Positions 1 through 64,000 of a stretch of DNA of 64,000 nt are shown here, piece by piece. Within the stretch, counting starts at the first letter, position 1. Each line of letters begins with the position of its first letter. Both the position numbers and the translations under genes were made by a program. The DNA lies in the NCBI GenBank assembly GCA_006218045.1, contig VBWB01000001.1, forward strand, positions 1-64,000, in the 5' to 3' direction. The stretch is from Stygiobacter sp. (GTDB lineage: Bacteria > Pseudomonadota > Alphaproteobacteria > Rhodospirillales > Magnetospirillaceae). Below the pieces are notes generated by a model. The model saw only the letters and a list, made by a program, of their open reading frames with translations. It was not told where the DNA came from and searched no databases.

Positions 1-1
1 C

Positions 2-76
2 CTCCAATTTGATGGAACCACCTTAACTCGGTGTCCACCGAACCGGCAGCAGGCCAAAGCTCCCAAAAGGGTGTAA
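2..76 (+). pseudogene. C-terminal tail of an ORF entering from the left edge, possibly transposase
   Basis: An open frame enters at the left edge and stops at the TAA at 74-76; about 24 codons are visible. The DNA around 30-55 resembles, from memory, the tail ends of IS3/IS481-type integrase ORFs, and an AT-rich junction follows at 77-100. This would fit an insertion-sequence end abutting the next gene. Too little is visible to be sure, and it could equally be the end of an ordinary gene. Confidence 0.25.
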
Positions 77-200
77 ATGGACAAGTGTCAAAATTCTTAA
101 GGATCGACACGAAGAGGATCTCGATCAGAAGATAGAAATTAGACCGGAAATCGTACGGAAGGAGGAGGGTCGTCTAGCATTTTTATTTGATCTGATTGGC

Positions 201-707
201 ATGATAAAGGCAAATGAGGATATTTGTTTCAGTAAGAGCATAGCTAATGTTGAATGGGGTAATTTTGATTGGAGAGTTCTGTGGAACAAATTTGCTAGCC
301 TCTATGCCGCTTCTGAGATTTCGGTCAGCACGTTTGAAATCCCCAAGCGAGAACGACCAGACTTCGCCGCTAACCAAACGATCATGCTCGTGGATGACGG
401 GAATCGTACCGCTGGAACGGTGGTGGCCGGTAAGAACGTGGTACCGAACCTGCTACATGCGTGGCTGGAAACCACCGGTAAGGGAAAAGCCCGATTGGTG
501 GGAACCATCACACCAACGTCCACGGCAGGCCAGATCAGTGTGGCCTTTCATTCATTGTCAGCAATGGGTCTGGAGAGTGAGCACTTCAACTTGGTTCTCT
601 CCGATGCCCTAGCAGAAGATCACCCGAAAACGGTCAGTATTCCGGCACGGATTGCGGTGGTGAAGAAGCCTTCCATTACCCTTGGTGCAGCTAAGCCGGG
701 AGGTTGA
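201..707 (+). CDS. Hypothetical protein, probably missing its natural N-terminus
   Basis: A 168-codon ORF from the first in-frame ATG at 201. I do not recognise a family. The same frame is open without a stop from 27. The stretch encoded by roughly 93-200 (rich in E, K, D, R, then FLFDLIG) looks like real protein, but there is no ATG, GTG or TTG in it. The visible gene is therefore probably the 3' part of a longer gene whose start was lost at the junction near position 80-95. The C-terminal half has alternating hydrophobic residues suggestive of beta structure (IARIAVVKK-like pattern). No signal peptide or membrane segment is seen. Codon use is less GC-biased than in the core genes further right, in keeping with accessory DNA. 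Confidence 0.45.
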   Translation: MIKANEDICFSKSIANVEWGNFDWRVLWNKFASLYAASEISVSTFEIPKRERPDFAANQTIMLVDDGNRTAGTVVAGKNVVPNLLHAWLETTGKGKARLVGTITPTSTAGQISVAFHSLSAMGLESEHFNLVLSDALAEDHPKTVSIPARIAVVKKPSITLGAAKPGG

Positions 708-728
708 GGCGGCCCAGAAGCCAACACG

Positions 729-887
729 CTATGCCTGATCGCCGCCGGGATGAAATCCGAGACATCTTCCCACGTCTCGGCGACCTTGGCGCGCATGGCG
801 GAATCCGGGTCGCGGATTAGGAGAAGGGTGGTCTGCGCGACTAACTTGGATGTGCCACTTGCCATTGCGCTTGCGGATGGTCGCCAT
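729..887 (-). pseudogene. Remnant of a tyrosine-recombinase (integrase) N-terminus
   Basis: On the minus strand an ATG at 885-887 opens with [17 protein letters not shown], the typical first residues of phage and island integrases (arm-type DNA-binding domain). Likeness stops after about 17 codons; the remaining reading frame to the stop at 729 is not integrase-like. It sits about 105 nt downstream of the 3' end of the tRNA-Arg gene, the classic place for an integrase. I read it as the leftover of a decayed element. The assignment rests on one short motif. Confidence 0.35.
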
Positions 888-993
888 AGTACGAAACACC
901 TCGGACTGTGCCCAGATTGTGCCAGCCTGACGTTGAGGTGTTTTCGAGAGGGGGTTCCCTGTGGCTCTGAGCCGTTGAAGATGCAGGGAAAAA

Positions 994-1070
<77 letters not shown>

Positions 1071-1191
1071 AGGCCGGAAGGCGGTTTATAGCGTAAGGGG
1101 GTGGGCGGCGGCAAGGGGGGAAGTTGGGGGGCTTGTCCGCTCATGAGGTCGCTTTGTCCTTGCAATCGACGCCGCTTGCCCCGATATTCCC

Positions 1192-1296
1192 GCCGGGAGA
1201 TCGGCGATGGACGAGCCTGTCGCCAACCCGGTCAGGTCCGGAAGGAAGCAGCCGTAACGATTTCCGGTTCGGGTCGTTGTCCGGTCTCCCACCCTC
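1192..1296 (+). ncRNA. ffs: Signal recognition particle RNA (4.5S type)
   Basis: The universally conserved SRP domain IV signature GGTCAGGTCCGGAAGGAAGC lies at 1230-1249, with the GNRA-type tetraloop and asymmetric loop that bind Ffh. Flanking arms pair over a distance: GGGAGA at 1195-1200 with TCTCCC at 1285-1290. The size of about 100 nt matches the short bacterial form without an Alu domain. The exact ends are estimated from the stem. Small ORFs that can be drawn across it are not genes. Confidence 0.9.
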
Positions 1297-1362
1297 AATT
1301 CCAGAAAATTCATACCGATCAGGGGTTTGGTCGATAGCCGCGAAAAATCGTCGGTTTGTCGC

Positions 1363-1419
1363 TTGACTCCCTTGGGCAGTCTCCCTAGATGGTTAGCACT
1401 CGCCGGGGGTGAGTGCTAA
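1363..1419 (+). promoter_or_regulatory. groES-groEL promoter with CIRCE operator
   Basis: A perfect CIRCE element, TTAGCACTC (1393-1401), nine-base spacer, GAGTGCTAA (1411-1419), lies 61 nt upstream of groES. It is the binding site of the HrcA heat-shock repressor. A sigma-70-like -35 TTGACT (1363-1368) and a -10 candidate near 1386-1391 (TAGATG, 17-nt spacing) precede it. The CIRCE call is direct from sequence; the promoter boxes are inferred. Confidence 0.93.
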
Positions 1420-1480
1420 CAACGAGGCTCCCACCGGTTATCCATTCCTGGAACCAAACCGCATTGACGGAGGTTTTTAT

Positions 1481-1768
1481 ATGAAGTTCCGCCCGCTCCA
1501 TGATCGCGTGCTGGTGAAGCGCCTTGACGCGGAAGAAAAGACCGCTGGTGGCATCATCATCCCCGATACCGCCAAGGAAAAGCCCATGCAGGGTGAAGTG
1601 ATCGCCGCAGGCTCCGGCGTTCGCGGCGAAGACGGCAAGATCGTCGCTCTCGACGTCAAGGCCGGTGATCGCATCCTGTTCGGCAAGTGGTCCGGCACCG
1701 AAGTCAAGATCGACGGCGAAGACCTGTTGATCATGAAGGAATCCGACATTCTGGGCATTCTGGCCTAA
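1481..1768 (+). CDS. groES: Co-chaperonin GroES (Hsp10)
   Basis: A 95-residue protein of normal family length. GroES forms the heptameric lid on GroEL and helps ATP-driven folding in the cytoplasm. The N-terminus ([15 protein letters not shown]), the mobile-loop segment around residues 16-32 ([18 protein letters not shown]) and the closing (SDILGIL) are all intact. The ATG at 1481 was chosen over upstream in-frame starts because a CGGAGGT ribosome site lies at 1468-1474 and the family begins here. It is the first gene of the CIRCE-controlled heat-shock operon; groEL follows after 36 nt. Confidence 0.98.
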
Positions 1769-1792
1769 GAATCGTTCCCGCCATACGGATAG

Positions 1793-3417
<1,625 letters not shown>

Positions 3418-3443
3418 TACCGATCCGCCTCTCGGCATGATCC

Positions 3444-3476
3444 GGCCCCGGTTCGCAAGAGCCGGGGCCTTTTTTT
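3444..3476 (+). terminator. Rho-independent terminator of groESL
   Basis: GGCCCCGG (3444-3451) pairs with CCGGGGCC (3462-3469), followed at once by seven T residues (3470-3476). It lies 27 nt after the groEL stop. Confidence 0.93.
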
Positions 3477-3532
3477 GATTCTGAAGAATTGTTCGCGTTC
3501 GCGCCAGGGCTTGGCGCGGGATCGTGTCGCCG

Positions 3533-4312
3533 TCAGAACGTGCCGGGAAAGGCGCCGCCATCGAGCAGGATGTTCTGGCCGGTGATGTAGCCGGCTTGGC
3601 CCGAACACAAAAACGCGCACATGGCGCCGAATTCGCTCGGGTTGCCCAGACGCCCGGCGGGAATGGATTTTTCCCGCAGGGCCTTGGCCTCGTCGAAGCT
3701 GATGCCGTGGTTCTTGGCCTGGGCGCCGACCACCTGGGCAATGCGATCGGTGTCGAACAGGCCGGGCAGCAGGTTGTTGATGGTCACGCCGTGGCGGGCG
3801 ACATTGCGGGCCAGTCCGGCGACGAATCCGGTCAGGCCCGACCGCGCCCCGTTGGACAGGCCCAGCACATCGATGGGCGCCTTGACCGCCCCCGAGGTGA
3901 TGTTGACGATGCGGCCCCAACCGCGTCCGATCATGGGGTCGATGGTCGCCTTGATCAGCTCGATGGGGGTCAGCATATTGGCGTCCAGCGCCTTGATCCA
4001 CGCCTCGCGGTCCCAATCGCGGAAATCACCGGGCGGCGGTCCGCCGGCATTGTTGACCAGGATGTCCGGTTCCGGCAGGGCGGCCAGGGCGGCGGCGCGG
4101 CCCTCGGGCGTGGTGATGTCGGCGGCGATGGCGATCACCCGGGCACCGCTGGCGAGGCGCACGTCATCGGCGGCCTGGGCCAGCACGTCGGGACGCCGCG
4201 CCACCATCACCACCTGACAGCCGGCCTGGGCCAAGGCGGTGGCGCAGGCCAGACCAAGGCCGCGACTGGCGGCGCAGACCAACGCTTTCTTGCCGGAAAT
4301 ACCTAGATCCAT
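3533..4312 (-). CDS. Short-chain dehydrogenase/reductase family protein with an altered active site
   Basis: A 259-residue Rossmann-fold protein of normal SDR length. The cofactor loop (ASRGLGLACA, near residue 15) and the NNAG motif (near residue 88) are present, as is the active-site serine region (NITSGAV). The usual catalytic Tyr-x-x-x-Lys is not there: the aligned segment reads LSNGARSGLTG, so Tyr is replaced by Ser and Lys by Arg. A subgroup of SDRs related to 3-oxoacyl-ACP reductase carries this version, so the protein may bind nucleotide without standard reductase chemistry. It starts 10 nt inside the end of the hdaA-like gene and is last in the minus-strand operon. Substrate unknown. 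Confidence 0.85.
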   Translation of the reverse strand: MDLGISGKKALVCAASRGLGLACATALAQAGCQVVMVARRPDVLAQAADDVRLASGARVIAIAADITTPEGRAAALAALPEPDILVNNAGGPPPGDFRDWDREAWIKALDANMLTPIELIKATIDPMIGRGWGRIVNITSGAVKAPIDVLGLSNGARSGLTGFVAGLARNVARHGVTINNLLPGLFDTDRIAQVVGAQAKNHGISFDEAKALREKSIPAGRLGNPSEFGAMCAFLCSGQAGYITGQNILLDGGAFPGTF

Positions 4313-5001
4313 GTCAGTTCTCCCTGTCTGTCGTCGGGGCCGGCCAGGGCGTCGCGCACCATGCGGATGCTGACCGCCTTGTGCCGCGACAGCGATTCGC
4401 GGTCCAGCCGGGCCACCAGTTCCCCCATGGCGGCGAAACTGCGCTCGGCCCGGCCCAGGATATAGCTGACCACATCCTCGCTCACCCGCAACTGGCGGTC
4501 GGAAAAAAGCTTGATCAACACCGCGGCCAGCAGGCTTTCATCGGGGGCGCCGATCCCCACCGCGTGCAGGCCGGCCAGGCGGGAACGCAGATCGGGCAGG
4601 TGCACCGGCAGCCGCGCCGGGGCCGTGCGACCGGCCAGCAGCAGATGGGTGCCGGCTTCCTTGGTGCGGTTCCACAGGTGGAACAAAGCGGTCTCATCGG
4701 TCAGGTCGTCAAGGTCGTCGACCATGGTCACCGGCGGCAACTGCATGTGCAGCGAGTCGCCGGCATTAAGTTGCGATGCCGGAATGATATTCGTTGCCAG
4801 ATCGTGATGTTGACTGAAAACCGCCAGCAAATGGGTCTTGCCGCAGCCTTGCGGGCCGAACAGGGCCAAGGCGTGCTGGGGCCAGTGGGGCCAGCGCTCC
4901 AGCCAGGCCACCGCTTCGGCGTTGCACGGTGCCACCAGAAAATCATCGCGCCCCAAAGCCGGCCGGTGGCCGAGATCCAGGGTCAACTGGCCTTCGCTCA
5001 C
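4303..5001 (-). CDS. hdaA: HdaA-like DnaA-family AAA+ protein, replication initiation control
   Basis: A 232-residue protein matching DnaA domain III alone. The P-loop GPQGCGKT is at residues 49-56, a Walker B-like VDDLDDL segment follows, and the DNA-binding domain IV is absent. Residues 5-10 (QLTLDL) resemble the beta-clamp-binding motif of Hda proteins. Members of this family act with the DNA polymerase clamp to stimulate ATP hydrolysis by DnaA and so prevent over-initiation. The GTG at 5001 was chosen because it overlaps the stop of the upstream permease gene (GTGA) and places the clamp motif at the N-terminus. The permease-HdaA-SDR order suggests translational coupling. Symbol by family resemblance only. 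Confidence 0.85.
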   Translation of the reverse strand: MSEGQLTLDLGHRPALGRDDFLVAPCNAEAVAWLERWPHWPQHALALFGPQGCGKTHLLAVFSQHHDLATNIIPASQLNAGDSLHMQLPPVTMVDDLDDLTDETALFHLWNRTKEAGTHLLLAGRTAPARLPVHLPDLRSRLAGLHAVGIGAPDESLLAAVLIKLFSDRQLRVSEDVVSYILGRAERSFAAMGELVARLDRESLSRHKAVSIRMVRDALAGPDDRQGELTWI

Positions 5002-6059
5002 GGCATATGCCCGTGATACAGCGACGAGCGTAAGTAACGGCGCAGGGCCGAGCGCGACAGCACGCCGATCACCGCCGCCACCGGCACCGCCAGCAGCAGG
5101 CCGACGAAACCGAACAGGCCGCCGCCGGCCAGCAGGGCGAACATGATCCACACCGGATGCAGCCCGACCTTGTCGCCGACCAGCTTGGGCGTCAGCACAT
5201 TGCCTTCCAGCATTTGGCCGGCGACGAAGATTCCGGCGACCAGGGCCGGCAATTCCCAGCTTTGGCTTTGCGCCAGGGCCAGACCGATGCCGGTGACGAA
5301 GCCGGCGATGGTGCCCAAATAAGGGATGAAGGAAATCAGGCCGGCGCCCAGGCCGATGACCAGCCCCAGATCGAGGCCGACCAGCGATAGGCCGATGCCG
5401 TAGAACGCGCCCAAGGCCAAGCAGACCGAGGCCTGGCCGCGGATGAAGCCGGCCAGGGTACGGTTGATCTCGGCCACCTGGGCGCGGATGGTGTCGGCAT
5501 GATCGCGCGGCAGCCACGAATCCACCTTGGCCACCATGCGGTCCCAGTCGCGCAGCATGTAGAAGGTGACGATGGGGGTGATGAACAACAGCGACAGCAC
5601 GTTGATGATGGCCAGCCCACCGGTCAGCACCCGCTTGAGCAGATCGAACGCCCAGGTCACCGCCTCGCCGGCATGTTCGCCCACCGAGGTGCGCAGCTTG
5701 TCCATGTCGCCCTTGGACAATTTGCGCTTCAACTCGATGATCAGCGGATTGATGCGCTCGTTCAAGGTGTCCGCATAGCTGGGAATGCGGTGGATGAAGG
5801 CGACCACCTGTTCCTGGATTACCGGCACCAGGATCACCGCCAGCAGGACCACCAGGACAAAGAAGGTGCCGGTGATCAGTGCGGTGGCGGCGGTGCGCGA
5901 CAGCCCGGCCCGTTCCAGCCGGTCGGCCAGCGGGTCGAGGAAAAAGGCGATGGCCATGCCGGCGACGAAAGGCAGCATCACCCCGCGCAGCAGGTACAGC
6001 CCGACCAGGGCGACCGCCAGCCCGCCCAGCCACACTTTCAGTTTTTGCCCCTGGGTCAT
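4998..6059 (-). CDS. AI-2E family (PerM/TqsA-like) membrane transporter
   Basis: A 353-residue inner-membrane protein with about eight hydrophobic segments: two near the N-terminus (residues 8-48), one at about 68-90, and a C-terminal block from about 155 on, including the family-typical FIPYLGTIAGF and GNVLTPKLVGDKVGLHP stretches. Family members export small molecules (AI-2 in E. coli TqsA) or act as Na+/H+ antiporters; the substrate here cannot be told. The ATG at 6059 (MTQGQKLKVW) is preferred over a far upstream start because it lies 2 nt after the stop of the DUF2066 gene and the membrane protein begins there. Its stop overlaps the hdaA-like start. Confidence 0.9.
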   Translation of the reverse strand: MTQGQKLKVWLGGLAVALVGLYLLRGVMLPFVAGMAIAFFLDPLADRLERAGLSRTAATALITGTFFVLVVLLAVILVPVIQEQVVAFIHRIPSYADTLNERINPLIIELKRKLSKGDMDKLRTSVGEHAGEAVTWAFDLLKRVLTGGLAIINVLSLLFITPIVTFYMLRDWDRMVAKVDSWLPRDHADTIRAQVAEINRTLAGFIRGQASVCLALGAFYGIGLSLVGLDLGLVIGLGAGLISFIPYLGTIAGFVTGIGLALAQSQSWELPALVAGIFVAGQMLEGNVLTPKLVGDKVGLHPVWIMFALLAGGGLFGFVGLLLAVPVAAVIGVLSRSALRRYLRSSLYHGHMP

Positions 6060-6061
6060 GC

Positions 6062-7141
6062 TCAGTTCACTCCCACCGGGCTGAGGCGCCAGAACGATTC
6101 GGCCCAATTCAGGCTCAGGCCGCCCTTGGCCAGGGCGTCGCTCACCTGTTGGGAATCTCCGGCCACGTGCAGGATGACCGCCGCCTCGGCGCGCGACAGC
6201 GACACCAGTTCCCAGCGCTTGACCGCCGGCACCCGACCCAGCCGTTCGCGCACGGCCAGCCACTGGTTCAGTCCCGACAACGGCACCAGGGCGGATACCG
6301 TGCCGGCTTCGCCGCCCTGGGCACTGCCCTGACGGTGGGCGGTGTCGATGGCGCGGGCGATGTCCTTGGCGGCGCGGGCCAGCAGGGCATCGACGCTTTC
6401 GCCGTCATTTTGCTTGTAGGACAGGGCATCGAACGGTTTCGGCGTCGTCGGCCCGGCGTGCAAGGTGATGTCGAGAACCTTGCCGCGCAAGGCGGCTGCC
6501 AGCACCAGCACGTCGGGGCTGCGCCAGCGCGCCCCCAGGCTTTGCATGGCCAGCGGGTCGCCGACCACGGCCTGGGTGGCGGTGATGGCCTGGACGTCGC
6601 CCAGATCGCCCAAGGGCAGCACCAGCGGCACCAAGCCGCCACCATGCAGATTGCTCCAGGCGGAGCGCCAGGGATTGGGGTCGTCCCACAAGGCGGCGCG
6701 GCCATCGGTGCCGGTGAACACCGGCACCAGCACCAGCGGACGGGCGCGGGCCTCGGTCACGGTGATGCCGGCGCCTTGCAACAGCCGCCTGACCGCCGCG
6801 CCGTTATAGCGGACGGTGAACGAGCCGATATAGCGGTTGCCGGTGCTGCGTTCCTGATCGACGGTGAAGTCGCGCACGTATTCCACGCCGTCGGCCTTGG
6901 GCAGGCGGGCGCGGTTCTCGGCCCCGGCCAGCCGTTCGAGCAAGGTGGCGAAGCCTTGGCGCTGGGCCTCGGCCACCGCTTGATCCTTGGCCGCCTGGGC
7001 GGTGCCGGCGCTGACGTCGACGTCGATGCCCTGCACGGTAAAGGGATCGAAAACCGTCTGGGCATGGGCGGCGGCGGTGGTGAAAAGTCCGATGACCGCC
7101 AGCACTACGGCCATGGCGCCGGCAAGGCGAAGAGAAGGCAT
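6062..7141 (-). CDS. DUF2066 domain protein with signal peptide
   Basis: A 359-residue exported protein. Residues 1-28 form a signal peptide (basic start, hydrophobic core, cut after AAAHA). The rest matches DUF2066, a domain of unknown function found next to purM, permease and hda genes in many proteobacteria. Visible family features are the early [12 protein letters not shown] strand, the [11 protein letters not shown] strand and the LPLGDLGD segment. The ATG at 7141 was chosen so that the signal peptide is N-terminal. It heads the minus-strand group DUF2066-permease-hdaA-SDR and is divergent from purM, whose best start lies inside its first codons. Confidence 0.85.
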
Positions 7142-8324
7142 TGCAAACCGTCCGGGTTGGAGTATCTTCGGCCCGCATGGCGGCAGCCACGGGAAAGCCG
7201 TTCCCAAGCGCCGCAAACATACCACAGGCAAGCCGACGAGGAAGACCATTCCCGCTCATGATGAAAAGCAGGGCCTGACCTACCGCGACGCGGGCGTCGA
7301 TATCGATGCCGGCGAAGCCTTGGTCGAGGCCATCAAGCCGCTGGCCAAATCCACCGTTCGCTCCGGCACCACCGCCGGATTGGGTGGGTTTGGCGCGTTG
7401 TTCGACTCCAAGGCCGCCGGGTTCAAGGATCCCATCCTGGTCGCCACCACCGACGGTGTCGGCACCAAGTTGAAGGTGGCCATCGATTCCGGCCGTCACG
7501 ACGGCGTCGGTATCGATCTGGTTGCCATGTGCGTCAACGATCTGGTGGTTCAGGGGGCCGAGCCCTTGTTCTTCCTGGATTATTTCGCCACCGGCAAGCT
7601 GGACGTGGCCGCCGGCACGGCGATCATTTCCGGCATCGCCGAGGGCTGTCGCCAGGCCGGTTGCGCCCTGATCGGCGGTGAAACCGCCGAAATGCCCGGC
7701 ATGTACAGCCATGGCGATTATGATTTGGCCGGTTTCTCGGTCGGCGCCGCCGAACGCGGCAGCCTGTTGCCGGCATCGGACGTCGGTCCCGGCGACGTGC
7801 TGTTGGGTCTGGCTTCCACCGGCGTGCATTCCAACGGCTATTCGCTGGTGCGCCGCATCGTCGCCAAGGGCAATGTCACTTATGACGCCCCGGCGCCGTT
7901 CGATCCGTCGCAAAGCCTGGGCGACGCCTTGCTGACCCCCACCCGCATCTATGTCAAGTCGTGCATGGCGGCGGTCAAGGCCGGCACCGTCAAGGCCATG
8001 GCCCACATCACCGGCGGCGGTCTGATCGAGAACGTGCCCCGCGTGCTGCCCGACGGCGTCGTTGCCGATATCGATGCCCAAAGCTGGGCCTTGCCGCCGG
8101 TGTTCCAGTGGCTGGCCAGGGAAGGCGGCGTCGCCGCCCGTGAAATGGCGCGGACCTTCAATTGCGGCATCGGCATGGTGGTGGTGGTCGCCGCCGACAA
8201 GGCGGACGAGGCCGCCCGCATCCTGCGCGAGAACGGCGAGACCGTGTACACCATCGGCACCTTGCGGGCCCGCCAGGGCGACGAGGAGCAAAGCCAGGTT
8301 CGCGGTAACGAAGGCTGGCTCTGA
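7113..8324 (+). CDS. purM: Phosphoribosylformylglycinamidine cyclo-ligase (AIR synthetase)
   Basis: Fifth step of purine synthesis: ATP-dependent closure of FGAM to AIR. The conserved core runs from [11 protein letters not shown] (about 7270) to the end, roughly 350 residues as usual, with [21 protein letters not shown] and the [10 protein letters not shown] loop present. The start is a problem. The nearest in-frame ATG is at 7113, giving an odd basic extension of about 50 residues and overlap with the divergent gene. A double ATG at 7259-7264 sits exactly where a start is expected but is out of frame; one extra A in the AAAA run at 7265-7268 would bring it in frame. It is followed by purN with a one-base overlap (TGATG). 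Confidence 0.93.
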
Positions 8325-8971
8325 TGGTGAAAAAGCGGGTTGGTGTTTTGGTCTCGGGCCGGGGATCCAATCTTCAGGCCCTGCTCGATGCCTGCGCCGA
8401 CCCGGCTTTTCCGGCTGAAATCGTCCTGGTGCTCAGCAATGTTCCCGGCGCTTATGCCCTGGAGCGGGCGGAGCGGGCCAAGGTGCCCACAATCACCATC
8501 GCGCACAAGGGCTTCCCCGGCGGGCGCGAGGCCTTTGATGCCGCCATGGACGCGGAACTCAGGAAGGCCGGGGTGGACATCGTCTGTCTGGCCGGCTTCA
8601 TGCGTCTGCTGTCACCGGGATTCGTCCAATCCTGGGCCGGGCGGATGATCAATATCCATCCGTCGTTGCTGCCCAGCTTCAAGGGGCTGCGCACCCATGC
8701 CCAGGCGCTGGCCGCCGGCGTCAAGCTGCACGGCTGCACCGTCCATCTGGTCACCCCCGATCTGGATGACGGTCCCATCATCGTCCAGGCCGCCGTGCCG
8801 GTGCTGGCCGAAGACAGCGAGGAAAGTCTGGCCGCCCGCGTGCTGGAGCAGGAGCTCAAGGCCTATCCCCTGGCCCTGCGCCTGATCGCCGAAGGCAAGG
8901 TGGCGGTGGATGGTCATCGCGCCGAGGTAGAAGCGCCGGGCTGTGGCGCCTTGATGAATCCTGTGCCTTAA
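8324..8971 (+). CDS. purN: Phosphoribosylglycinamide formyltransferase (GART, N10-formyl-THF dependent)
   Basis: Third step of de novo purine synthesis, moving a formyl group from 10-formyltetrahydrofolate to GAR. 215 residues. VSGRGSNLQALLDAC at the N-terminus is the phosphate-binding loop. The catalytic triad region is intact: INIHPSLLPSFKG with Asn and His, and the later Asp in the DLDDGPIIVQ stretch. It is translationally coupled to purM by a one-base overlap. No clear terminator is seen in the 73 nt before the chemoreceptor gene. Confidence 0.97.
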   Translation: MVKKRVGVLVSGRGSNLQALLDACADPAFPAEIVLVLSNVPGAYALERAERAKVPTITIAHKGFPGGREAFDAAMDAELRKAGVDIVCLAGFMRLLSPGFVQSWAGRMINIHPSLLPSFKGLRTHAQALAAGVKLHGCTVHLVTPDLDDGPIIVQAAVPVLAEDSEESLAARVLEQELKAYPLALRLIAEGKVAVDGHRAEVEAPGCGALMNPVP

Positions 8972-9044
8972 TCTTGTCGTTTTTGCTCCGCAGCATTACG
9001 TCTCATACTCAAGACGGAATGCCCTGGCATAGCGGAGCCCACCA

Positions 9045-10664
9045 ATGAAGCTGAACACTCTGTCCATTCCCACCCGGATCGGCGGCGGATTCGCCCTGGT
9101 CCTGGTATTGTTGCTGGGGGTTTCGGTGATTGGTGCCATGGGCATCCATTTCGCCCGTGACGCGTTGGAGCTTTATTCCGATCAGGCGGAGAACGCGCTG
9201 CTGATCAAGGAAGCCGATAGCAAGTTCGAGACCCTGCGCCGCCACTTCGCCCAAGGCGATCACGCCAACGCCATTGAAGAATTCGACCGAGTCAAGGTGA
9301 CGGTCGAATCCGCATTGATTGAAGAGTCCAGTCCGGTGGTGATCGCGGATATGAAGCGGCTTTTGGTTTTGCTGGGGAATTACCGTGTCGGCTTGGAAAG
9401 CGCGACTAAAAATCCCGAGGCGAATGCGGACGTTCTCAAGGTCAGCAACGAGATCGGCGATCACCTTGATGCCATGGAAGAACGGCAGATCACCATATTG
9501 CATGCGTTGGAAACAAAGGCCAAGGAAGATGCCGCCCTGCACCAGGTCGAGGGCATCGTTCTGTCCGCCGTGGCCTTGCTGGTCGGCATCGCCGCCGCCT
9601 GGATCATCGGCACCGGCATCGCCCGACCGCTGACCGCCATGAATGCGGCCATGGACAAATTGGCCCATGGCGATCTGCAAACCATTATCCCCGCCGCCAC
9701 GGGCCGTGACGAGATCGCTGCCATGGCCCAGGCCCTGGCGGTGTTCAAAAGCAACGGATTGGAACGCCAGCGCCTGGAGCAGCAGGCCAAGGCCGAGACC
9801 GAGCAGCGTCTGGCCCGCCAGCGCCGGGTCGAGCAACTGACCGCCGGTTTCGATGCCAAGGCGGCGGAACTGGTGCGCGCCGTCGCCGGTGCCTCGGGCA
9901 CGCTTTCCGACACCGCCTCGGGCATGTCGGCGGCGGCGGATCAGACCTCGGGTCAGGCCACCGCCGTGGCCGCCGCTTCCACCCAGGCGGCGACCAATGT
10001 GGAAACGGTGGCGGCGGCGGCCGAGGAACTGGCGGCGTCGATCACCGAGATTTCCCGGCAGGTGGCTCATTCCAATGCCATCTCGCGCCGGGCGGCGGAA
10101 GAAGCGGTACGCACCGATGGCGAAGTCCGGCATTTGTCGGATGCGGCGTCGCGCATCAGCGAGGTGGTCAGCCTGATCAACGATATCGCCAGCCAGACCA
10201 ACCTGTTGGCGCTCAATGCCACCATCGAGGCGGCGCGGGCCGGCGACGCCGGCAAAGGCTTCGCCGTGGTGGCCGGTGAGGTCAAGAGCCTGGCCAACCA
10301 GACCACGCGGGCGACCGAGGAGATCGGCACCCAGATATCGGCGGTGCAGGAGCAGACCCGCGCGGTGGTCAGCGCCATCAAGTCCATCGGTCAGGTGATC
10401 GAGGAAGTCAGCCAGATCGCCGGTTCCATCGCCGCGGCGGTCGAGCAGCAGGCGGCGGCCACCGCCGAAATCGCCCGCAACGTCGAACAGGCCGCCGCCG
10501 GCACCGCCGAGGTCAATGCCACCATCAGCGGCGTGCAGCAAGCCGCCGCCGATACCGGTCAGGCTGCCGGCACGGTGCTGAATTCGGCACGCCAACTCTC
10601 GGTCCAGGCCGAATCGCTGCGCCAGACGGTGGATACTTTCCTGGCCGACGTGAAGGCGGCCTGA
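9045..10664 (+). CDS. Methyl-accepting chemotaxis protein
   Basis: A 539-residue transmembrane chemoreceptor. TM1 is at about 13-34 and TM2 at about 170-192, with a periplasmic domain of about 140 residues, short and helical like a four-helix bundle. A HAMP domain follows (from [18 protein letters not shown]), then the long cytoplasmic coiled coil. The signalling tip that binds CheA and CheW is intact ([20 protein letters not shown], then [12 protein letters not shown]). Ligand unknown. There is no cognate che gene nearby, as is common for the many receptors of spirilla. A ribosome site (GGAG) sits upstream of the ATG at 9045. It is a single-gene unit with its own terminator. Confidence 0.96.
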
Positions 10665-10673
10665 GCAAGATTA

Positions 10674-10703
10674 CCCCGTCCGCGTGAAGCGGACGGGGCG
10701 CTT
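10674..10703 (+). terminator. Hairpin terminator between convergent genes
   Basis: CCCCGTCCGC (10674-10683) pairs with GCGGACGGGG (10689-10698), followed by CGCTTT. It lies 10 nt after the chemoreceptor stop and just before the 3' end of the convergent gene, so it may serve both. Confidence 0.8.
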
Positions 10704-10705
10704 TG

Positions 10706-11737
10706 TCAGCGATCCTTGCGGATGGGGCCGAATTCCACCGGAACCCAGGCGTGGCCGGATTTTTCCTTGCGGATATGACCAAGGCCGGGGAAGGGCAGGT
10801 GGGCGCCGGCGATGGCCCAATTGTTCTTCACCGCCTGTTCGATCACCGTCTTGCGGGTCTTGATCGCCTGTTTCTGGTCGACGTCGAACTCGAACGACAC
10901 TTCGGGGTGGCTGAACTGGACGGCGTGGTTATGGATGATGTCGCCCCACACCAACAGCTTCTTCCCCTTGGATTGGAACAGGAACGAAGTGTGGCCCGGC
11001 GTATGGCCATGGGTTTCGACGATCTGGGCGCCGCTGACCACCGCCTCTCCGGTCTTGAAGGTGTTGAAGCGGCCTTCCGCCTGATAGGGGGCGACGGCGT
11101 CGCGGGCCATCTTGAAGAAGCCCTGGGCTTCCTTGGGGGCGGCGGCGGCGATCTGTTCACTCAGCCAGAAATCGGCGTCTTGCTTGGCCGCCAGTACCTG
11201 GGCCTTGGCGAAGGCCGGTTTGCCCTGGCTGTCCAGCAGGCCGCACAGATGGTCGGCATGCATGTGGGTCAGCAGCACGGTGTCCACGTCTTCGGGGCGA
11301 TAGCCGGCGGCCTTGATGTTGGTGACGACATTGCCCAGGGTCGGGCCGAAGCAGGCGGCGGAGCCGGCATCCACCAAAATCAGGCTGTCGCCGGTATGGA
11401 CCAGATAGGCGTTGACCGCCGTCTGCACGCCCTTGCTGTGGTCCAGGAACATGCGGGCGACCAGCTTTTGCAGCTTGTCTTCGGTCATCCCCTTCATCAG
11501 TTGCAGGTGCAGGTCGACATAGCCGTCATACAGGGCGGTGACTTCATAATCACCCAAGGCCTGGCGGTAAAAGCCGGGCACCTGGGTGGTCACCTGGGCC
11601 GGTGCCGCCAGGGCCGGGGTGGCGTGAAGCCCACCCAGGGCCACGGCGGAAAGTCCGCCCAGGGCCACGGCGGAAAGTCCGCCCAAGCTTACGCTGGCGG
11701 CCAGGAGACAGGCGGAAAGGCGGTTGCGTCCGAACAT
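10706..11737 (-). CDS. Exported metallo-beta-lactamase-fold hydrolase
   Basis: A 343-residue protein with an N-terminal signal peptide of about 45 residues and a metal-binding MBL fold. The signature THMHADH is at residues 157-163; downstream metal ligands are likely in THGHTPGHT (about 255-263) and GAHLPFPG near the end. Secreted or periplasmic members hydrolyse lactones, phosphotriesters or sulfate esters; nothing here fixes the substrate. The signal peptide is unusually long because of a 24-bp tandem duplication that repeats an eight-residue GLSAVALG unit. Single gene facing the chemoreceptor. Confidence 0.9.
   Translation of the reverse strand: MFGRNRLSACLLAASVSLGGLSAVALGGLSAVALGGLHATPALAAPAQVTTQVPGFYRQALGDYEVTALYDGYVDLHLQLMKGMTEDKLQKLVARMFLDHSKGVQTAVNAYLVHTGDSLILVDAGSAACFGPTLGNVVTNIKAAGYRPEDVDTVLLTHMHADHLCGLLDSQGKPAFAKAQVLAAKQDADFWLSEQIAAAAPKEAQGFFKMARDAVAPYQAEGRFNTFKTGEAVVSGAQIVETHGHTPGHTSFLFQSKGKKLLVWGDIIHNHAVQFSHPEVSFEFDVDQKQAIKTRKTVIEQAVKNNWAIAGAHLPFPGLGHIRKEKSGHAWVPVEFGPIRKDR
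11634..11685. repeat. 24-bp tandem duplication inside a signal-peptide coding region
   Basis: Two exact 24-bp copies (11634-11657 and 11658-11681) and the first four bases of a third. Being a multiple of three it keeps the frame and adds eight residues per unit to the hydrophobic core of the MBL protein's signal peptide. Confidence 0.92.
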
Positions 11738-11759
11738 GGTGTTTCTCCAGGGATGGGGA

Positions 11760-13559
11760 TCAGGACAAGGCCCGGTCGAGGTCGCGGATCAGGTCGCCAG
11801 CGTCCTCCAGCCCCACCGACAGGCGGATGACCTCGGGGCCGGCACCGGCGGTGATCTGCTGTTCCGCGGTCAATTGCCGGTGGGTGGTGCTGGCCGGATG
11901 CAGGATCAGCGAGCGGGTGTCGCCGATATTGGCCAGATGGCTGAACAGCCGGACCTTTTCCACCAGTTTCTTGCCCGCCTCGAAGCCGCCCTTGAGGCCG
12001 AAGGTGAACACCGCGCCGGCGCCCAGGGGCAGGTATTTGTCGCGCAAGGCGGCGTATTTGCTGCCCGGTAATCCGGCATAGGACACCCAGTCCACCGCCG
12101 GATGGGCGGCCAGGAACTCGGCCACCTTCATGGCATTGGCGCAATGGCGTTCCATGCGCACATGCAGGGTCTCGATGCCGGTGATGGTGAAAAAGGCGTT
12201 CATGGGCGCCATGGCCGGGCCGAAATCGCGCAACGCCACGGCGCGGGCCTTGGTGGTGAAGGCGAAATCGCCGAAGGTTTCGTGGAAGGTCAGGCCGTGA
12301 TAGGCCGGCTCCGGCTGCGACAGGCTGGGGAACTTGCCATTGGCCGACCAGTCGAACCGGCCCGATTCGATGACGCAGCCGCCCAGGGAATTGCCGTGCC
12401 CGGCCAGGAACTTGGTGGTGGAATGGACGATGATGTCCGCCCCCCATTCAAACGGACGGCATAAGTATGGCGTCGCCAGGGTGTTGTCGACGATCAGCGG
12501 GATACCGGCATCGTGGGCGACCTTGGCCACCGCCTCGATATCGACGACGATGCCGCCGGGATTGGCCAGGCTTTCGATGAAGATGGCCTTGGTGGTGTCG
12601 CCGATGGCCGCCTTGAAATTGTCCGCGTCGTGCGGATCGACGAAGGTGCAGTGCCAGCCCAGCTTCTTGAACGACAGGCCGAATTGGGTCAGCGAACCGC
12701 CATAGAGATTGCGCGAGGCGACGAAGTGGTCGCCCGGCTCCAGCAGGGTGAAGAAGGTGAGGAACTGGGCGGCATGGCCGGAGGCGGCGGCGACGGCGGC
12801 GCGCCCGCCTTCCAGGCTGGCGACGCGTTCCTCCAACACGCTGACGGTGGGGTTGGTCAGGCGCGAATAGATGTAGCCGAAGCTGTGCAGGTTGAACAGG
12901 CTGGCGGCGTGGTCGGTATCCTCGAACACATAGGAGGCGGTCTGGTAGATGGGGGTGGTGCGCGCGCCCGTCACCGCGTCGGGGGCGGCGCCCGCATGCA
13001 CCGCCTTGGTGGCGAAGCCGAATTCCTGCTTTTCCTGGCTCTCCTCGCCGCTTTCCCGGTCGCGTTTGGGCCGCGGTGCCTGCTTGGCCTTGTTGGTGAT
13101 GATGCCGGAATTGACGCCGTACCAGCCCAATTCTCCACCCAGGCGGCCGAATTCGATCTTGGGGCAGCGGTCCATCACCACCTTGAGGCCGGCGGCTTGG
13201 GCGCGGGCGGCGGCCTCGTCGTTGCGGACGGAAAGCTGCATCCACACCACCTTGGCGCCGATGGCGACGGCCTGGTCGGTGATCGGTCCGGCGGCGGCGG
13301 AATTGCGGAAGATGTCGACCATGTCCACCGGCTCGGGGATGGAGGCCAGATCGGCATAGACGGTTTCCCCCAGCAATTGCTGGCCGGCCAAGCCGGGATT
13401 GACCGGAATCACCCGATAGCCCTTTTCCTGCAGATACTTGGCGACGAAATAGCTGGGTCGGTTCCAGTTGGCGCTGGCACCGACCACGGCGATGGTGCGC
13501 ACGGAGCGCAAAATCTGGCGCAGGAGGTCGTCGGAATAGTCGAGGCTGGGGGTGGACAC
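11760..13559 (-). CDS. Fusion of CoA-binding domain and O-acetylhomoserine sulfhydrylase (MetY type)
   Basis: A 599-residue two-part protein. Residues about 10-135 are a CoA-binding Rossmann domain of the YccU type (IAVVGASANWNRPSYFVA; VIPVNPGL). After a charged linker at about 165-185, residues 190-599 are a complete Cys/Met-metabolism PLP enzyme of the MetY type, with the cofactor lysine in STTKFLAGHG (about residue 382). MetY makes homocysteine from O-acetylhomoserine and sulfide. The GTG at 13559 was chosen because AGGAG lies 8 nt upstream; the ATG at 13604 has none and adds a proline-rich stretch. The linker is intact and in frame, so the fusion is real in this sequence. The CoA domain could sense acyl-CoA supply for the acetylated substrate; that is inference. 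Confidence 0.88.
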   Translation of the reverse strand: MSTPSLDYSDDLLRQILRSVRTIAVVGASANWNRPSYFVAKYLQEKGYRVIPVNPGLAGQQLLGETVYADLASIPEPVDMVDIFRNSAAAGPITDQAVAIGAKVVWMQLSVRNDEAAARAQAAGLKVVMDRCPKIEFGRLGGELGWYGVNSGIITNKAKQAPRPKRDRESGEESQEKQEFGFATKAVHAGAAPDAVTGARTTPIYQTASYVFEDTDHAASLFNLHSFGYIYSRLTNPTVSVLEERVASLEGGRAAVAAASGHAAQFLTFFTLLEPGDHFVASRNLYGGSLTQFGLSFKKLGWHCTFVDPHDADNFKAAIGDTTKAIFIESLANPGGIVVDIEAVAKVAHDAGIPLIVDNTLATPYLCRPFEWGADIIVHSTTKFLAGHGNSLGGCVIESGRFDWSANGKFPSLSQPEPAYHGLTFHETFGDFAFTTKARAVALRDFGPAMAPMNAFFTITGIETLHVRMERHCANAMKVAEFLAAHPAVDWVSYAGLPGSKYAALRDKYLPLGAGAVFTFGLKGGFEAGKKLVEKVRLFSHLANIGDTRSLILHPASTTHRQLTAEQQITAGAGPEVIRLSVGLEDAGDLIRDLDRALS

Positions 13560-13711
13560 GGGGCAAACTCCTGTAGGTCGCGTGGGGGGGAATGGTGGCG
13601 GCACGGGCCCGCGCGGTCAAGCGAAACGCCAGCGCATAAGGTCACTGGAACCCCATGCGAAAGCATGCTTAAGTGATTGGGATTACGGCTGTTCGGGTTT
13701 TTGCTGTTTCC

Positions 13712-15562
13712 ATGAATGCGGTCCCGCCATCATCCCCGTCGGGGGGGAATTTCTTCCGTCAGTTCATCGAACTGTCGGCACCTTATTGGAATTCGGAAGA
13801 AAAGCTGAAAGTGCGCGGGATGACCGTGCTGCTGGTGGTTTTGACCGTGGCCCAGGTGGTGTCGCCCATCCTGATCAATCTATGGAGCAAGCAGCTGTTC
13901 AACGCGCTGGAACAGCGCAACCTCGACCAGTTCCTGGCCATGATCCTGGCCTTGGCCGGTATCCTGGCCTTCGCCATGGCGGTGACCGCCATCCATATGG
14001 TGGTCAAGCGGCGCCTCCAGGTGGGCTGGCGGCAATGGCTGACCAAGCGCCTTTTGGACAATTGGATGAGCGAGGGACGGCATTATCAGCTGGCCTATCT
14101 GCCGGGCGAGCACGACAACCCCGACGGTCGCATCGCCGAGGACATCCGGCTGGCCACCGAAGCGGCCATCGATCTGGCCCATTCTCTGCTCTACAGCTTT
14201 TTGCTGCTGGCCAGTTTCACCCAGATTTTGTGGACGCTGTCCGGGGTGTTGCAGGTCACCGTGCTGGGGGTTCAGTGGGATATTCCCGGCCACATGGTGT
14301 TCATTTCCTTCGTCTATGCCGGGGCGGGGACCACCGCCGCCCTGCTGATCGGGCGTCCGCTGGTCAAGGCCGCCAACAAGCGCCAGACCAATGAAGCCAA
14401 TTTCCGTTTCGGTCTGGTCCGCGTGCGCGAGAATTCGGAATCCATCGCCCTGATGCATGGCGAAACCGATGAACGCCGCCGCCTGCGCAATCTGTTCACC
14501 GGCGTCATCACCGCCTGGGACCGTCAGACCTCGGCCCTGGCCCGGGTGTTTCTGTTTTCCAGCGGTTATTCGGTGCTGGCCACCGGCTTTCCCATCCTGA
14601 TCACGGCGCCGCGCTATATCACCGGTTCCATCACCCTGGGCGAGTTGATGCAGATCGCCCAGGCCTTCCAGCAGATGACCGCGGCGTTGTCGTGGCCGGT
14701 GGACAATCTGTCCAAGGCGGCGGAGTGGAAGGCGTCGGTGGAGCGCGTGCTGTCTTTGCAAAACGCCCTGGAAGACCTGGACCAGGATCTGTCCTGCCGG
14801 GAAGACGGGCGCATCTGCCTGTCCAAGACCGATGATCCGGTGCTGGCCTTCCGCAATCTGCGTATCGCCAATCCGGACGGCACCGTGGTGGTCAGCGGGC
14901 TCGAGGCCGAGATCGGTCAAGGGGAAAAGGTGCTGATTGCCGGCGATCCCGGCGGCTCGGTCAAATTGTTCAAGGTGGTGGCCGGATTGTGGCCGTGGGG
15001 GGCGGGGTGCATCGACCTGCCCGGCGACGGCACCATCGCCTTCCTGCCGGAACGGCCCTATATCCCCATCGGCTCGCTGCGCGGGGTGCTCAGTTATCCA
15101 TCCGACCCGGAAACCTATACGGTCGAGGAATATGGCGCCGTGCTGCGCCGGGTCGGCCTGGGCCACCTGGAGGCGAGGCTGCGCCAGCAGACCGCGTGGG
15201 AACAGATATTGACCGCCGCCGAGCAGCAGGTGATGGGCTTCGCCCGCCTGTTGCTGCGTCGTCCCGACTGGATTTTCCTGGAACACGCCACCTCGTCGCT
15301 GTCGCCGCAGGCGGAAGAGGAAATGATGCGTCTGGTGGAACTGGAACTGCCCCATGCCACCGTCATGACCATCGGTCACAATCCGTCGCTGGATGCCTTC
15401 CATCAGCGCAAACTGACCTTGGAAACCAGCGCCAACGGCCCGGCCTTCCTGCGGGAAACCAGCCTGAAGCCCGAGGATCGCCGCCGTCGCATGACGGCGT
15501 TGGATTTGCGCCACTGGCTGATCCACCCGTTGCGCCGCGCCGGCGAAAAGCCGCGGGATTAG
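13712..15562 (+). CDS. SbmA/BacA-like ABC protein with degenerate nucleotide-binding domain
   Basis: A 616-residue membrane-ABC fusion of the SbmA_BacA/YddA type. The membrane part of about 330 residues contains the family EENFRF-like segment (NEANFRFGLVRVRENSESIA). The C-terminal domain keeps the fold but not the catalysis. The Walker A site reads GDPGGSVKLF near residues 411-420 instead of GxxGxGK[ST], the signature is LTAAEQQ instead of LSGGEQQ (about 500), and Walker B ends IFLEH instead of LDEAT (about 520). It probably does not hydrolyse ATP, and transport may be proton-driven as in SbmA. The start is uncertain: a GTG at 13673 gives 13 more residues and neither start has a good ribosome site. 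The next gene follows after 4 nt. Confidence 0.85.
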   Translation: MNAVPPSSPSGGNFFRQFIELSAPYWNSEEKLKVRGMTVLLVVLTVAQVVSPILINLWSKQLFNALEQRNLDQFLAMILALAGILAFAMAVTAIHMVVKRRLQVGWRQWLTKRLLDNWMSEGRHYQLAYLPGEHDNPDGRIAEDIRLATEAAIDLAHSLLYSFLLLASFTQILWTLSGVLQVTVLGVQWDIPGHMVFISFVYAGAGTTAALLIGRPLVKAANKRQTNEANFRFGLVRVRENSESIALMHGETDERRRLRNLFTGVITAWDRQTSALARVFLFSSGYSVLATGFPILITAPRYITGSITLGELMQIAQAFQQMTAALSWPVDNLSKAAEWKASVERVLSLQNALEDLDQDLSCREDGRICLSKTDDPVLAFRNLRIANPDGTVVVSGLEAEIGQGEKVLIAGDPGGSVKLFKVVAGLWPWGAGCIDLPGDGTIAFLPERPYIPIGSLRGVLSYPSDPETYTVEEYGAVLRRVGLGHLEARLRQQTAWEQILTAAEQQVMGFARLLLRRPDWIFLEHATSSLSPQAEEEMMRLVELELPHATVMTIGHNPSLDAFHQRKLTLETSANGPAFLRETSLKPEDRRRRMTALDLRHWLIHPLRRAGEKPRD

Positions 15563-15566
15563 GGCC

Positions 15567-16853
15567 ATGACCGCTTCCGTCGAATCCCTGATGCAGGCCG
15601 CGGCGGCGCGGGTCAATGCCGGCGATCTGGGCGGCGCCTGGGATCTCTATCTGGCGGCGATCCAGGCCGAGCCCGGCCATGACCAAGCCTGGCTGGGGCT
15701 GGGGATGACGGCGCTGTTGCAACGTAACTGGGATGTGCTGGTGCAGGTGGCCGACCGCCGCCAGCATTTGGCCGGCGACGGTTTCGCCTATTTCCACGAT
15801 GTCCTGACGGTGATCGCGGGCTATGGCCTTTACCCCCTGCTCGAGGCCATGGCCGCCCACCTGCCCGATACGTCGATCTATGCGCCGTCGTCGCTTTATC
15901 ATGCACTCTGCGCCCGTCTGCTGGCTGGCGACGAGGATACGGCCTTCGCCCTGTTGGCGCGGCTCAAGCCGTTGCTGGCCGAGCGTCGCGACCAACTGCC
16001 CATCGGCCCGGGCGACCGCTTCAATATCGCCTATCGTCAGGCCAGTCTGGTCGAGGATGGCGATTATCCCGAGCAACTGGATGACGTCCGTGTGGATTCC
16101 ATGGCCGCGGCGCTGCCGGTGGTGGAAACATACGGGCGGTGGAACCAGGAGAGGGGCGGTGATTTCGTCCTCCTTGCCGCCTGCGACGGCAAGTATCTGG
16201 ACCGCTTCGGCGCCGATTACCTGACGTCACTGCTGCCCTTGGGCCGGGGCGCGATGGTGCATTTGCATGTGATCGAGCCGACGGCGGAAGGTTTGCCGCC
16301 CATGGCCGCCCTGGCCGCCGCCGCCGCCCTGCCGGTGACCATCACCTGCGAACCGGCCGGCCGCTGGCGCGGTGGCGCCTATTTCGCTTCCGCCCGTTTT
16401 CTTGCCGCCCCTTGGGTGATGGAGCGCCACGGCGGCAGGCCGGTGATGATCACCGACATCGACATAAGGTTTCTGCGCCCGCCGGCACAATTAGCCGCCG
16501 CCGCCCAGCCTTACGCCTTCGCCTCATTCGTTCATGACGGGGCGGGGCCGGCCTCGCGCCTGCCGGCGGTGTGGACGTGGTTTGCCGGTGATCACGGTCA
16601 AGCCATGCTGCGGGCCTTGTCGCGCAGCATTTTGTCCAAGCTGGATATTCCCTGGCCCTATAACTGGATGCTGGATCAGGCGGCGCTGATGACGGCGCGG
16701 CGCTGGCTGCGCCGGCATCATCCCCGGGCGGCCATTGCCGAGATGAACACCTTGGTGGGGCAGTCCTTCACCACCTGGCTGGAATGTCGCGGTGACGAGG
16801 ACGACAAGGCCGCGCTGATCCGTCAGGCGGGGCAAGCCGGACAGGGGGATTAA
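15567..16853 (+). CDS. Hypothetical protein, TPR-like N-terminus and glycosyltransferase-like C-terminus
   Basis: A 428-residue soluble protein. The first 60 residues look like one or two tetratricopeptide helices pairs (AAAARVNAGDLGGAWDLYLAAI, then EPGHDQAWLGLGM). The C-terminal part holds a DxD-like motif, ITDIDIRF (about residues 293-300), preceded by FASARFLAAPWVM and followed by WNWM-like residues (WPYNWMLDQAAL). This is the arrangement seen in nucleotide-sugar glycosyltransferases of the GT-A fold. The identity is not certain. It begins 4 nt after the ABC protein gene, so the two are one operon; its last bases overlap the convergent sixA gene by 4 nt. Confidence 0.7.
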   Translation: MTASVESLMQAAAARVNAGDLGGAWDLYLAAIQAEPGHDQAWLGLGMTALLQRNWDVLVQVADRRQHLAGDGFAYFHDVLTVIAGYGLYPLLEAMAAHLPDTSIYAPSSLYHALCARLLAGDEDTAFALLARLKPLLAERRDQLPIGPGDRFNIAYRQASLVEDGDYPEQLDDVRVDSMAAALPVVETYGRWNQERGGDFVLLAACDGKYLDRFGADYLTSLLPLGRGAMVHLHVIEPTAEGLPPMAALAAAAALPVTITCEPAGRWRGGAYFASARFLAAPWVMERHGGRPVMITDIDIRFLRPPAQLAAAAQPYAFASFVHDGAGPASRLPAVWTWFAGDHGQAMLRALSRSILSKLDIPWPYNWMLDQAALMTARRWLRRHHPRAAIAEMNTLVGQSFTTWLECRGDEDDKAALIRQAGQAGQGD

Positions 16854-17380
16854 TCCTCGTCATCGGCGTCGAGGTCGCGCGGGCGGATCAAGTCCAGCAG
16901 CCGGCAGGTGCCGGCATCCAGTTCCGGCCAGTGGGGCACGTTGGTTTCCAGCACCGCCAGGGTGCCGGTGGGGTATTTCTGTTCCAGCCGTTTCACCGCC
17001 TCGGCGTCACCATTACCGCCGCTCAGGCTCTGGGCCAGCTTTTCCAGGCCGGGATTGTGCCCGATCAGCAGCACCGAGTGCAGATGTCCATCCAGGGCTT
17101 GCAGGCGGAGCATCAGGTCGCCGCGCGTGGCTTCGTACAGCCGGTCCTCGAAGCTGACCGGCACCCCTTCCAGGCGTGGCTCCAGGATCTCATAGGTGGA
17201 GCGGGTGCGGGTGGCGGCGGAACAGAGGATCAGATTGGGGCGGATGCCCTTGTGCTTCAGGTATTTGCCCATGGCCTTGGCCGCCTTGTGGCCACGCGGG
17301 TTGAGCGGGCGCTGGAAATCGTCCAGTCCGGCCTCGTCCCAACTGGATTTGGCGTGGCGCAACAGATAAATGCGTTTCAT
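16850..17380 (-). CDS. sixA: SixA-type phosphohistidine phosphatase
   Basis: A 176-residue histidine-phosphatase-fold protein. The catalytic RHxK-type motif is at the N-terminus (LLRHAKSSW, His 9), the second histidine lies in LLIGHNPGLEKL, and the arginine in SAATRTRST. SixA removes phosphate from histidine phosphotransfer domains or from the nitrogen phosphotransferase system. The ATG at 17380 is chosen because the family starts with M-K-x-I/L-Y-L-x-R-H; 23 upstream codons in frame are not family-like. It is divergent from ppk and convergent with the glycosyltransferase-like gene. A phosphotransfer domain is encoded in the window, in the 1444-residue kinase, but a link is speculative. Confidence 0.9.
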   Translation of the reverse strand: MKRIYLLRHAKSSWDEAGLDDFQRPLNPRGHKAAKAMGKYLKHKGIRPNLILCSAATRTRSTYEILEPRLEGVPVSFEDRLYEATRGDLMLRLQALDGHLHSVLLIGHNPGLEKLAQSLSGGNGDAEAVKRLEQKYPTGTLAVLETNVPHWPELDAGTCRLLDLIRPRDLDADDED

Positions 17381-17534
17381 TTCAGTGACCTTAGTTACCG
17401 TGTCGCCAGCTAAATATGTCCTCATGCGGCGTTTTCCAGCATGAAGCATGTGTGACAGCGTGCCCAGGCATCATGACAGGGGGCGCCCAAGGATATATAA
17501 AGGGCCCGACATTCCCGCAGGCAGGAGAGCCCTT

Positions 17535-19670
17535 TTGACCACCCAGCAGGCCACCGAACTTCCGGCGATCGCCATGGATTCCAAGGAGCGCTTCATCAAT
17601 CGCGAGCTTTCCTGGCTGGCGTTCAATCTGCGCGTCATCGAAGAGGCGGTGAACCACCATCATCCGCTGTTGGAGCGCCTTCGCTTCCTGTCCATTTCCG
17701 CCTCCAACCTGGACGAGTTCTACATGGTGCGCGTCGCCGGTCTGAAGGGCCAGGTGGAAGCCGGGGTGATGACCACCTCGGAAGACGGCCTGACCCCGGC
17801 GCAGCAATTGAACGCCATCAACGGCATGGCGTCGGATCTGCTGCGGGCGCAAAAGGAGTGCTGGCGCAGTCTGCAAGTGGAACTGCGCGCGGTCGGGATC
17901 AGCGTCGTCGACCAGAGCGAACTGACCAAGGCCGAGATGAAATGGCTGGACAGCCGTTTCATGGAACACGTCTTCCCGGTGCTGACGCCCCTGGCCATCG
18001 ACCCGGCGCATCCGTTCCCGTTCCTGCCCAATGCCGGCATCGCCCTGGTGCTGCACCTGTTCCGCCTGGATGACGGCGAGGTGCTGCGCGCCCTGGTGCC
18101 GCTGCCGCCGCAATTGGAACGCTTCATCCGTCTGCCGGGCGAGGCCATCCGCTTCCTGCCGCTGGAACGGCTGGTGCTGCTGTTCCTCGACCGCCTGTTC
18201 CCCGGCTTCCGCATGGAGGCCAGCGGTCTGTTCCGGGTCATCCGCGATTCGGAAATGGAGATCGACGAAGAGGCCGAGGATTTGGTGCGCGTGTTTGAAA
18301 GCGCACTCAAGCGCCGCCGCCGCGGCCTTGTCATCCGCCTGACCTTCTCGTCCGGCATCCCCGAGGAGTTGAAGTCGCTGGTGGTCGCCGAAATGCATGC
18401 GGTGGAAGGCGACGTCTACGAATTCGACGAAATGATCGGGCTGGTCGACACCAAGCAGATCATCGTCGATGAACGCCCCGATCTTCTGTTCCCCCCCTAC
18501 AACGCCCGCTTCCCCGAGCGGGTGCGTGATTTCGGCGGCGATTGCTTCGCCGCCATCCGCAAGAAGGACATCGTCGTCCATCATCCGTTTGAAAGCTTCG
18601 ACGTGGTGGTGCAGTTCCTGCGTCAGGCGGCGCGCGACCCCAATGTGGTGGCGATCAAGCAGACGCTGTACCGCACCTCGAAGGACAGCCCCATCGTCAA
18701 GGCGTTGATCGAGGCGGCCGAGGCCGGCAAGTCGGTCACCTGCATGGTCGAGCTGAAAGCCCGCTTCGATGAAGAGGCCAATATCCGCTGGGCCCGCGAC
18801 CTGGAGGCGGCGGGGGCCAACGTGGTGTTCGGCTTCATGGAACTGAAGACCCACGCCAAGATTTCGCTGGTGGTGCGGCGCGAAGGCGGCGGGTTGGTGT
18901 CCTATGTGCATTACGGCACCGGCAATTACCACCCGATCACCGCCAAGATCTATACCGATCTGTCGTTCTTCACCTGCGACGAAGATCTGACCCGCGACGC
19001 CAGCAAGGCCTTCAACTACATGACCGGTTATGCGGTGCCGGAAAAGATGGAAAAGCTGGCCATCGCGCCTTTGTTCCTGAAAAAGTCGCTGCTGGCCAAT
19101 ATCGAGCGCGAGATCGAATTCGCCCAGGCCGGCAAGCCGGCGGCCATCTGGGGCAAGATGAATTCCCTGGTCGACCCCAAACTGATCGACGCGCTTTATC
19201 GCGCCAGTCAGGCCGGGGTTCAGGTGGATCTGGTCATCCGCGGCATTTGCTGCCTGCGCCCGGGCGTGCCCGGCCTGTCCGACAATATCCGGGTCAAATC
19301 CATCGTCGGGCGCTTCCTCGAACACACCCGCGTGGTGGTGTTCGGCAATGGCAGCCGTCTGCCCAGCCGTCAGGCCAAGATCTATATTTCTTCCGCCGAC
19401 TGGATGCAGCGCAACATGGATTGGCGGGTGGAAACCCTGGTGCCCATCGAGAATCCCACCGTGCACCGCCAGATTCTGGAACAGATCATGGTGGCCAATC
19501 TCAAGGACATGGCGCAAAGCTGGGTGTTGGGCGCCGATGGTGTCTATCGCCGGGTGTCGCCCGACGGCTCGGGCTTCTCCGCCCACACCTATTTCATGAC
19601 CAATCCCAGCCTGTCGGGGCGGGGCAGTGCCGGCGACAAGGCCCGTACGCCCAAACTGATGCTGGACTAA
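17535..19670 (+). CDS. ppk: Polyphosphate kinase 1
   Basis: A 711-residue enzyme that makes inorganic polyphosphate from ATP, and the reverse. The autophosphorylated histidine is in [13 protein letters not shown] (His 440) and the second essential histidine in [13 protein letters not shown] (His 597). The N-terminal [10 protein letters not shown] and [13 protein letters not shown] motifs are intact. The TTG at 17535 is chosen because AGGAG lies at 17523-17527; an ATG at 17574 ([12 protein letters not shown]) is the alternative, and the longer frame from 17448 has no support. Three bases separate it from ppx, so synthesis and breakdown of polyphosphate are in one operon. Confidence 0.97.
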
Positions 19671-19673
19671 GCC

Positions 19674-21155
19674 ATGAAGATCAAGCGCCGGCAAGAACCG
19701 GTCGGCATCATCGATATCGGCTCCAATTCCATCCGTTTGTGCGTCTATGACGGAGCCGCCCGCGTACCGGTGCCCCTGTTCAACGAAAAGGCGGTGTGCG
19801 CCCTGGGCCAGGGCATGGGCAAAAGCGGGATGCTGAACCCCGAGGGCATGGAACAGGCCATGGCGGCGGTGGGGCGCTTCGTCGCCCTGTCGCGGGCCAT
19901 GGAGGTGGAACGTCTGGATATCCTGGCCACCGCCGCCGTGCGCGACGCGGCGGATGGTGCCGATTTCGTCGGCCAGTTGGAAAGCCGTTACCACGTCGAG
20001 GTCAAGGTGTTGTCCGGCGGCCAGGAAGCCAAGGCGGCGGCCATGGGCGTGCTGTGCGGCACCCCCGATGCCGATGGTATCGTCGCCGATCTGGGCGGCG
20101 GCTCGCTGGAACTGGTCACCGTGCAAAACGGCGATTTCGGCGACCACGTGACCATGCCGCTGGGGGTGTTGCGGCTGGCCGAGGCCGCCGGCGACGACCG
20201 CGCCCGGGCCGACGAGGTCATCACCAAATATTTGAAGAAGGTGCCGTTCCTGGATCAGGGCCAGGGCCGCGCGCTTTATGCGGTGGGTGGGGCCTGGCGC
20301 GCCATCGCGCGGATCTGCATCAGCCAGACCCATCATCCGCTGACCGTGCTGGACAATTTCGCCATCGACCCGAAAGAGGCGCTGCGCATCATCGATCTGA
20401 TCGCCGGGCAAAGCAAAAAGTCGCTGGAGAAAGTGCCGGGCGTGTCGAAAAAGCGGGTGGGCAATCTGCCGTTGGCGGCGCTGTTGCTGGATCGGGTGAT
20501 CCGCGCCACCAATCCGTCCAATCTGGTGTTTTCCATCTATGGCATGCGCGAGGGCCAGTTCTATCGCCGTCTGCCGGAAGGGCTGCGCCAGCAGGATCCC
20601 TTGCTGTCGGTGTGTCGGCAGATGGCGCAGATGAATTCGCGCTTTCCCGAGCATGGCGATGAATTGATGGCGTGGATGGCGCCCTTGTTTCCGGGTGAAA
20701 CCGCGCACGATGCCCGCTTGCGTCACGCCGCCTGCCTGGTGTCGGACATCTTCTGGAACGAACACCCCGATTATCGGGCCGAGCAGGCGTTTCACCGCCT
20801 GCTGCGGCTGCCGTTCATGGGGGTGCCGCACCGTGATCGCGCCGCCATCGCCTATACGGTCTATCAACGCTATCAGGGCGACGATGATACCGCCCATGCC
20901 CAGATGGCCATCCAATTGCTGGACGAGTCCGACCTTAAGCGCTGCCGGGTCACCGGCATCGCCTTGCGCTTGGCCCACACCCTGTCGGGCGGCGCCCCCA
21001 ATCTGTTGAAACGGACACGGCTGTTGTTCGACGGCGACGACGTCATCATCGAGGTGCCGGGCGGCAACCCGGCTTTCGCCATCGAGAACGACCGCACCTT
21101 CGACAAGCTGGCCAAGGCCTTGGGCTGCGTCAATCTGGTGTTCAGAAAAGTGTGA
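19674..21155 (+). CDS. ppx: Exopolyphosphatase / GppA family phosphatase
   Basis: A 493-residue actin/Hsp70-fold phosphatase. The N-terminal phosphate loop (GIIDIGSNSIRLCVYD) and the second one (VADLGGGSLELV, about residue 142) are present, as is the C-terminal HD-like helical domain (HAACLVSDIFWNEHPDY). It releases phosphate from polyphosphate ends and may also act on pppGpp. Longer than the short Ppx form of about 300 residues. Immediately downstream of ppk. It ends at 21155, directly against the last base of the convergent kinase gene with no spacer. Confidence 0.95.
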   Translation: MKIKRRQEPVGIIDIGSNSIRLCVYDGAARVPVPLFNEKAVCALGQGMGKSGMLNPEGMEQAMAAVGRFVALSRAMEVERLDILATAAVRDAADGADFVGQLESRYHVEVKVLSGGQEAKAAAMGVLCGTPDADGIVADLGGGSLELVTVQNGDFGDHVTMPLGVLRLAEAAGDDRARADEVITKYLKKVPFLDQGQGRALYAVGGAWRAIARICISQTHHPLTVLDNFAIDPKEALRIIDLIAGQSKKSLEKVPGVSKKRVGNLPLAALLLDRVIRATNPSNLVFSIYGMREGQFYRRLPEGLRQQDPLLSVCRQMAQMNSRFPEHGDELMAWMAPLFPGETAHDARLRHAACLVSDIFWNEHPDYRAEQAFHRLLRLPFMGVPHRDRAAIAYTVYQRYQGDDDTAHAQMAIQLLDESDLKRCRVTGIALRLAHTLSGGAPNLLKRTRLLFDGDDVIIEVPGGNPAFAIENDRTFDKLAKALGCVNLVFRKV

Positions 21156-22793
21156 TCACGCTGACGGTAAGGTGAAGCTGATGGTGCAGCCTTGCCCCGT
21201 GGACGGCTGCACCTGGATCAGGCCGCCATGCAGTTCGACGATACGCTTGCAGGCGGCCAGACCGATGCCGGTGCCTTCATATTGGCTGATTCCGTGCAGA
21301 CGCTGGAAGATGCCGAAGACCCGTTCGCGCTGGTCGGCGGGGATGCCGATGCCGTTATCGGCGATGGTGATGCGCCACAGCGCGCCCTGGGATTCGGCGT
21401 CGATGCGGATAGAGGGCGGGCGGTCGGCGGCGGCGAATTTCACCGCATTGCCGATCAGGTTCTGGAACAGGCGGGTGATTTCGCTGTGATTGCCGGCGAC
21501 CACCGGCAAGGCACCGGCGGCGATGACGGCGCCGCTTTTTTCCAGCACTAAAGCCAGATCGGCCTGGACCTGGGCCAGGATTTCATCGAGATCCACCGCC
21601 TGCGCCTTGGTGTCGCCGCGACCCAGGCGGGAATAATCCAGCAAATCCAGGATCAAGCGGTCCATGCGCTTGGCCCCGTCGCGGGCAAAGCCCAGAAAGG
21701 TCCGGGTTTCGTCGTCCAGCGATGCGGTCAGTCGCCGTTCCAGCAGGCTCAGATAGCTGCTGATCATGCGCAAGGGTTCGCGCAGATCATGGCTGGCCAC
21801 ATAGGCGAAGTGTTCCAGATCGCTGTTGGAAACCGCCAGGGCGCGGCTGTGTTCTTCCAATTGTTCGGTGCGCCGCAATACCTCGGCTTCCAGGTTTTCC
21901 TGCATGCGCCGTTGCTGGGCCTGCAACATACCCATGTACAAGACGGTGATCCCCACCCCCAGGATGGTCAGGTTGAGGGAGAACACCGTGTGCGCCGCCG
22001 CCCCTTGGCCCAGGGGGCCGATGCCCAGCGACGCCTGAGCCACCATGATGGTGGCGCAGATCAGATTGCCCAGGGCGGCCCCGGCCAGATGAAAGCGAAA
22101 GGCCAAAAGCGTCAGCCCGAACAGCGACAGGGGCGCCAGCAACGGGTCGATGGCCGATAAGGTCGCCTGGGCCGCCCCCAGAATCAGACCCGCCGTCACC
22201 AATGTGGTTGATTCCAGGGGGCGGATCCGGTCGCGGATGGCCAGGATCACGGGCAGGATCAGGAACAGGCCGCAGGTATCGGCGCTGATCAGCATGGCCA
22301 CCCGACTGACATAGCTGGTCGGATCCAGTTCGGCGGTGCCCAGGGCGAAATGGATCAGCGGCAGCATCCACACGGTGAGCAGCGGTGGCAGCACCGATAT
22401 GCGCAGCAGGCGTCCCAGGCAGGACAAATGACGCGGTCCCCGAAGCAATGGCAGATGGTGCTTGTCCTCGGCCCGACGCCATAGCCACCAGGCCAGCCAG
22501 GATTGACCACAATCGACCAGGGCGGAAAGGGCGGTGGCGCTGACCATGGCCACCAGCGGATGGCCCGGGTTCATGGACAGGAAATTGGCGACCAGGCTGG
22601 CGGCGAAAACCGCAGGAACCCCCAGGCGCGGCCCCAGCAAGGCGACCAGGGCGACGCCGATGCCGGCGGGCAGCCAGAATACGGTCAGGTTGCCGGGCGG
22701 CAGGCTGGCCAGACTGGCGGCGCCGACAGCCAACAGGACATAGAGCCCCATCAGGAGAAAGCCGGCCGCCGGAACGGAGGTGACAAGACGCAT
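21156..22793 (-). CDS. MASE1-domain sensor histidine kinase
   Basis: A 545-residue membrane kinase. The first 290 residues carry about eight hydrophobic segments in the MASE1 pattern (LPPGNLTVFWLPAGIGVALVAL near the start). A short coiled coil follows, then the HisKA dimerisation domain with the phosphorylated His near residue 335 (VASHDLREPLRMIS) and an HATPase domain with N box NLIGNAVKF, G1 DNGIGIP, F box and G2 GTGIGLA. The close HDLREPL and YEGTGIGLA wording is that of the phytochrome-like kinase group. No receiver domain is attached and no response regulator is adjacent. Its signal is unknown. Confidence 0.92.
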   Translation of the reverse strand: MRLVTSVPAAGFLLMGLYVLLAVGAASLASLPPGNLTVFWLPAGIGVALVALLGPRLGVPAVFAASLVANFLSMNPGHPLVAMVSATALSALVDCGQSWLAWWLWRRAEDKHHLPLLRGPRHLSCLGRLLRISVLPPLLTVWMLPLIHFALGTAELDPTSYVSRVAMLISADTCGLFLILPVILAIRDRIRPLESTTLVTAGLILGAAQATLSAIDPLLAPLSLFGLTLLAFRFHLAGAALGNLICATIMVAQASLGIGPLGQGAAAHTVFSLNLTILGVGITVLYMGMLQAQQRRMQENLEAEVLRRTEQLEEHSRALAVSNSDLEHFAYVASHDLREPLRMISSYLSLLERRLTASLDDETRTFLGFARDGAKRMDRLILDLLDYSRLGRGDTKAQAVDLDEILAQVQADLALVLEKSGAVIAAGALPVVAGNHSEITRLFQNLIGNAVKFAAADRPPSIRIDAESQGALWRITIADNGIGIPADQRERVFGIFQRLHGISQYEGTGIGLAACKRIVELHGGLIQVQPSTGQGCTISFTLPSA

Positions 22794-22822
22794 GGGGTGT
22801 TTCCCCTTGTGCTTGGGATGCC

Positions 22823-24022
22823 TTAGTCCACTTCTACCAAGGCTGGGGCGCAGATGGGTTCCACCGGCTCCGTGGGCACCAGCCGCAGCTTACGCCCGTC
22901 GGTGCAAAAGCCCAGGGCCAGACGACCATGCTTCAGCGCCAGGGCATCGTCGCCGAACAAATCGCGGCGCCAGCCGTGCAGGGCGGGAACGTCGGCATGG
23001 TCGTCGGCGGCGATGGCCTCGATATCGGCGGAATTGGCCACCAGCTTGCTGGCGACGCCGTGGGCGTCGCATTTCATCTTCAGCAGAACCTTCAGCAGGT
23101 CGACCACCGGCCCCAGGCCACGCGGCAGTTCCACCCGTTCCGGCGGCTTGGGGATCTGGTCGTCCGGCAGGGCCAGACCGCGCTTGACCGCATCGAGAAG
23201 GGCAGTGCCCATGCGGCCTTCGACCATGCCCTTGCCCATGCCGCGGGTCCGGGCCAACTCGTCCACGTTGGCCGGGTGATGGGCGGCGATTTCCATCAGC
23301 GTTTCGTCGCGCAGCATGCGCTGGCGCGGGATGTCGCGTTCCTGCGCCTCGCGCTCGCGCCAAGCGGCCAGTTCCTTCAATACCGCCAGGAATTTCGGGC
23401 TGCTGGAACGGGGCTTCAGCCGCTTCCAGGCGTTTTCCGGGTCGGTGCGATAGGTGTCGGGGCTGGCCAGTTCGGCCATTTCGTCCACCAGCCAGTCAAG
23501 GCGGCCGTTGCGTTCCAGCTTGCGCACCAGCTTTTCATAGGCCACCCGCAGATGGGTGACGTCGGCCAGGGCATACTGCACCTGCTTTTCCGTCAGCGGG
23601 CGCAGCGACCAATCGGTGAAGCGCATGGATTTGTCGATGCGGGCCTTGGCCAATTGACTGGCCAGGGTCTCGTAGCCGACCGAATCGCCAAAGCCGCAGA
23701 CCATGGCGGCGACCTGGGTGTCGAACAACGGCGCCGGCACCGCGCCCGACAGATGCAGGAAGATTTCCACATCCTGGCGGGCGGCGTGGAACACCTTCAG
23801 CACACCCGGATTGGCCATCAGCGCGAAAAGCGGCGTCAGGTCCATGCCGGGCGCCAGCGGGTCGACGGCGCGGGCCTCGTCCGGGCCGGCCAACTGAACC
23901 AGACACAATTGCGGGTAATAGGTCTTTTCCCGCATGAATTCAGTGTCGACGGTGATGTAGGGGGCCGAGGAAAGACGCTGGCAAAAAGCGGCGAGTTCGG
24001 CGGTATCGGCGATCATGGGCAT
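22823..24022 (-). CDS. rnd: Ribonuclease D
   Basis: A 399-residue 3'-5' exoribonuclease for tRNA and stable-RNA trimming. The DEDD exonuclease residues are visible in VDTEFMREKTYYP (D, E), FHAARQDVEIF (D) and YALADVTHL (D, with the Y-type fifth residue). An HRDC domain follows at about 205-285. The ATG at 24022 (MPMIADTAEL) is chosen by family length; the reading frame extends to 24130 but that part is not conserved-looking. 29 nt separate its end from the kinase start, so they may be one transcript. Confidence 0.95.
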   Translation of the reverse strand: MPMIADTAELAAFCQRLSSAPYITVDTEFMREKTYYPQLCLVQLAGPDEARAVDPLAPGMDLTPLFALMANPGVLKVFHAARQDVEIFLHLSGAVPAPLFDTQVAAMVCGFGDSVGYETLASQLAKARIDKSMRFTDWSLRPLTEKQVQYALADVTHLRVAYEKLVRKLERNGRLDWLVDEMAELASPDTYRTDPENAWKRLKPRSSSPKFLAVLKELAAWREREAQERDIPRQRMLRDETLMEIAAHHPANVDELARTRGMGKGMVEGRMGTALLDAVKRGLALPDDQIPKPPERVELPRGLGPVVDLLKVLLKMKCDAHGVASKLVANSADIEAIAADDHADVPALHGWRRDLFGDDALALKHGRLALGFCTDGRKLRLVPTEPVEPICAPALVEVD

Positions 24023-24206
24023 GGGGGGAAGTGATACACCCATTGGCCTTTGTCGGCAAGGGCGGGCATCTCGTCGGCCTCGCCCCACAGGCGATTTACA
24101 CCACGATAGATTATCCATGGATAAGCACAATCAAAAGTATTATGTAGCTGGAAAGGTGTAGTAAAAATAGGTAATGATTTCAAATCATGATGTGGTGGAG
24201 GTTGTC

Positions 24207-25160
24207 ATGGTTAAGAGTATCTCCCGTGCGGTTGCGTCCGTCGCAATGCTGACGCTGGCACTTCCCGCTTGCGGCCGCCTGGCCGACAATTACGAAATCA
24301 ATCCGGTCATGGTGGTGAGTGACAAGGCGGGCAATGCCGCATCAGGAATGGTGGTGCAGGCCGATGGCAAGACGGTTTTCCGTCCTTTCGAGATCGCCAC
24401 CGGCACCTTGCCGGATAATCAGTGCGGCTATACCAAGGCGACCACGGACGAAAATTGCCGCAACCGTCTGATGGACCATCTGATCATGTTGTCCGACCAG
24501 CGTTGCGCCGGCCATAAGGCCGCCATCGAGGCCAATGCCGCCGGGACCAATTTCGGCTTTTCGGCGGTCACCACCTTGCTTGGCGGCGCCGGCGCCATCG
24601 TCACCGGGGCCGATGCCGCCCGCGCTCTGGCCGGTGCGGCCGGAGCCACCAGCGGTGTCCACGCCAACTGGAACGAAAGCATCTATCAGAAGAACGTGGC
24701 CACCGCCATCGTCGCCAAGATCGATGCCAACCGCAAAGGCATCCTGCGGGACATGATAACGGTGCGCAACGACAAGAGCGTCGTCTATACGGTCGACGCC
24801 ATGTTGGCCGATATTTACCGCTATCATGATTCGTGCTCGTTCTATTCCGGCCTGATGAGTCTGTCGCGCAACGATGCGCCACCCTTGACCTCGGAGGCGC
24901 TGCGGGGCCGTATCGCCTCGATCCGGGCCGAGATGGCCGCCAATGTGGCCGCCATCAAGGTCACGCCCGATCAGAAGGCGGCGCTGTCGGCGGCCAACGA
25001 GGCTTTGGCCAAGGCCTTGGCGCATCTGTCCATTCAGTTGGGGGTGGTGCATTCGGGCGAGATTGCGCAGCCCTCCGCGGCGGCGGGGAAAGGCGGGGAC
25101 GGAACCACCGCCAAGCCTGGAGCCACCGATGCCCCCGCTGCCGCTGGCGATAAGAAATAA
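24207..25160 (+). CDS. Putative lipoprotein of unknown function
   Basis: A 317-residue exported protein that I do not recognise. The signal peptide ends in a lipobox-like LPAC (Cys near residue 22). A glycine/alanine-rich segment (about 115-145: TTLLGGAGAIVTGADAARAL) is followed by a helical region with several scattered Cys residues. The C-terminal 50 residues are low-complexity and rich in A, G, K and P. The ATG at 24207 has GGAGG 5 nt upstream and gives a proper signal peptide, unlike the longer frame from 24174. It is a single gene between rnd (divergent) and aspS (same direction, 79 nt downstream). Confidence 0.75.
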   Translation: MVKSISRAVASVAMLTLALPACGRLADNYEINPVMVVSDKAGNAASGMVVQADGKTVFRPFEIATGTLPDNQCGYTKATTDENCRNRLMDHLIMLSDQRCAGHKAAIEANAAGTNFGFSAVTTLLGGAGAIVTGADAARALAGAAGATSGVHANWNESIYQKNVATAIVAKIDANRKGILRDMITVRNDKSVVYTVDAMLADIYRYHDSCSFYSGLMSLSRNDAPPLTSEALRGRIASIRAEMAANVAAIKVTPDQKAALSAANEALAKALAHLSIQLGVVHSGEIAQPSAAAGKGGDGTTAKPGATDAPAAAGDKK

Positions 25161-25239
25161 CGCCTTTCCATCTTGACAATCCCCCGGTGGCGTGTGTCTT
25201 TTCCCGTTTCTCGCGCACCCACCGGGGATCGTTTTGACC

Positions 25240-27027
25240 ATGCATCAGTATCGCACGCACACCTGCGGCCAGCTTCGCGCCAGCGACGCCGGCACCATTG
25301 CCCGCCTGTCCGGCTGGGTTCACCGCAAGCGTGACCATGGCAACCTTCTGTTCGTCGATTTGCGCGATCATTACGGTTTGACCCAGTGTGTCCTGGATAT
25401 TTCCAGCGCGGTTTTCGCCACCTTGGAAAAGGCTAGGCCGGAAAGCGTCATCACCGTCACCGGCAAGGTGGTCAAGCGTACCGACGACACCATCAATCCG
25501 CGCTTGCCCACCGGCGAGATCGAATTGCAGGTGGCCGAGATCGAGATCCAGTCCATCGCCGACGTTCTGCCCATCCAGGTGGCCGGCGACCAGGAATACC
25601 CCGAGGACATGCGCCTCAAGTACCGCTTCCTCGATCTGCGCCGCGAGGACGTGCACGCCAACATGATGCTGCGCTCGCGCGTCATCGCCTATTTGCGCAA
25701 CGCCATGATCAATCAGGGCTTCACCGAGTTCCAGACCCCGATCCTGACGGCCAGCAGCCCGGAAGGGGCGCGCGATTATCTGGTCCCCGCCCGTCTGCAT
25801 CCCGGCAAGTTCTATGCCCTGCCGCAGGCGCCGCAACAGTTCAAGCAATTGCTGATGGTCGCCGGCTTCGACAAGTATTTCCAGATCGCGCCGTGCTTCC
25901 GCGACGAAGCCGGTCGCGCTGATCGCAGCCCGGGCGAGTTCTACCAGCTCGATTTCGAGATGAGCTACGTGACCCAGGACGACGTCTTCGCTGCCATCGA
26001 GCCGGTGTTGGAGGGCGTGTTCACGGAATTCGGCAAGGGCCGCAAGGTCACCCCGGCGCCGTTCCCGCGTATTCCTTATGCCGAATCCATGCTGAAATAC
26101 GGCTCGGACAAGCCCGATTTGCGCAACCCGATCACGATCGCCGACGTCACCGAGCCGTTCCGCGGTTCCGGTTTCGGCCTGTTCGCCAAGCTGGTGGACA
26201 AGGGCGCCGTGGTCCGCGCCATTCCCGCCCCCGGTGCCGCCAACCAGCCGCGTTCGTGGTTCGATAAGCTCAACGAATGGGCACGGGAGAACGGTGCCGG
26301 CGGTCTGGGCTATATCCAGTTCGCCGCCGATGGTGCCAAAGGCCCCATCGCCAAGAACCTGGAACCGGAGCGCATCAGCGCCATCAAGGAAGCCGCCGGC
26401 TTGAACGACGGCGACGCCGTGTTCTTCGCCTGCGACAAGGAATTGCCGGCGGCCAAGTTCGCGGGTTTGGTCCGCACCAAGATCGGTACCGATCTGGACC
26501 TGTTGGAAAAAGACGTGTTCAAGTTCTGCTGGACCGTGGATTTCCCCATGTACGAGATGAACGAGGAAACCGGCCAGATCGATTTCAGCCATAACCCGTT
26601 CTCCATGCCCCAAGGCGGCATGGAAGCGCTGGAAAACCAGGATCCGCTGACCATCAACGCCTATCAGTACGACATCGTCTGTAACGGCGTCGAATTGTCG
26701 TCGGGGGCCATCCGCAACCACCGCGCCGACATCATGATCAAGGCCTTCGGCATCGCCGGCTATGGCCCGGAAGTGGTCGAGGAGAAGTTCGGCGGCATGT
26801 TGAACGCCTTCCGTTATGGCGCGCCGCCGCACGGTGGCTCGGCCCCGGGCGTCGACCGCATCGTCATGCTGCTGGCCGACCAGCCCAACATCCGCGAAGT
26901 GATCCTGTTCCCCATGAACCAGCAGGCGCAGGACCTGCTGATGGGGGCGCCGGCCGAGGTCGATGCCTTGCGCTGGAAGGAATTGCACATCAAGCCGGAC
27001 CTGCCCAAGCCGAAAAAGGAAGGCTGA
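25240..27027 (+). CDS. aspS: Aspartyl-tRNA synthetase
   Basis: A 595-residue class II synthetase of the bacterial type. It has an N-terminal OB-fold anticodon domain (about 1-100: [20 protein letters not shown]), motif 1 ([20 protein letters not shown]), motif 2 ([21 protein letters not shown]), the inserted GAD domain, and motif 3 ([15 protein letters not shown]). It charges tRNA-Asp. The ATG at 25240 matches the family start (MHxYRTHxCGxLR). A terminator follows. Confidence 0.98.
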
Positions 27028-27072
27028 TCCACCAGCTTTTCCCGCAACGGGGGGATGCAAACTCAACGAAAG

Positions 27073-27100
27073 GCCGGACGAGAGATCGTTCGGCTTTTTT
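27073..27100 (+). terminator. Rho-independent terminator of aspS
   Basis: GCCGGACGA (27073-27081) pairs with TCGTTCGGC (27086-27094) over a GAGA loop, followed by six T residues. Confidence 0.93.
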
Positions 27101-27243
27101 CGTCTTTGTTTTAACTTTGGATATCGGCATCATCGCCGAGATTTCTTCGGCACATTTGTCGGAATTGACAGCCAAGCTGTATCGGCATCCCTTTGCCGTC
27201 ACTATGGCATCGAGCCTTAAATACGACACATCCTCCGCCCATG

Positions 27244-27332
27244 CCGTCATACCCGCGAAAGCGGGTATCCAGGCGTCGCGGAAATGACTTTGGTGCACCT
27301 TTTCTGGGCTCCCGCCTTCGCGGGAGTGACGG
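27244..27332. repeat. Double-hairpin palindromic intergenic element, copy 1
   Basis: Two hairpins, ATACCCGC-gaaa-GCGGGTAT (27249-27268) and CTCCCGC-cttc-GCGGGAG (27309-27326), face each other. CCAG/CTGG lie inside and CGTCAT/TGACG outside, so the whole 89 nt is one imperfect palindrome. A relative lies at 44431-44494. This is the design of REP/BIME-like or MITE-like dispersed elements. Confidence 0.85.
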
Positions 27333-27560
27333 GTGTTGCGGTGGAAGTGCTTCCGATTAAAAGCTCGCAGAGCTAATACGCTGTCTGATGCCAATGCCAA
27401 CATTATGGCCATGCATCGGTCGATGAAGGATGTGGCGCTGTCGAAGACTCCCAAGGAATTGACCAATGCGCTGTCCGACGTGGATGCGCGGGAAAAGCGG
27501 GTCTACGACAAGTTCAATCTGGTGCGCGAACGTTTCCCGGGCCTCGCAGCAATTGGCTGA
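27333..27560 (+). pseudogene. Fragment of a chemoreceptor ligand domain
   Basis: A 75-codon open stretch. Residues about 14-70 (NTLSDANANIMAMHRSMKDV, then LSDVDAREKRVYDKFNLVRE) are helical and read like part of a four-helix-bundle ligand domain of a methyl-accepting chemotaxis protein. There is no membrane segment, HAMP or signalling part, and the frame ends inside the 3' end of the convergent DoxX gene. I take it as a leftover of a deleted receptor gene, next to a dispersed repeat that may mark the breakpoint. It could also be a small expressed helical protein. Confidence 0.5.
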
Positions 27561-27993
27561 TGACGTGGTCGAGCGATAGCTTGCCCGGTCCTTTGGTGAT
27601 CAAAACCAGCAGGATACTTGCCCACATCAGGTGTTCCATCCAGTTACCGGGATAGACGAAGATCTGGATGGTCGCGGTCATGCCGAGCAGGCCAAGGGCG
27701 CTCAGGCGCGTCGCCAGACCGAACACCAGCAGGACGGGGAAGGCGAGTTCGCCGGCGGTGGCCAGCGCGGCGGCGAAGTCGGCGGGCAGCAGCGGAACCC
27801 GGTATTCTTCCCGGAACAGATAAAGGGTGCTTTGCCAGTCGGCGATCTTCACTTGCCCCGACGTCCAGAACACTCCGGCGATTCCTAGCCGCAGAAGTAA
27901 TTGCAGCAAGGTCGGGGGTGTGGCCTCAAGGGTGGCGAAAACACCTCTGACCATGTTGGTGAGCCGGAGGCATGCAGAGGCGCAAAGGCTCAT
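27514..27993 (-). CDS. DoxX family membrane protein of the bufferin-type operon
   Basis: A 159-residue inner-membrane protein with four hydrophobic segments and typical DoxX wording (LLRLGIAGVFWTSGQVKI; FAAALATAGELAFPVLLVFGL). DoxX proteins are quinol-linked or redox-associated and are usual last members of DUF2282/DUF692/DUF2063 operons. The start at 27993 overlaps the upstream stop as ATGA, so translation is coupled. An internal start at 27954 is possible. Its 3' end overlaps the chemoreceptor fragment on the other strand. Confidence 0.88.
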   Translation of the reverse strand: MSLCASACLRLTNMVRGVFATLEATPPTLLQLLLRLGIAGVFWTSGQVKIADWQSTLYLFREEYRVPLLPADFAAALATAGELAFPVLLVFGLATRLSALGLLGMTATIQIFVYPGNWMEHLMWASILLVLITKGPGKLSLDHVISQLLRGPGNVRAPD

Positions 27994-28778
27994 GGGACGG
28001 TTACTCCTGTCGAGAGAGCAGGGATTTCAGCGAAGACGGGCGCCGCCAGCAATCGGGCAAAGCTGGTACCGACGTCGAAAGTCGAGTCGAAGGTTGCAGC
28101 CTCGAAGGCGGCGGTGCCAAGCGGCAGGCCGCCATCCAGGGCGGTCAGGAAATGGTATTCGCCGGGGGCCAATTCGGTCATCGCCGCCTCATCGCCAAGA
28201 CGCAGGATCAGCAGGTCCACCTCACCATCCTTCAGGTCGACCGCGCCGATCTCCGTTCCGTCGCCTTGGTTGGCCCGCCAGATGGCGTCGATGGGAAATG
28301 GCGACGTCAGGTATCGTGCGGATGGCACAAGGCGCAGCGTCAGGGCCGAGAGCGTGTCCTCCGGCAGGCCGACCAAATGATGTGGGGACAGGGCCGGTTC
28401 ATCCGGGGCGGTGACGACTGCGTTCAACGCCCATTCCAACCGGGCGATATCGCCCAGATAGGGTAAAGGCGCGCATTCAGGCATGCCTTCCAGGAAGTCG
28501 GGGAACGCAACACCATACTCGAACAGGCAAGGGCGCTGCGGCGGGCAGGCAAGGATGAAGCGTCGGGCGGCGAAATCGAAGAAGTCGTCCCCGACCAGAC
28601 GTCCCACCACCGGAAAGGTCGTGCGCAGGGCCTCTCCCAGCGTGATCAGGGTGTTGTTGCGGTAGATGTCCAGACGCTCGATCCGGTCCACCAGGTCGCC
28701 GAGGAGGCCATAACGACCGGGGACCGGGCTCCGAACCGTTTCGCCGAACATGGCTTGGACTTCAGGCAACGCGGGCAT
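27990..28778 (-). CDS. bufC: DUF2063 (putative DNA-binding-like) partner protein of the MNIO enzyme, BufC type
   Basis: A 262-residue soluble protein. The N-terminal DUF2063 region is recognisable (RLDIYRNNTLITLGEALRTTFPVVGRLVGDDFFDFAARRF). In RiPP systems with MNIO enzymes this partner binds the precursor peptide and presents it to the enzyme; the old Pfam name as DNA-binding is historical. The ATG at 28778 (MPALPEVQAMF) is chosen by family start and overlaps the end of the DUF692 gene by 17 nt. Symbol by operon position and family. Confidence 0.85.
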   Translation of the reverse strand: MPALPEVQAMFGETVRSPVPGRYGLLGDLVDRIERLDIYRNNTLITLGEALRTTFPVVGRLVGDDFFDFAARRFILACPPQRPCLFEYGVAFPDFLEGMPECAPLPYLGDIARLEWALNAVVTAPDEPALSPHHLVGLPEDTLSALTLRLVPSARYLTSPFPIDAIWRANQGDGTEIGAVDLKDGEVDLLILRLGDEAAMTELAPGEYHFLTALDGGLPLGTAAFEAATFDSTFDVGTSFARLLAAPVFAEIPALSTGVTVP

Positions 28779-29661
28779 GGTTGGCCTCCCTGCTTCGGAA
28801 CGCCACCGCATTGGCCTTGGTGGCTTGGGCCACCGCATTGGCTTTGCGGGCTTCCGCCACCAGGATGTCCAAGGGCGGAATCCGCGAGTCCCATTCGATC
28901 ATGGTCGGGACTGGACCCAGACGGGTCAATGCGGCGGCATAAAGATCCCACACCGGATCGTCCACCACGTCGCCATGATCATCGATCAGCACGATCGAAC
29001 CGTCGTCCAGCCGGCGTTTGGTGTGGCCGGCAAGATGGATTTCGCCCACCATTCCATCAGGTAGGGCCGTGAGGTATTGATGGGGATCGAAGCCGAGGTT
29101 GGCGGCGCTGACATGCAGGTTGTTGACGTCAAGCAGGATGCCGCACCCGGTCATCCGCACCAATTCGCCCAGGAATTCCCATTCGGCCATCTCCGAGTGG
29201 CGAAAAGCCACATAGGCGGACGGGTTCTCGATCAGAACCTGTCGCTTCAGCGCCTCTTGCATCCGCTCCAGATTGCGCCGGAAGACGGCCAGAGCCTCCT
29301 TGGTGTAGGGCAGCGGAATCAGGTCGTTCAGGTAGATACCGCCGCTGATGCTCCACGACAGGTGTTCGGATACCAAGATGGGGTCGATGCGGCGAACCAG
29401 ATCGGCCCAGCGGCGCAGGTGTTCAGGATCAATCCCCTCGGCACTGCCCAGCGACAGCCCGACGCCGTGCAACGACACCGGGTATTCCCGCCGTGCTGTT
29501 TCGAGCGCGCGGAAATGGGGGCCGCCGCCCATGTAGTTCTCGGGATGAACCTCCAGCCAGCCCACCGCCGGGAGTTCCCGGACGATGGCCTGATGGTGCT
29601 GAAAACGCATCCCGATGCCGGCTGAAGTGGGCAACTGGTCGCCGGTCAGGCCGAGGGACAT
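28762..29661 (-). CDS. bufB: DUF692 multinuclear non-heme iron oxidase (MNIO), BufB type
   Basis: A 299-residue TIM-barrel enzyme. The family landmarks are clear: GIGMRFQHH near the N-terminus, WLEVHPENYMG, VSLHGVGLSLGSAEG, SEHLSW, LIENPSAYV, DVNNLHVSA, and EIHLAGHT with its metal-binding His. MNIOs use two or three irons and oxygen to modify cysteines of a precursor peptide; in characterised bufferin systems the cysteines become thiooxazoles that bind copper. It lies 4 nt after its likely substrate gene and overlaps the partner gene. The C-terminal 25 residues are a KANAVA/QATKANAVA-type near-repeat, which is unusual. Confidence 0.92.
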   Translation of the reverse strand: MSLGLTGDQLPTSAGIGMRFQHHQAIVRELPAVGWLEVHPENYMGGGPHFRALETARREYPVSLHGVGLSLGSAEGIDPEHLRRWADLVRRIDPILVSEHLSWSISGGIYLNDLIPLPYTKEALAVFRRNLERMQEALKRQVLIENPSAYVAFRHSEMAEWEFLGELVRMTGCGILLDVNNLHVSAANLGFDPHQYLTALPDGMVGEIHLAGHTKRRLDDGSIVLIDDHGDVVDDPVWDLYAAALTRLGPVPTMIEWDSRIPPLDILVAEARKANAVAQATKANAVAFRSREANHARVA

Positions 29662-29665
29662 GACC

Positions 29666-29944
29666 TTAGCCCTTCTTGGCGGGAGTCAGGCTGCCGCCGG
29701 AGACCTTGTCGCAGGTGCCGGCGGGGACGACGACGAAGGCATCGCCCTGACGGTCGGTGCGCGAGGTGCCCGCGCAAGAACTGGTCGCGGTCTGGCAGTC
29801 GTTCTTTCCCGCCTTGGCGATGCCGTAACACTTTTCCATCTTGGCTTCCTGGGCCTGGGCGGCGCCCGGGGCGGACAGGCCAACGACGGCGAGAGCGACG
29901 GCGGCGGTCAGGCCGGTTCCGATGATCTTGCGGCGAGCATGCAT
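29666..29944 (-). CDS. bufA: DUF2282 bufferin-type precursor peptide
   Basis: A 92-residue exported small protein. It has a signal peptide to about residue 31 (cut after AAQA), then a mature part with four cysteines at 39, 50, 57 and 78 in the family pattern ([30 protein letters not shown]). DUF2282 proteins are substrates of the adjacent MNIO enzyme and, in studied bacteria, act as copper-buffering metallophores in the periplasm. It is first in the operon, with AGGAGA upstream of the ATG at 29944. Metal specificity here is inferred from the family. Confidence 0.9.
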
Positions 29945-30235
29945 GGATATTCTCCTGTCTGATGGGGCGTCCCGTCATGGGCGCCTTCCTCCATGAATTC
30001 GCCCGATCGCAAGAAAGGTTACGGGGGGCTTGTGTTTTTTTCATAGCAGCCGGTTACAACGATATTGACCGGTTGAATATGCCCTTGATGCGGTTGCGAG
30101 CGATTGGAGCGGGCCGGAATGACCGGAAGGGCCATCAAATCTTCGACCGCCTGATAATCCGAAACCTCGCCATCGGTCAGCTTGAAGCCAAGAGGGCGTG
30201 CCTGACTGTCCGCACGGACATGAGCAACGGCAGAC
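29945..30235. other. Intergenic region upstream of the bufferin-type operon
   Basis: No gene I can support. It must hold the operon promoter on the minus strand. On that strand one frame is open from roughly 30215 to a TAA near 30014, with a protein-like stretch (GFKLTDGEVSDYQAVEDLM) but no usable start codon or recognised family. A plus-strand ORF of 98 codons here crosses the terminator and is rejected. Confidence 0.4.
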
Positions 30236-30269
30236 CGAAAAAGGGGCCGGACGAGTGATCGTCCGGCCC
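30236..30269 (-). terminator. Terminator of the liu operon
   Basis: A perfect 11-bp stem, GGGCCGGACGA (30244-30254) with TCGTCCGGCCC (30259-30269). On the minus strand it is followed by a CTTTTTC run (30237-30243), so it ends transcripts from the HMG-CoA lyase gene 80 nt upstream. Confidence 0.88.
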
Positions 30270-30349
30270 TTGCAGTTTACGGTTCTTGGGAGACATCCTT
30301 CCCCGTTCCCAGGGAAAAGCCCGCAGCAACGAACCACTTTGCCACGGGG

Positions 30350-31243
30350 TCAGCTAAGCGCGCGGGCCACCTTGGAACCGGTGGGCCGCCCCAGGCGATC
30401 GCAGATGAAGCTGCCGGCCTCGATCAATTTGCCCAGGTCGATGCCGGTATGGATGCCCATGCCGTGCAGCATGTAGACCACGTCCTCGCTGGCGACGTTG
30501 CCGGCGGCGCCCTTGGCATAGGGGCAGCCGCCCAGGCCGGCGACCGAGGAATCGACCACCGCCACGCCGCGCTCCAGCACCGCCAGGATATTGGCCAGGG
30601 CTTGGCCGTAAGTGTCGTGGAAATGCGCCGCCAGCATGGCGACCGGCAGATGGGCGCTCACCGCGTCGATCATGGCTTGCGCCTGCAACGGCGTGCCGAC
30701 ACCGACGGTATCGCCCAGCGAGATTTCATAACAGCCCATCTCCGCCATCTTGCGCGCCACGTCTGCGACGGCGGCGGGACTGATGTCGCCTTCATAGGGG
30801 CAGCCGAGCACGCACGAGACATAGCCGCGCACCTTGACGCCCTGGTCCCGCGCGCGGGTGACCACGGGGGCGAAGCGGTCCAGGCTTTCGCCGATGGAGC
30901 AATTGATGTTCTTTTGCGAAAAGCTTTCCGAGGCGGCGCCGAACACCGCCACCTCGCGCGCCCCCGCCGCCAAGGCCGCTTCCAGCCCCTGCATGTTGGG
31001 GGTCAGCACCGGATAGATCACGCCGGGTTTTTGGGTGATGCCGGCCAGCACCTCGGCGCTGGCGGCCATCTGCGGCACCCATTTTGGGCTGACGAAGCTG
31101 CCCGATTCGATCACCGGCAACCCCGCCGCCGTCAGGCGGTCGATCAGGCCGATCTTGGTTTGCACCGATACCGGGCTGGCCTCGTTCTGCAAGCCGTCGC
31201 GGGGGCCGACCTCGACGAGTTTTACATAGGCAGGGAGGGTCAT
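30350..31243 (-). CDS. liuE: Hydroxymethylglutaryl-CoA lyase
   Basis: A 297-residue TIM-barrel enzyme splitting HMG-CoA to acetyl-CoA and acetoacetate, the last step of leucine breakdown. Family motifs are present: [12 protein letters not shown] at the N-terminus, [13 protein letters not shown], the metal site in [14 protein letters not shown], and the catalytic-cysteine loop [14 protein letters not shown]. Its start overlaps the stop of the carboxylase alpha-subunit gene as ATGA. Last gene of the liu operon. Confidence 0.96.
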
Positions 31244-33234
31244 TTCGCCTCCGTCGCCTCGAAGGTCACCAATTGGACGCCGTCGGCAACCTGATCACCG
31301 GCGCCGTACAGCACCTCCTTCACCGTGCCGTCGGCGGGGGCCTTGATGGAATGTTCCATCTTCATGGCCTCGACCACCATCAAGACCTGACCCTTTTCCA
31401 CCACTTCGCCGGCCTTGACCAGGGCCTGCACCACCGTGCCGGTCATGGGTGCGGTCAGCGATCCGCCTGCATCGGCATCCTGGTCGGCGGCCTTGGCCGA
31501 GGGGTCGTCCAGCTTCAGTTTCCAGGCATTGCCGGCTTCCAGCACGGTGATGTCGAAACCCTGGATGACCACGGTGGCCGATTTGCGCTCGCCGTTGATT
31601 TCGGCGGTGACGGTGCGGCCTTCGCGGCTGGCGCCCCGGACCACGCACTTGCCCTCGGGCATGTCCATATCCCAACCAAGGCTGCGGAAATGGACGGTGA
31701 CGAGACGAGCAGTCTCGTTGTCGATCAGGCGGAAATCATGATGATTGTCGTCATTCATGCGCCAGCCATTGGTCAGCCGCCAGGGCGAATGCGGGTCGTC
31801 GCGTCGCGCCGGCGCGGCTTCGCGTTCCATCAGCATGGCGGCGGCGGCGAAGGCCAGGGCGGTGCTGGGCACGGCCTGGGCGCTTTTCAGCAGATCGTCG
31901 CGGTGACGGTTGATGAAACCGGTATCGACCTGGAAGGCCGCGAAGGCGGGGTGACCGGCGATGGCCGCCAGAAAGCCCACATTGGTGGTCATGCCGGCGA
32001 TTTCGTAATCGGCCAAGGCCCGGCGCAGCCGGCGCAGCGCCCGGTCGCGGTCCTCGTCCCAGACGATCAGTTTGGCGATCATCGGGTCATAGAAGGCGGT
32101 GACGGCATCGCCCTGGCGCACGCCGGTATCGACGCGCACATGGGCGTTGGTGGCCGGCGGGGCCAGATGCACCAAGGTGCCGGTGGCCGGCAGGAAGTCG
32201 CGGTCGGTGTCCTCGGCGTAGATGCGGGCCTCGAAGGCGTGGCCCTTGCGCACCAATTCGTGCTGGCCCAAAGGCAGCGGACGGCCCGAGGCCACCAGCA
32301 ATTGCCATTCCACCAGATCCTGACCGGTGATCATCTCGGTCACCGGATGCTCCACCTGCAAGCGGGTGTTCATCTCGATGAAGAAGAATTGGCCATCCTG
32401 GTACAGGAACTCCACCGTGCCGGCGCCGACATAATCGACCGCCTTGGCGGCGGCCACCGCCGCCTCGCCCATGGCCTGGCGGATTTCCTCGGCCAGCATG
32501 GGGGCGGGGGCTTCCTCGATCACCTTTTGATGGCGACGCTGGACCGAGCAATCACGCTCGAACAGATAGATGCCGTTGCCAAGGGAATCGCAGAAAATCT
32601 GGATTTCCACGTGGCGGGGATGGTCGAGGTAACGTTCCAGCAGCAAGGAATCGTCGCCGAAAGCGGCCTTGGCCTCGCGTTTGGCGCCGTTGATGGCGTC
32701 AACCAGTTCGCTTTCCTGGCGCACCACCCGCATGCCCTTGCCGCCACCACCGGCCGATGCCTTGACCAGCACCGGATAGCCCATGGCGTTGGCGGCGGCG
32801 ACCAGTTCGGCTTGCTCCTGGCCTTCGCCGTGATAGCCCGGCACCAGCGGCACCCCGGCCTGTTCCATCAGCCGCTTGGATTCGGCTTTCGAGCCCATGG
32901 CGCGGATGGCCGCGGCCGGCGGACCCATGAAGACGATGCCGTTGGCTGCGCAGGTTTCGGCGAAGCCCGCGTTTTCCGACAGAAAGCCGTAGCCGGGGTG
33001 AATGGCCTGGGCACCGGTGCGTTTAGCCGCGTCGATGATGCGCTCGGCCTTGAGATAGCTTTCGCCGGCCGGGGCCGGGCCGATCAACACCGCTTCGTCG
33101 GCCAGGGCCACATGCATGGCATTGGCGTCGGCCTCGGAATAGACGGCGACGGTGCGAATGCCCAAGCGCTTGGCGGTGCGCATGACCCGGCAGGCGATTT
33201 CGCCGCGATTGGCGATCAGAATTTTGTCAAACAT
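31240..33234 (-). CDS. liuD: Methylcrotonyl-CoA carboxylase, biotin-containing alpha subunit
   Basis: A 664-residue subunit. An N-terminal biotin carboxylase part of about 450 residues (start [24 protein letters not shown]-grasp loop [14 protein letters not shown]) is joined through a linker domain to a C-terminal biotin carrier ([12 protein letters not shown], biotinylated Lys near 625). With the beta subunit it carboxylates 3-methylcrotonyl-CoA. The operon context separates it from the acetyl-CoA carboxylase AccC encoded at 58.1-59.5 kb. Confidence 0.96.
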
Positions 33235-33237
33235 GGG

Positions 33238-34029
33238 TTATCCCCCGATCCAGCCGGCTTTGCGCTTTTCCAGAAAGGCCCGCACCCCTTCGCGCCCCTC
33301 GTCCGAGGCGCGGATGGTGGCGATGCGTCCGGCGGTCCAGTCGCGTAAATCGTCGTTCAGTTCCTGCTCGGCGGCGCGCACGGCCAGTTCCTTGGCCGCT
33401 TCCATGGCCTTGGGGCCGTTGGCCGACAGCGCCTTGATCCAGCGGTCGCGGATTTCCGCCAACTGGTCCATGGGCACCACTTCCGACACTAGGCCCAGCT
33501 CCGCCGCCTTGGCGGCGGTGAAGGTCTCGGCGGTCTGGAAATAGCGCCGGGCGGCGCGGCCGCCGATGGCGCGGACCACGTAAGGCGAGATGACGGCGGG
33601 GATCAGGCCCAGCTTGACTTCCGACAGGCAGAAACTGGCGCTGTCGGCGCACACCACCATGTCGCAGCAGGCGGCCAGACCGACGCCGCCGCCATAGGCC
33701 GAGCCCTGGACGACGCCGATGACCGGCTTGGGCGCGCTGTCGATGGTTTGCATCAACTTGGCCAAGGCGCGGGAATCGGCCAGATTCTGCGCGTGGTCGT
33801 ATGCGGCCATGCGCTTCATCCAGTTAAGGTCGGCGCCGGCGGAGAAGCTTTTGCCGGTGGCGTCGAGCACGATGATGCGGCTGTCGGCGTCATCGATGGC
33901 CGCCTGGAAAGCCTCGGTCAATTCGGCGATCAGGGAATCGTCGAAGGCGTTGTGGCGGTCGGCCCGGTTCATGGTGATGAAGCGGGTCGGGCCGTGTTGG
34001 GCGATGATCAGGGACTCGCTCATGGCCAT
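33238..34029 (-). CDS. liuC: Enoyl-CoA hydratase family protein, probable methylglutaconyl-CoA hydratase
   Basis: A crotonase of 263 residues. The oxyanion-hole segments are visible (NAFDDSLIAEL, KSFSAGADLNWMKRM), as is the catalytic-loop region (VQGSAYGGGVGLAACCDMV, LSEVKLGLIPAVISPYV). Between the carboxylase subunit genes, so hydration of 3-methylglutaconyl-CoA to HMG-CoA is the likely job. The ATG at 34029 overlaps the preceding TGA by one base; a start at 34023 (MSESL) is also possible. It ends 3 nt before liuD. Confidence 0.92.
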   Translation of the reverse strand: MAMSESLIIAQHGPTRFITMNRADRHNAFDDSLIAELTEAFQAAIDDADSRIIVLDATGKSFSAGADLNWMKRMAAYDHAQNLADSRALAKLMQTIDSAPKPVIGVVQGSAYGGGVGLAACCDMVVCADSASFCLSEVKLGLIPAVISPYVVRAIGGRAARRYFQTAETFTAAKAAELGLVSEVVPMDQLAEIRDRWIKALSANGPKAMEAAKELAVRAAEQELNDDLRDWTAGRIATIRASDEGREGVRAFLEKRKAGWIGG

Positions 34030-35639
34030 CACATCCTGAACACGCCGAACTTGGTCGGCTTGATGGGGGCGTTGAGCGACGCGGAAATCCCCAGTCCCAG
34101 CACCATGCGGGTATCGGCGGGGTCGATCAGGCCGTCATCCCACAGCCGCGCCCCGGCATAATAGGGATGGCCCTGGGTTTCGTACTGGGCGCGGATGGGG
34201 GCCTTGAACGCCTCCATGTCCGCACTGGCCCAATCCTCGCCCTTGGCATTCATGGAATCCTTCTTGATCTGGGCCAGGACGCCCGCCGCCTGTTCGCCGC
34301 CCATCACCGAGATACGGCCCGTGGGCCACATCCACAGCATGCGCGGCTGGAAGGCGCGCCCGCACATGCCGTAATTGCCGGCGCCGAACGAGCCGCCGAT
34401 GAGGACGGTGAATTTGGGCACGTTGGCGCAGGCCACGGCGGTGACCATCTTGGCGCCATCCTTGGCGATGCCGCCCGATTCGTACTTCTTGCCGACCATG
34501 AAGCCGGTGATGTTCTGCAAGAACACCAGCGGAATGCCGCGCTGGGCGCACAGCTCGACGAAATGGGCGCCCTTGACGGCGGATTCCGAGAACAAGATGC
34601 CGTTATTGGCGACGATGCCCACCGGATAGCCCCAGATACGGGCGAAGCCGCAGACCAGGGTCTGGCCGTAGAATTGCTTGAACTCGTCGAAGCGCGAACC
34701 GTCGACGATACGGGCGATGATTTCGCGCACGTCATAGGGCTTGCGCGGATCGGCGGGGATGATGCCGTAGATTTCCTTAGGGTCGTAACGCGGCTCTTCC
34801 GGCGTGGCGATGTCGAGGCTGACCGGCTTGGTCCGGTTGAGGTTGCCGATGACGCGCCGGGCGATGGCCAAAGCGTGGCCGTCGTCGAGCGCGTAATGGT
34901 CGGTGACGCCCGACACCCGGCAATGCACGTCGGCACCGCCCAGATCCTCGGCGGTGACGATCTCGCCGGTGGCTGCCTTGACCAGTGGCGGACCGCCCAG
35001 GAAGATGGTGCCCTGGTTCTTGACGATGATCGATTCGTCGCTCATGGCCGGGATATAGGCACCGCCCGCCGTGCACGAGCCGTGCACCACCGAGATTTGC
35101 GGGATGCCGTCCGCCGACATCTGCGCCTGATTATAGAAAATGCGGCCGAAATGATCACGGTCGGGGAACACCTCGTCCTGCTGCGGCAGGTTGGCACCGC
35201 CCGATTCCACCAGATAGACGCAGGGCAGGTTGTTTTCGCGGGCGATTTCCTGGGCCCGCAGATGCTTTTTCACCGTCACCGGATAATACGATCCGCCCTT
35301 CACCGTGGGATCGTTGGCGACGATCATGCATTCCTGCCCCTGGATGGCGCCGATGCCGGTGATGATGCCGCCAGCTGCGATGTCGCCGGAATACATGCCG
35401 TAGGCGGCCAGTTGCGACAGTTCGAGGAAGGGCGAGCCGACGTCGAGCAGACGGCGGATGCGTTCACGCGCCAGCAGCTTGCCGCGTGATTCGTGGCGGT
35501 CGCTGGCGACCTTGCCGCCGCCTTGCTTGATTTCCGCCACCACCTTGCGCATGTCGTCGATGACGCGGCCGGTGGCTTCGGCATTGGCGCGGAACTCGTC
35601 CGAGCGGGGGTTGACGGCGCTTTTGAGGACGGACATCAC
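34029..35639 (-). CDS. liuB: Methylcrotonyl-CoA carboxylase, carboxyltransferase beta subunit
   Basis: A 536-residue carboxyltransferase with two crotonase-like halves. Typical segments are the N-terminal [40 protein letters not shown], the [17 protein letters not shown] acyl-CoA site, and the C-terminal [16 protein letters not shown]. It moves carboxyl from biotin on LiuD to methylcrotonyl-CoA. Its start overlaps the liuA stop as ATGA and its stop overlaps liuC. Confidence 0.97.
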
Positions 35640-36799
35640 TTGGTCTCTTCAAACAGTTCACGACCGATCAGCATGCGGCGGATTTCCGAGGTGCCGGCGC
35701 CGATTTCATAAAGCTTGGCGTCACGCAGCAGCCGCCCGGTCGAGTATTCGTTGATATAGCCGTTGCCGCCCAGGGTCTGGATCGCTTCCAGCGCCATCCA
35801 GGTGGCCTTTTCGGCGGTGTACAGGATCACCCCGGCGGCGTCCTTGCGGGTGGTTTCGCCGCGGGTGCAGGCCTTGGCCACCGCATAGGCATAGGCGCGG
35901 CAGGCGTTCATGGTGGTGTACATGTCGGCGATCTTGCCCTGCATCAACTGGAAGGTGCCGATGGCCTGACCGAACTGGGTGCGTTCGTGGATATAGGGCA
36001 CCACCACGTCCATGCAGGCGCGCATGATGCCCAAGGGACCGCCGGCGAGAACGGCGCGTTCGTAATCCAGGCCGCTCATCAACACGTTGACGCCCTTGCC
36101 GACGCTGCCCAGCACATTTTCTTCCGGCACTTCGCAATCCTGGAACACCAGTTCACCGGTGTTGGAGCCGCGCATGCCCAGCTTGTCCAGCTTCTGCGCC
36201 ACCGAAAAGCCCTTGAAATCCTTTTCGATGATGAAGGTGGTGATGCCCTTGGACCCGGCATTGACGTCGGTCTTGGCATAGACCACCAGGGTGTCGGCGT
36301 CGGGGCCGTTGGTGATCCACATCTTGGTGCCGTTGAGGATGTAGCGGTCGCCCTTCTTCTCGGCCCGCAGTTTCATCGACACCACGTCGGAGCCGGCATT
36401 GGGCTCGCTCATGGCCAGGGCGCCGATATGGTCGCCGGAAATCAGCTTGGGCAGGTATTTGCGCTTTTGCGCCTCGTTGCCGTTACGACGGATCTGGTTG
36501 ACGCACAGATTGGAATGGGCGCCATAGGACAGGCCGACCGAGGCCGAGGCGCGGCTGATCTCCTCCATGGCGATGACATGTTCCAGATAGGTCATGCCGG
36601 CGCCGCCGTATTCCTCCTCCACCGTCAGGCCCAGCAGCCCCATGTCGCCCATCTTCTTCCACAGATGGTTGGGGAATTCGTTGCTGTGGTCGATCTCGGC
36701 GGCCAGGGGCGCGATCTCGGTGGCGGCGAAGGCGGCGACCTGATCGCGCATCATGTCGGCGGTTTCACCCAGGTCGAAATTCATGGTGGCGTTGAACAT
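35636..36799 (-). CDS. liuA: Isovaleryl-CoA dehydrogenase
   Basis: A 387-residue FAD acyl-CoA dehydrogenase, first dedicated enzyme of leucine breakdown. The catalytic glutamate sits in [16 protein letters not shown] (Glu 247), the position specific to isovaleryl-CoA dehydrogenases rather than the C-terminal position of short-chain enzymes. FAD-binding segments ([38 protein letters not shown]) are intact. It is first gene of liuABCDE, with an AT-rich palindromic control site in the gap upstream. Confidence 0.96.
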
Positions 36800-36833
36800 T
36801 CGGACGGCTCCCGGCGTCAGGGTCTTATTGTCT

Positions 36834-36853
36834 AAAAACGAACATACGTTTTT
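36834..36853. promoter_or_regulatory. Palindromic operator candidate upstream of liuA
   Basis: AAAAACG (36834-36840), six bases, CGTTTTT (36847-36853), in an AT-rich patch of otherwise GC-rich DNA, 35 nt upstream of the liuA start. Its size suits a dimeric repressor of the TetR type. A TetR gene lies at 40.2-40.9 kb, but no binding is shown. It is not the usual LiuR (MerR) box. Confidence 0.55.
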
Positions 36854-36906
36854 TTAATAGACGCGCAAGAGGGATTTATCATCCCACTGCGTGGATATGG
36901 GGGGTG

Positions 36907-37941
36907 TCAGTGGCTGGCGGAGGCGGCGGCCCTAAATTTTTCCAGCCAAGCAGCATCCTTGCCCAGGGCTTCGATGATGGCTTCCTCCACCGGCGGCTGC
37001 ATGGTTTGCTTGAATTGCCGGCGTTCCCCTGACGACAGGGTCAGCACCGTCAAGCGTTTGGTCAGGCCGACGCGCCCGCGTTCGGTCTTGTCGACGGCAT
37101 CCACCGTCTGGCGGCCAAAGGCCAGGGCGTCGGTGGCGGCCTGGCGCACCAGGGCGGCGTCGGCGGTGGTCATGGCTTTGAGGCTGGCGGTGTTGAACAG
37201 CCAGACATAGGGCGAATAAAGCGCGTCGATGAAGGTGGCGTAGCGCTGCACCGTGTCGAAATTGCGGGCCATGATCACGGCGGGCGGGCTCATCTGACCA
37301 TCGATGGCGCCCATGGACAGCATGGACAATTCGTCGCGTGACGACACCTGGACCGGGCGGGCGTTGACGGCGGTGATCATGGCATCCAAGGGCGCGAAAC
37401 CGGGAATGGCGCGCAGGCGCAATCCCCACAGGTCGTTGGGGTCGGTGATCGGGCGGTCCAGGTTGGTGAGGACGTGGAAGCCGCCGGGATCGGCGAAGCC
37501 CAGCAAGGTCATCTTGGTCCGCGCCGCCATGTCGGCGGCCATGAGGTGGACGAAGGGGCCGGTCATCACCTGGCGGGCCTGGAGGATGGTGTCGAAGGCG
37601 AAGGGCAGTTGCGTCGCCATCAGCGGCGGATAAAGCGCGGTGACGCCGCCGACGGTGACCAGGGCGGATTGGATGATCCCCTTGTTGGTCAGGTTGGCCA
37701 TGTCGCGATTGCCGCCCAGCATGCCATCGGGGAAGATTTCCACCACCAGCCGGCCCTGGCTTCGTTCCGCCAGCAGACGGCGGAATTCCGCCGCCACCGC
37801 CGCCACCGGGTCCGAGGCCGACAATTGCGGCTGCGCATGGGCCAGGAAGATCTGCACCGGCTCGGCTCGGGCGGCCCAGGCGGGAAGAGCGGCCAGCACC
37901 ATGGCGGCCAGGAAGAGAAGGCGGCGCTTGAGCATGTTCAT
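36907..37941 (-). CDS. TRAP-transporter-like solute-binding protein (DctP family), no transporter partner
   Basis: A 344-residue periplasmic protein with a signal peptide of about 28 residues (LLFLAAMVLAALPAWAARA). DctP landmarks are VEIFPDGMLGGNRDMANLTNKGII and the ligand-site arginine region WGLRLRAIPG. The DctQ and DctM membrane subunits are absent on both sides. Instead it starts 4 nt after the stop of a Cache adenylate cyclase gene. That pairing suggests that it delivers a ligand to the sensor rather than feeding a transporter; this is inference. The ATG at 37941 gives the shortest proper signal peptide. Confidence 0.88.
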   Translation of the reverse strand: MNMLKRRLLFLAAMVLAALPAWAARAEPVQIFLAHAQPQLSASDPVAAVAAEFRRLLAERSQGRLVVEIFPDGMLGGNRDMANLTNKGIIQSALVTVGGVTALYPPLMATQLPFAFDTILQARQVMTGPFVHLMAADMAARTKMTLLGFADPGGFHVLTNLDRPITDPNDLWGLRLRAIPGFAPLDAMITAVNARPVQVSSRDELSMLSMGAIDGQMSPPAVIMARNFDTVQRYATFIDALYSPYVWLFNTASLKAMTTADAALVRQAATDALAFGRQTVDAVDKTERGRVGLTKRLTVLTLSSGERRQFKQTMQPPVEEAIIEALGKDAAWLEKFRAAASASH

Positions 37942-37945
37942 CGCC

Positions 37946-40033
37946 CTATTTGCTGTCGAAACGCAAGATACCATCCCAACCGGCGGTCTCGGCCTTCGTC
38001 AACGCCGCCAAATACAAGGCGGCGGCCTTGTCGTGCGGGCGCATCTCGGTGAAGTCGGTGAAGGCGCGGGCGGCGTCGCGCCATTGACGGCGTTCGATCA
38101 GGGCCATGGCCTCGCGCCACAGCAGCACGTCGGTGGCCGGGTCGCTGCCTTCGCCCAACAATTCGTGCACGTCGATGGGCAGGCTGGTGCCCACCGCCAG
38201 CACCTTGCCCATGGACCGCAGGGTGAAGCGCCCGGCCACCGCCTGGGCGACGTCGCCGGTGACCAGCAATTGGGTGTCCAACTGCTTGTTCAGGCTTTCC
38301 ACCCGCGAGGCCAAATTCACCATGGCGCCCAGGGCGGTGTATTGCATGCGGTCGCTGGCCCCCACATTGCCGACCACCGCCATGCCGGTATGCAGGCCCA
38401 TGCGGGTCTTCAACTGGGCCCCATCCTGCCCGCCCAAGGCCGCTGCGTCACGGCAAGCCAACATGGCCCGGCAGGCATGGGCCACATGGTCGTCATCGTC
38501 CAGGGGCGCGTTCCACAGCGCCATGATGGCGTCACCGATATACTTGTCGATGGTACCATGATGGCGATGAATGGCGGCGGACATGGCGTCGAAATAGGCT
38601 GACAGCCAGGGCAGCACCTGTTCCGGCGGCATGGTCTCGGTGGCGGCGGTGAAGCCTTGCAGGTCGGTGAACATCACCGTCAGCGGTCGGCGTTGGCCGC
38701 CGACCGAGGTGCCGATCCCCGATTGGATGATATCGTGCACCAGACTTTTCGGCACATAGGTGCCGAAGCTGGCGAGGCCGATCTTCATCGACGCGATGGC
38801 CTTGGCCAGCTTGTCGATCTCCAACACCGGCGAGACCACCTTGACCGGCGGCCCCAATTCCAGGCGGCTGATGCGGTCGGTTTCGCCGATCAGGGTTTCC
38901 ATGGGCTTGACCAGCATGCGGGCGGCGCGCTGAATGGCCAGGGCGGCGATGCCTAGGAACAGGCCGCCGGCCAGCAGGATCAGCAGGCTGGCCTTTTTGA
39001 TCGGGCCGACGAACTCATCCTCGGCGACGACGACGCCGATGGTCCAGGTGCTGCCGAACCGGTTGGCGAAGGGGGTGAAGCGGACCAGCCAGTCGGCGCC
39101 GTCCGCGGTCGATTGCACGACGAAGCTGTCGCCCTTGCCGGCGCGCCAGCCGCGCACCGCCTGGGCCACCACCGGATCATCCACCAGGGCGCCGTCGACC
39201 AGATGCACGGTGGCACCGTCCGCGCGGCTGACCTTGCTTTCATCGGGATGACCGATCATGTGACCGTCGCCGTCCAGGATGAACACCCGCCCGGTTTCCC
39301 CCACCTTCTGTTCCCGCAGGAAGGCGGAGAGGGCAGCGATGGTCATGTCGGCGCCGAACACCGCCAGGCGTGCCCCATCCGCGGTGGTCAGGCGCCGCGA
39401 CAGGGTCAGGCCGGGCTGCACCGGACCGGCGAACATGTAGACGGGCGAGCCGGCGATGTCGTCGAAGGGCAGGGCGGCCCGATACCAGGGCCGCTCACGC
39501 GGGTCGTAATCGGTGGGGGCACGTTCCAGCCCGACCACCTTGCCCCACGAGGCCAGATACAGCACGCTGTCGCGCCATTGGCCGGAACTGTTGTCGATGA
39601 TGCGGATCAACCAATTGGCGTCCTTGGGCAATGCGCCACCGCTAGTGGTGGCGTGACTGCCATCCTTGGGCAGGTGCACCACCTGATAGAAAGCGCCATC
39701 CTCGTGCATGCCGAAATACAGGCTGAGGACGCCGGGCATCTGTTGCAACTGTTCCAACATGGGGCGCAGCGCCTCGGGGCGGCGCAGTTCGCTTTGCTGG
39801 CTTTTGCCGAAGGCCACCGCCATGTCCAGGGCGCGGGCCATGCCGTCCATGACGTTACGGACCTTGAAGGTGACCTGATTGACGGCCAGTTCCATGGATT
39901 GTTCGGCCACTTGCCGGGCCAGGGCGGTATTGCTGCGGTAAATGAAGCCGATCATCGCCGCCGACAGCGGCACGACGATCAGCAGGAACATCACCGTGAT
40001 GCCGACGCGCAGACGGATGCGAACACGATTCAT
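37946..40033 (-). CDS. Membrane class III adenylate cyclase with Cache sensor domain
   Basis: A 695-residue protein. TM1 is at about 11-32, a periplasmic double-Cache domain covers about 35-345, TM2 about 350-372, and a HAMP-like linker leads to the cyclase domain (about 435-620). Metal-binding residues are in VMFTDLQGFTA, the purine-specifying Lys in TIDKYIGDAIMALW, the class IIIb Thr in MQYTALG, and transition-state Asn/Arg in NLASRVE. These point to ATP rather than GTP as substrate. A C-terminal 60-residue helical (TPR-like) tail follows. It shares a transcript with the orphan DctP protein. Confidence 0.92.
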   Translation of the reverse strand: MNRVRIRLRVGITVMFLLIVVPLSAAMIGFIYRSNTALARQVAEQSMELAVNQVTFKVRNVMDGMARALDMAVAFGKSQQSELRRPEALRPMLEQLQQMPGVLSLYFGMHEDGAFYQVVHLPKDGSHATTSGGALPKDANWLIRIIDNSSGQWRDSVLYLASWGKVVGLERAPTDYDPRERPWYRAALPFDDIAGSPVYMFAGPVQPGLTLSRRLTTADGARLAVFGADMTIAALSAFLREQKVGETGRVFILDGDGHMIGHPDESKVSRADGATVHLVDGALVDDPVVAQAVRGWRAGKGDSFVVQSTADGADWLVRFTPFANRFGSTWTIGVVVAEDEFVGPIKKASLLILLAGGLFLGIAALAIQRAARMLVKPMETLIGETDRISRLELGPPVKVVSPVLEIDKLAKAIASMKIGLASFGTYVPKSLVHDIIQSGIGTSVGGQRRPLTVMFTDLQGFTAATETMPPEQVLPWLSAYFDAMSAAIHRHHGTIDKYIGDAIMALWNAPLDDDDHVAHACRAMLACRDAAALGGQDGAQLKTRMGLHTGMAVVGNVGASDRMQYTALGAMVNLASRVESLNKQLDTQLLVTGDVAQAVAGRFTLRSMGKVLAVGTSLPIDVHELLGEGSDPATDVLLWREAMALIERRQWRDAARAFTDFTEMRPHDKAAALYLAALTKAETAGWDGILRFDSK

Positions 40034-40124
40034 GGCTACCTTCCGCCCTACAATCTTCCCGGTATGCGGAAGACCTTATGTAGAATGGGGTATTCCAAAG
40101 GTGTTGGCAAAATAAACTTTTACG

Positions 40125-40225
40125 CATTAGGGCGTGCCCGTCTTTGACGGAAGCGCCATGCCCGGGCCGTGCCGGCCTGGCTCAAACGCCGCGCCGGCTT
40201 GACGCAGTTCCGGCTTGGACGGAAC
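40125..40225. repeat. GC-rich intergenic repeat, diverged relative of the 61.3-kb repeats
   Basis: Contains GGCTCAAACGCCGC and CGGCTTGAC blocks in the same order and spacing as the three 71-bp units at 61308-61522, with further inverted GCCGG pieces. No gene is present in 40034-40229. Confidence 0.55.
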
Positions 40226-40229
40226 TGCC

Positions 40230-40859
40230 CTAGCGCAAGCTACAGGTGTCCAGGAGCTGGCTGTCCGGAACCAAACCGCGCAGCACCATGTCGCAATAGA
40301 CCTGGGCCACATCCTCGCGGCTTAAGCGGCCCGACGGGCGAAACCACGTGCACACCCCGGTCAGCATGGCCAGGATGCCATAGGCGGCGACGGCGATGTC
40401 GGGAATTTGGAACAGCCCTTGGGCGCGGCCATCGTCCAAGATGGCCATCAGCCGTTTTTCGTACTGGCGGCGCAGGCCGACGATGTCCTCGTAATGATCG
40501 GGGTCCAGGCTGCGCAGTTCCGAGGCGCCGATGAACACCTCGCGTTTTCTCAGGATATGATAGGTGACGTGAAAGAAGATGAACGCCTTCAACCGCTCCA
40601 CCGGGCCTTGTCCGGCGGCTTTGGCCTCGACCTTGGCCAGTTCGGCGAACAGATCGTCCATGTGGGTCTTGATCAGGTCGTAAAGCAGATACTGCTTGGT
40701 GCTGATGTGATTGTAAAGCGACCCCACCTGCACGCCGACCTCGGCGGCCAGCTGGCGCAGGGTCATGGCCTCGTAGCCGTGTTCATGAATGAGCTTCAGG
40801 CCAGCCTTGCGGATGGCCTCCATGGTCTTGGGGCCGTGGGAACCGACGGTGCGCGCCAT
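40230..40859 (-). CDS. TetR family transcriptional regulator
   Basis: A 209-residue repressor-type protein. The N-terminal helix-turn-helix is clear (MTLRQLAAEVGVQVGSLYNHISTKQYLLYDLI, about 34-66). The C-terminal ligand domain (TYHILRKREVFIGASELRSL) resembles TetR proteins that control fatty-acid or branched-chain acyl-CoA genes. It is divergent from the GGDEF gene and lies 3.4 kb from the liu operon promoter, which has a suitable palindrome; the link is a guess. Confidence 0.92.
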   Translation of the reverse strand: MARTVGSHGPKTMEAIRKAGLKLIHEHGYEAMTLRQLAAEVGVQVGSLYNHISTKQYLLYDLIKTHMDDLFAELAKVEAKAAGQGPVERLKAFIFFHVTYHILRKREVFIGASELRSLDPDHYEDIVGLRRQYEKRLMAILDDGRAQGLFQIPDIAVAAYGILAMLTGVCTWFRPSGRLSREDVAQVYCDMVLRGLVPDSQLLDTCSLR

Positions 40860-41021
40860 GCTTCAAGGTCCGATCAAACAAACAAGCCCTCGTATATCCG
40901 CCGATGATGGCGACAGCGCAAGCGCCATATTGACTTGTGCGTATAAGGGGTGGTGGGAAGCCTTGTGTTGACCAGCCTTTGGCTGTGGCGCTAGGGTGCG
41001 GCAAGCCTGTCGAGGATTGAG

Positions 41022-42200
41022 ATGGTCGAGCCGATTTTTGTCCCGGATTTGCGTACCATCCTGGTGATGACGATCTTCGTTTTCGCCATCCAGGGCTTTT
41101 TCCTGTGGCAGCTCTACCGCATCAAGCGCCGCCCGGCTTTCGCCCTGCTGGCCTGGGGCTGCGCGGTGTTTTCCGCCGGTTTCGTCGGTTATTTCCTGCG
41201 CCCCTATGTGGGCCTCAACGGGTTGACCGTGGTGGTCGCCAATCTGCTGATCCTGGCCTATCCGGTTTTTCTGCTGGCCACCTTGATGCAATGCCATGGC
41301 ATCGCCCGACCGGTACGGGCGTTGTGGTGGGCGCTGCCCGGCATGCTTTTGCTGCTGGTGGTGGCTGGGCTTTATCTGCACGACAATCTTCTGGTGGTCA
41401 TCGTCGCTTCGGCCGTCAACGGGGCGTTCTATCTGTTCATCGCCGCTTTCACCGCCCGCCGCCTGCCGTTGAACGAACCGAGCATGCGCATGACCCTGGT
41501 GTCCAACCTGTTGCTGGCGGTGGTTTTGTTCGGGCGCGCCGGGGTGGCTTGGGTGATGTACGAGAACCCACAGGCGGCGCCGGCGGTGGCGGTGTGGCTG
41601 TCCTATACGCTGATGCTCGCGCTGTTTTGCCTGTCGGCGCAGGTTTACGGCCTGCCCTTGCAGGAATTCACCCGCAGCGAGCGCACGCTCGAGCATCTGG
41701 CCTCGGTCGACCCGCTGACCGAGGTGCTGAACCGCCGCTCGTTCTTTGAAAAGGCCCAGGCCTTGTGGCTGGCCCATCAACGCGACGGGCGCCCGTTTTC
41801 GGTGCTGATGCTGGATCTGGACCGCTTCAAATCCATCAACGACCGCCATGGCCACCCCACCGGCGACCGGGTGATCGTCGCCTTCGCCCGCCTGCTGCGC
41901 GACGCCATGCGCCGCGACGATCTGCTGGGCCGCATGGGCGGCGAGGAATTCGCCATCATCCTGCCCGGCGTGGCGACGGTGCAAGCCCTGGAAGTCGCCG
42001 AACGCATCCGCGCCGCCAGCGAAGCGGTGGAGGTGTTGTCGGATGACGGCTTCCGCGTGCGGTTGACGGTCAGCATCGGTCTGGCCTTGGGCGATGGCGC
42101 CAGCTCTTTGGATGATTTGATGAAACGGGCCGATTGCGCCCTTTATCAGGCCAAGGATCAGGGGCGCAATCGGGTGGTCATGGTCGAACAGGCGGCTTAG
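41022..42200 (+). CDS. Membrane diguanylate cyclase (GGDEF)
   Basis: A 392-residue protein. Six or seven hydrophobic segments fill the first 205 residues with little loop sequence. A GGDEF domain follows, with the active site as GGEEF (about residue 307) and an intact inhibitory RxxD (RRDD) five residues before it. So it should make c-di-GMP with product inhibition. No EAL domain. The start ATG at 41022 follows GAGATGG; no strong ribosome site is seen. c-di-GMP degrading HD-GYP genes lie at 54-56 kb. Confidence 0.93.
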
Positions 42201-42361
42201 ATCATTCATTTTCCCTCGCCGGGCTTGGCTGCGGCCTCGAGTCGGAGACGTGCGCGGAGCGCACAATGGCCGCAGGAGCGCAGTGCCTTATACTGAAGGC
42301 GCGGTGCTCTAAATCCATGTCCCCCCTCGTCAGCGGCGGCGGCAACGACTATGTAAGGGGC

Positions 42362-44389
42362 ATGATCGTTTCCATGCCTTCCATGCCCGTTTCCGCCCCG
42401 GCCCGGCACCACGCCGTTCCCTTCCTGCCCATGTCGCGTGCCGAGATGGATCGGCTGGGCTGGGACCAATGCGACATCATCGTCGTTTCCGGTGATGCCT
42501 ATGTGGACCATCCCAGCTTCGGCGCCGCCATCATCGGTCGGCTGTTGGAGGCCCAGGGCTGGCGCGTCGGCATCATCGCCCAGCCCGAGTGGAATTCAGC
42601 CGAGCCGTTCAAGATCCTGGGCAAGCCCCGACTGTTCTTCGGCATCACCGCCGGCAACATGGATTCCATGGTCAACCGCTACACCTCGGACCGGCGCATC
42701 CGTTCCGACGACGCCTATACACCGGGCGGCGAGGGCGGCAAGCGGCCCGACCGCGCCGCCCTGGTCTATGCCCAACGCTGCCGCGAGGCGTTCAAGGACG
42801 TCCCCATCGTCCTGGGCGGCATCGAGGCCAGTTTGCGCCGCATCGCCCATTACGATTACTGGTCGGACAAGGTCCGCCGCTCGCTGCTGCTCGATGCCAA
42901 GGCCGACATCCTGGTCTATGGCAATGCCGAGCGCGCCATCCTCGACATCGCCAGGCGTGCCGATCAGGGCGAGGCGGTGAAGAGCATGACCGACATCCGC
43001 GGCACCGCCATCCTGTTGCCCGCTGTGCCCGAGGGCTGGACGGTGGCCGATTGGTCGGACATGGACGACACGCCGCGTGTGCCCAAGGGGGACCAGGTGG
43101 TGGTGCGGCTGCCATCCTATGAAGCGGTGGCCGCCGACCCGCCGCTTTACGCCCATGCCTCGCGCGCCTTGCACCTGGAAAGCAACGCCTCCAACGCCCA
43201 TGCCCTGGTCCAGCGCCACGGCGAGCGCGAGGTGTGGATCAACCCGCCGCCCATTCCGCTCACCATGATGGAAATGGATGCGGTCTACGACCTGACCTAT
43301 GCGCGCGCCCCCCATCCTTTCTATGGCGATGCCAAGCTGCCGGCCTGGGAGATGATCCGCTTTTCCGTCAACATCATGCGCGGCTGTTTCGGCGGCTGCT
43401 CGTTCTGTTCCATCACCGAACACGAGGGCCGGGTGATCCAAAGCCGCTCGGAAGGGTCGATCCTGCGCGAGATCGAGGCCATCCGCGACAAGACCAAGGG
43501 CTTTACCGGCACCATTTCCGATCTGGGCGGTCCCACCGCCAACATGTACCGGCTGGCCTGCAACGACGACAAGATTCAGGCGGTTTGCCGGCGGCTGTCT
43601 TGCGTCTATCCGGATATCTGCAAGAATCTGGGCACCGATCACGGGCCGCTGATCCAGATTTACCGCAAGGCCCGCGCCATCAAGGGGGTCAAGCGCATCA
43701 CCATCGGTTCCGGCCTGCGTTACGATCTGGCGGTGAAAAGCCCGGAATACGTCAAGGAACTGGTCACCCACCATGTGGGCGGCTATCTGAAGATCGCCCC
43801 CGAACACACGGAATCGGGGCCTTTGTCCAAGATGATGAAGCCGGGCATGGGCGCCTATGACCGCTTCAAGCAGATGTTCGACAAGGCGGCGCAGGCGGCG
43901 GGCAAGAAATATTATCTCATCCCCTATTTCATCGCCGCCCATCCCGGCACCAGCGACGAAGACATGATGAATTTGGCCCTGTGGCTGAAAAGGAACGGCT
44001 TCAAGGCCGATCAGGTGCAGACCTTCCTGCCGTCGCCCATGTCGCTGGCCACCGCCATGTACCATTCGGGCAAGAACCCGCTGGCGCCGGTGCGTCACAC
44101 CGGCACCGAGGAGGTGGTCTCGGCCAAGGGGCTGAAGCAGCGCCGCCTGCATAAGGCCTTCCTGCGCTATCACGACCCGGAAAACTGGCCGGTTCTGCGT
44201 GAGGCGCTGAAGCGCATGGGGCGCGCCGATCTGATCGGGCCGGGGCAACATCAGTTGGTGCCGTCGGGCAATTACGCCCCAGTGAGCAAGGCTGTGGGCA
44301 AGGGGGGCGGCACGGCCTTTCGCACCCAGCACAGCCGGGCCGAGTTCAAGGGCAATTCCCGAGGCACCCGACCGCCGAAAATGCGCTAG
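42362..44389 (+). CDS. YgiQ family radical SAM protein
   Basis: A 675-residue protein matching the UPF0313/YgiQ family. The 4Fe-4S cluster motif CxxxCxxC is at residues 342, 346 and 349 (GCFGGCSFC). The N-terminal domain ([20 protein letters not shown]) is the conserved YgiQ start region, and the C-terminal tail is basic. The reaction is unknown in the family. The ATG at 42362 ([10 protein letters not shown]) was chosen because the conserved part starts soon after; in-frame ATGs at 42317 and 42374 are alternatives. Confidence 0.93.
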
Positions 44390-44413
44390 AGATTCGCGCC
44401 TTTAATCGGAACC

Positions 44414-44511
44414 GCATCCATCGCAACAGCCGTCACCCCCGCGCAGGCGGGGGTCCAGGAGTCACGCGCTTATCCCGCCTGCGCGGGAATGACGATTGAG
44501 AGGATGGATGC
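44414..44511. repeat. Double-hairpin palindromic intergenic element, copy 2
   Basis: Inner hairpins CCCCCGC-gcag-GCGGGGG (from 44436) and CCCGC-ctgc-GCGGG lie between CGTCA and TGACG (44431-44494). Outside these, GCATCCATC (44414-44422) pairs with GATGGATGC (44503-44511). It has the same plan as 27244-27332 with different loop bases. It lies between ygiQ and a convergent gene and may also end transcripts. Confidence 0.85.
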
Positions 44512-44589
44512 GTCGCATTTAAGGCTTGATGCGCCAGCCTTTTCCGCTCTGATGACGTCGGGCGGAAAAGGTGACCAGCCCGCCTCGGC

Positions 44590-45393
44590 TCAGAACACCT
44601 TTTCCCACAGCGACAGCACGATCTCGAAGACGATCAGGAAGACGATGTACCATTCCACCCGCAGCGAGCGGCTGGTATGGACAAGGTCGAGCAGGGTTTC
44701 GGCGGTGTCGCCGATGACTTCCAGCTTGTGATCGAGGGCGCGCGAGCGTTCGCGGATTTCGTATTCGCGTTCCAGTCGCCCGAACAGCCCCTCCAATTGC
44801 GGCAGGTTCCACAGGGCTTCCGGCTTTTCCAGCACCTCGGCGCGTCCGACCATGCGGTGCTGGGTCAGCAACACGTCGCCGATCTGCGACAGCAATTCCT
44901 TGATCTTGAAATTGCGGCTGCCGTGGCGCTTCAGCCGTCCGGCCAGGGGCTCGACCCGGTCGAAGACGCCGGCGACGCGGACCTCGAAATGCTCCAGCAG
45001 CATGTCCTTGGCCAGCACGTCGGCCACCACCTGCATGCGTTCCGGCGTCAGTTCCGACATGATGATGGTGCCGTCGGGGTCCACATGCTCGGACCCGCCG
45101 GGGATGATGTCGATATGGGCCTGCTCGCGCCCCGGTTCGGCCAGCGGGTCGCTGACCAGCCGGGTGATGTCGGCCAGATAATGCGCCTCTTCCTCGGCGG
45201 TGACGTCGAACAGGACGACGACGCCATAGCGGAACAGCACGGCATAGCCCTTGCGCCCGACCCGCAGGGTCAGGGGCGTGGTGGCCAGCGCCTGGGTCAG
45301 TTCAAAACCGCGGATGTCCAGGCGTTCGCCCAGCAGGAAACCGCGCACGATCAGATTGTGCCGCGCCAGGGCGGCTGGGGATTCTTCACTCAT
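44590..45393 (-). CDS. RMD1/DUF155 family protein
   Basis: A 267-residue protein of the DUF155 family, related to yeast mitochondrial Rmd1. Features include GFLLGERLDIRGF near the N-terminus, a central helical region (ERMQVVADVLAKDMLLEHFE) and one C-terminal membrane anchor (WYIVFLIVFEIVLSL, about 245-262). Function in bacteria is unknown; eukaryotic relatives act in mitochondrial translation and microtubule control. Single gene, start at 45393. Confidence 0.88.
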   Translation of the reverse strand: MSEESPAALARHNLIVRGFLLGERLDIRGFELTQALATTPLTLRVGRKGYAVLFRYGVVVLFDVTAEEEAHYLADITRLVSDPLAEPGREQAHIDIIPGGSEHVDPDGTIIMSELTPERMQVVADVLAKDMLLEHFEVRVAGVFDRVEPLAGRLKRHGSRNFKIKELLSQIGDVLLTQHRMVGRAEVLEKPEALWNLPQLEGLFGRLEREYEIRERSRALDHKLEVIGDTAETLLDLVHTSRSLRVEWYIVFLIVFEIVLSLWEKVF

Positions 45394-45437
45394 GATCGGC
45401 CGATGCTGCCGTCATGACGCGATGAAATCAAGTGAAG

Positions 45438-46394
45438 CTATTCCGCCGCCTGTTGTCGCGGCCCCGCCAGCGCCTGTCTCAGGGCGAAGGCGGCTTCATC
45501 GATGGCGGCCCGGGCCTGCTCCAGCACCGCGCTCATCTGCATGAAGGAATGGGGCACGTCCTCATAGACCGACAGGCGGTGTTCGACGCCGGCGCGGCGC
45601 AATTTGTCGGCCAGGGCCAGACTGTCGTCCAGCAGGCAGTCCAGGCCGGCGCCGATGATCAGTTGCGGCGCCAGTCCGTACAGATCGGCCAGCAGGGGGG
45701 CGGCCAGCGGATTGTCGCGCTGGGCGAAATCGGCCAAGTATTGCGACCAGAACCAATCCACCCGTTCGGTGGTCAGGCCGAATTGCCCGCCGCCGAAGCT
45801 TTGGTGCGAGGCGGTCAGCAGATCGGCGGAAAACATGCCGTAGAGCAACACGCCCAGGCGCGGCTGCGGCAAGCGTTGATCGCGCAGGCGCACCATGGCG
45901 GCCAAGGCCAGGTTGGCGCCGGCGGAATCGCCGCCCACCGCCAAAGTGTCGCCATCCAGGCCGAAATCGGCGCCATGGGCGCGGACCCAGGAGATGGCCG
46001 CCAGGGCTTCGTCCACTTGGCGGGGGAAACGCGCCTCGGGGGCCAAAGAATAGCCCAGAGCCAGCACGGCGGCGCCGGAACGCCGGGCCAGCAGGCGCAA
46101 CAGCCGTTCATGGGTATCCATGCCGTTGAGGGCGAAGCCGCCGCCATGGAAGTAAAGCAGCACCGGTCGCCCGCCCGCGCCTTGCGGCTGGTCGTCGAAC
46201 AGGCGCAGGCGCAAGCCGTCGGCGGCGATGTCCTGGCGCCGCACCAGGGGCGGTTGATCGTGGTTCCACAGAGCCTGATACGCCATGGCACGGGCGCGGG
46301 CTTCGGCCAAGGGTTGGCGCAGGGGATCGGCGGGGGCAACCCCATGGCGGGCGGCATGGGCCTGGATCAGGGCAAGGGCTGGGGAAGAGGTCAT
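45438..46394 (-). CDS. Alpha/beta hydrolase, hormone-sensitive-lipase-like esterase
   Basis: A 318-residue carboxylesterase of family IV. It has the oxyanion-hole motif HGGGF (in LLYFHGGGFAL), the nucleophile elbow GDSAG (Ser in VGGDSAGANLAL) and the acid/His pair near GLDCLLDD and VPHSFMQM. The ATG at 46394 (MTSSPALALI) is chosen over 46445, which adds an unlikely extension. Substrate unknown. It follows the DUF155 gene in the same direction with a 44-nt gap. Confidence 0.92.
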   Translation of the reverse strand: MTSSPALALIQAHAARHGVAPADPLRQPLAEARARAMAYQALWNHDQPPLVRRQDIAADGLRLRLFDDQPQGAGGRPVLLYFHGGGFALNGMDTHERLLRLLARRSGAAVLALGYSLAPEARFPRQVDEALAAISWVRAHGADFGLDGDTLAVGGDSAGANLALAAMVRLRDQRLPQPRLGVLLYGMFSADLLTASHQSFGGGQFGLTTERVDWFWSQYLADFAQRDNPLAAPLLADLYGLAPQLIIGAGLDCLLDDSLALADKLRRAGVEHRLSVYEDVPHSFMQMSAVLEQARAAIDEAAFALRQALAGPRQQAAE

Positions 46395-46491
46395 GGCATG
46401 GACTCCGCTGAAACCATCGGCAGGATTATACAACATCAATAGCATGTCAAACTAAAATAAATGCACATGAATATGGTGTAAAAAATGGGGT

Positions 46492-46516
46492 TTGGAATAA
46501 TCTGTTGCGATTCCAA
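46492..46516. promoter_or_regulatory. Inverted repeat in the promoter region of the coiled-coil gene
   Basis: TTGGAAT (46492-46498), 11 bases, ATTCCAA (46510-46516), within the 217-nt AT-rich gap between the esterase and the coiled-coil gene (starts 46612). Spacing suits a dimeric regulator. No further support. Confidence 0.35.
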
Positions 46517-46611
46517 GCATTCGGGCGGGAAAGATGGCGGGGAGGTGATTGATTTTTAACGCTTCAACGGGCATCCTCGGGCACGGTTTATCAGGATAAG
46601 GATCGGGCGGG

Positions 46612-49503
46612 ATGGGTGAGACGACGCAGCGGGATCAGGCCGACGACCGTGCCGAAACCGAACAGGCAGTCCTGGTGGCCGAAAAGCCGCCGATTTTGAT
46701 GGCCGAGCCGCCGGTTTTCCCCCCCAAGGCGCGGCGCAAGAACACTCAGGCTGCCGGTCGCATGGTCCGCGTCGTCAATGTCGCCGCCGGGCTGTTGACG
46801 TTCATCTGGCTGGGGTTCTGCGGCCAGTACGTCAATTCCAATATCGGTTGGGATAACCTGATGGCGTTGCAGCCGCAGGAACTGGGCGGCATTGTCGGTG
46901 CCGCCTTTGTCCCCGTCGCCCTGTTGTGGATGGTCCTGGCCTGGCTGGATCGCGGTCGGGCGATGCGCATCGTCGCCCAGGAACTGGACGACCATCTGCG
47001 CCGCCTGACGTATCCGTCCGATGAATCCGAAGTCCGCATCAAGGCGGTGTCGGATTCGCTGCTGGCGCAGACCAAGGCGCTGACCGACGCGTCCGAACGT
47101 GCCGCAAGCGACGCCGACAAGGTGCGCGGCTTGTTGGCCAGTCAGATCGACACTCTGTCGTCGGTGCTGGGCCGCGCCACCGGCGACGCCCGATCGGCGG
47201 TGGATGCGTTGAAAGGCGAGGTCGACCGGTTGACCCATGCCGCCGATGCCGCCACCACCCGGGCGCGCGAAATCGAGCATCTCCTGCGCTTGCAGACCCA
47301 GGAGCTCAACGTCGTGACCGAGAATGCCGCCCACAGGGTGCGCGAGTTCGGCGATTCCCTGCACCAGCAGGCCGAGGCCATCGACCAGACCTCGAGCCGG
47401 GCGGCCCAGCGGGCGGAAATCATCTCGACCCAGATCGCCAAGCAGGCCGAGGCGCTGGACAAGACGTCGCAGATCGCGGTGGTGCGGGCCGAGCAGGTCG
47501 GCCAGATTTTCAGCGAACGGGCGGCGGCTCTGGCCGAAGGCGCCAGCAAGGCGGCGGAAAGCACCGAGGCGGTGGCCAGCACCCTGTCGCAACGGGTCGA
47601 GGCTCTGGAGACCCTGTTCAACCGTCAGAACACCGATCTCGATCAGGCGGCGGTTCGTCTGGCCGAACAGACCGGGCGCATCAGCCAGTCGCTGCAACAG
47701 CAGGCCACCGGCCTTGACCAGATCACCGACCGCGTGCTGTCGCGCATCCGCATCGTCGAGGAAGCCTTGTCGGTGCAATCGCGCGAAGTGTCGTCGGCGT
47801 CGGATCAGGCCATGAATCGCTTCCGCGAGATGGAAGAGGTTCTCACCCGCCACGCCGAGCAATTGCGCACCACCTCGGACGAAGCCGCCGCCCAGATGGG
47901 CGAGGTGGGCGAGGTCTTCGCCCAGCGTCGCGACGACGTGGATCAGGCGGCGGAACGGGCCGGTGGTCGCGTCCGCGAAACCGGCGAACTGTTCCAGTCG
48001 CAGGCGCGCGCGCTGTCGGCGGCTTCCGACCAGATGCAGGCCCGTGCCCGCGAAGTGTCGGAAACCCTGCGTCTGCATATCGAGGATCTGGGCAAGGGGG
48101 CGGAACGCGCCGCCGGTCAGGCCGATGCCATTCGCCAGTCCCTGCGCAAGCAGGCCGACGAACTGGCTGACGCCGCCAACGTGGTGTCGACCCAGTCGCG
48201 CCTGTCGGAAGCCTCGCTCAACCAGCAATCGCGCCATCTGATCTCCACCTCGGATCAGGTCATGGCCAAGGTCAAGACCATTTCCGATACCCTGCGCCAG
48301 AACACCAACGATCTGGTGGCGGTGTCGTCGCGCGTCGGCGTCGAGCTGGAAGCGGTGGGCGAGGGCCTGCGCCAACGCACCATGGAAGTGGGCTCGGCCG
48401 CCATCAAGGCGGTGGCCGACACCGCCGGTGTCTCGGAAATGCTGGAACAAAGGTCCGAACAGATGGGCGGCATCGCCGAACAGGTGGCCACGCGCTTGCG
48501 CGGCACCATCGACGCCCTGCGCCGGCAGACCGAGCAATTGGTGGCCTCCGCCGACCAGACCCAGGTCAGCGTCACCGCCGTCGGTGAGAAGCTCAAGGAT
48601 CAGACCGAAGCGGTGGCCCGCGCCGCCGATGATTCGTCGGAAGTGTTGCAGGCCTTCGGCCAAGCCATCGCCAAGCACGCGGTGGAAGTGGGCGACGCGG
48701 CGCAGCGGGTGTTCCACAATTCGCAGACCGCCGGCGACGCCATGCGTCAGATCGTCCGCGATTTCGAGGAATCGTCCAACAAGACCGCCGGTCAGGTCAC
48801 CGCCGCCGGCGACATGCTGCGCGCCGGTATCCGCGATCTCAACCAAGCTTCCGAACGCATCACCTCGTCGGTGCGCGCCTCGGGCGATTCGTTGCGCCGT
48901 TATGCCCTGGAATTGCAGGAATCCACCGACCGCACCGGGGCCAAGCTGGAAACCTCGTTCGAGGTCATTCGCCAGAAATCCAACGATCTGGGCGTCACCG
49001 GCGAAAGATTGTCGCAGCAGGCGGAAAACCTGGCGGCCACCTTCGGGCGCCAGATCGACGAGTTGGTCAGCGCCTCGAAGCTGGCGGAAATGCGGGCCGG
49101 GCAGATCGAGGAACGCCGCGCCAGCGCCTCGGTCGAGCATTTCCTGCGCAATGCCGCCTTCATCGTCGAAAAGCTGCAATCGCTGTCGGTGGATATCGGT
49201 CGCATCTTCGCCACCAATATCGACGAAAAGGCTTGGCGTGAGTTCCATGCCGGCGATCAAAGCGTGTTCGTGCGCAAGATTCTCAAGAACCTGGATAAGC
49301 ACCAGATCGCCGCCATCAAGAACAAGTACGAGGACGATGGCGAGTTCCGTGAATACGTCACCCGCTATCTGGCCGAGTTCGAGGCTTTGCTCAATCAGGC
49401 GCGTCAATCCGATTACGCCGACGTCCTGACCGGCACCTTCACCTCGTCGGAAGTGGGCAAGCTGTATCTGGTGGTGGCCCGGTCCCTGGGCCGGTTGGAA
49501 TAG
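46612..49503 (+). CDS. Membrane-anchored giant coiled-coil protein with 29 repeats of 25 residues
   Basis: A 963-residue protein. The N-terminal tail (1-50) is acidic then proline/basic. Two membrane segments lie at about 54-73 and 91-112. Repeats start at residue 127 and run to 837: units of exactly 25 residues with a hydrophobic residue at positions 6, 10, 13, 17, 20, 24 and 28 (=3 of the next unit), i.e. a 7+7+11 coiled-coil pattern. Units 0-8 start at 127+25n and units 9-28 at 338 onward; the only phase break is one 11-residue step. A helical C-terminal domain (838-963: VEHFLRNAAFIVEKLQSLSV, DKHQIAAIKNKYEDDGEF) looks globular. The architecture recalls TipN of Caulobacter and the curvature factor CcfM of Magnetospirillum; identity with either is not shown. 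It starts at the ATG at 46612 after GGCGGG. Single gene. Confidence 0.9.
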   Translation: MGETTQRDQADDRAETEQAVLVAEKPPILMAEPPVFPPKARRKNTQAAGRMVRVVNVAAGLLTFIWLGFCGQYVNSNIGWDNLMALQPQELGGIVGAAFVPVALLWMVLAWLDRGRAMRIVAQELDDHLRRLTYPSDESEVRIKAVSDSLLAQTKALTDASERAASDADKVRGLLASQIDTLSSVLGRATGDARSAVDALKGEVDRLTHAADAATTRAREIEHLLRLQTQELNVVTENAAHRVREFGDSLHQQAEAIDQTSSRAAQRAEIISTQIAKQAEALDKTSQIAVVRAEQVGQIFSERAAALAEGASKAAESTEAVASTLSQRVEALETLFNRQNTDLDQAAVRLAEQTGRISQSLQQQATGLDQITDRVLSRIRIVEEALSVQSREVSSASDQAMNRFREMEEVLTRHAEQLRTTSDEAAAQMGEVGEVFAQRRDDVDQAAERAGGRVRETGELFQSQARALSAASDQMQARAREVSETLRLHIEDLGKGAERAAGQADAIRQSLRKQADELADAANVVSTQSRLSEASLNQQSRHLISTSDQVMAKVKTISDTLRQNTNDLVAVSSRVGVELEAVGEGLRQRTMEVGSAAIKAVADTAGVSEMLEQRSEQMGGIAEQVATRLRGTIDALRRQTEQLVASADQTQVSVTAVGEKLKDQTEAVARAADDSSEVLQAFGQAIAKHAVEVGDAAQRVFHNSQTAGDAMRQIVRDFEESSNKTAGQVTAAGDMLRAGIRDLNQASERITSSVRASGDSLRRYALELQESTDRTGAKLETSFEVIRQKSNDLGVTGERLSQQAENLAATFGRQIDELVSASKLAEMRAGQIEERRASASVEHFLRNAAFIVEKLQSLSVDIGRIFATNIDEKAWREFHAGDQSVFVRKILKNLDKHQIAAIKNKYEDDGEFREYVTRYLAEFEALLNQARQSDYADVLTGTFTSSEVGKLYLVVARSLGRLE

Positions 49504-49511
49504 GTTTCGGC

Positions 49512-49629
49512 CTAGTGGAAAAATCTGACATTTGCGTCCCACGCAAAAGTCAGATTTGTTTCCACAATTCAATAAGTTGGTGGTCCGACCCAGGCGCTTG
49601 GGAACCAAGCGTCTGGGTCGGACCACTAG
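49512..49629. mobile_element. 118-bp palindromic MITE-like element flanked by CTAG
   Basis: Two long hairpins: GTGGAAA...TTTCCAC (49515-49565) with inner AATCTGAC/GTCAGATT and TTGCGT/ACGCAA, and GTGGTCCGACCC...GGGTCGGACCAC (49580-49626) with GCGCTTGG/CCAAGCG inside. A 14-nt AT-rich link joins them. Both ends read CTAGTGG / CCACTAG, so CTAG may be a four-base target duplication. No ORF inside. It lies between the coiled-coil gene and the hybrid kinase. Confidence 0.75.
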
Positions 49630-49742
49630 TGCCGGATCAGGGCGCTTCGGCCGATGGCGGGAGCGCCCTGATCGTTACCGGTGCGGCACCTTTTCGTTAT
49701 GGCGGAAAGGTCGGCCATGCCAGGGCGGAAGGTTGAGATGCC

Positions 49743-54077
<4,335 letters not shown>

Positions 54078-54094
54078 GGATTGGGAGGGAGAGC

Positions 54095-55252
54095 GTGGAT
54101 ACAGTCGAAAGGCTCACGATCCTGGTGGTGGACGACACTCCCGACAATCTGGCGGTGCTGAGCAGCCTGCTGAAGGACGATTATCGGGTCAAGGTCGCCA
54201 GCAGCGGCGAAAAGGCGCTGAAGGTGGCCGCCGCCGCCAATCCCCCCGACCTGATCTTGCTGGATATCATGATGCCGGGATTGGACGGCTATGACGTCTG
54301 CCAACGCCTGAAGCTGAACCCGGCGACGCGGGACATTCCGGTGATTTTCCTGACCGCCAAGAGCGATGTGGATTCGGAACGGCGCGGGCTGGAATTGGGG
54401 GCGGTGGATTACATCACCAAGCCGATCAGCCCGCCCATCGTGCTGGCGCGGGTGCGCACCCATCTGGAACTCAAGGCCGCATCGGATTTCCTGCGCGACA
54501 AGAACGAATTTCTCGAACACGAAGTGGCCAAGCGGACCGAGGAAGTGGTGGCCATCCAGGACGTGACCATCCTGGCCATGGCCTCCCTGGCCGAGACGCG
54601 CGATCTGGAGACCGGCAACCACATCCGCCGCACCCAGTTCTATATCAAGGCTCTGGCGGACAAGTTGCGCGACCACCCGCGTTTTGCCGGACAATTGGAC
54701 GATTACGCCATCGATATGCTGTTCAAATCGGCGCCGTTGCACGATATCGGCAAGGTGGGCATCCCCGATCGCATCCTGCTCAAGCCGGGGCGTTTCACCC
54801 CCGAAGAGTTCGAGATCATGAAAACCCACACCACCTTGGGCCGCGAGGCCATCGAGCACGCCGAGCACGCGCTGGGATCGAGGGTGGAGTTTTTGACCAT
54901 GGCCAAGGAAATCGCCTTTTCCCACCAGGAAAAATGGGACGGCAGCGGCTATCCCCAACACTTGGCCGGCGATGATATCCCGTTATCGGCGCGGCTGATG
55001 GCGGTGGCCGATGTCTATGACGCCCTGATCAGTCGTCGGGTCTACAAGGCGGGGATGAGCCATGAGGCGGCGGTGGCCATCATGGTCGAGGGCCGTGGCA
55101 GCCATTTCGACCCGGATATTCTGGATGCTTTTCTGGAGATCCAGGAGGAATTTCGCCAGATTGCGCTGAGGCACGCCGATTCCGCCGCCGACTTGGCGAG
55201 AAAGCAGGAATTGCTGGCACAATCCGGTGCGGCATGCAGCGAAAAGGAATGA
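54095..55252 (+). CDS. Response regulator with HD-GYP c-di-GMP phosphodiesterase domain (first of two)
   Basis: About 385 residues. A receiver domain at about 1-125 (TILVVDDTPDN; Asp in LILLDIMMPGLDG; Lys in YITKPISPP) is followed by a coiled coil and an HD-GYP domain. That domain carries HDIGKVGIPDRIL, HTTLGREAIEHAE and HQEKWDGSGYPQHL, complete for metal binding and c-di-GMP hydrolysis. The GTG at 54095 has a strong GGGAGGG site 5-7 nt before it; the ATG at 54074 overlaps the kinase stop (ATGA) and adds seven residues. It is in one operon with the hybrid kinase and a second, closely similar gene. Confidence 0.94.
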   Translation: MDTVERLTILVVDDTPDNLAVLSSLLKDDYRVKVASSGEKALKVAAAANPPDLILLDIMMPGLDGYDVCQRLKLNPATRDIPVIFLTAKSDVDSERRGLELGAVDYITKPISPPIVLARVRTHLELKAASDFLRDKNEFLEHEVAKRTEEVVAIQDVTILAMASLAETRDLETGNHIRRTQFYIKALADKLRDHPRFAGQLDDYAIDMLFKSAPLHDIGKVGIPDRILLKPGRFTPEEFEIMKTHTTLGREAIEHAEHALGSRVEFLTMAKEIAFSHQEKWDGSGYPQHLAGDDIPLSARLMAVADVYDALISRRVYKAGMSHEAAVAIMVEGRGSHFDPDILDAFLEIQEEFRQIALRHADSAADLARKQELLAQSGAACSEKE

Positions 55253-56358
55253 TGGCGCCCATGTTTGCCGGCGATTTCACCGATAAGGCGACGATCCTGG
55301 TGGTGGACGACACCGCCGAGGAACTGGCCCTGATTTCCGGCCTGCTCAAGGATCAGTACCGGGTCAGGGTCGCCAATAGCGGCGAACGGGCCTTGACCAT
55401 GCTGGCCACCGGCGACGTGCCGGACATGATCCTGCTGGACGTCATGATGTCGGATATCGACGGCTATGAGGTTTGTCGCCAGCTCAAGGGCAATCCGCGC
55501 ACCCGTGCCATACCGGTGATGTTCCTGACCGGACGTACGCGCATGGCCGACGAAAAACGGGGCTTCGACCTCGGCGCGGTGGATTATGTGCCCAAGCCGG
55601 TCAGTCCGCCCATTCTGCTGGCCCGCATCCGCGCCCATCTGCGGCTGAAAGCCGCCGCCGACTTCCTGCGCGACAAGAACGGATTTTTGGAACGCGAGGT
55701 GGCCAAGCGCACCAAGGAGGCCACCGCCATCAAGGATGTCACCATCCTGGCCATGGCGTCCCTGGCGGAAACCCGTGACCTGATGACCGGAAATCATATC
55801 CGCCGCACCCAGTATTACATGAGCGCGCTGGCCACGGCCTTGCAGACCCATCCGCGTTTCAGCCGTCATCTCGACGAGGCGGCGATCACCATGCTGTTCA
55901 AGTCGGCCCCCTTGCACGATATCGGCAAGATCGGCATTCCCGACCGCATTCTGCTGAAGCCCGGCCCCTTGGACGCCGACGAGTTCGAGGTGATGAAGAA
56001 TCACGCCGCCCAGGGCAGCCAGGCCATCGAGCATGCCGAGCAATGGCTGGGCAAGACGCTGGAATTTTTGACTACGGCCAAGGAAATCGCCCATTACCAT
56101 CACGAACGCTGGGACGGCAACGGCTATCCCGAGGGGCTTTCCGGTGACGACATCCCCATTTCCGCCCGCCTGATGGCGGTTGCCGACGTCTATGACGCCC
56201 TGATCAGCCGCCGCGTCTATAAGGATCCCTACGCCCATGACATGGCGGTGGCCAGCATCGTTGAAGGCAGGGGCAGCCGGTTCGACCCCGACGTGGTCGA
56301 TGCTTTTCTCTCGATTCAGCAGGAGTTCCGCGCCATCGCCGAGCAATATGCCGATTGA
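55249..56358 (+). CDS. Response regulator with HD-GYP c-di-GMP phosphodiesterase domain (second of two)
   Basis: About 369 residues and a clear duplicate of the preceding gene in order and wording: receiver (ATILVVDDTAEEL; Asp in ILLDVMMSDIDG; Lys in YVPKPVSPP), coiled coil (FLRDKNGFLEREVAKRT), and HD-GYP (HDIGKIGIPDRIL, HAAQGSQAIEHAE, HHERWDGNGYPEGL). All catalytic residues are present. The ATG at 55249 overlaps the preceding TGA (ATGA); ATG 55252 or 55261 are alternatives. It ends with a strong hairpin 20 nt later. Confidence 0.94.
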   Translation: MMAPMFAGDFTDKATILVVDDTAEELALISGLLKDQYRVRVANSGERALTMLATGDVPDMILLDVMMSDIDGYEVCRQLKGNPRTRAIPVMFLTGRTRMADEKRGFDLGAVDYVPKPVSPPILLARIRAHLRLKAAADFLRDKNGFLEREVAKRTKEATAIKDVTILAMASLAETRDLMTGNHIRRTQYYMSALATALQTHPRFSRHLDEAAITMLFKSAPLHDIGKIGIPDRILLKPGPLDADEFEVMKNHAAQGSQAIEHAEQWLGKTLEFLTTAKEIAHYHHERWDGNGYPEGLSGDDIPISARLMAVADVYDALISRRVYKDPYAHDMAVASIVEGRGSRFDPDVVDAFLSIQQEFRAIAEQYAD

Positions 56359-56378
56359 GGCCTGGCCAGAAAATGATA

Positions 56379-56410
56379 CGCCGCCCGCATCAAGACTGAT
56401 GCGGGCGGCG
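56379..56410 (+). terminator. Strong hairpin after the HD-GYP genes
   Basis: CGCCGCCCGCATCA (56379-56392) pairs perfectly with TGATGCGGGCGGCG (56397-56410) over AGAC. A T-tract is lacking, so termination may not be factor-independent. Confidence 0.65.
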
Positions 56411-56488
56411 CTGATCAACTGATTTAATCAGTTATGCCGGTCGACAAATTTTTCCAGACAAACCTGAATTATTCAATATTTTCAATGG

Positions 56489-56554
56489 TGGTTGGCAGTC
56501 TATATGCCCTTCAGGGCGCAGGCAACCTATGGGGGCGGCGGAGACTGCCAACCA
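56489..56554. repeat. Long inverted repeat upstream of the DUF4160 gene
   Basis: TGGTTGGCAGTCT (56489-56501) is matched exactly by AGACTGCCAACCA (56542-56554). A smaller GCCCTtcAGGGC hairpin sits between. It ends 46 nt before the DUF4160 start. It could be an operator, a structured leader, or a mobile-element scar. Confidence 0.6.
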
Positions 56555-56599
56555 TTTCCGCTGAAAACATAGACCGGCAGCCGACCGACATTTCTTGAC

Positions 56600-56902
56600 A
56601 TGGGGCGGAAATCGACCTACCTTTCTGCCAATGAAGCGGAGGCGAACTTGCCTGAGATCGAGCGTATCGGAAGCCTGATCATCATGATCTACTTCAACGA
56701 TTTCGGTCCCCATCGCTTGCCGCACTTCCATATCGATTCACCTGATGGTCGCGCCGTCTACGCGATAGCCGAGTTCGCTCGACTGGCCGGAAAGCTTAGG
56801 GCCAAGGACGAATCGACGGTGTTGGAATGGAGCGCAGCCAATCGCCAGCGGTTGGTGGACGCGTGGAGCCGCTGCAACCCGGAGCACCCCTTTGAGGAGT
56901 GA
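56600..56902 (+). CDS. DUF4160 domain protein
   Basis: A 100-residue protein. The core (IERIGSLIIMIYFNDFGPHR, then LPHFHIDSPDGRAVYAI) matches DUF4160, with its histidines after MYF-N-D. The first 20 residues are not conserved and a shorter start is possible. DUF4160 genes are usually directly followed by DUF2442 genes, as here (3-nt gap), and the pair is often suspected to be a toxin-antitoxin module; no activity is established to my knowledge. The next-door long inverted repeat may control it. Confidence 0.85.
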   Translation: MGRKSTYLSANEAEANLPEIERIGSLIIMIYFNDFGPHRLPHFHIDSPDGRAVYAIAEFARLAGKLRAKDESTVLEWSAANRQRLVDAWSRCNPEHPFEE

Positions 56903-56905
56903 CAC

Positions 56906-57397
56906 ATGACCGATCTTCCGACCATCGCCAACGTCGAACCCATGCCCGGCAAGCGCCTGCTTATCCGGTGGCGAGATGACCACGAAACCCTGGTGGACCT
57001 GACCGGGGTGATCGCGGACTTCAAACTGTTTTCGTCCTTGGCTGATCCTGCGGAATTCGCCACCGTCACAGTGGCCGGATATGGCAGCGGCGTCACTTGG
57101 GCATGCGGTCTCGATTACAGTGCCGACAGCCTGCACCAACTGGCCGAGGATCAGCGGGGTTGGACCGGCACGGACGTAGCGCGTTGGCAGGATCATCTCG
57201 GCCTGTCTAACCAGGAAGCCGCCGATCTGCTTGGGGTGGCGCTGTCCACCTTCAAATCCCTACGGGTGCCGACACGCTCGATCTCAGCCAGCGTGAAGAT
57301 CGCCTGTCGGGCACTGGAAACGGATCGTAGCCTGTTTCAGGCGCATTACAGGCCGCGTGTCACCGGGCGACCGGGGGGGCGGGCATCCGCTCACTGA
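56906..57397 (+). CDS. DUF2442 protein with C-terminal helix-turn-helix
   Basis: A 163-residue protein. Residues about 5-80 match DUF2442 (PMPGKRLLIRWRDDHETLVDL ending FATVTVAGYGSGVTWACGLD, Trp and Asp as in the family). Residues about 94-125 form an XRE-like helix-turn-helix (LSNQEAADLLGVALSTFKSL), so the protein probably binds DNA and may control its own operon. The tail is low-complexity. It starts 3 nt after DUF4160 and ends 25 nt before a HEPN-like gene. Confidence 0.85.
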   Translation: MTDLPTIANVEPMPGKRLLIRWRDDHETLVDLTGVIADFKLFSSLADPAEFATVTVAGYGSGVTWACGLDYSADSLHQLAEDQRGWTGTDVARWQDHLGLSNQEAADLLGVALSTFKSLRVPTRSISASVKIACRALETDRSLFQAHYRPRVTGRPGGRASAH

Positions 57398-57422
57398 GTA
57401 ATAGCGGAAGGAAAGTTCTGCC

Positions 57423-58076
57423 ATGACTGTCGCCGTGTCCGATTCCGACGTCCAGGAATTTGCCGATCACTGCTTCTACATGCACTGTGTGTTCGAGTAT
57501 TTGGAAACGCTGTACGAAACCAGCGACGCCGCTGACCAGCAGAGAATGCACAATGCGGCACAGTTCTTCTTCGCAGACCTGAAGCGTATCCTGATCGAGT
57601 ATATCACTCAGCAGATATGCAATATCACCGTTCCGCCTGTTACGAATATCAAGGGTGGTGTTGCCGTTAATCACACGGTCGCGTTTTTTGTTGAATACAG
57701 TGACTTCGGTGCAGCCGATGCAGAATTCGAGCGCTTGAAGGTTCTCCGGGCGGAGATGGAAGCGTTTCGCAAGAAACTTGAGCCGGCACGAAATAAGTTT
57801 ACAGCCCACCGTGACCGCGACGCGATTCTTGCGGGGCAAGCTCTCGGAGCAGCTCCAGTGGAAGACTGGGCCGCTTTCTGGCTCCATCTACAGGAGTTTG
57901 TCGAAATCCTGCACCGCCGTTACATTGGGACGGGGTTCAACATCAAAGGCCCGCTGTCGGATGCATACGCGCTGCTCAAGGCGCTTCGGCACGGTTCCTA
58001 TTTCGACGCCCTTAGCGGTCCCGATAAGGACCTGGCGAAACGGTGCTTGCAGGTGGTGGATCTGCCAGGATTGTAA
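57423..58076 (+). CDS. HEPN-like (AbiU2-type) protein, candidate RNase toxin
   Basis: A 217-residue all-helical protein. The segment ARNKFTAHRD contains R123 and H129 in the Rx4-6H arrangement of HEPN ribonucleases, and its wording is like the AbiU2 group of abortive-infection proteins. Aromatic-rich helices (QFFFADLKRILIEYI; WAAFWLHLQEFVEILHRRYI) flank it. There is no signal peptide or membrane segment. Codon use is less GC-biased than in the neighbouring acc genes. It has a ribosome site (GGAAGG) before the ATG and follows the DUF4160-DUF2442 pair in the same direction. Function inferred from the motif only. Confidence 0.65.
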   Translation: MTVAVSDSDVQEFADHCFYMHCVFEYLETLYETSDAADQQRMHNAAQFFFADLKRILIEYITQQICNITVPPVTNIKGGVAVNHTVAFFVEYSDFGAADAEFERLKVLRAEMEAFRKKLEPARNKFTAHRDRDAILAGQALGAAPVEDWAAFWLHLQEFVEILHRRYIGTGFNIKGPLSDAYALLKALRHGSYFDALSGPDKDLAKRCLQVVDLPGL

Positions 58077-58090
58077 CAGCGTGCCCTAAA

Positions 58091-58136
58091 ATGATAGCCA
58101 AGTTGCGATCACTGCCAACCGGAACATGGCTATCAT
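58091..58136. terminator. Inverted repeat between convergent genes
   Basis: ATGATAGCCA (58091-58100) and TGGCTATCAT (58127-58136) with a 26-nt loop. On the minus strand a TTTTAG follows the stem. It probably separates the HEPN-like gene from accC. Confidence 0.5.
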
Positions 58137-58146
58137 ATAGATTTCA

Positions 58147-59490
58147 TTACGAATGCCGGTCCACGAACTTTTCCAGCCAGTGGATATCGTAGTCGCCGTT
58201 GACGAAATCCTGGTCCTGCACCAGACGGTTATGCAGGGGCAGGGTGGTCTTGATGCCGTCGATGACATACTCGCCCAAGGCCCGGCGCAGGCGCATCAGC
58301 GCCTCGTTGCGGGAATTGCCCGAGACGATCAGCTTGGCGATCATGCTGTCGTAATGGGGCGGGATACGATAGTTGGCATAAAGGCCGGAATCGACACGCA
58401 CGCCCAAGCCGCCGGGGGCGTGATAGCCGGTGATGCGACCGGGGGAGGGGATGAAGGTCTGCGGATCCTCGGCGTTGACGCGGCATTCAAAGGCATGGCC
58501 CTGGAAGCGGATGTCTTCCTGGGTGTAGCCCAGGGGGGCGCCGGCGGCGATGCGCAATTGTTCGCGCACCAGATCGATGCCGGTGATGGCCTCGGTGATC
58601 GGGTGCTCGACCTGCAGGCGGGTGTTCATTTCGATGAAATAGAACTCGCCATCCTCGAACAGGAATTCCAAGGTGCCGGCATTGCGGTAGCCCAGCTTCT
58701 GCACCGCCTTGCGGGCGATGTCGCCGATGCGGGCACGCTGTTCGTCGTTGAGCGCCGGCGACGGCGCCTCTTCCAGCACCTTCTGATGGCGGCGCTGCAA
58801 CGAGCAATCGCGTTCGCCCAAATGCACCACCGCGCCGTAATTGTCGGCCAGGATCTGCATTTCGATATGACGCGGCTTGCCCAGGTACTTTTCCATGTAG
58901 ACGTCGGCATTGCCGAACGCCGCCTTGGCTTCGTTCCTGGCCATCTTATAGGCCTCGGACAGTTCGTCGGCCGAGCGCGCCACCTTCATGCCCTTGCCGC
59001 CGCCGCCGGCGGTGGCCTTGATCAGCACCGGATAACCGATCTTGGCGGCGCATGCCAGCGCGTCCTCGACCGTTTCCAAGGCGCCTTCAGAGCCGGGCAC
59101 GCAGGGCAGGCCCGCCGCCGCCGCCGCCTGCTTGGCGGTGATCTTGTCGCCCATCATGCGGATATGGTCGGCGGTCGGGCCGATGAAGACGAAGCCGTGT
59201 TCCTCGACCATCTGGGCGAAATCGGCATTTTCCGACAAGAAACCGTAGCCCGGATGGATGGCGTCGGCGCCGGTGATGGTCGCCGCCGACAGGATCGCCG
59301 CCTTGTTCAGGTAGGAATCCTTGGCCGAGGGCGGGCCGATGCACACGGCCTCGTCGGCCAGGCGCACATGCATGGCGTCGTTGTCGGCGGTGGAATGGAC
59401 AGCGACCGTGCGAATGCCCATTTCCCGGCAGGCGCGATGGATACGCAGGGCGATTTCGCCGCGATTGGCGATCAGTACCTTCTCGAACAT
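58147..59490 (-). CDS. accC: Acetyl-CoA carboxylase, biotin carboxylase subunit
   Basis: A 447-residue ATP-grasp enzyme carboxylating biotin on AccB, the first step of fatty acid synthesis. Family motifs present: [50 protein letters not shown], and [13 protein letters not shown]. Length is that of stand-alone AccC, without the C-terminal biotin carrier seen in the liu paralogue at 31-33 kb. It lies 8 nt after accB. Confidence 0.98.
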
Positions 59491-59498
59491 CAAGGCAT

Positions 59499-59954
59499 TT
59501 ACTCGATAATGACCAGAGGTTCGCCGAATTCCACCGGTTGGTTGTCGGTGACCAGGATACGGGTCACCTTACCGCCGCGGGGGGCACGGATGGGATTGAA
59601 GGTCTTCATGGCCTCGATCAGCATCAAGGTCTGGCCTTCCGACACGGTGGAACCGACGTCGATGAACTTGGCGGCGCCGGGTTCCGGCGACAGATAGGCG
59701 ACGCCGACCATGGGCGAGGTCACCGCGCCGGGATGGCCGACGCCATCATCGGCGGCGGCCGGCTGCGCCACAGGGGCGGCGACCACGGCGGGAGCGGCGG
59801 CCGGGAGCGCGTGGTGCACGGCCATGGGCAGTCCCTGGCGGGCGACGCGGATACGGACGGAACCGGTATCGTATTCGATCTCGGTCAGATTGGTCTGGTC
59901 CAACAGTTCGGCCAGCGAACGGACCAGATCGGCATCGAAGGATTTGGTGGCCAT
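59499..59954 (-). CDS. accB: Acetyl-CoA carboxylase biotin carboxyl carrier protein
   Basis: A 151-residue carrier. The N-terminal helical part ([20 protein letters not shown]), an Ala/Pro-rich linker (about 50-75) and a C-terminal biotinyl domain with [13 protein letters not shown] (biotinylated Lys) are all present. Translated upstream of accC and 7 nt after aroQ in a three-gene operon aroQ-accB-accC, a common alphaproteobacterial order. Confidence 0.98.
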
Positions 59955-59961
59955 TGGGCTG

Positions 59962-60408
59962 TCAACTTCCCCTGATCAGACGGGCGAGCGCGTCGAGCGC
60001 AAGAATGTATCCGTGGCTGCCAAAGCCGCAGATCATCCCCTTCGCCGCCTTGGAAACGAAGGAATGGTGGCGGAATTCTTCCCGCTGGTGAATGTGCGAC
60101 ATGTGCACCTCGACCGTCGGAACCTGGACCGCTAAAAGCGCGTCCAAGATCGCCACCGAGGTGTGGGTATAGGCGCCGGCATTGATGATGATGCCGACAC
60201 AGCGCTGGCGGGCGCTTTGGATCCAGTCCACGAGGTCGCCTTCGTGGTTGGATTGATGAAACTCGATCTCCAGCCCCAGGGACGCGGCATGCGTCCGTGC
60301 CGACGCTTCCACGCAGGCCAGGGTTTCATGGCCGTACAGTTCCGGCTGGCGTGTTCCCAGCAGGTTCAGGTTCGGGCCGTTGACGATCAGGATAATCGGT
60401 TTCGTCAT
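59962..60408 (-). CDS. aroQ: Type II 3-dehydroquinate dehydratase
   Basis: A 148-residue enzyme of the shikimate pathway. [16 protein letters not shown] (catalytic Arg/Tyr loop), [30 protein letters not shown] and [17 protein letters not shown] (catalytic His) are all intact. The ATG at 60408 has AAGGACG upstream; the frame extends further upstream but is not family sequence. First gene of aroQ-accB-accC. Confidence 0.97.
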
Positions 60409-60562
60409 TTCGTCCTTATAGCACGCGCAACAGACGGCGCAACCCGAACCTGTCGACCACGAAATATTGTTAACAGCCGGACGGCATAGTTTACCGGCGC
60501 GGGCCCGTGGGGCACACTGGCGCGACGCAATTTTCATTAATCCATGCGGGGAGGGGATGCTT

Positions 60563-61303
60563 ATGCGCAAGATCATTCTGATCGTGGTCGCCGTGTTGGT
60601 GGTGGCCGTCGGCGCCGGTGTGGCGTTTCTGTCGTCCAACCTGGACGGTATCGTCAAAAAGGTGATCGAGACGGCGGGGACCGAGGTGGCCGGGGTCAAG
60701 GTCAGCGTCGGCGACGTCAAGATTTCCCTGTCCGAGGGCAAGGCCACCATCGCCGGCCTGACCGTCGCCAATCCGCCGGGCTTTTCCGCTCCGCACGCCT
60801 TCAAGTTGGGCGCCATCGCCGTGGCCCTGGACACCGGCTCGCTGACCGCCAACCCCATCGTCATCAAGGACATCTCGGTGGCGGCGCCGGAAGTGACCTA
60901 TGAGATGGGGGCCAGCGGCGGCAGCAATATCGACGCCATCCAAAAGAACGTGGCGGCCAAGACCGCCGGCGGTTCCGCTGCCGACAAGAAAGCGGCGGAC
61001 AAGGGCGAGGAAAAGAAGCTGGTCATCGACCGTCTGGCCATCACCAAGGGCACGGTCAATCTGGCCACCGCCATTCCGGGCGTCAAAAGCAGCGCCACCT
61101 TGGCCGATATCGTGCTGACCGGTATCGGTCGCAAATCGGGCGGGGCCAGTGCCGGCGAAGTGGCCAAGCAAGTCATGGACGCCCTGACCAAGAGCGCGCT
61201 GTCGGCGGGCAAGTCCATGGGCATCGGTTCCATCGGTGATGCGGTCAAGGGCGCGGTCCCCGGCGATGCCGGCGGCGCGCTCAAGGGTGTGTTCGGTAAG
61301 TAA
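60563..61303 (+). CDS. AsmA-like membrane-anchored protein
   Basis: A 246-residue protein with one N-terminal membrane anchor (residues 4-24) and a periplasmic beta-rich part. The segment [33 protein letters not shown] resembles AsmA/TamB-type repeats that line lipid-transfer grooves, but the protein is far shorter than AsmA. Two similar halves are visible ([11 protein letters not shown] and [18 protein letters not shown]). The C-terminal 40 residues are Gly/Ala/Lys-rich. The ATG at 60563 lies 7 nt after GGGAGGGG; the in-frame ATG at 60557 is too near it. The function is unknown. Confidence 0.75.
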
Positions 61304-61307
61304 GGAT

Positions 61308-61522
61308 TTTGCCCGTGGCACGCCCGTGGACGGGCGGCTCAAGCGCCGCTCGGGCTTGTGACCCGTGGCGGGCCACGGGGTTTGCCTGTGGCATGCCCGT
61401 GGACGGGCGGCTCAAACGCCGCTCGGGCTTGACCCGTGGCGGGCCATGGGGTTTGCCTGTGGCACGCCCGTGGACGGGCGGCTCAAGCGCCGCTCGGGCT
61501 TGACCCGTGGCGGGCCACGGGT
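61308..61522. repeat. Three direct repeats of about 71 bp
   Basis: Units start at 61308, 61381 and 61452 with TTTGCC. Each contains three palindromes in order: CGCCCGtggaCGGGCG, GCGGCtcaaGCGCCGC and CCCGTGGCgGGCCACGGG. The first unit has two extra bases. Copies differ at only a few positions, often compensated within stems. It fills most of the gap between the AsmA-like gene and thiSG. Not CRISPR-like: there are no unique spacers. Confidence 0.93.
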
Positions 61523-61596
61523 CCACAACCCCGGTTGCAACGCTGCCCGGCACTGACCATACTGCGGCCCTCTGTTTCCATCATGGGACCGGTCGC

Positions 61597-62580
61597 ATGA
61601 AAATCATGATCAACGGCGAAGAGCGCGCCCTGGACGGGTCGCAAAGCGTCGAGGCGGTGTTGTTGGGTTTGGGCATCGATCCGCGCAAGGTGGCGGTCGA
61701 ACGCAATCTCGAGATCGTGCCCAAATCCACCTACGCCCAGGTCATGGTCGGCGATGGCGACCGGCTGGAAATCGTTCATTTCATCGGCGGAGGATCGGCG
61801 GAATTGGTCAGCGACGATTATTTCGAGGTGGCCGGGCGCAAGTTCCGCTCGCGCCTGCTGGTGGGCACCGGCAAGTACAAGGATTTCGAGGAAACCGCCA
61901 AGGCCATCGCCGAATCGGGAGCGGAAATCGTCACGGTCGCCGTGCGCCGGGTCAATCTGTCCGATCCCAGCCAGCCCATGCTGGTGGATTACGTCAGCCC
62001 GAAGCAATACACCTATCTACCCAACACCGCCGGCTGCTTCACCGCCGACGACGCCGTGCGCACGCTGCGTCTGGCGCGCGAGGCCGGCGGCTGGGATCTG
62101 GTCAAGCTCGAGGTTCTGGGCGACCAGAAGACGCTCTACCCCAACATGCCGGAAACCCTGAAGGCGGCCGAGGCGTTGATCAAGGACGGCTTCAAGGTCA
62201 TGGTCTATTGTTCCGACGACCCCATCCAGGCCAAGATGCTGGAAGACATGGGCTGCGTCGCCATCATGCCGTTGGGCTCGCTGATCGGGTCGGGCCTGGG
62301 CATCATCAATCCCATCAACATTCGCCTGATCAAGGAAAGCGCCAAGGTGCCGGTGCTGGTCGATGCCGGCGTCGGCACCGCGTCGGATGCGGCGGTGGCC
62401 ATGGAACTGGGCTGCGACGGCGTGTTGATGAATACCGCCATCGCCGCCGCCAAGGATCCCATCGGCATGGCCAAGGCCATGCGGCTGGCGGTGGAGGCCG
62501 GTCGTCTGGCCTATCTGTCGGGCCGCATGCCCAAGAAGATGTACGCCGACCCCAGTTCGCCCCTGGCCGGGCTGATCTGA
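61597..62580 (+). CDS. thiSG: Bifunctional sulfur carrier ThiS / thiazole synthase ThiG fusion
   Basis: A 327-residue protein. Residues 1-66 are ThiS ([20 protein letters not shown] start, [11 protein letters not shown], ending HFIGGG), followed directly by ThiG from about 70 on ([21 protein letters not shown]; catalytic Lys in [43 protein letters not shown]). Together they make the thiazole phosphate of vitamin B1. ThiS normally needs a free C-terminal Gly-Gly; here it is internal. Annotated fusions of this kind exist in alphaproteobacteria. No TPP riboswitch core is seen upstream; the repeats occupy that space. No other thi gene is adjacent. Confidence 0.95.
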
Positions 62581-62587
62581 AACGGGC

Positions 62588-62626
62588 GGGGCGGGACACC
62601 GCCAATGGTGTTGCCGCCCCCCTTTT
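62588..62626 (+). terminator. Terminator of thiSG
   Basis: GGGGCGGGACACC (62588-62600) pairs, with one bulge, with GGTGTTGCCGCCCC (62607-62620), followed by CCTTTT. Confidence 0.85.
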
Positions 62627-62789
62627 GGCCACAATACGCTCCCTTGCCCGTCAGGCGTGGTCGTGGCTAAGTCATTGATTCCATTCGGCCACCCCAGGCC
62701 GCGGGAAAATATTTTTTCCCTATGGTTATTTTTCACTTTTCGTCGCTGAAAAACGATGTATATAGCGACTTCAGGTGAGACGTACAGCG

Positions 62790-62880
62790 CACGTGCCTCT
62801 GGCCCTACGGGGTTCAAGCAACGACGTCCAAGGCGTCTTCTGGGTGCAAGCGGGTTAACTCCCCGGTGCTTGGAGGATCA
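62790..62880 (+). ncRNA. speF-type structured leader RNA upstream of ornithine decarboxylase
   Basis: The segment from GTGCCTCTGGCCCTACGGGG (62793-62812) to GTGCTTGGAGG (62866-62876) has the look of the alphaproteobacterial speF RNA motif, which is known only upstream of ornithine decarboxylase genes. Pairings are visible (GACGTCcaaGGCGTC, GCAAGC with GCTT near the 3' end, CTCC with GGAG). A TATATA -10 candidate is at 62758-62763. Motif recall is from memory and the bounds are approximate. Confidence 0.6.
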
Positions 62881-62884
62881 AGCT

Positions 62885-63010
62885 ATGAACGTGGTGGCTC
62901 GGCAGACGCTGTCGGAGTTCTCCTATTCCAACTTCGTGAACGGATTGCCCGCATTGCAGGCCTTCGACCTGCTGTGGTGCGACGTCCGAAGTACCTCCCC
63001 GCGGACCTAA
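62885..63010 (+). CDS. 41-codon upstream ORF in the ornithine decarboxylase leader
   Basis: ATG at 62885 with a strong GGAGG at 62872-62876, spacing 8; stop TAA at 63008-63010. The product of 41 residues has no known domain; the C-terminal part is DLLWCDVRSTSPRT. The ribosome site is the very GGAG that can pair with CTCC upstream in the leader RNA, so its translation may be gated by the fold. Further hairpins (ACGGCT/AGCCGT at about 63008-63029; CCCC/GGGG at 63045-63064) follow before the decarboxylase start. The set-up recalls the SpeFL leader peptide of enterobacteria, but the sequence is unlike it. Confidence 0.55.
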   Translation: MNVVARQTLSEFSYSNFVNGLPALQAFDLLWCDVRSTSPRT

Positions 63011-63128
63011 CGGCTTCCCGAACAGCCGTCGTTTTCGGACTGATCCCCTGCCTGATGGCGGGGCTTCGGTGCCGCTTTCCTGACATTCGGGCTTGACGCC
63101 CAATCAATACATCTGGGGAGGACTCGCG

Positions 63129-64000
63129 ATGACCGCGAAGATCGCTCGTTTTCTGGAGGAAGTCCGTCCTGCGACGCCGTGTGTGGTCGTCGATCTGGAC
63201 GTCGTGCGAGACAATTACCTGGGCCTGCGCCACTGGCTGCCCTTGGCTCAGGTTTACTACGCGGTGAAGGCCAACCCGGCGCCGGAAATCATCCGCATGC
63301 TGGTGGGCCTGGGCTCCAGCTTCGACGTCGCCTCGCGCGGTGAAGTCGATCTGTGCCTGGAAAACGGTGCTCGCGCCGACAACATCTCGTTCGGCAACAC
63401 CATCAAGAAGCAGTCGGACATCGCCTACGCTTATTCCAAGGGTGTGCGTCTGTATGCGTTCGATTCGGAAGCGGAACTGGAAAAGCTGGCCGAATCGGCC
63501 CCCGGCTCGCGCGTGTTCTGCCGCATCCTGATGACCTGCGACGGGGCCGAATGGCCGCTGTCGCGCAAGTTCGGCTGCGAAATCGACATGGCCAAGGACC
63601 TGCTGGTCAAGGCGCGTGAATTGGGCATGGACCCTTACGGCGTGTCCTTCCACGTGGGCAGCCAGCAGACCGACCTCAACCAGTGGGACATCGCTGTCGG
63701 TAAGGCCGCCATGCTGTTCACCGCGCTGAACGAGGCCGGTATCGACCTCAAGATGATGAATCTGGGCGGCGGCTTCCCGGCCAAGTATCGCACCGACATC
63801 CCGGCGGTGGAACGCTATGCCGATGCCGTCATGCACGCCATGACCAACCATTTCGGCAATGCCCTGCCGGCCATGATCATCGAGCCGGGCCGGTCGCTGG
63901 TCGGCGATGCCGGCGTGTTGGAAGCGGAAGTGGTGCTGATCTCCAAGAAGTCCTATGACGAGGACGTGCGCTGGGTCTATCTGGACATCGGCAAGTTCGG
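63129..64000 (+). CDS. speC: Ornithine decarboxylase, fold III (eukaryotic type), 3' end beyond the window
   Basis: 290 codons of a group IV PLP decarboxylase are visible and the frame is still open at the right edge. The cofactor lysine is in YYAVKANPAP (Lys 47). SSFDVASRGEVD, KFGCEI, SFHVGSQQTD, LGGGFP and EPGRSLVGDAG are typical of alphaproteobacterial ornithine decarboxylases, which make putrescine; some act on lysine also. The ATG at 63129 has GGGGAGGA 6 nt upstream. A 390-nt leader with structured RNA and a small ORF precedes it. The symbol follows function; relatives have also been called speF or odc. Confidence 0.93.
   Translation, partial: MTAKIARFLEEVRPATPCVVVDLDVVRDNYLGLRHWLPLAQVYYAVKANPAPEIIRMLVGLGSSFDVASRGEVDLCLENGARADNISFGNTIKKQSDIAYAYSKGVRLYAFDSEAELEKLAESAPGSRVFCRILMTCDGAEWPLSRKFGCEIDMAKDLLVKARELGMDPYGVSFHVGSQQTDLNQWDIAVGKAAMLFTALNEAGIDLKMMNLGGGFPAKYRTDIPAVERYADAVMHAMTNHFGNALPAMIIEPGRSLVGDAGVLEAEVVLISKKSYDEDVRWVYLDIGKF

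Follow-up and report, generated by a model that had tools for sequence, protein, structure and literature searches.

The window analysed here, meaning the whole stretch of DNA studied, comprises 64,000 nucleotides of contig VBWB01000001.1 from Stygiobacter sp., in which an open reading frame on the plus strand (46612..49503) encodes a protein of 963 amino acids according to the ORF listing of the window. Behind a pair of predicted membrane helices, the encoded protein has a long coiled coil and then a separate conserved C-terminal domain; the parts are distributed as follows (window coordinates).

46612..49503, plus strand: gene of the putative membrane-anchored coiled-coil protein, stop codon included (ORF; one match in its own genome)
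46612..46746, plus strand: poorly conserved N-terminus, residues 1-45 (mean conservation 0.45; 1/45 positions invariant)
46765..46821, plus strand: predicted transmembrane helix 1, residues ~52-70 (hydropathy centre 61; alignment)
46822..46890, plus strand: short conserved inter-helix loop, residues 71-93, IGW.NL..LQP.E.GG (alignment)
46891..46947, plus strand: predicted transmembrane helix 2, residues ~94-112 (hydropathy centre 103)
46990..47589, plus strand: eight coiled-coil units of 25 residues, 127-326 (register cut, phase model, orthologues)
47590..47622, plus strand: one 11-residue phase step, 327-337 (register cut, phase model, orthologues)
47623..49122, plus strand: twenty coiled-coil units of 25 residues, 338-837 (register cut, phase model, orthologues)
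49123..49500, plus strand: C-terminal domain, residues 838-963, the best-conserved part (51/126 columns invariant in 45 sequences)

Residues 1-45 are perhaps disordered, and the inter-helix loop presumably lies on the periplasmic side. With respect to the neighbourhood of this scaffold gene, an alpha/beta hydrolase gene is found next upstream on the opposite strand, and a DUF155 (RMND1/Sif2-Sif3) gene, also on the opposite strand, lies two genes upstream (44590-45393); of 35 loci from the host family, 14 have it in the vicinity. Directly downstream, a gene for a hybrid histidine kinase with PAS, two receiver and Hpt domains occupies 49743-55252, its end overlapping the gene of an HD-domain response regulator; a full-length hybrid kinase was observed beside the scaffold gene elsewhere only in the nearest relative (L064). 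Additionally, in 20 of the 118 searched loci (two of them query records), a gene with an Hpt domain lies on the upstream side of the scaffold gene and is read in the opposite direction; L208:1602-1970 and L209:1998-2291 are among these 20, none of the 20 is a host-family locus, and in Sinorhizobium and Sphingomonas the Hpt gene is annotated as the next one. Such a small upstream Hpt gene on the opposite strand is also present in several other families, and a phosphorelay link between the Hpt gene and the scaffold is possible.

A preliminary description of this DNA had proposed strict 25-residue units interrupted by a single step of 11 residues. When residues 127-837 were recut at the positions given there, the same layout was obtained, with 28 full units of 25 residues plus one hendecad, so that the 29 units originally counted hold if the hendecad is taken as a unit. 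The proposed check of self-periodicity gave the expected outcome, since the hydropathy autocorrelation of residues 127-862 (lags 1-119) was highest at lag 25 (0.50), followed by lags 75, 50 and 100, against a maximum of 0.163 at any of these lags in 500 shuffles, and the Fourier peak was located at 3.57 residues, which equals 25/7. Among the 72 window frames of at least 300 amino acids, the gene ranked first at lag 25 (0.384), ahead of its own antisense shadow (0.286) and of a third frame with 0.11, and the two SMC arm stretches tested from this genome displayed no lag-25 signal (-0.12 and 0.01). The antisense frame, at 46591-49626 of the minus strand (1,011 aa), mirrors the period of the gene and is probably a by-product of codon composition.

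In agreement with this layout, a Viterbi phase model over residues 127-837 detected one jump alone, of 11 residues around residue 328, with a score of 615 where the best of 20 shuffles reached -49; this is a consistency test because the model was trained on family units cut at the same positions. Within each unit, hydrophobic or small residues occupy positions 2, 5, 8/9, 12, 16, 19 and 23, and the resulting spacing, 3-4-3-4-3-4-4, fits the decomposition of the unit as 7+7+11. Unit-to-unit identity at lag 25 is 21.7%, so that the little sequence identity described previously is true of the units but not of the orthologues. The rigid rod of fixed pitch put forward in that description is an inference, and the two predicted helices, the long coil and the distinct C-terminal domain are in line with the scaffold-type architecture suggested earlier.

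In the host family, the scaffold gene was matched in 50 of 55 genomes, its own included. The named genera among the genome hits are Magnetospirillum, Phaeospirillum and Paramagnetospirillum, and the other hits are MAGs of Rhodospirillales or Proteobacteria. The C-terminal domain profile had no match in the five others (G006, G009, G015, G032 and G053), for which its matches in the class and phylum samples provide the positive control, and the domain would thus be dispensable in some genomes of the family. One orthologue (G028:C14:173581-176425) is split into two overlapping frames, which is a frameshift or sequencing error. Excluding ORFs shorter than 850 aa, L029 and identical ORFs, the alignment comprised 45 distinct sequences, the query among them, with 46-100% identity to it. 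From residue 105 to the end, their sole indel is a 4-residue deletion at 222-225, found in nine of the 45, all of one clade, and the phase model reads the affected unit as 21 residues. The 11-residue step was located at residues 326-335 in 44 of 46 orthologue rows (the query being counted twice) and appeared as 7+4 in the other two, and three rows had a further phase jump near an end of the array, where no indel occurs. A similar arrangement was observed in G344, from another family of the same order, whose 11-residue step stands at a comparable distance from the C-terminus (628 vs 635 residues). Therefore, within the host family (45 sequences) the spacing of the units does not vary freely.

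The significance of such exactness was evaluated with SMC as a length control in 10 of the same genomes. SMC proteins with 57-95% identity to that of the own genome showed 0-3 indel events per 1,128-1,131 aligned residues, and the scaffold protein showed 0-1 per 855-859 residues at 52-96% identity. Since SMC rods are nearly as length-strict, length strictness alone is not special and gives no proof of a ruler; the exact spacing from which a rod or ruler had been deduced is confirmed, but the ruler does not follow from it.

When the whole protein was scanned, no Pfam or NCBIfam family exceeded its cut-off, the SMC family model reaching 13.1 bits in the coil region only (cut-off 729.4), and no convincing Pfam match was found for the C-terminal domain in 21 members. 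A structural model of this domain built from 17 sequences was all-helical and of low confidence (pLDDT 62, pTM 0.49), and its structure comparison retrieved no convincing fold match. The domain profile matched 147 of 387 evenly drawn alphaproteobacterial genomes, in open frames of 377 to 2,752 aa, some of them cut by contig ends. It also matched 83 of 397 genomes drawn from the phylum, in a sample whose share of other classes is not given; every one of these 83 belongs to the same class or is still closer. In addition, six plasmid records were retrieved with the C-terminal part, four from Sinorhizobium, one from Shinella and one from Sphingomonas. The open-licence literature searched contained no description of the protein or of the 25-residue register in its family.

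Of the relatives in these 147 class genomes, 80 that lie outside the host family were retrieved. Five of them, whose ORF is cut or unresolved and therefore shows no hairpin upstream, are included in all counts; a profile of the hairpin matched 62 of the 80 at ~1e-3 or better. Lag 25 was the top lag in 37 relatives, among the top five in 72 and above the maximum of 100 shuffles in 74, and in 54 the top lag was 25 or one of its multiples. Some families keep one coil length (f91 with 805 residues in three genera, f34 with 717 and f15 with 731, each of the latter two in two genomes from a single genus), and in f51, f98 and f119 the length is varied, with wide variation over the 80 relatives as a whole. 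Spacing is therefore not free in the host family, as the preliminary description required of homologues, but the rod length varies over the class, where the number of units differs widely. Longer uninterrupted 25-residue arrays, with no phase jump, were observed in L131 (~1,189 residues in a 1,655-aa ORF) and L100 (~704 residues in a 1,350-aa ORF).

The nearest known protein found, which was absent from the preliminary description, is RgsE, and through it GPR. Over 117 aa, the C-terminal part shares 37% identity (E 2e-17) with the S. meliloti CDS LZK74_25975, which is annotated as 'kinesin' in a record labelled pSymB though 3.7 Mb long. This CDS was equated with RgsE by its length, since its 2,089 aa equal the published length of RgsE (SMc00190), a homologue of Agrobacterium GPR (PMC7327166). 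In a two-sequence search, the domain profile fell on residues 1973-2087 of this CDS (E 4e-26), and the hairpin profile fell, marginally (E 0.001), on both of its predicted transmembrane helices, which are located at 128 and 161. The authors of the RgsE study mentioned more distant Rhodospirillales homologues, perhaps with another role, and kept in their survey lengths within 50% of RgsE (PMC7327166), a filter that by simple arithmetic would remove a 963-aa protein. The hallmarks of the broad GPR/RgsE family, namely a pair of predicted transmembrane helices near the N-terminus, a long coil and the homologous domain that closes the protein at its C-terminus, are all found here as a sequence pattern. 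Those of GPR/RgsE proper (~2,000 aa, PF01442 above its cut-off, an 11/22 register) are not, the corresponding values being 963 aa, 28.8 of 90 bits and a register of 25. Judged by these sequence features, the protein is a shorter, 25-register variant in the broad RgsE family, related to GPR via RgsE, and it falls outside the polar-growth form of GPR/RgsE.

GPR itself (A. tumefaciens Atu1348) was described as a protein of 2,115 aa with two N-terminal TM domains and a helix of 1,700 aa, which assembles at the growth pole as a hexameric ring of 200 nm and whose loss leads to round cells (PMC8262873). In the same work, removal of the last 10 residues left the paired foci in place at less than full function, and the strongest failure to complement was seen when 221 C-terminal residues were missing.

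Taken together, this kinship makes it reasonably probable that the present protein is a GPR/RgsE-type, membrane-anchored scaffold of the envelope or of polarity, with a shorter 25-register rod, operating in an MreB-containing cell. The predicted hairpin would anchor the protein in the inner membrane, leaving the remainder in the cytoplasm, and the coil may self-associate into a rod of ~105 nm with a slow left-handed twist (3.57 residues per turn). This length corresponds to 711 residues at a rise of 0.1485 nm per residue. Such a rod could fix how far the C-terminal domain stands from the membrane anchor, and there the domain may recruit or position envelope-growth or polarity factors; by analogy with GPR/RgsE, the protein would organise a zone of the membrane such as the pole, the septum or the growth zone.

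Alternatively, instead of self-associating into a rod, the helix could lie along the membrane as an apolipoprotein-like amphipathic lipid binder, which has been proposed for GPR. GPR was classed as an apolipoprotein, with apolipoprotein matches over ~75% of its length (PMC8262873), PF01442 is the sole Pfam match of the present protein (E 1e-6), and the giant relative L066 exceeds the PF01442 cut-off with 190 bits. However, the own match of 28.8 bits is far under the gathering cut-off of 90, and the narrow 3-4-3-4-3-4-4 stripe, which takes up ~7 of the 25 positions, is the pattern of a coiled-coil core, which makes the lipid binder an unlikely alternative to the scaffold rod.

The earlier suggestion of a shape ruler specific to spirilla finds a parallel in CcfM, a membrane coiled-coil protein running along the inner curve of M. 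gryphiswaldense (PMC9512821, PMC11628618, PMC11344931), and the named close relatives of the query are Magnetospirillum, Paramagnetospirillum and Phaeospirillum. Nevertheless, the scaffold family is class-wide, its domain occurring in 147 of the 387 alphaproteobacterial genomes sampled and being present in Sinorhizobium and Sphingomonas as well; because of this distribution and of the coil length varying among the 80 relatives, a spirillum-only ruler is not sustained, and a curvature determinant related to CcfM is improbable. A TipN orthologue, also suggested by the architecture, is more doubtful still. The domain was found in 0/40 inferred Caulobacteraceae genomes at E 1e-3 (best E 1.4, in one), the lineage having been inferred from three of the 387 class genomes in which a protein matches C. 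vibrioides MipZ with 66-67% identity (E 1e-95 or better); this count thus concerns the inferred TipN lineage. Besides, most alphaproteobacterial genomes are said to be without TipN in the sources consulted (PMC4460556, PMC5182065), against the 147 of 387 with the domain. Finally, a ZorA-like motor tail protein of an anti-phage system, hinted at by a weak NCBIfam match of 14.8 bits, can practically be set aside, since the cut-off is 190 bits, the match spans the coil only (122-276), the Pfam scan revealed no MotA/ExbB-type domain and the neighbouring genes scanned code for a radical-SAM protein, DUF155, the hydrolase, the hybrid kinase and the HD-domain response regulator.

The register was also compared with MreB across the class. 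MreB (TIGR00904) was above cut-off in the genomes of 75 of the 80 relatives (4/7 plus 71/73), and also in the own genome. The own mreB match (G000:C46:183778-184772) consists of two overlapping pieces, in frames of 300 and 108 aa, perhaps owing to a frameshift or an assembly error. MreB was below cut-off in G418, G290 and G357, the hosts of L162, L176 and L177, and also in G172 and G236, which are 91-92% complete and whose tested family mates have MreB. The lowest lag-25 values were precisely those of L176 (0.04), L177 (0.09) and L162 (0.10), with top lags of 22 and 44, and RgsE itself has its periodicities at lags 11, 22, 33 and 44. In the domain tree (92 rows), RgsE, L162, L176, L177 and L066 fall in one clade with support of 99/86; this tree relies on few columns, its bootstrap had not settled, many deep forks are open and some near-identical host-family loci were left out. 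L066:2948-8134 is a 1,729-aa relative with an 11/22 register, recovered from a genome of the genus Magnetospirillum with 4% contamination, and its contig is probably a contaminant.

A tentative evolutionary reading, which we regard as possible rather than likely, is that the 25-register rod was ancestral, an envelope-positioning scaffold of MreB-elongating cells, and that on the loss of MreB in the Sinorhizobium lineage it was lengthened, re-registered (11/22/44) and adopted as the growth-pole ring of GPR/RgsE. This idea is favoured by L162, L176 and L177, which form one clade with RgsE and come from genomes without MreB above cut-off. On the other hand, lag 11 is the top lag in L114, L117, L119 and L122 despite MreB in the genome, and also with MreB present, L142 and L122 are as long and f13 has a weak lag-25 signal. 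Because MreB-containing genomes hold such lag-11 or equally long relatives, the link between register and MreB comes down to one clade, and as a coincidence in one clade, representing one change, it carries no statistical test. If the ancestral-rod idea were true, the length of the rod would set the reach of the scaffold.

Regardless of that history, a domain without a Pfam model ties the Rhizobiales polar-growth proteins GPR/RgsE to short rods in MreB-containing genomes, and consequently it becomes possible to test how the growth-pole ring arose. Likewise, the exact 25-residue unit and the kept hendecad make up a natural rod whose length can be altered in register-keeping steps, so that the importance of rod length can be tested directly.

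Compared with known systems, the protein resembles the SMC rod in being a long coiled coil whose length is kept almost without indels in the same genomes, whereas the tested SMC arm stretches lack its lag-25 register. CcfM, likened here by description only, is also a membrane coiled-coil cytoskeletal protein and is known from the genus Magnetospirillum (PMC9512821, PMC11628618, PMC11344931), but the present family extends over the class, and TipN differs in that the C-terminal domain was not found in its inferred lineage (0/40 genomes). RgsE is closer, since it ends in a homologous C-terminal domain and also has a long helical coil and a pair of transmembrane helices predicted near its N-terminus, although it measures 2,089 vs 963 aa and follows an 11/22/33/44 register instead of 25; moreover, Rgs proteins were reported in polar growers mostly without MreB (PMC7327166), whereas the own genome has an MreB match. 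GPR, at 2,115 aa and linked to the present protein through RgsE only, by published homology, likewise has two N-terminal TM domains and a long continuous helix, and its function depends on the C-terminus (PMC8262873).
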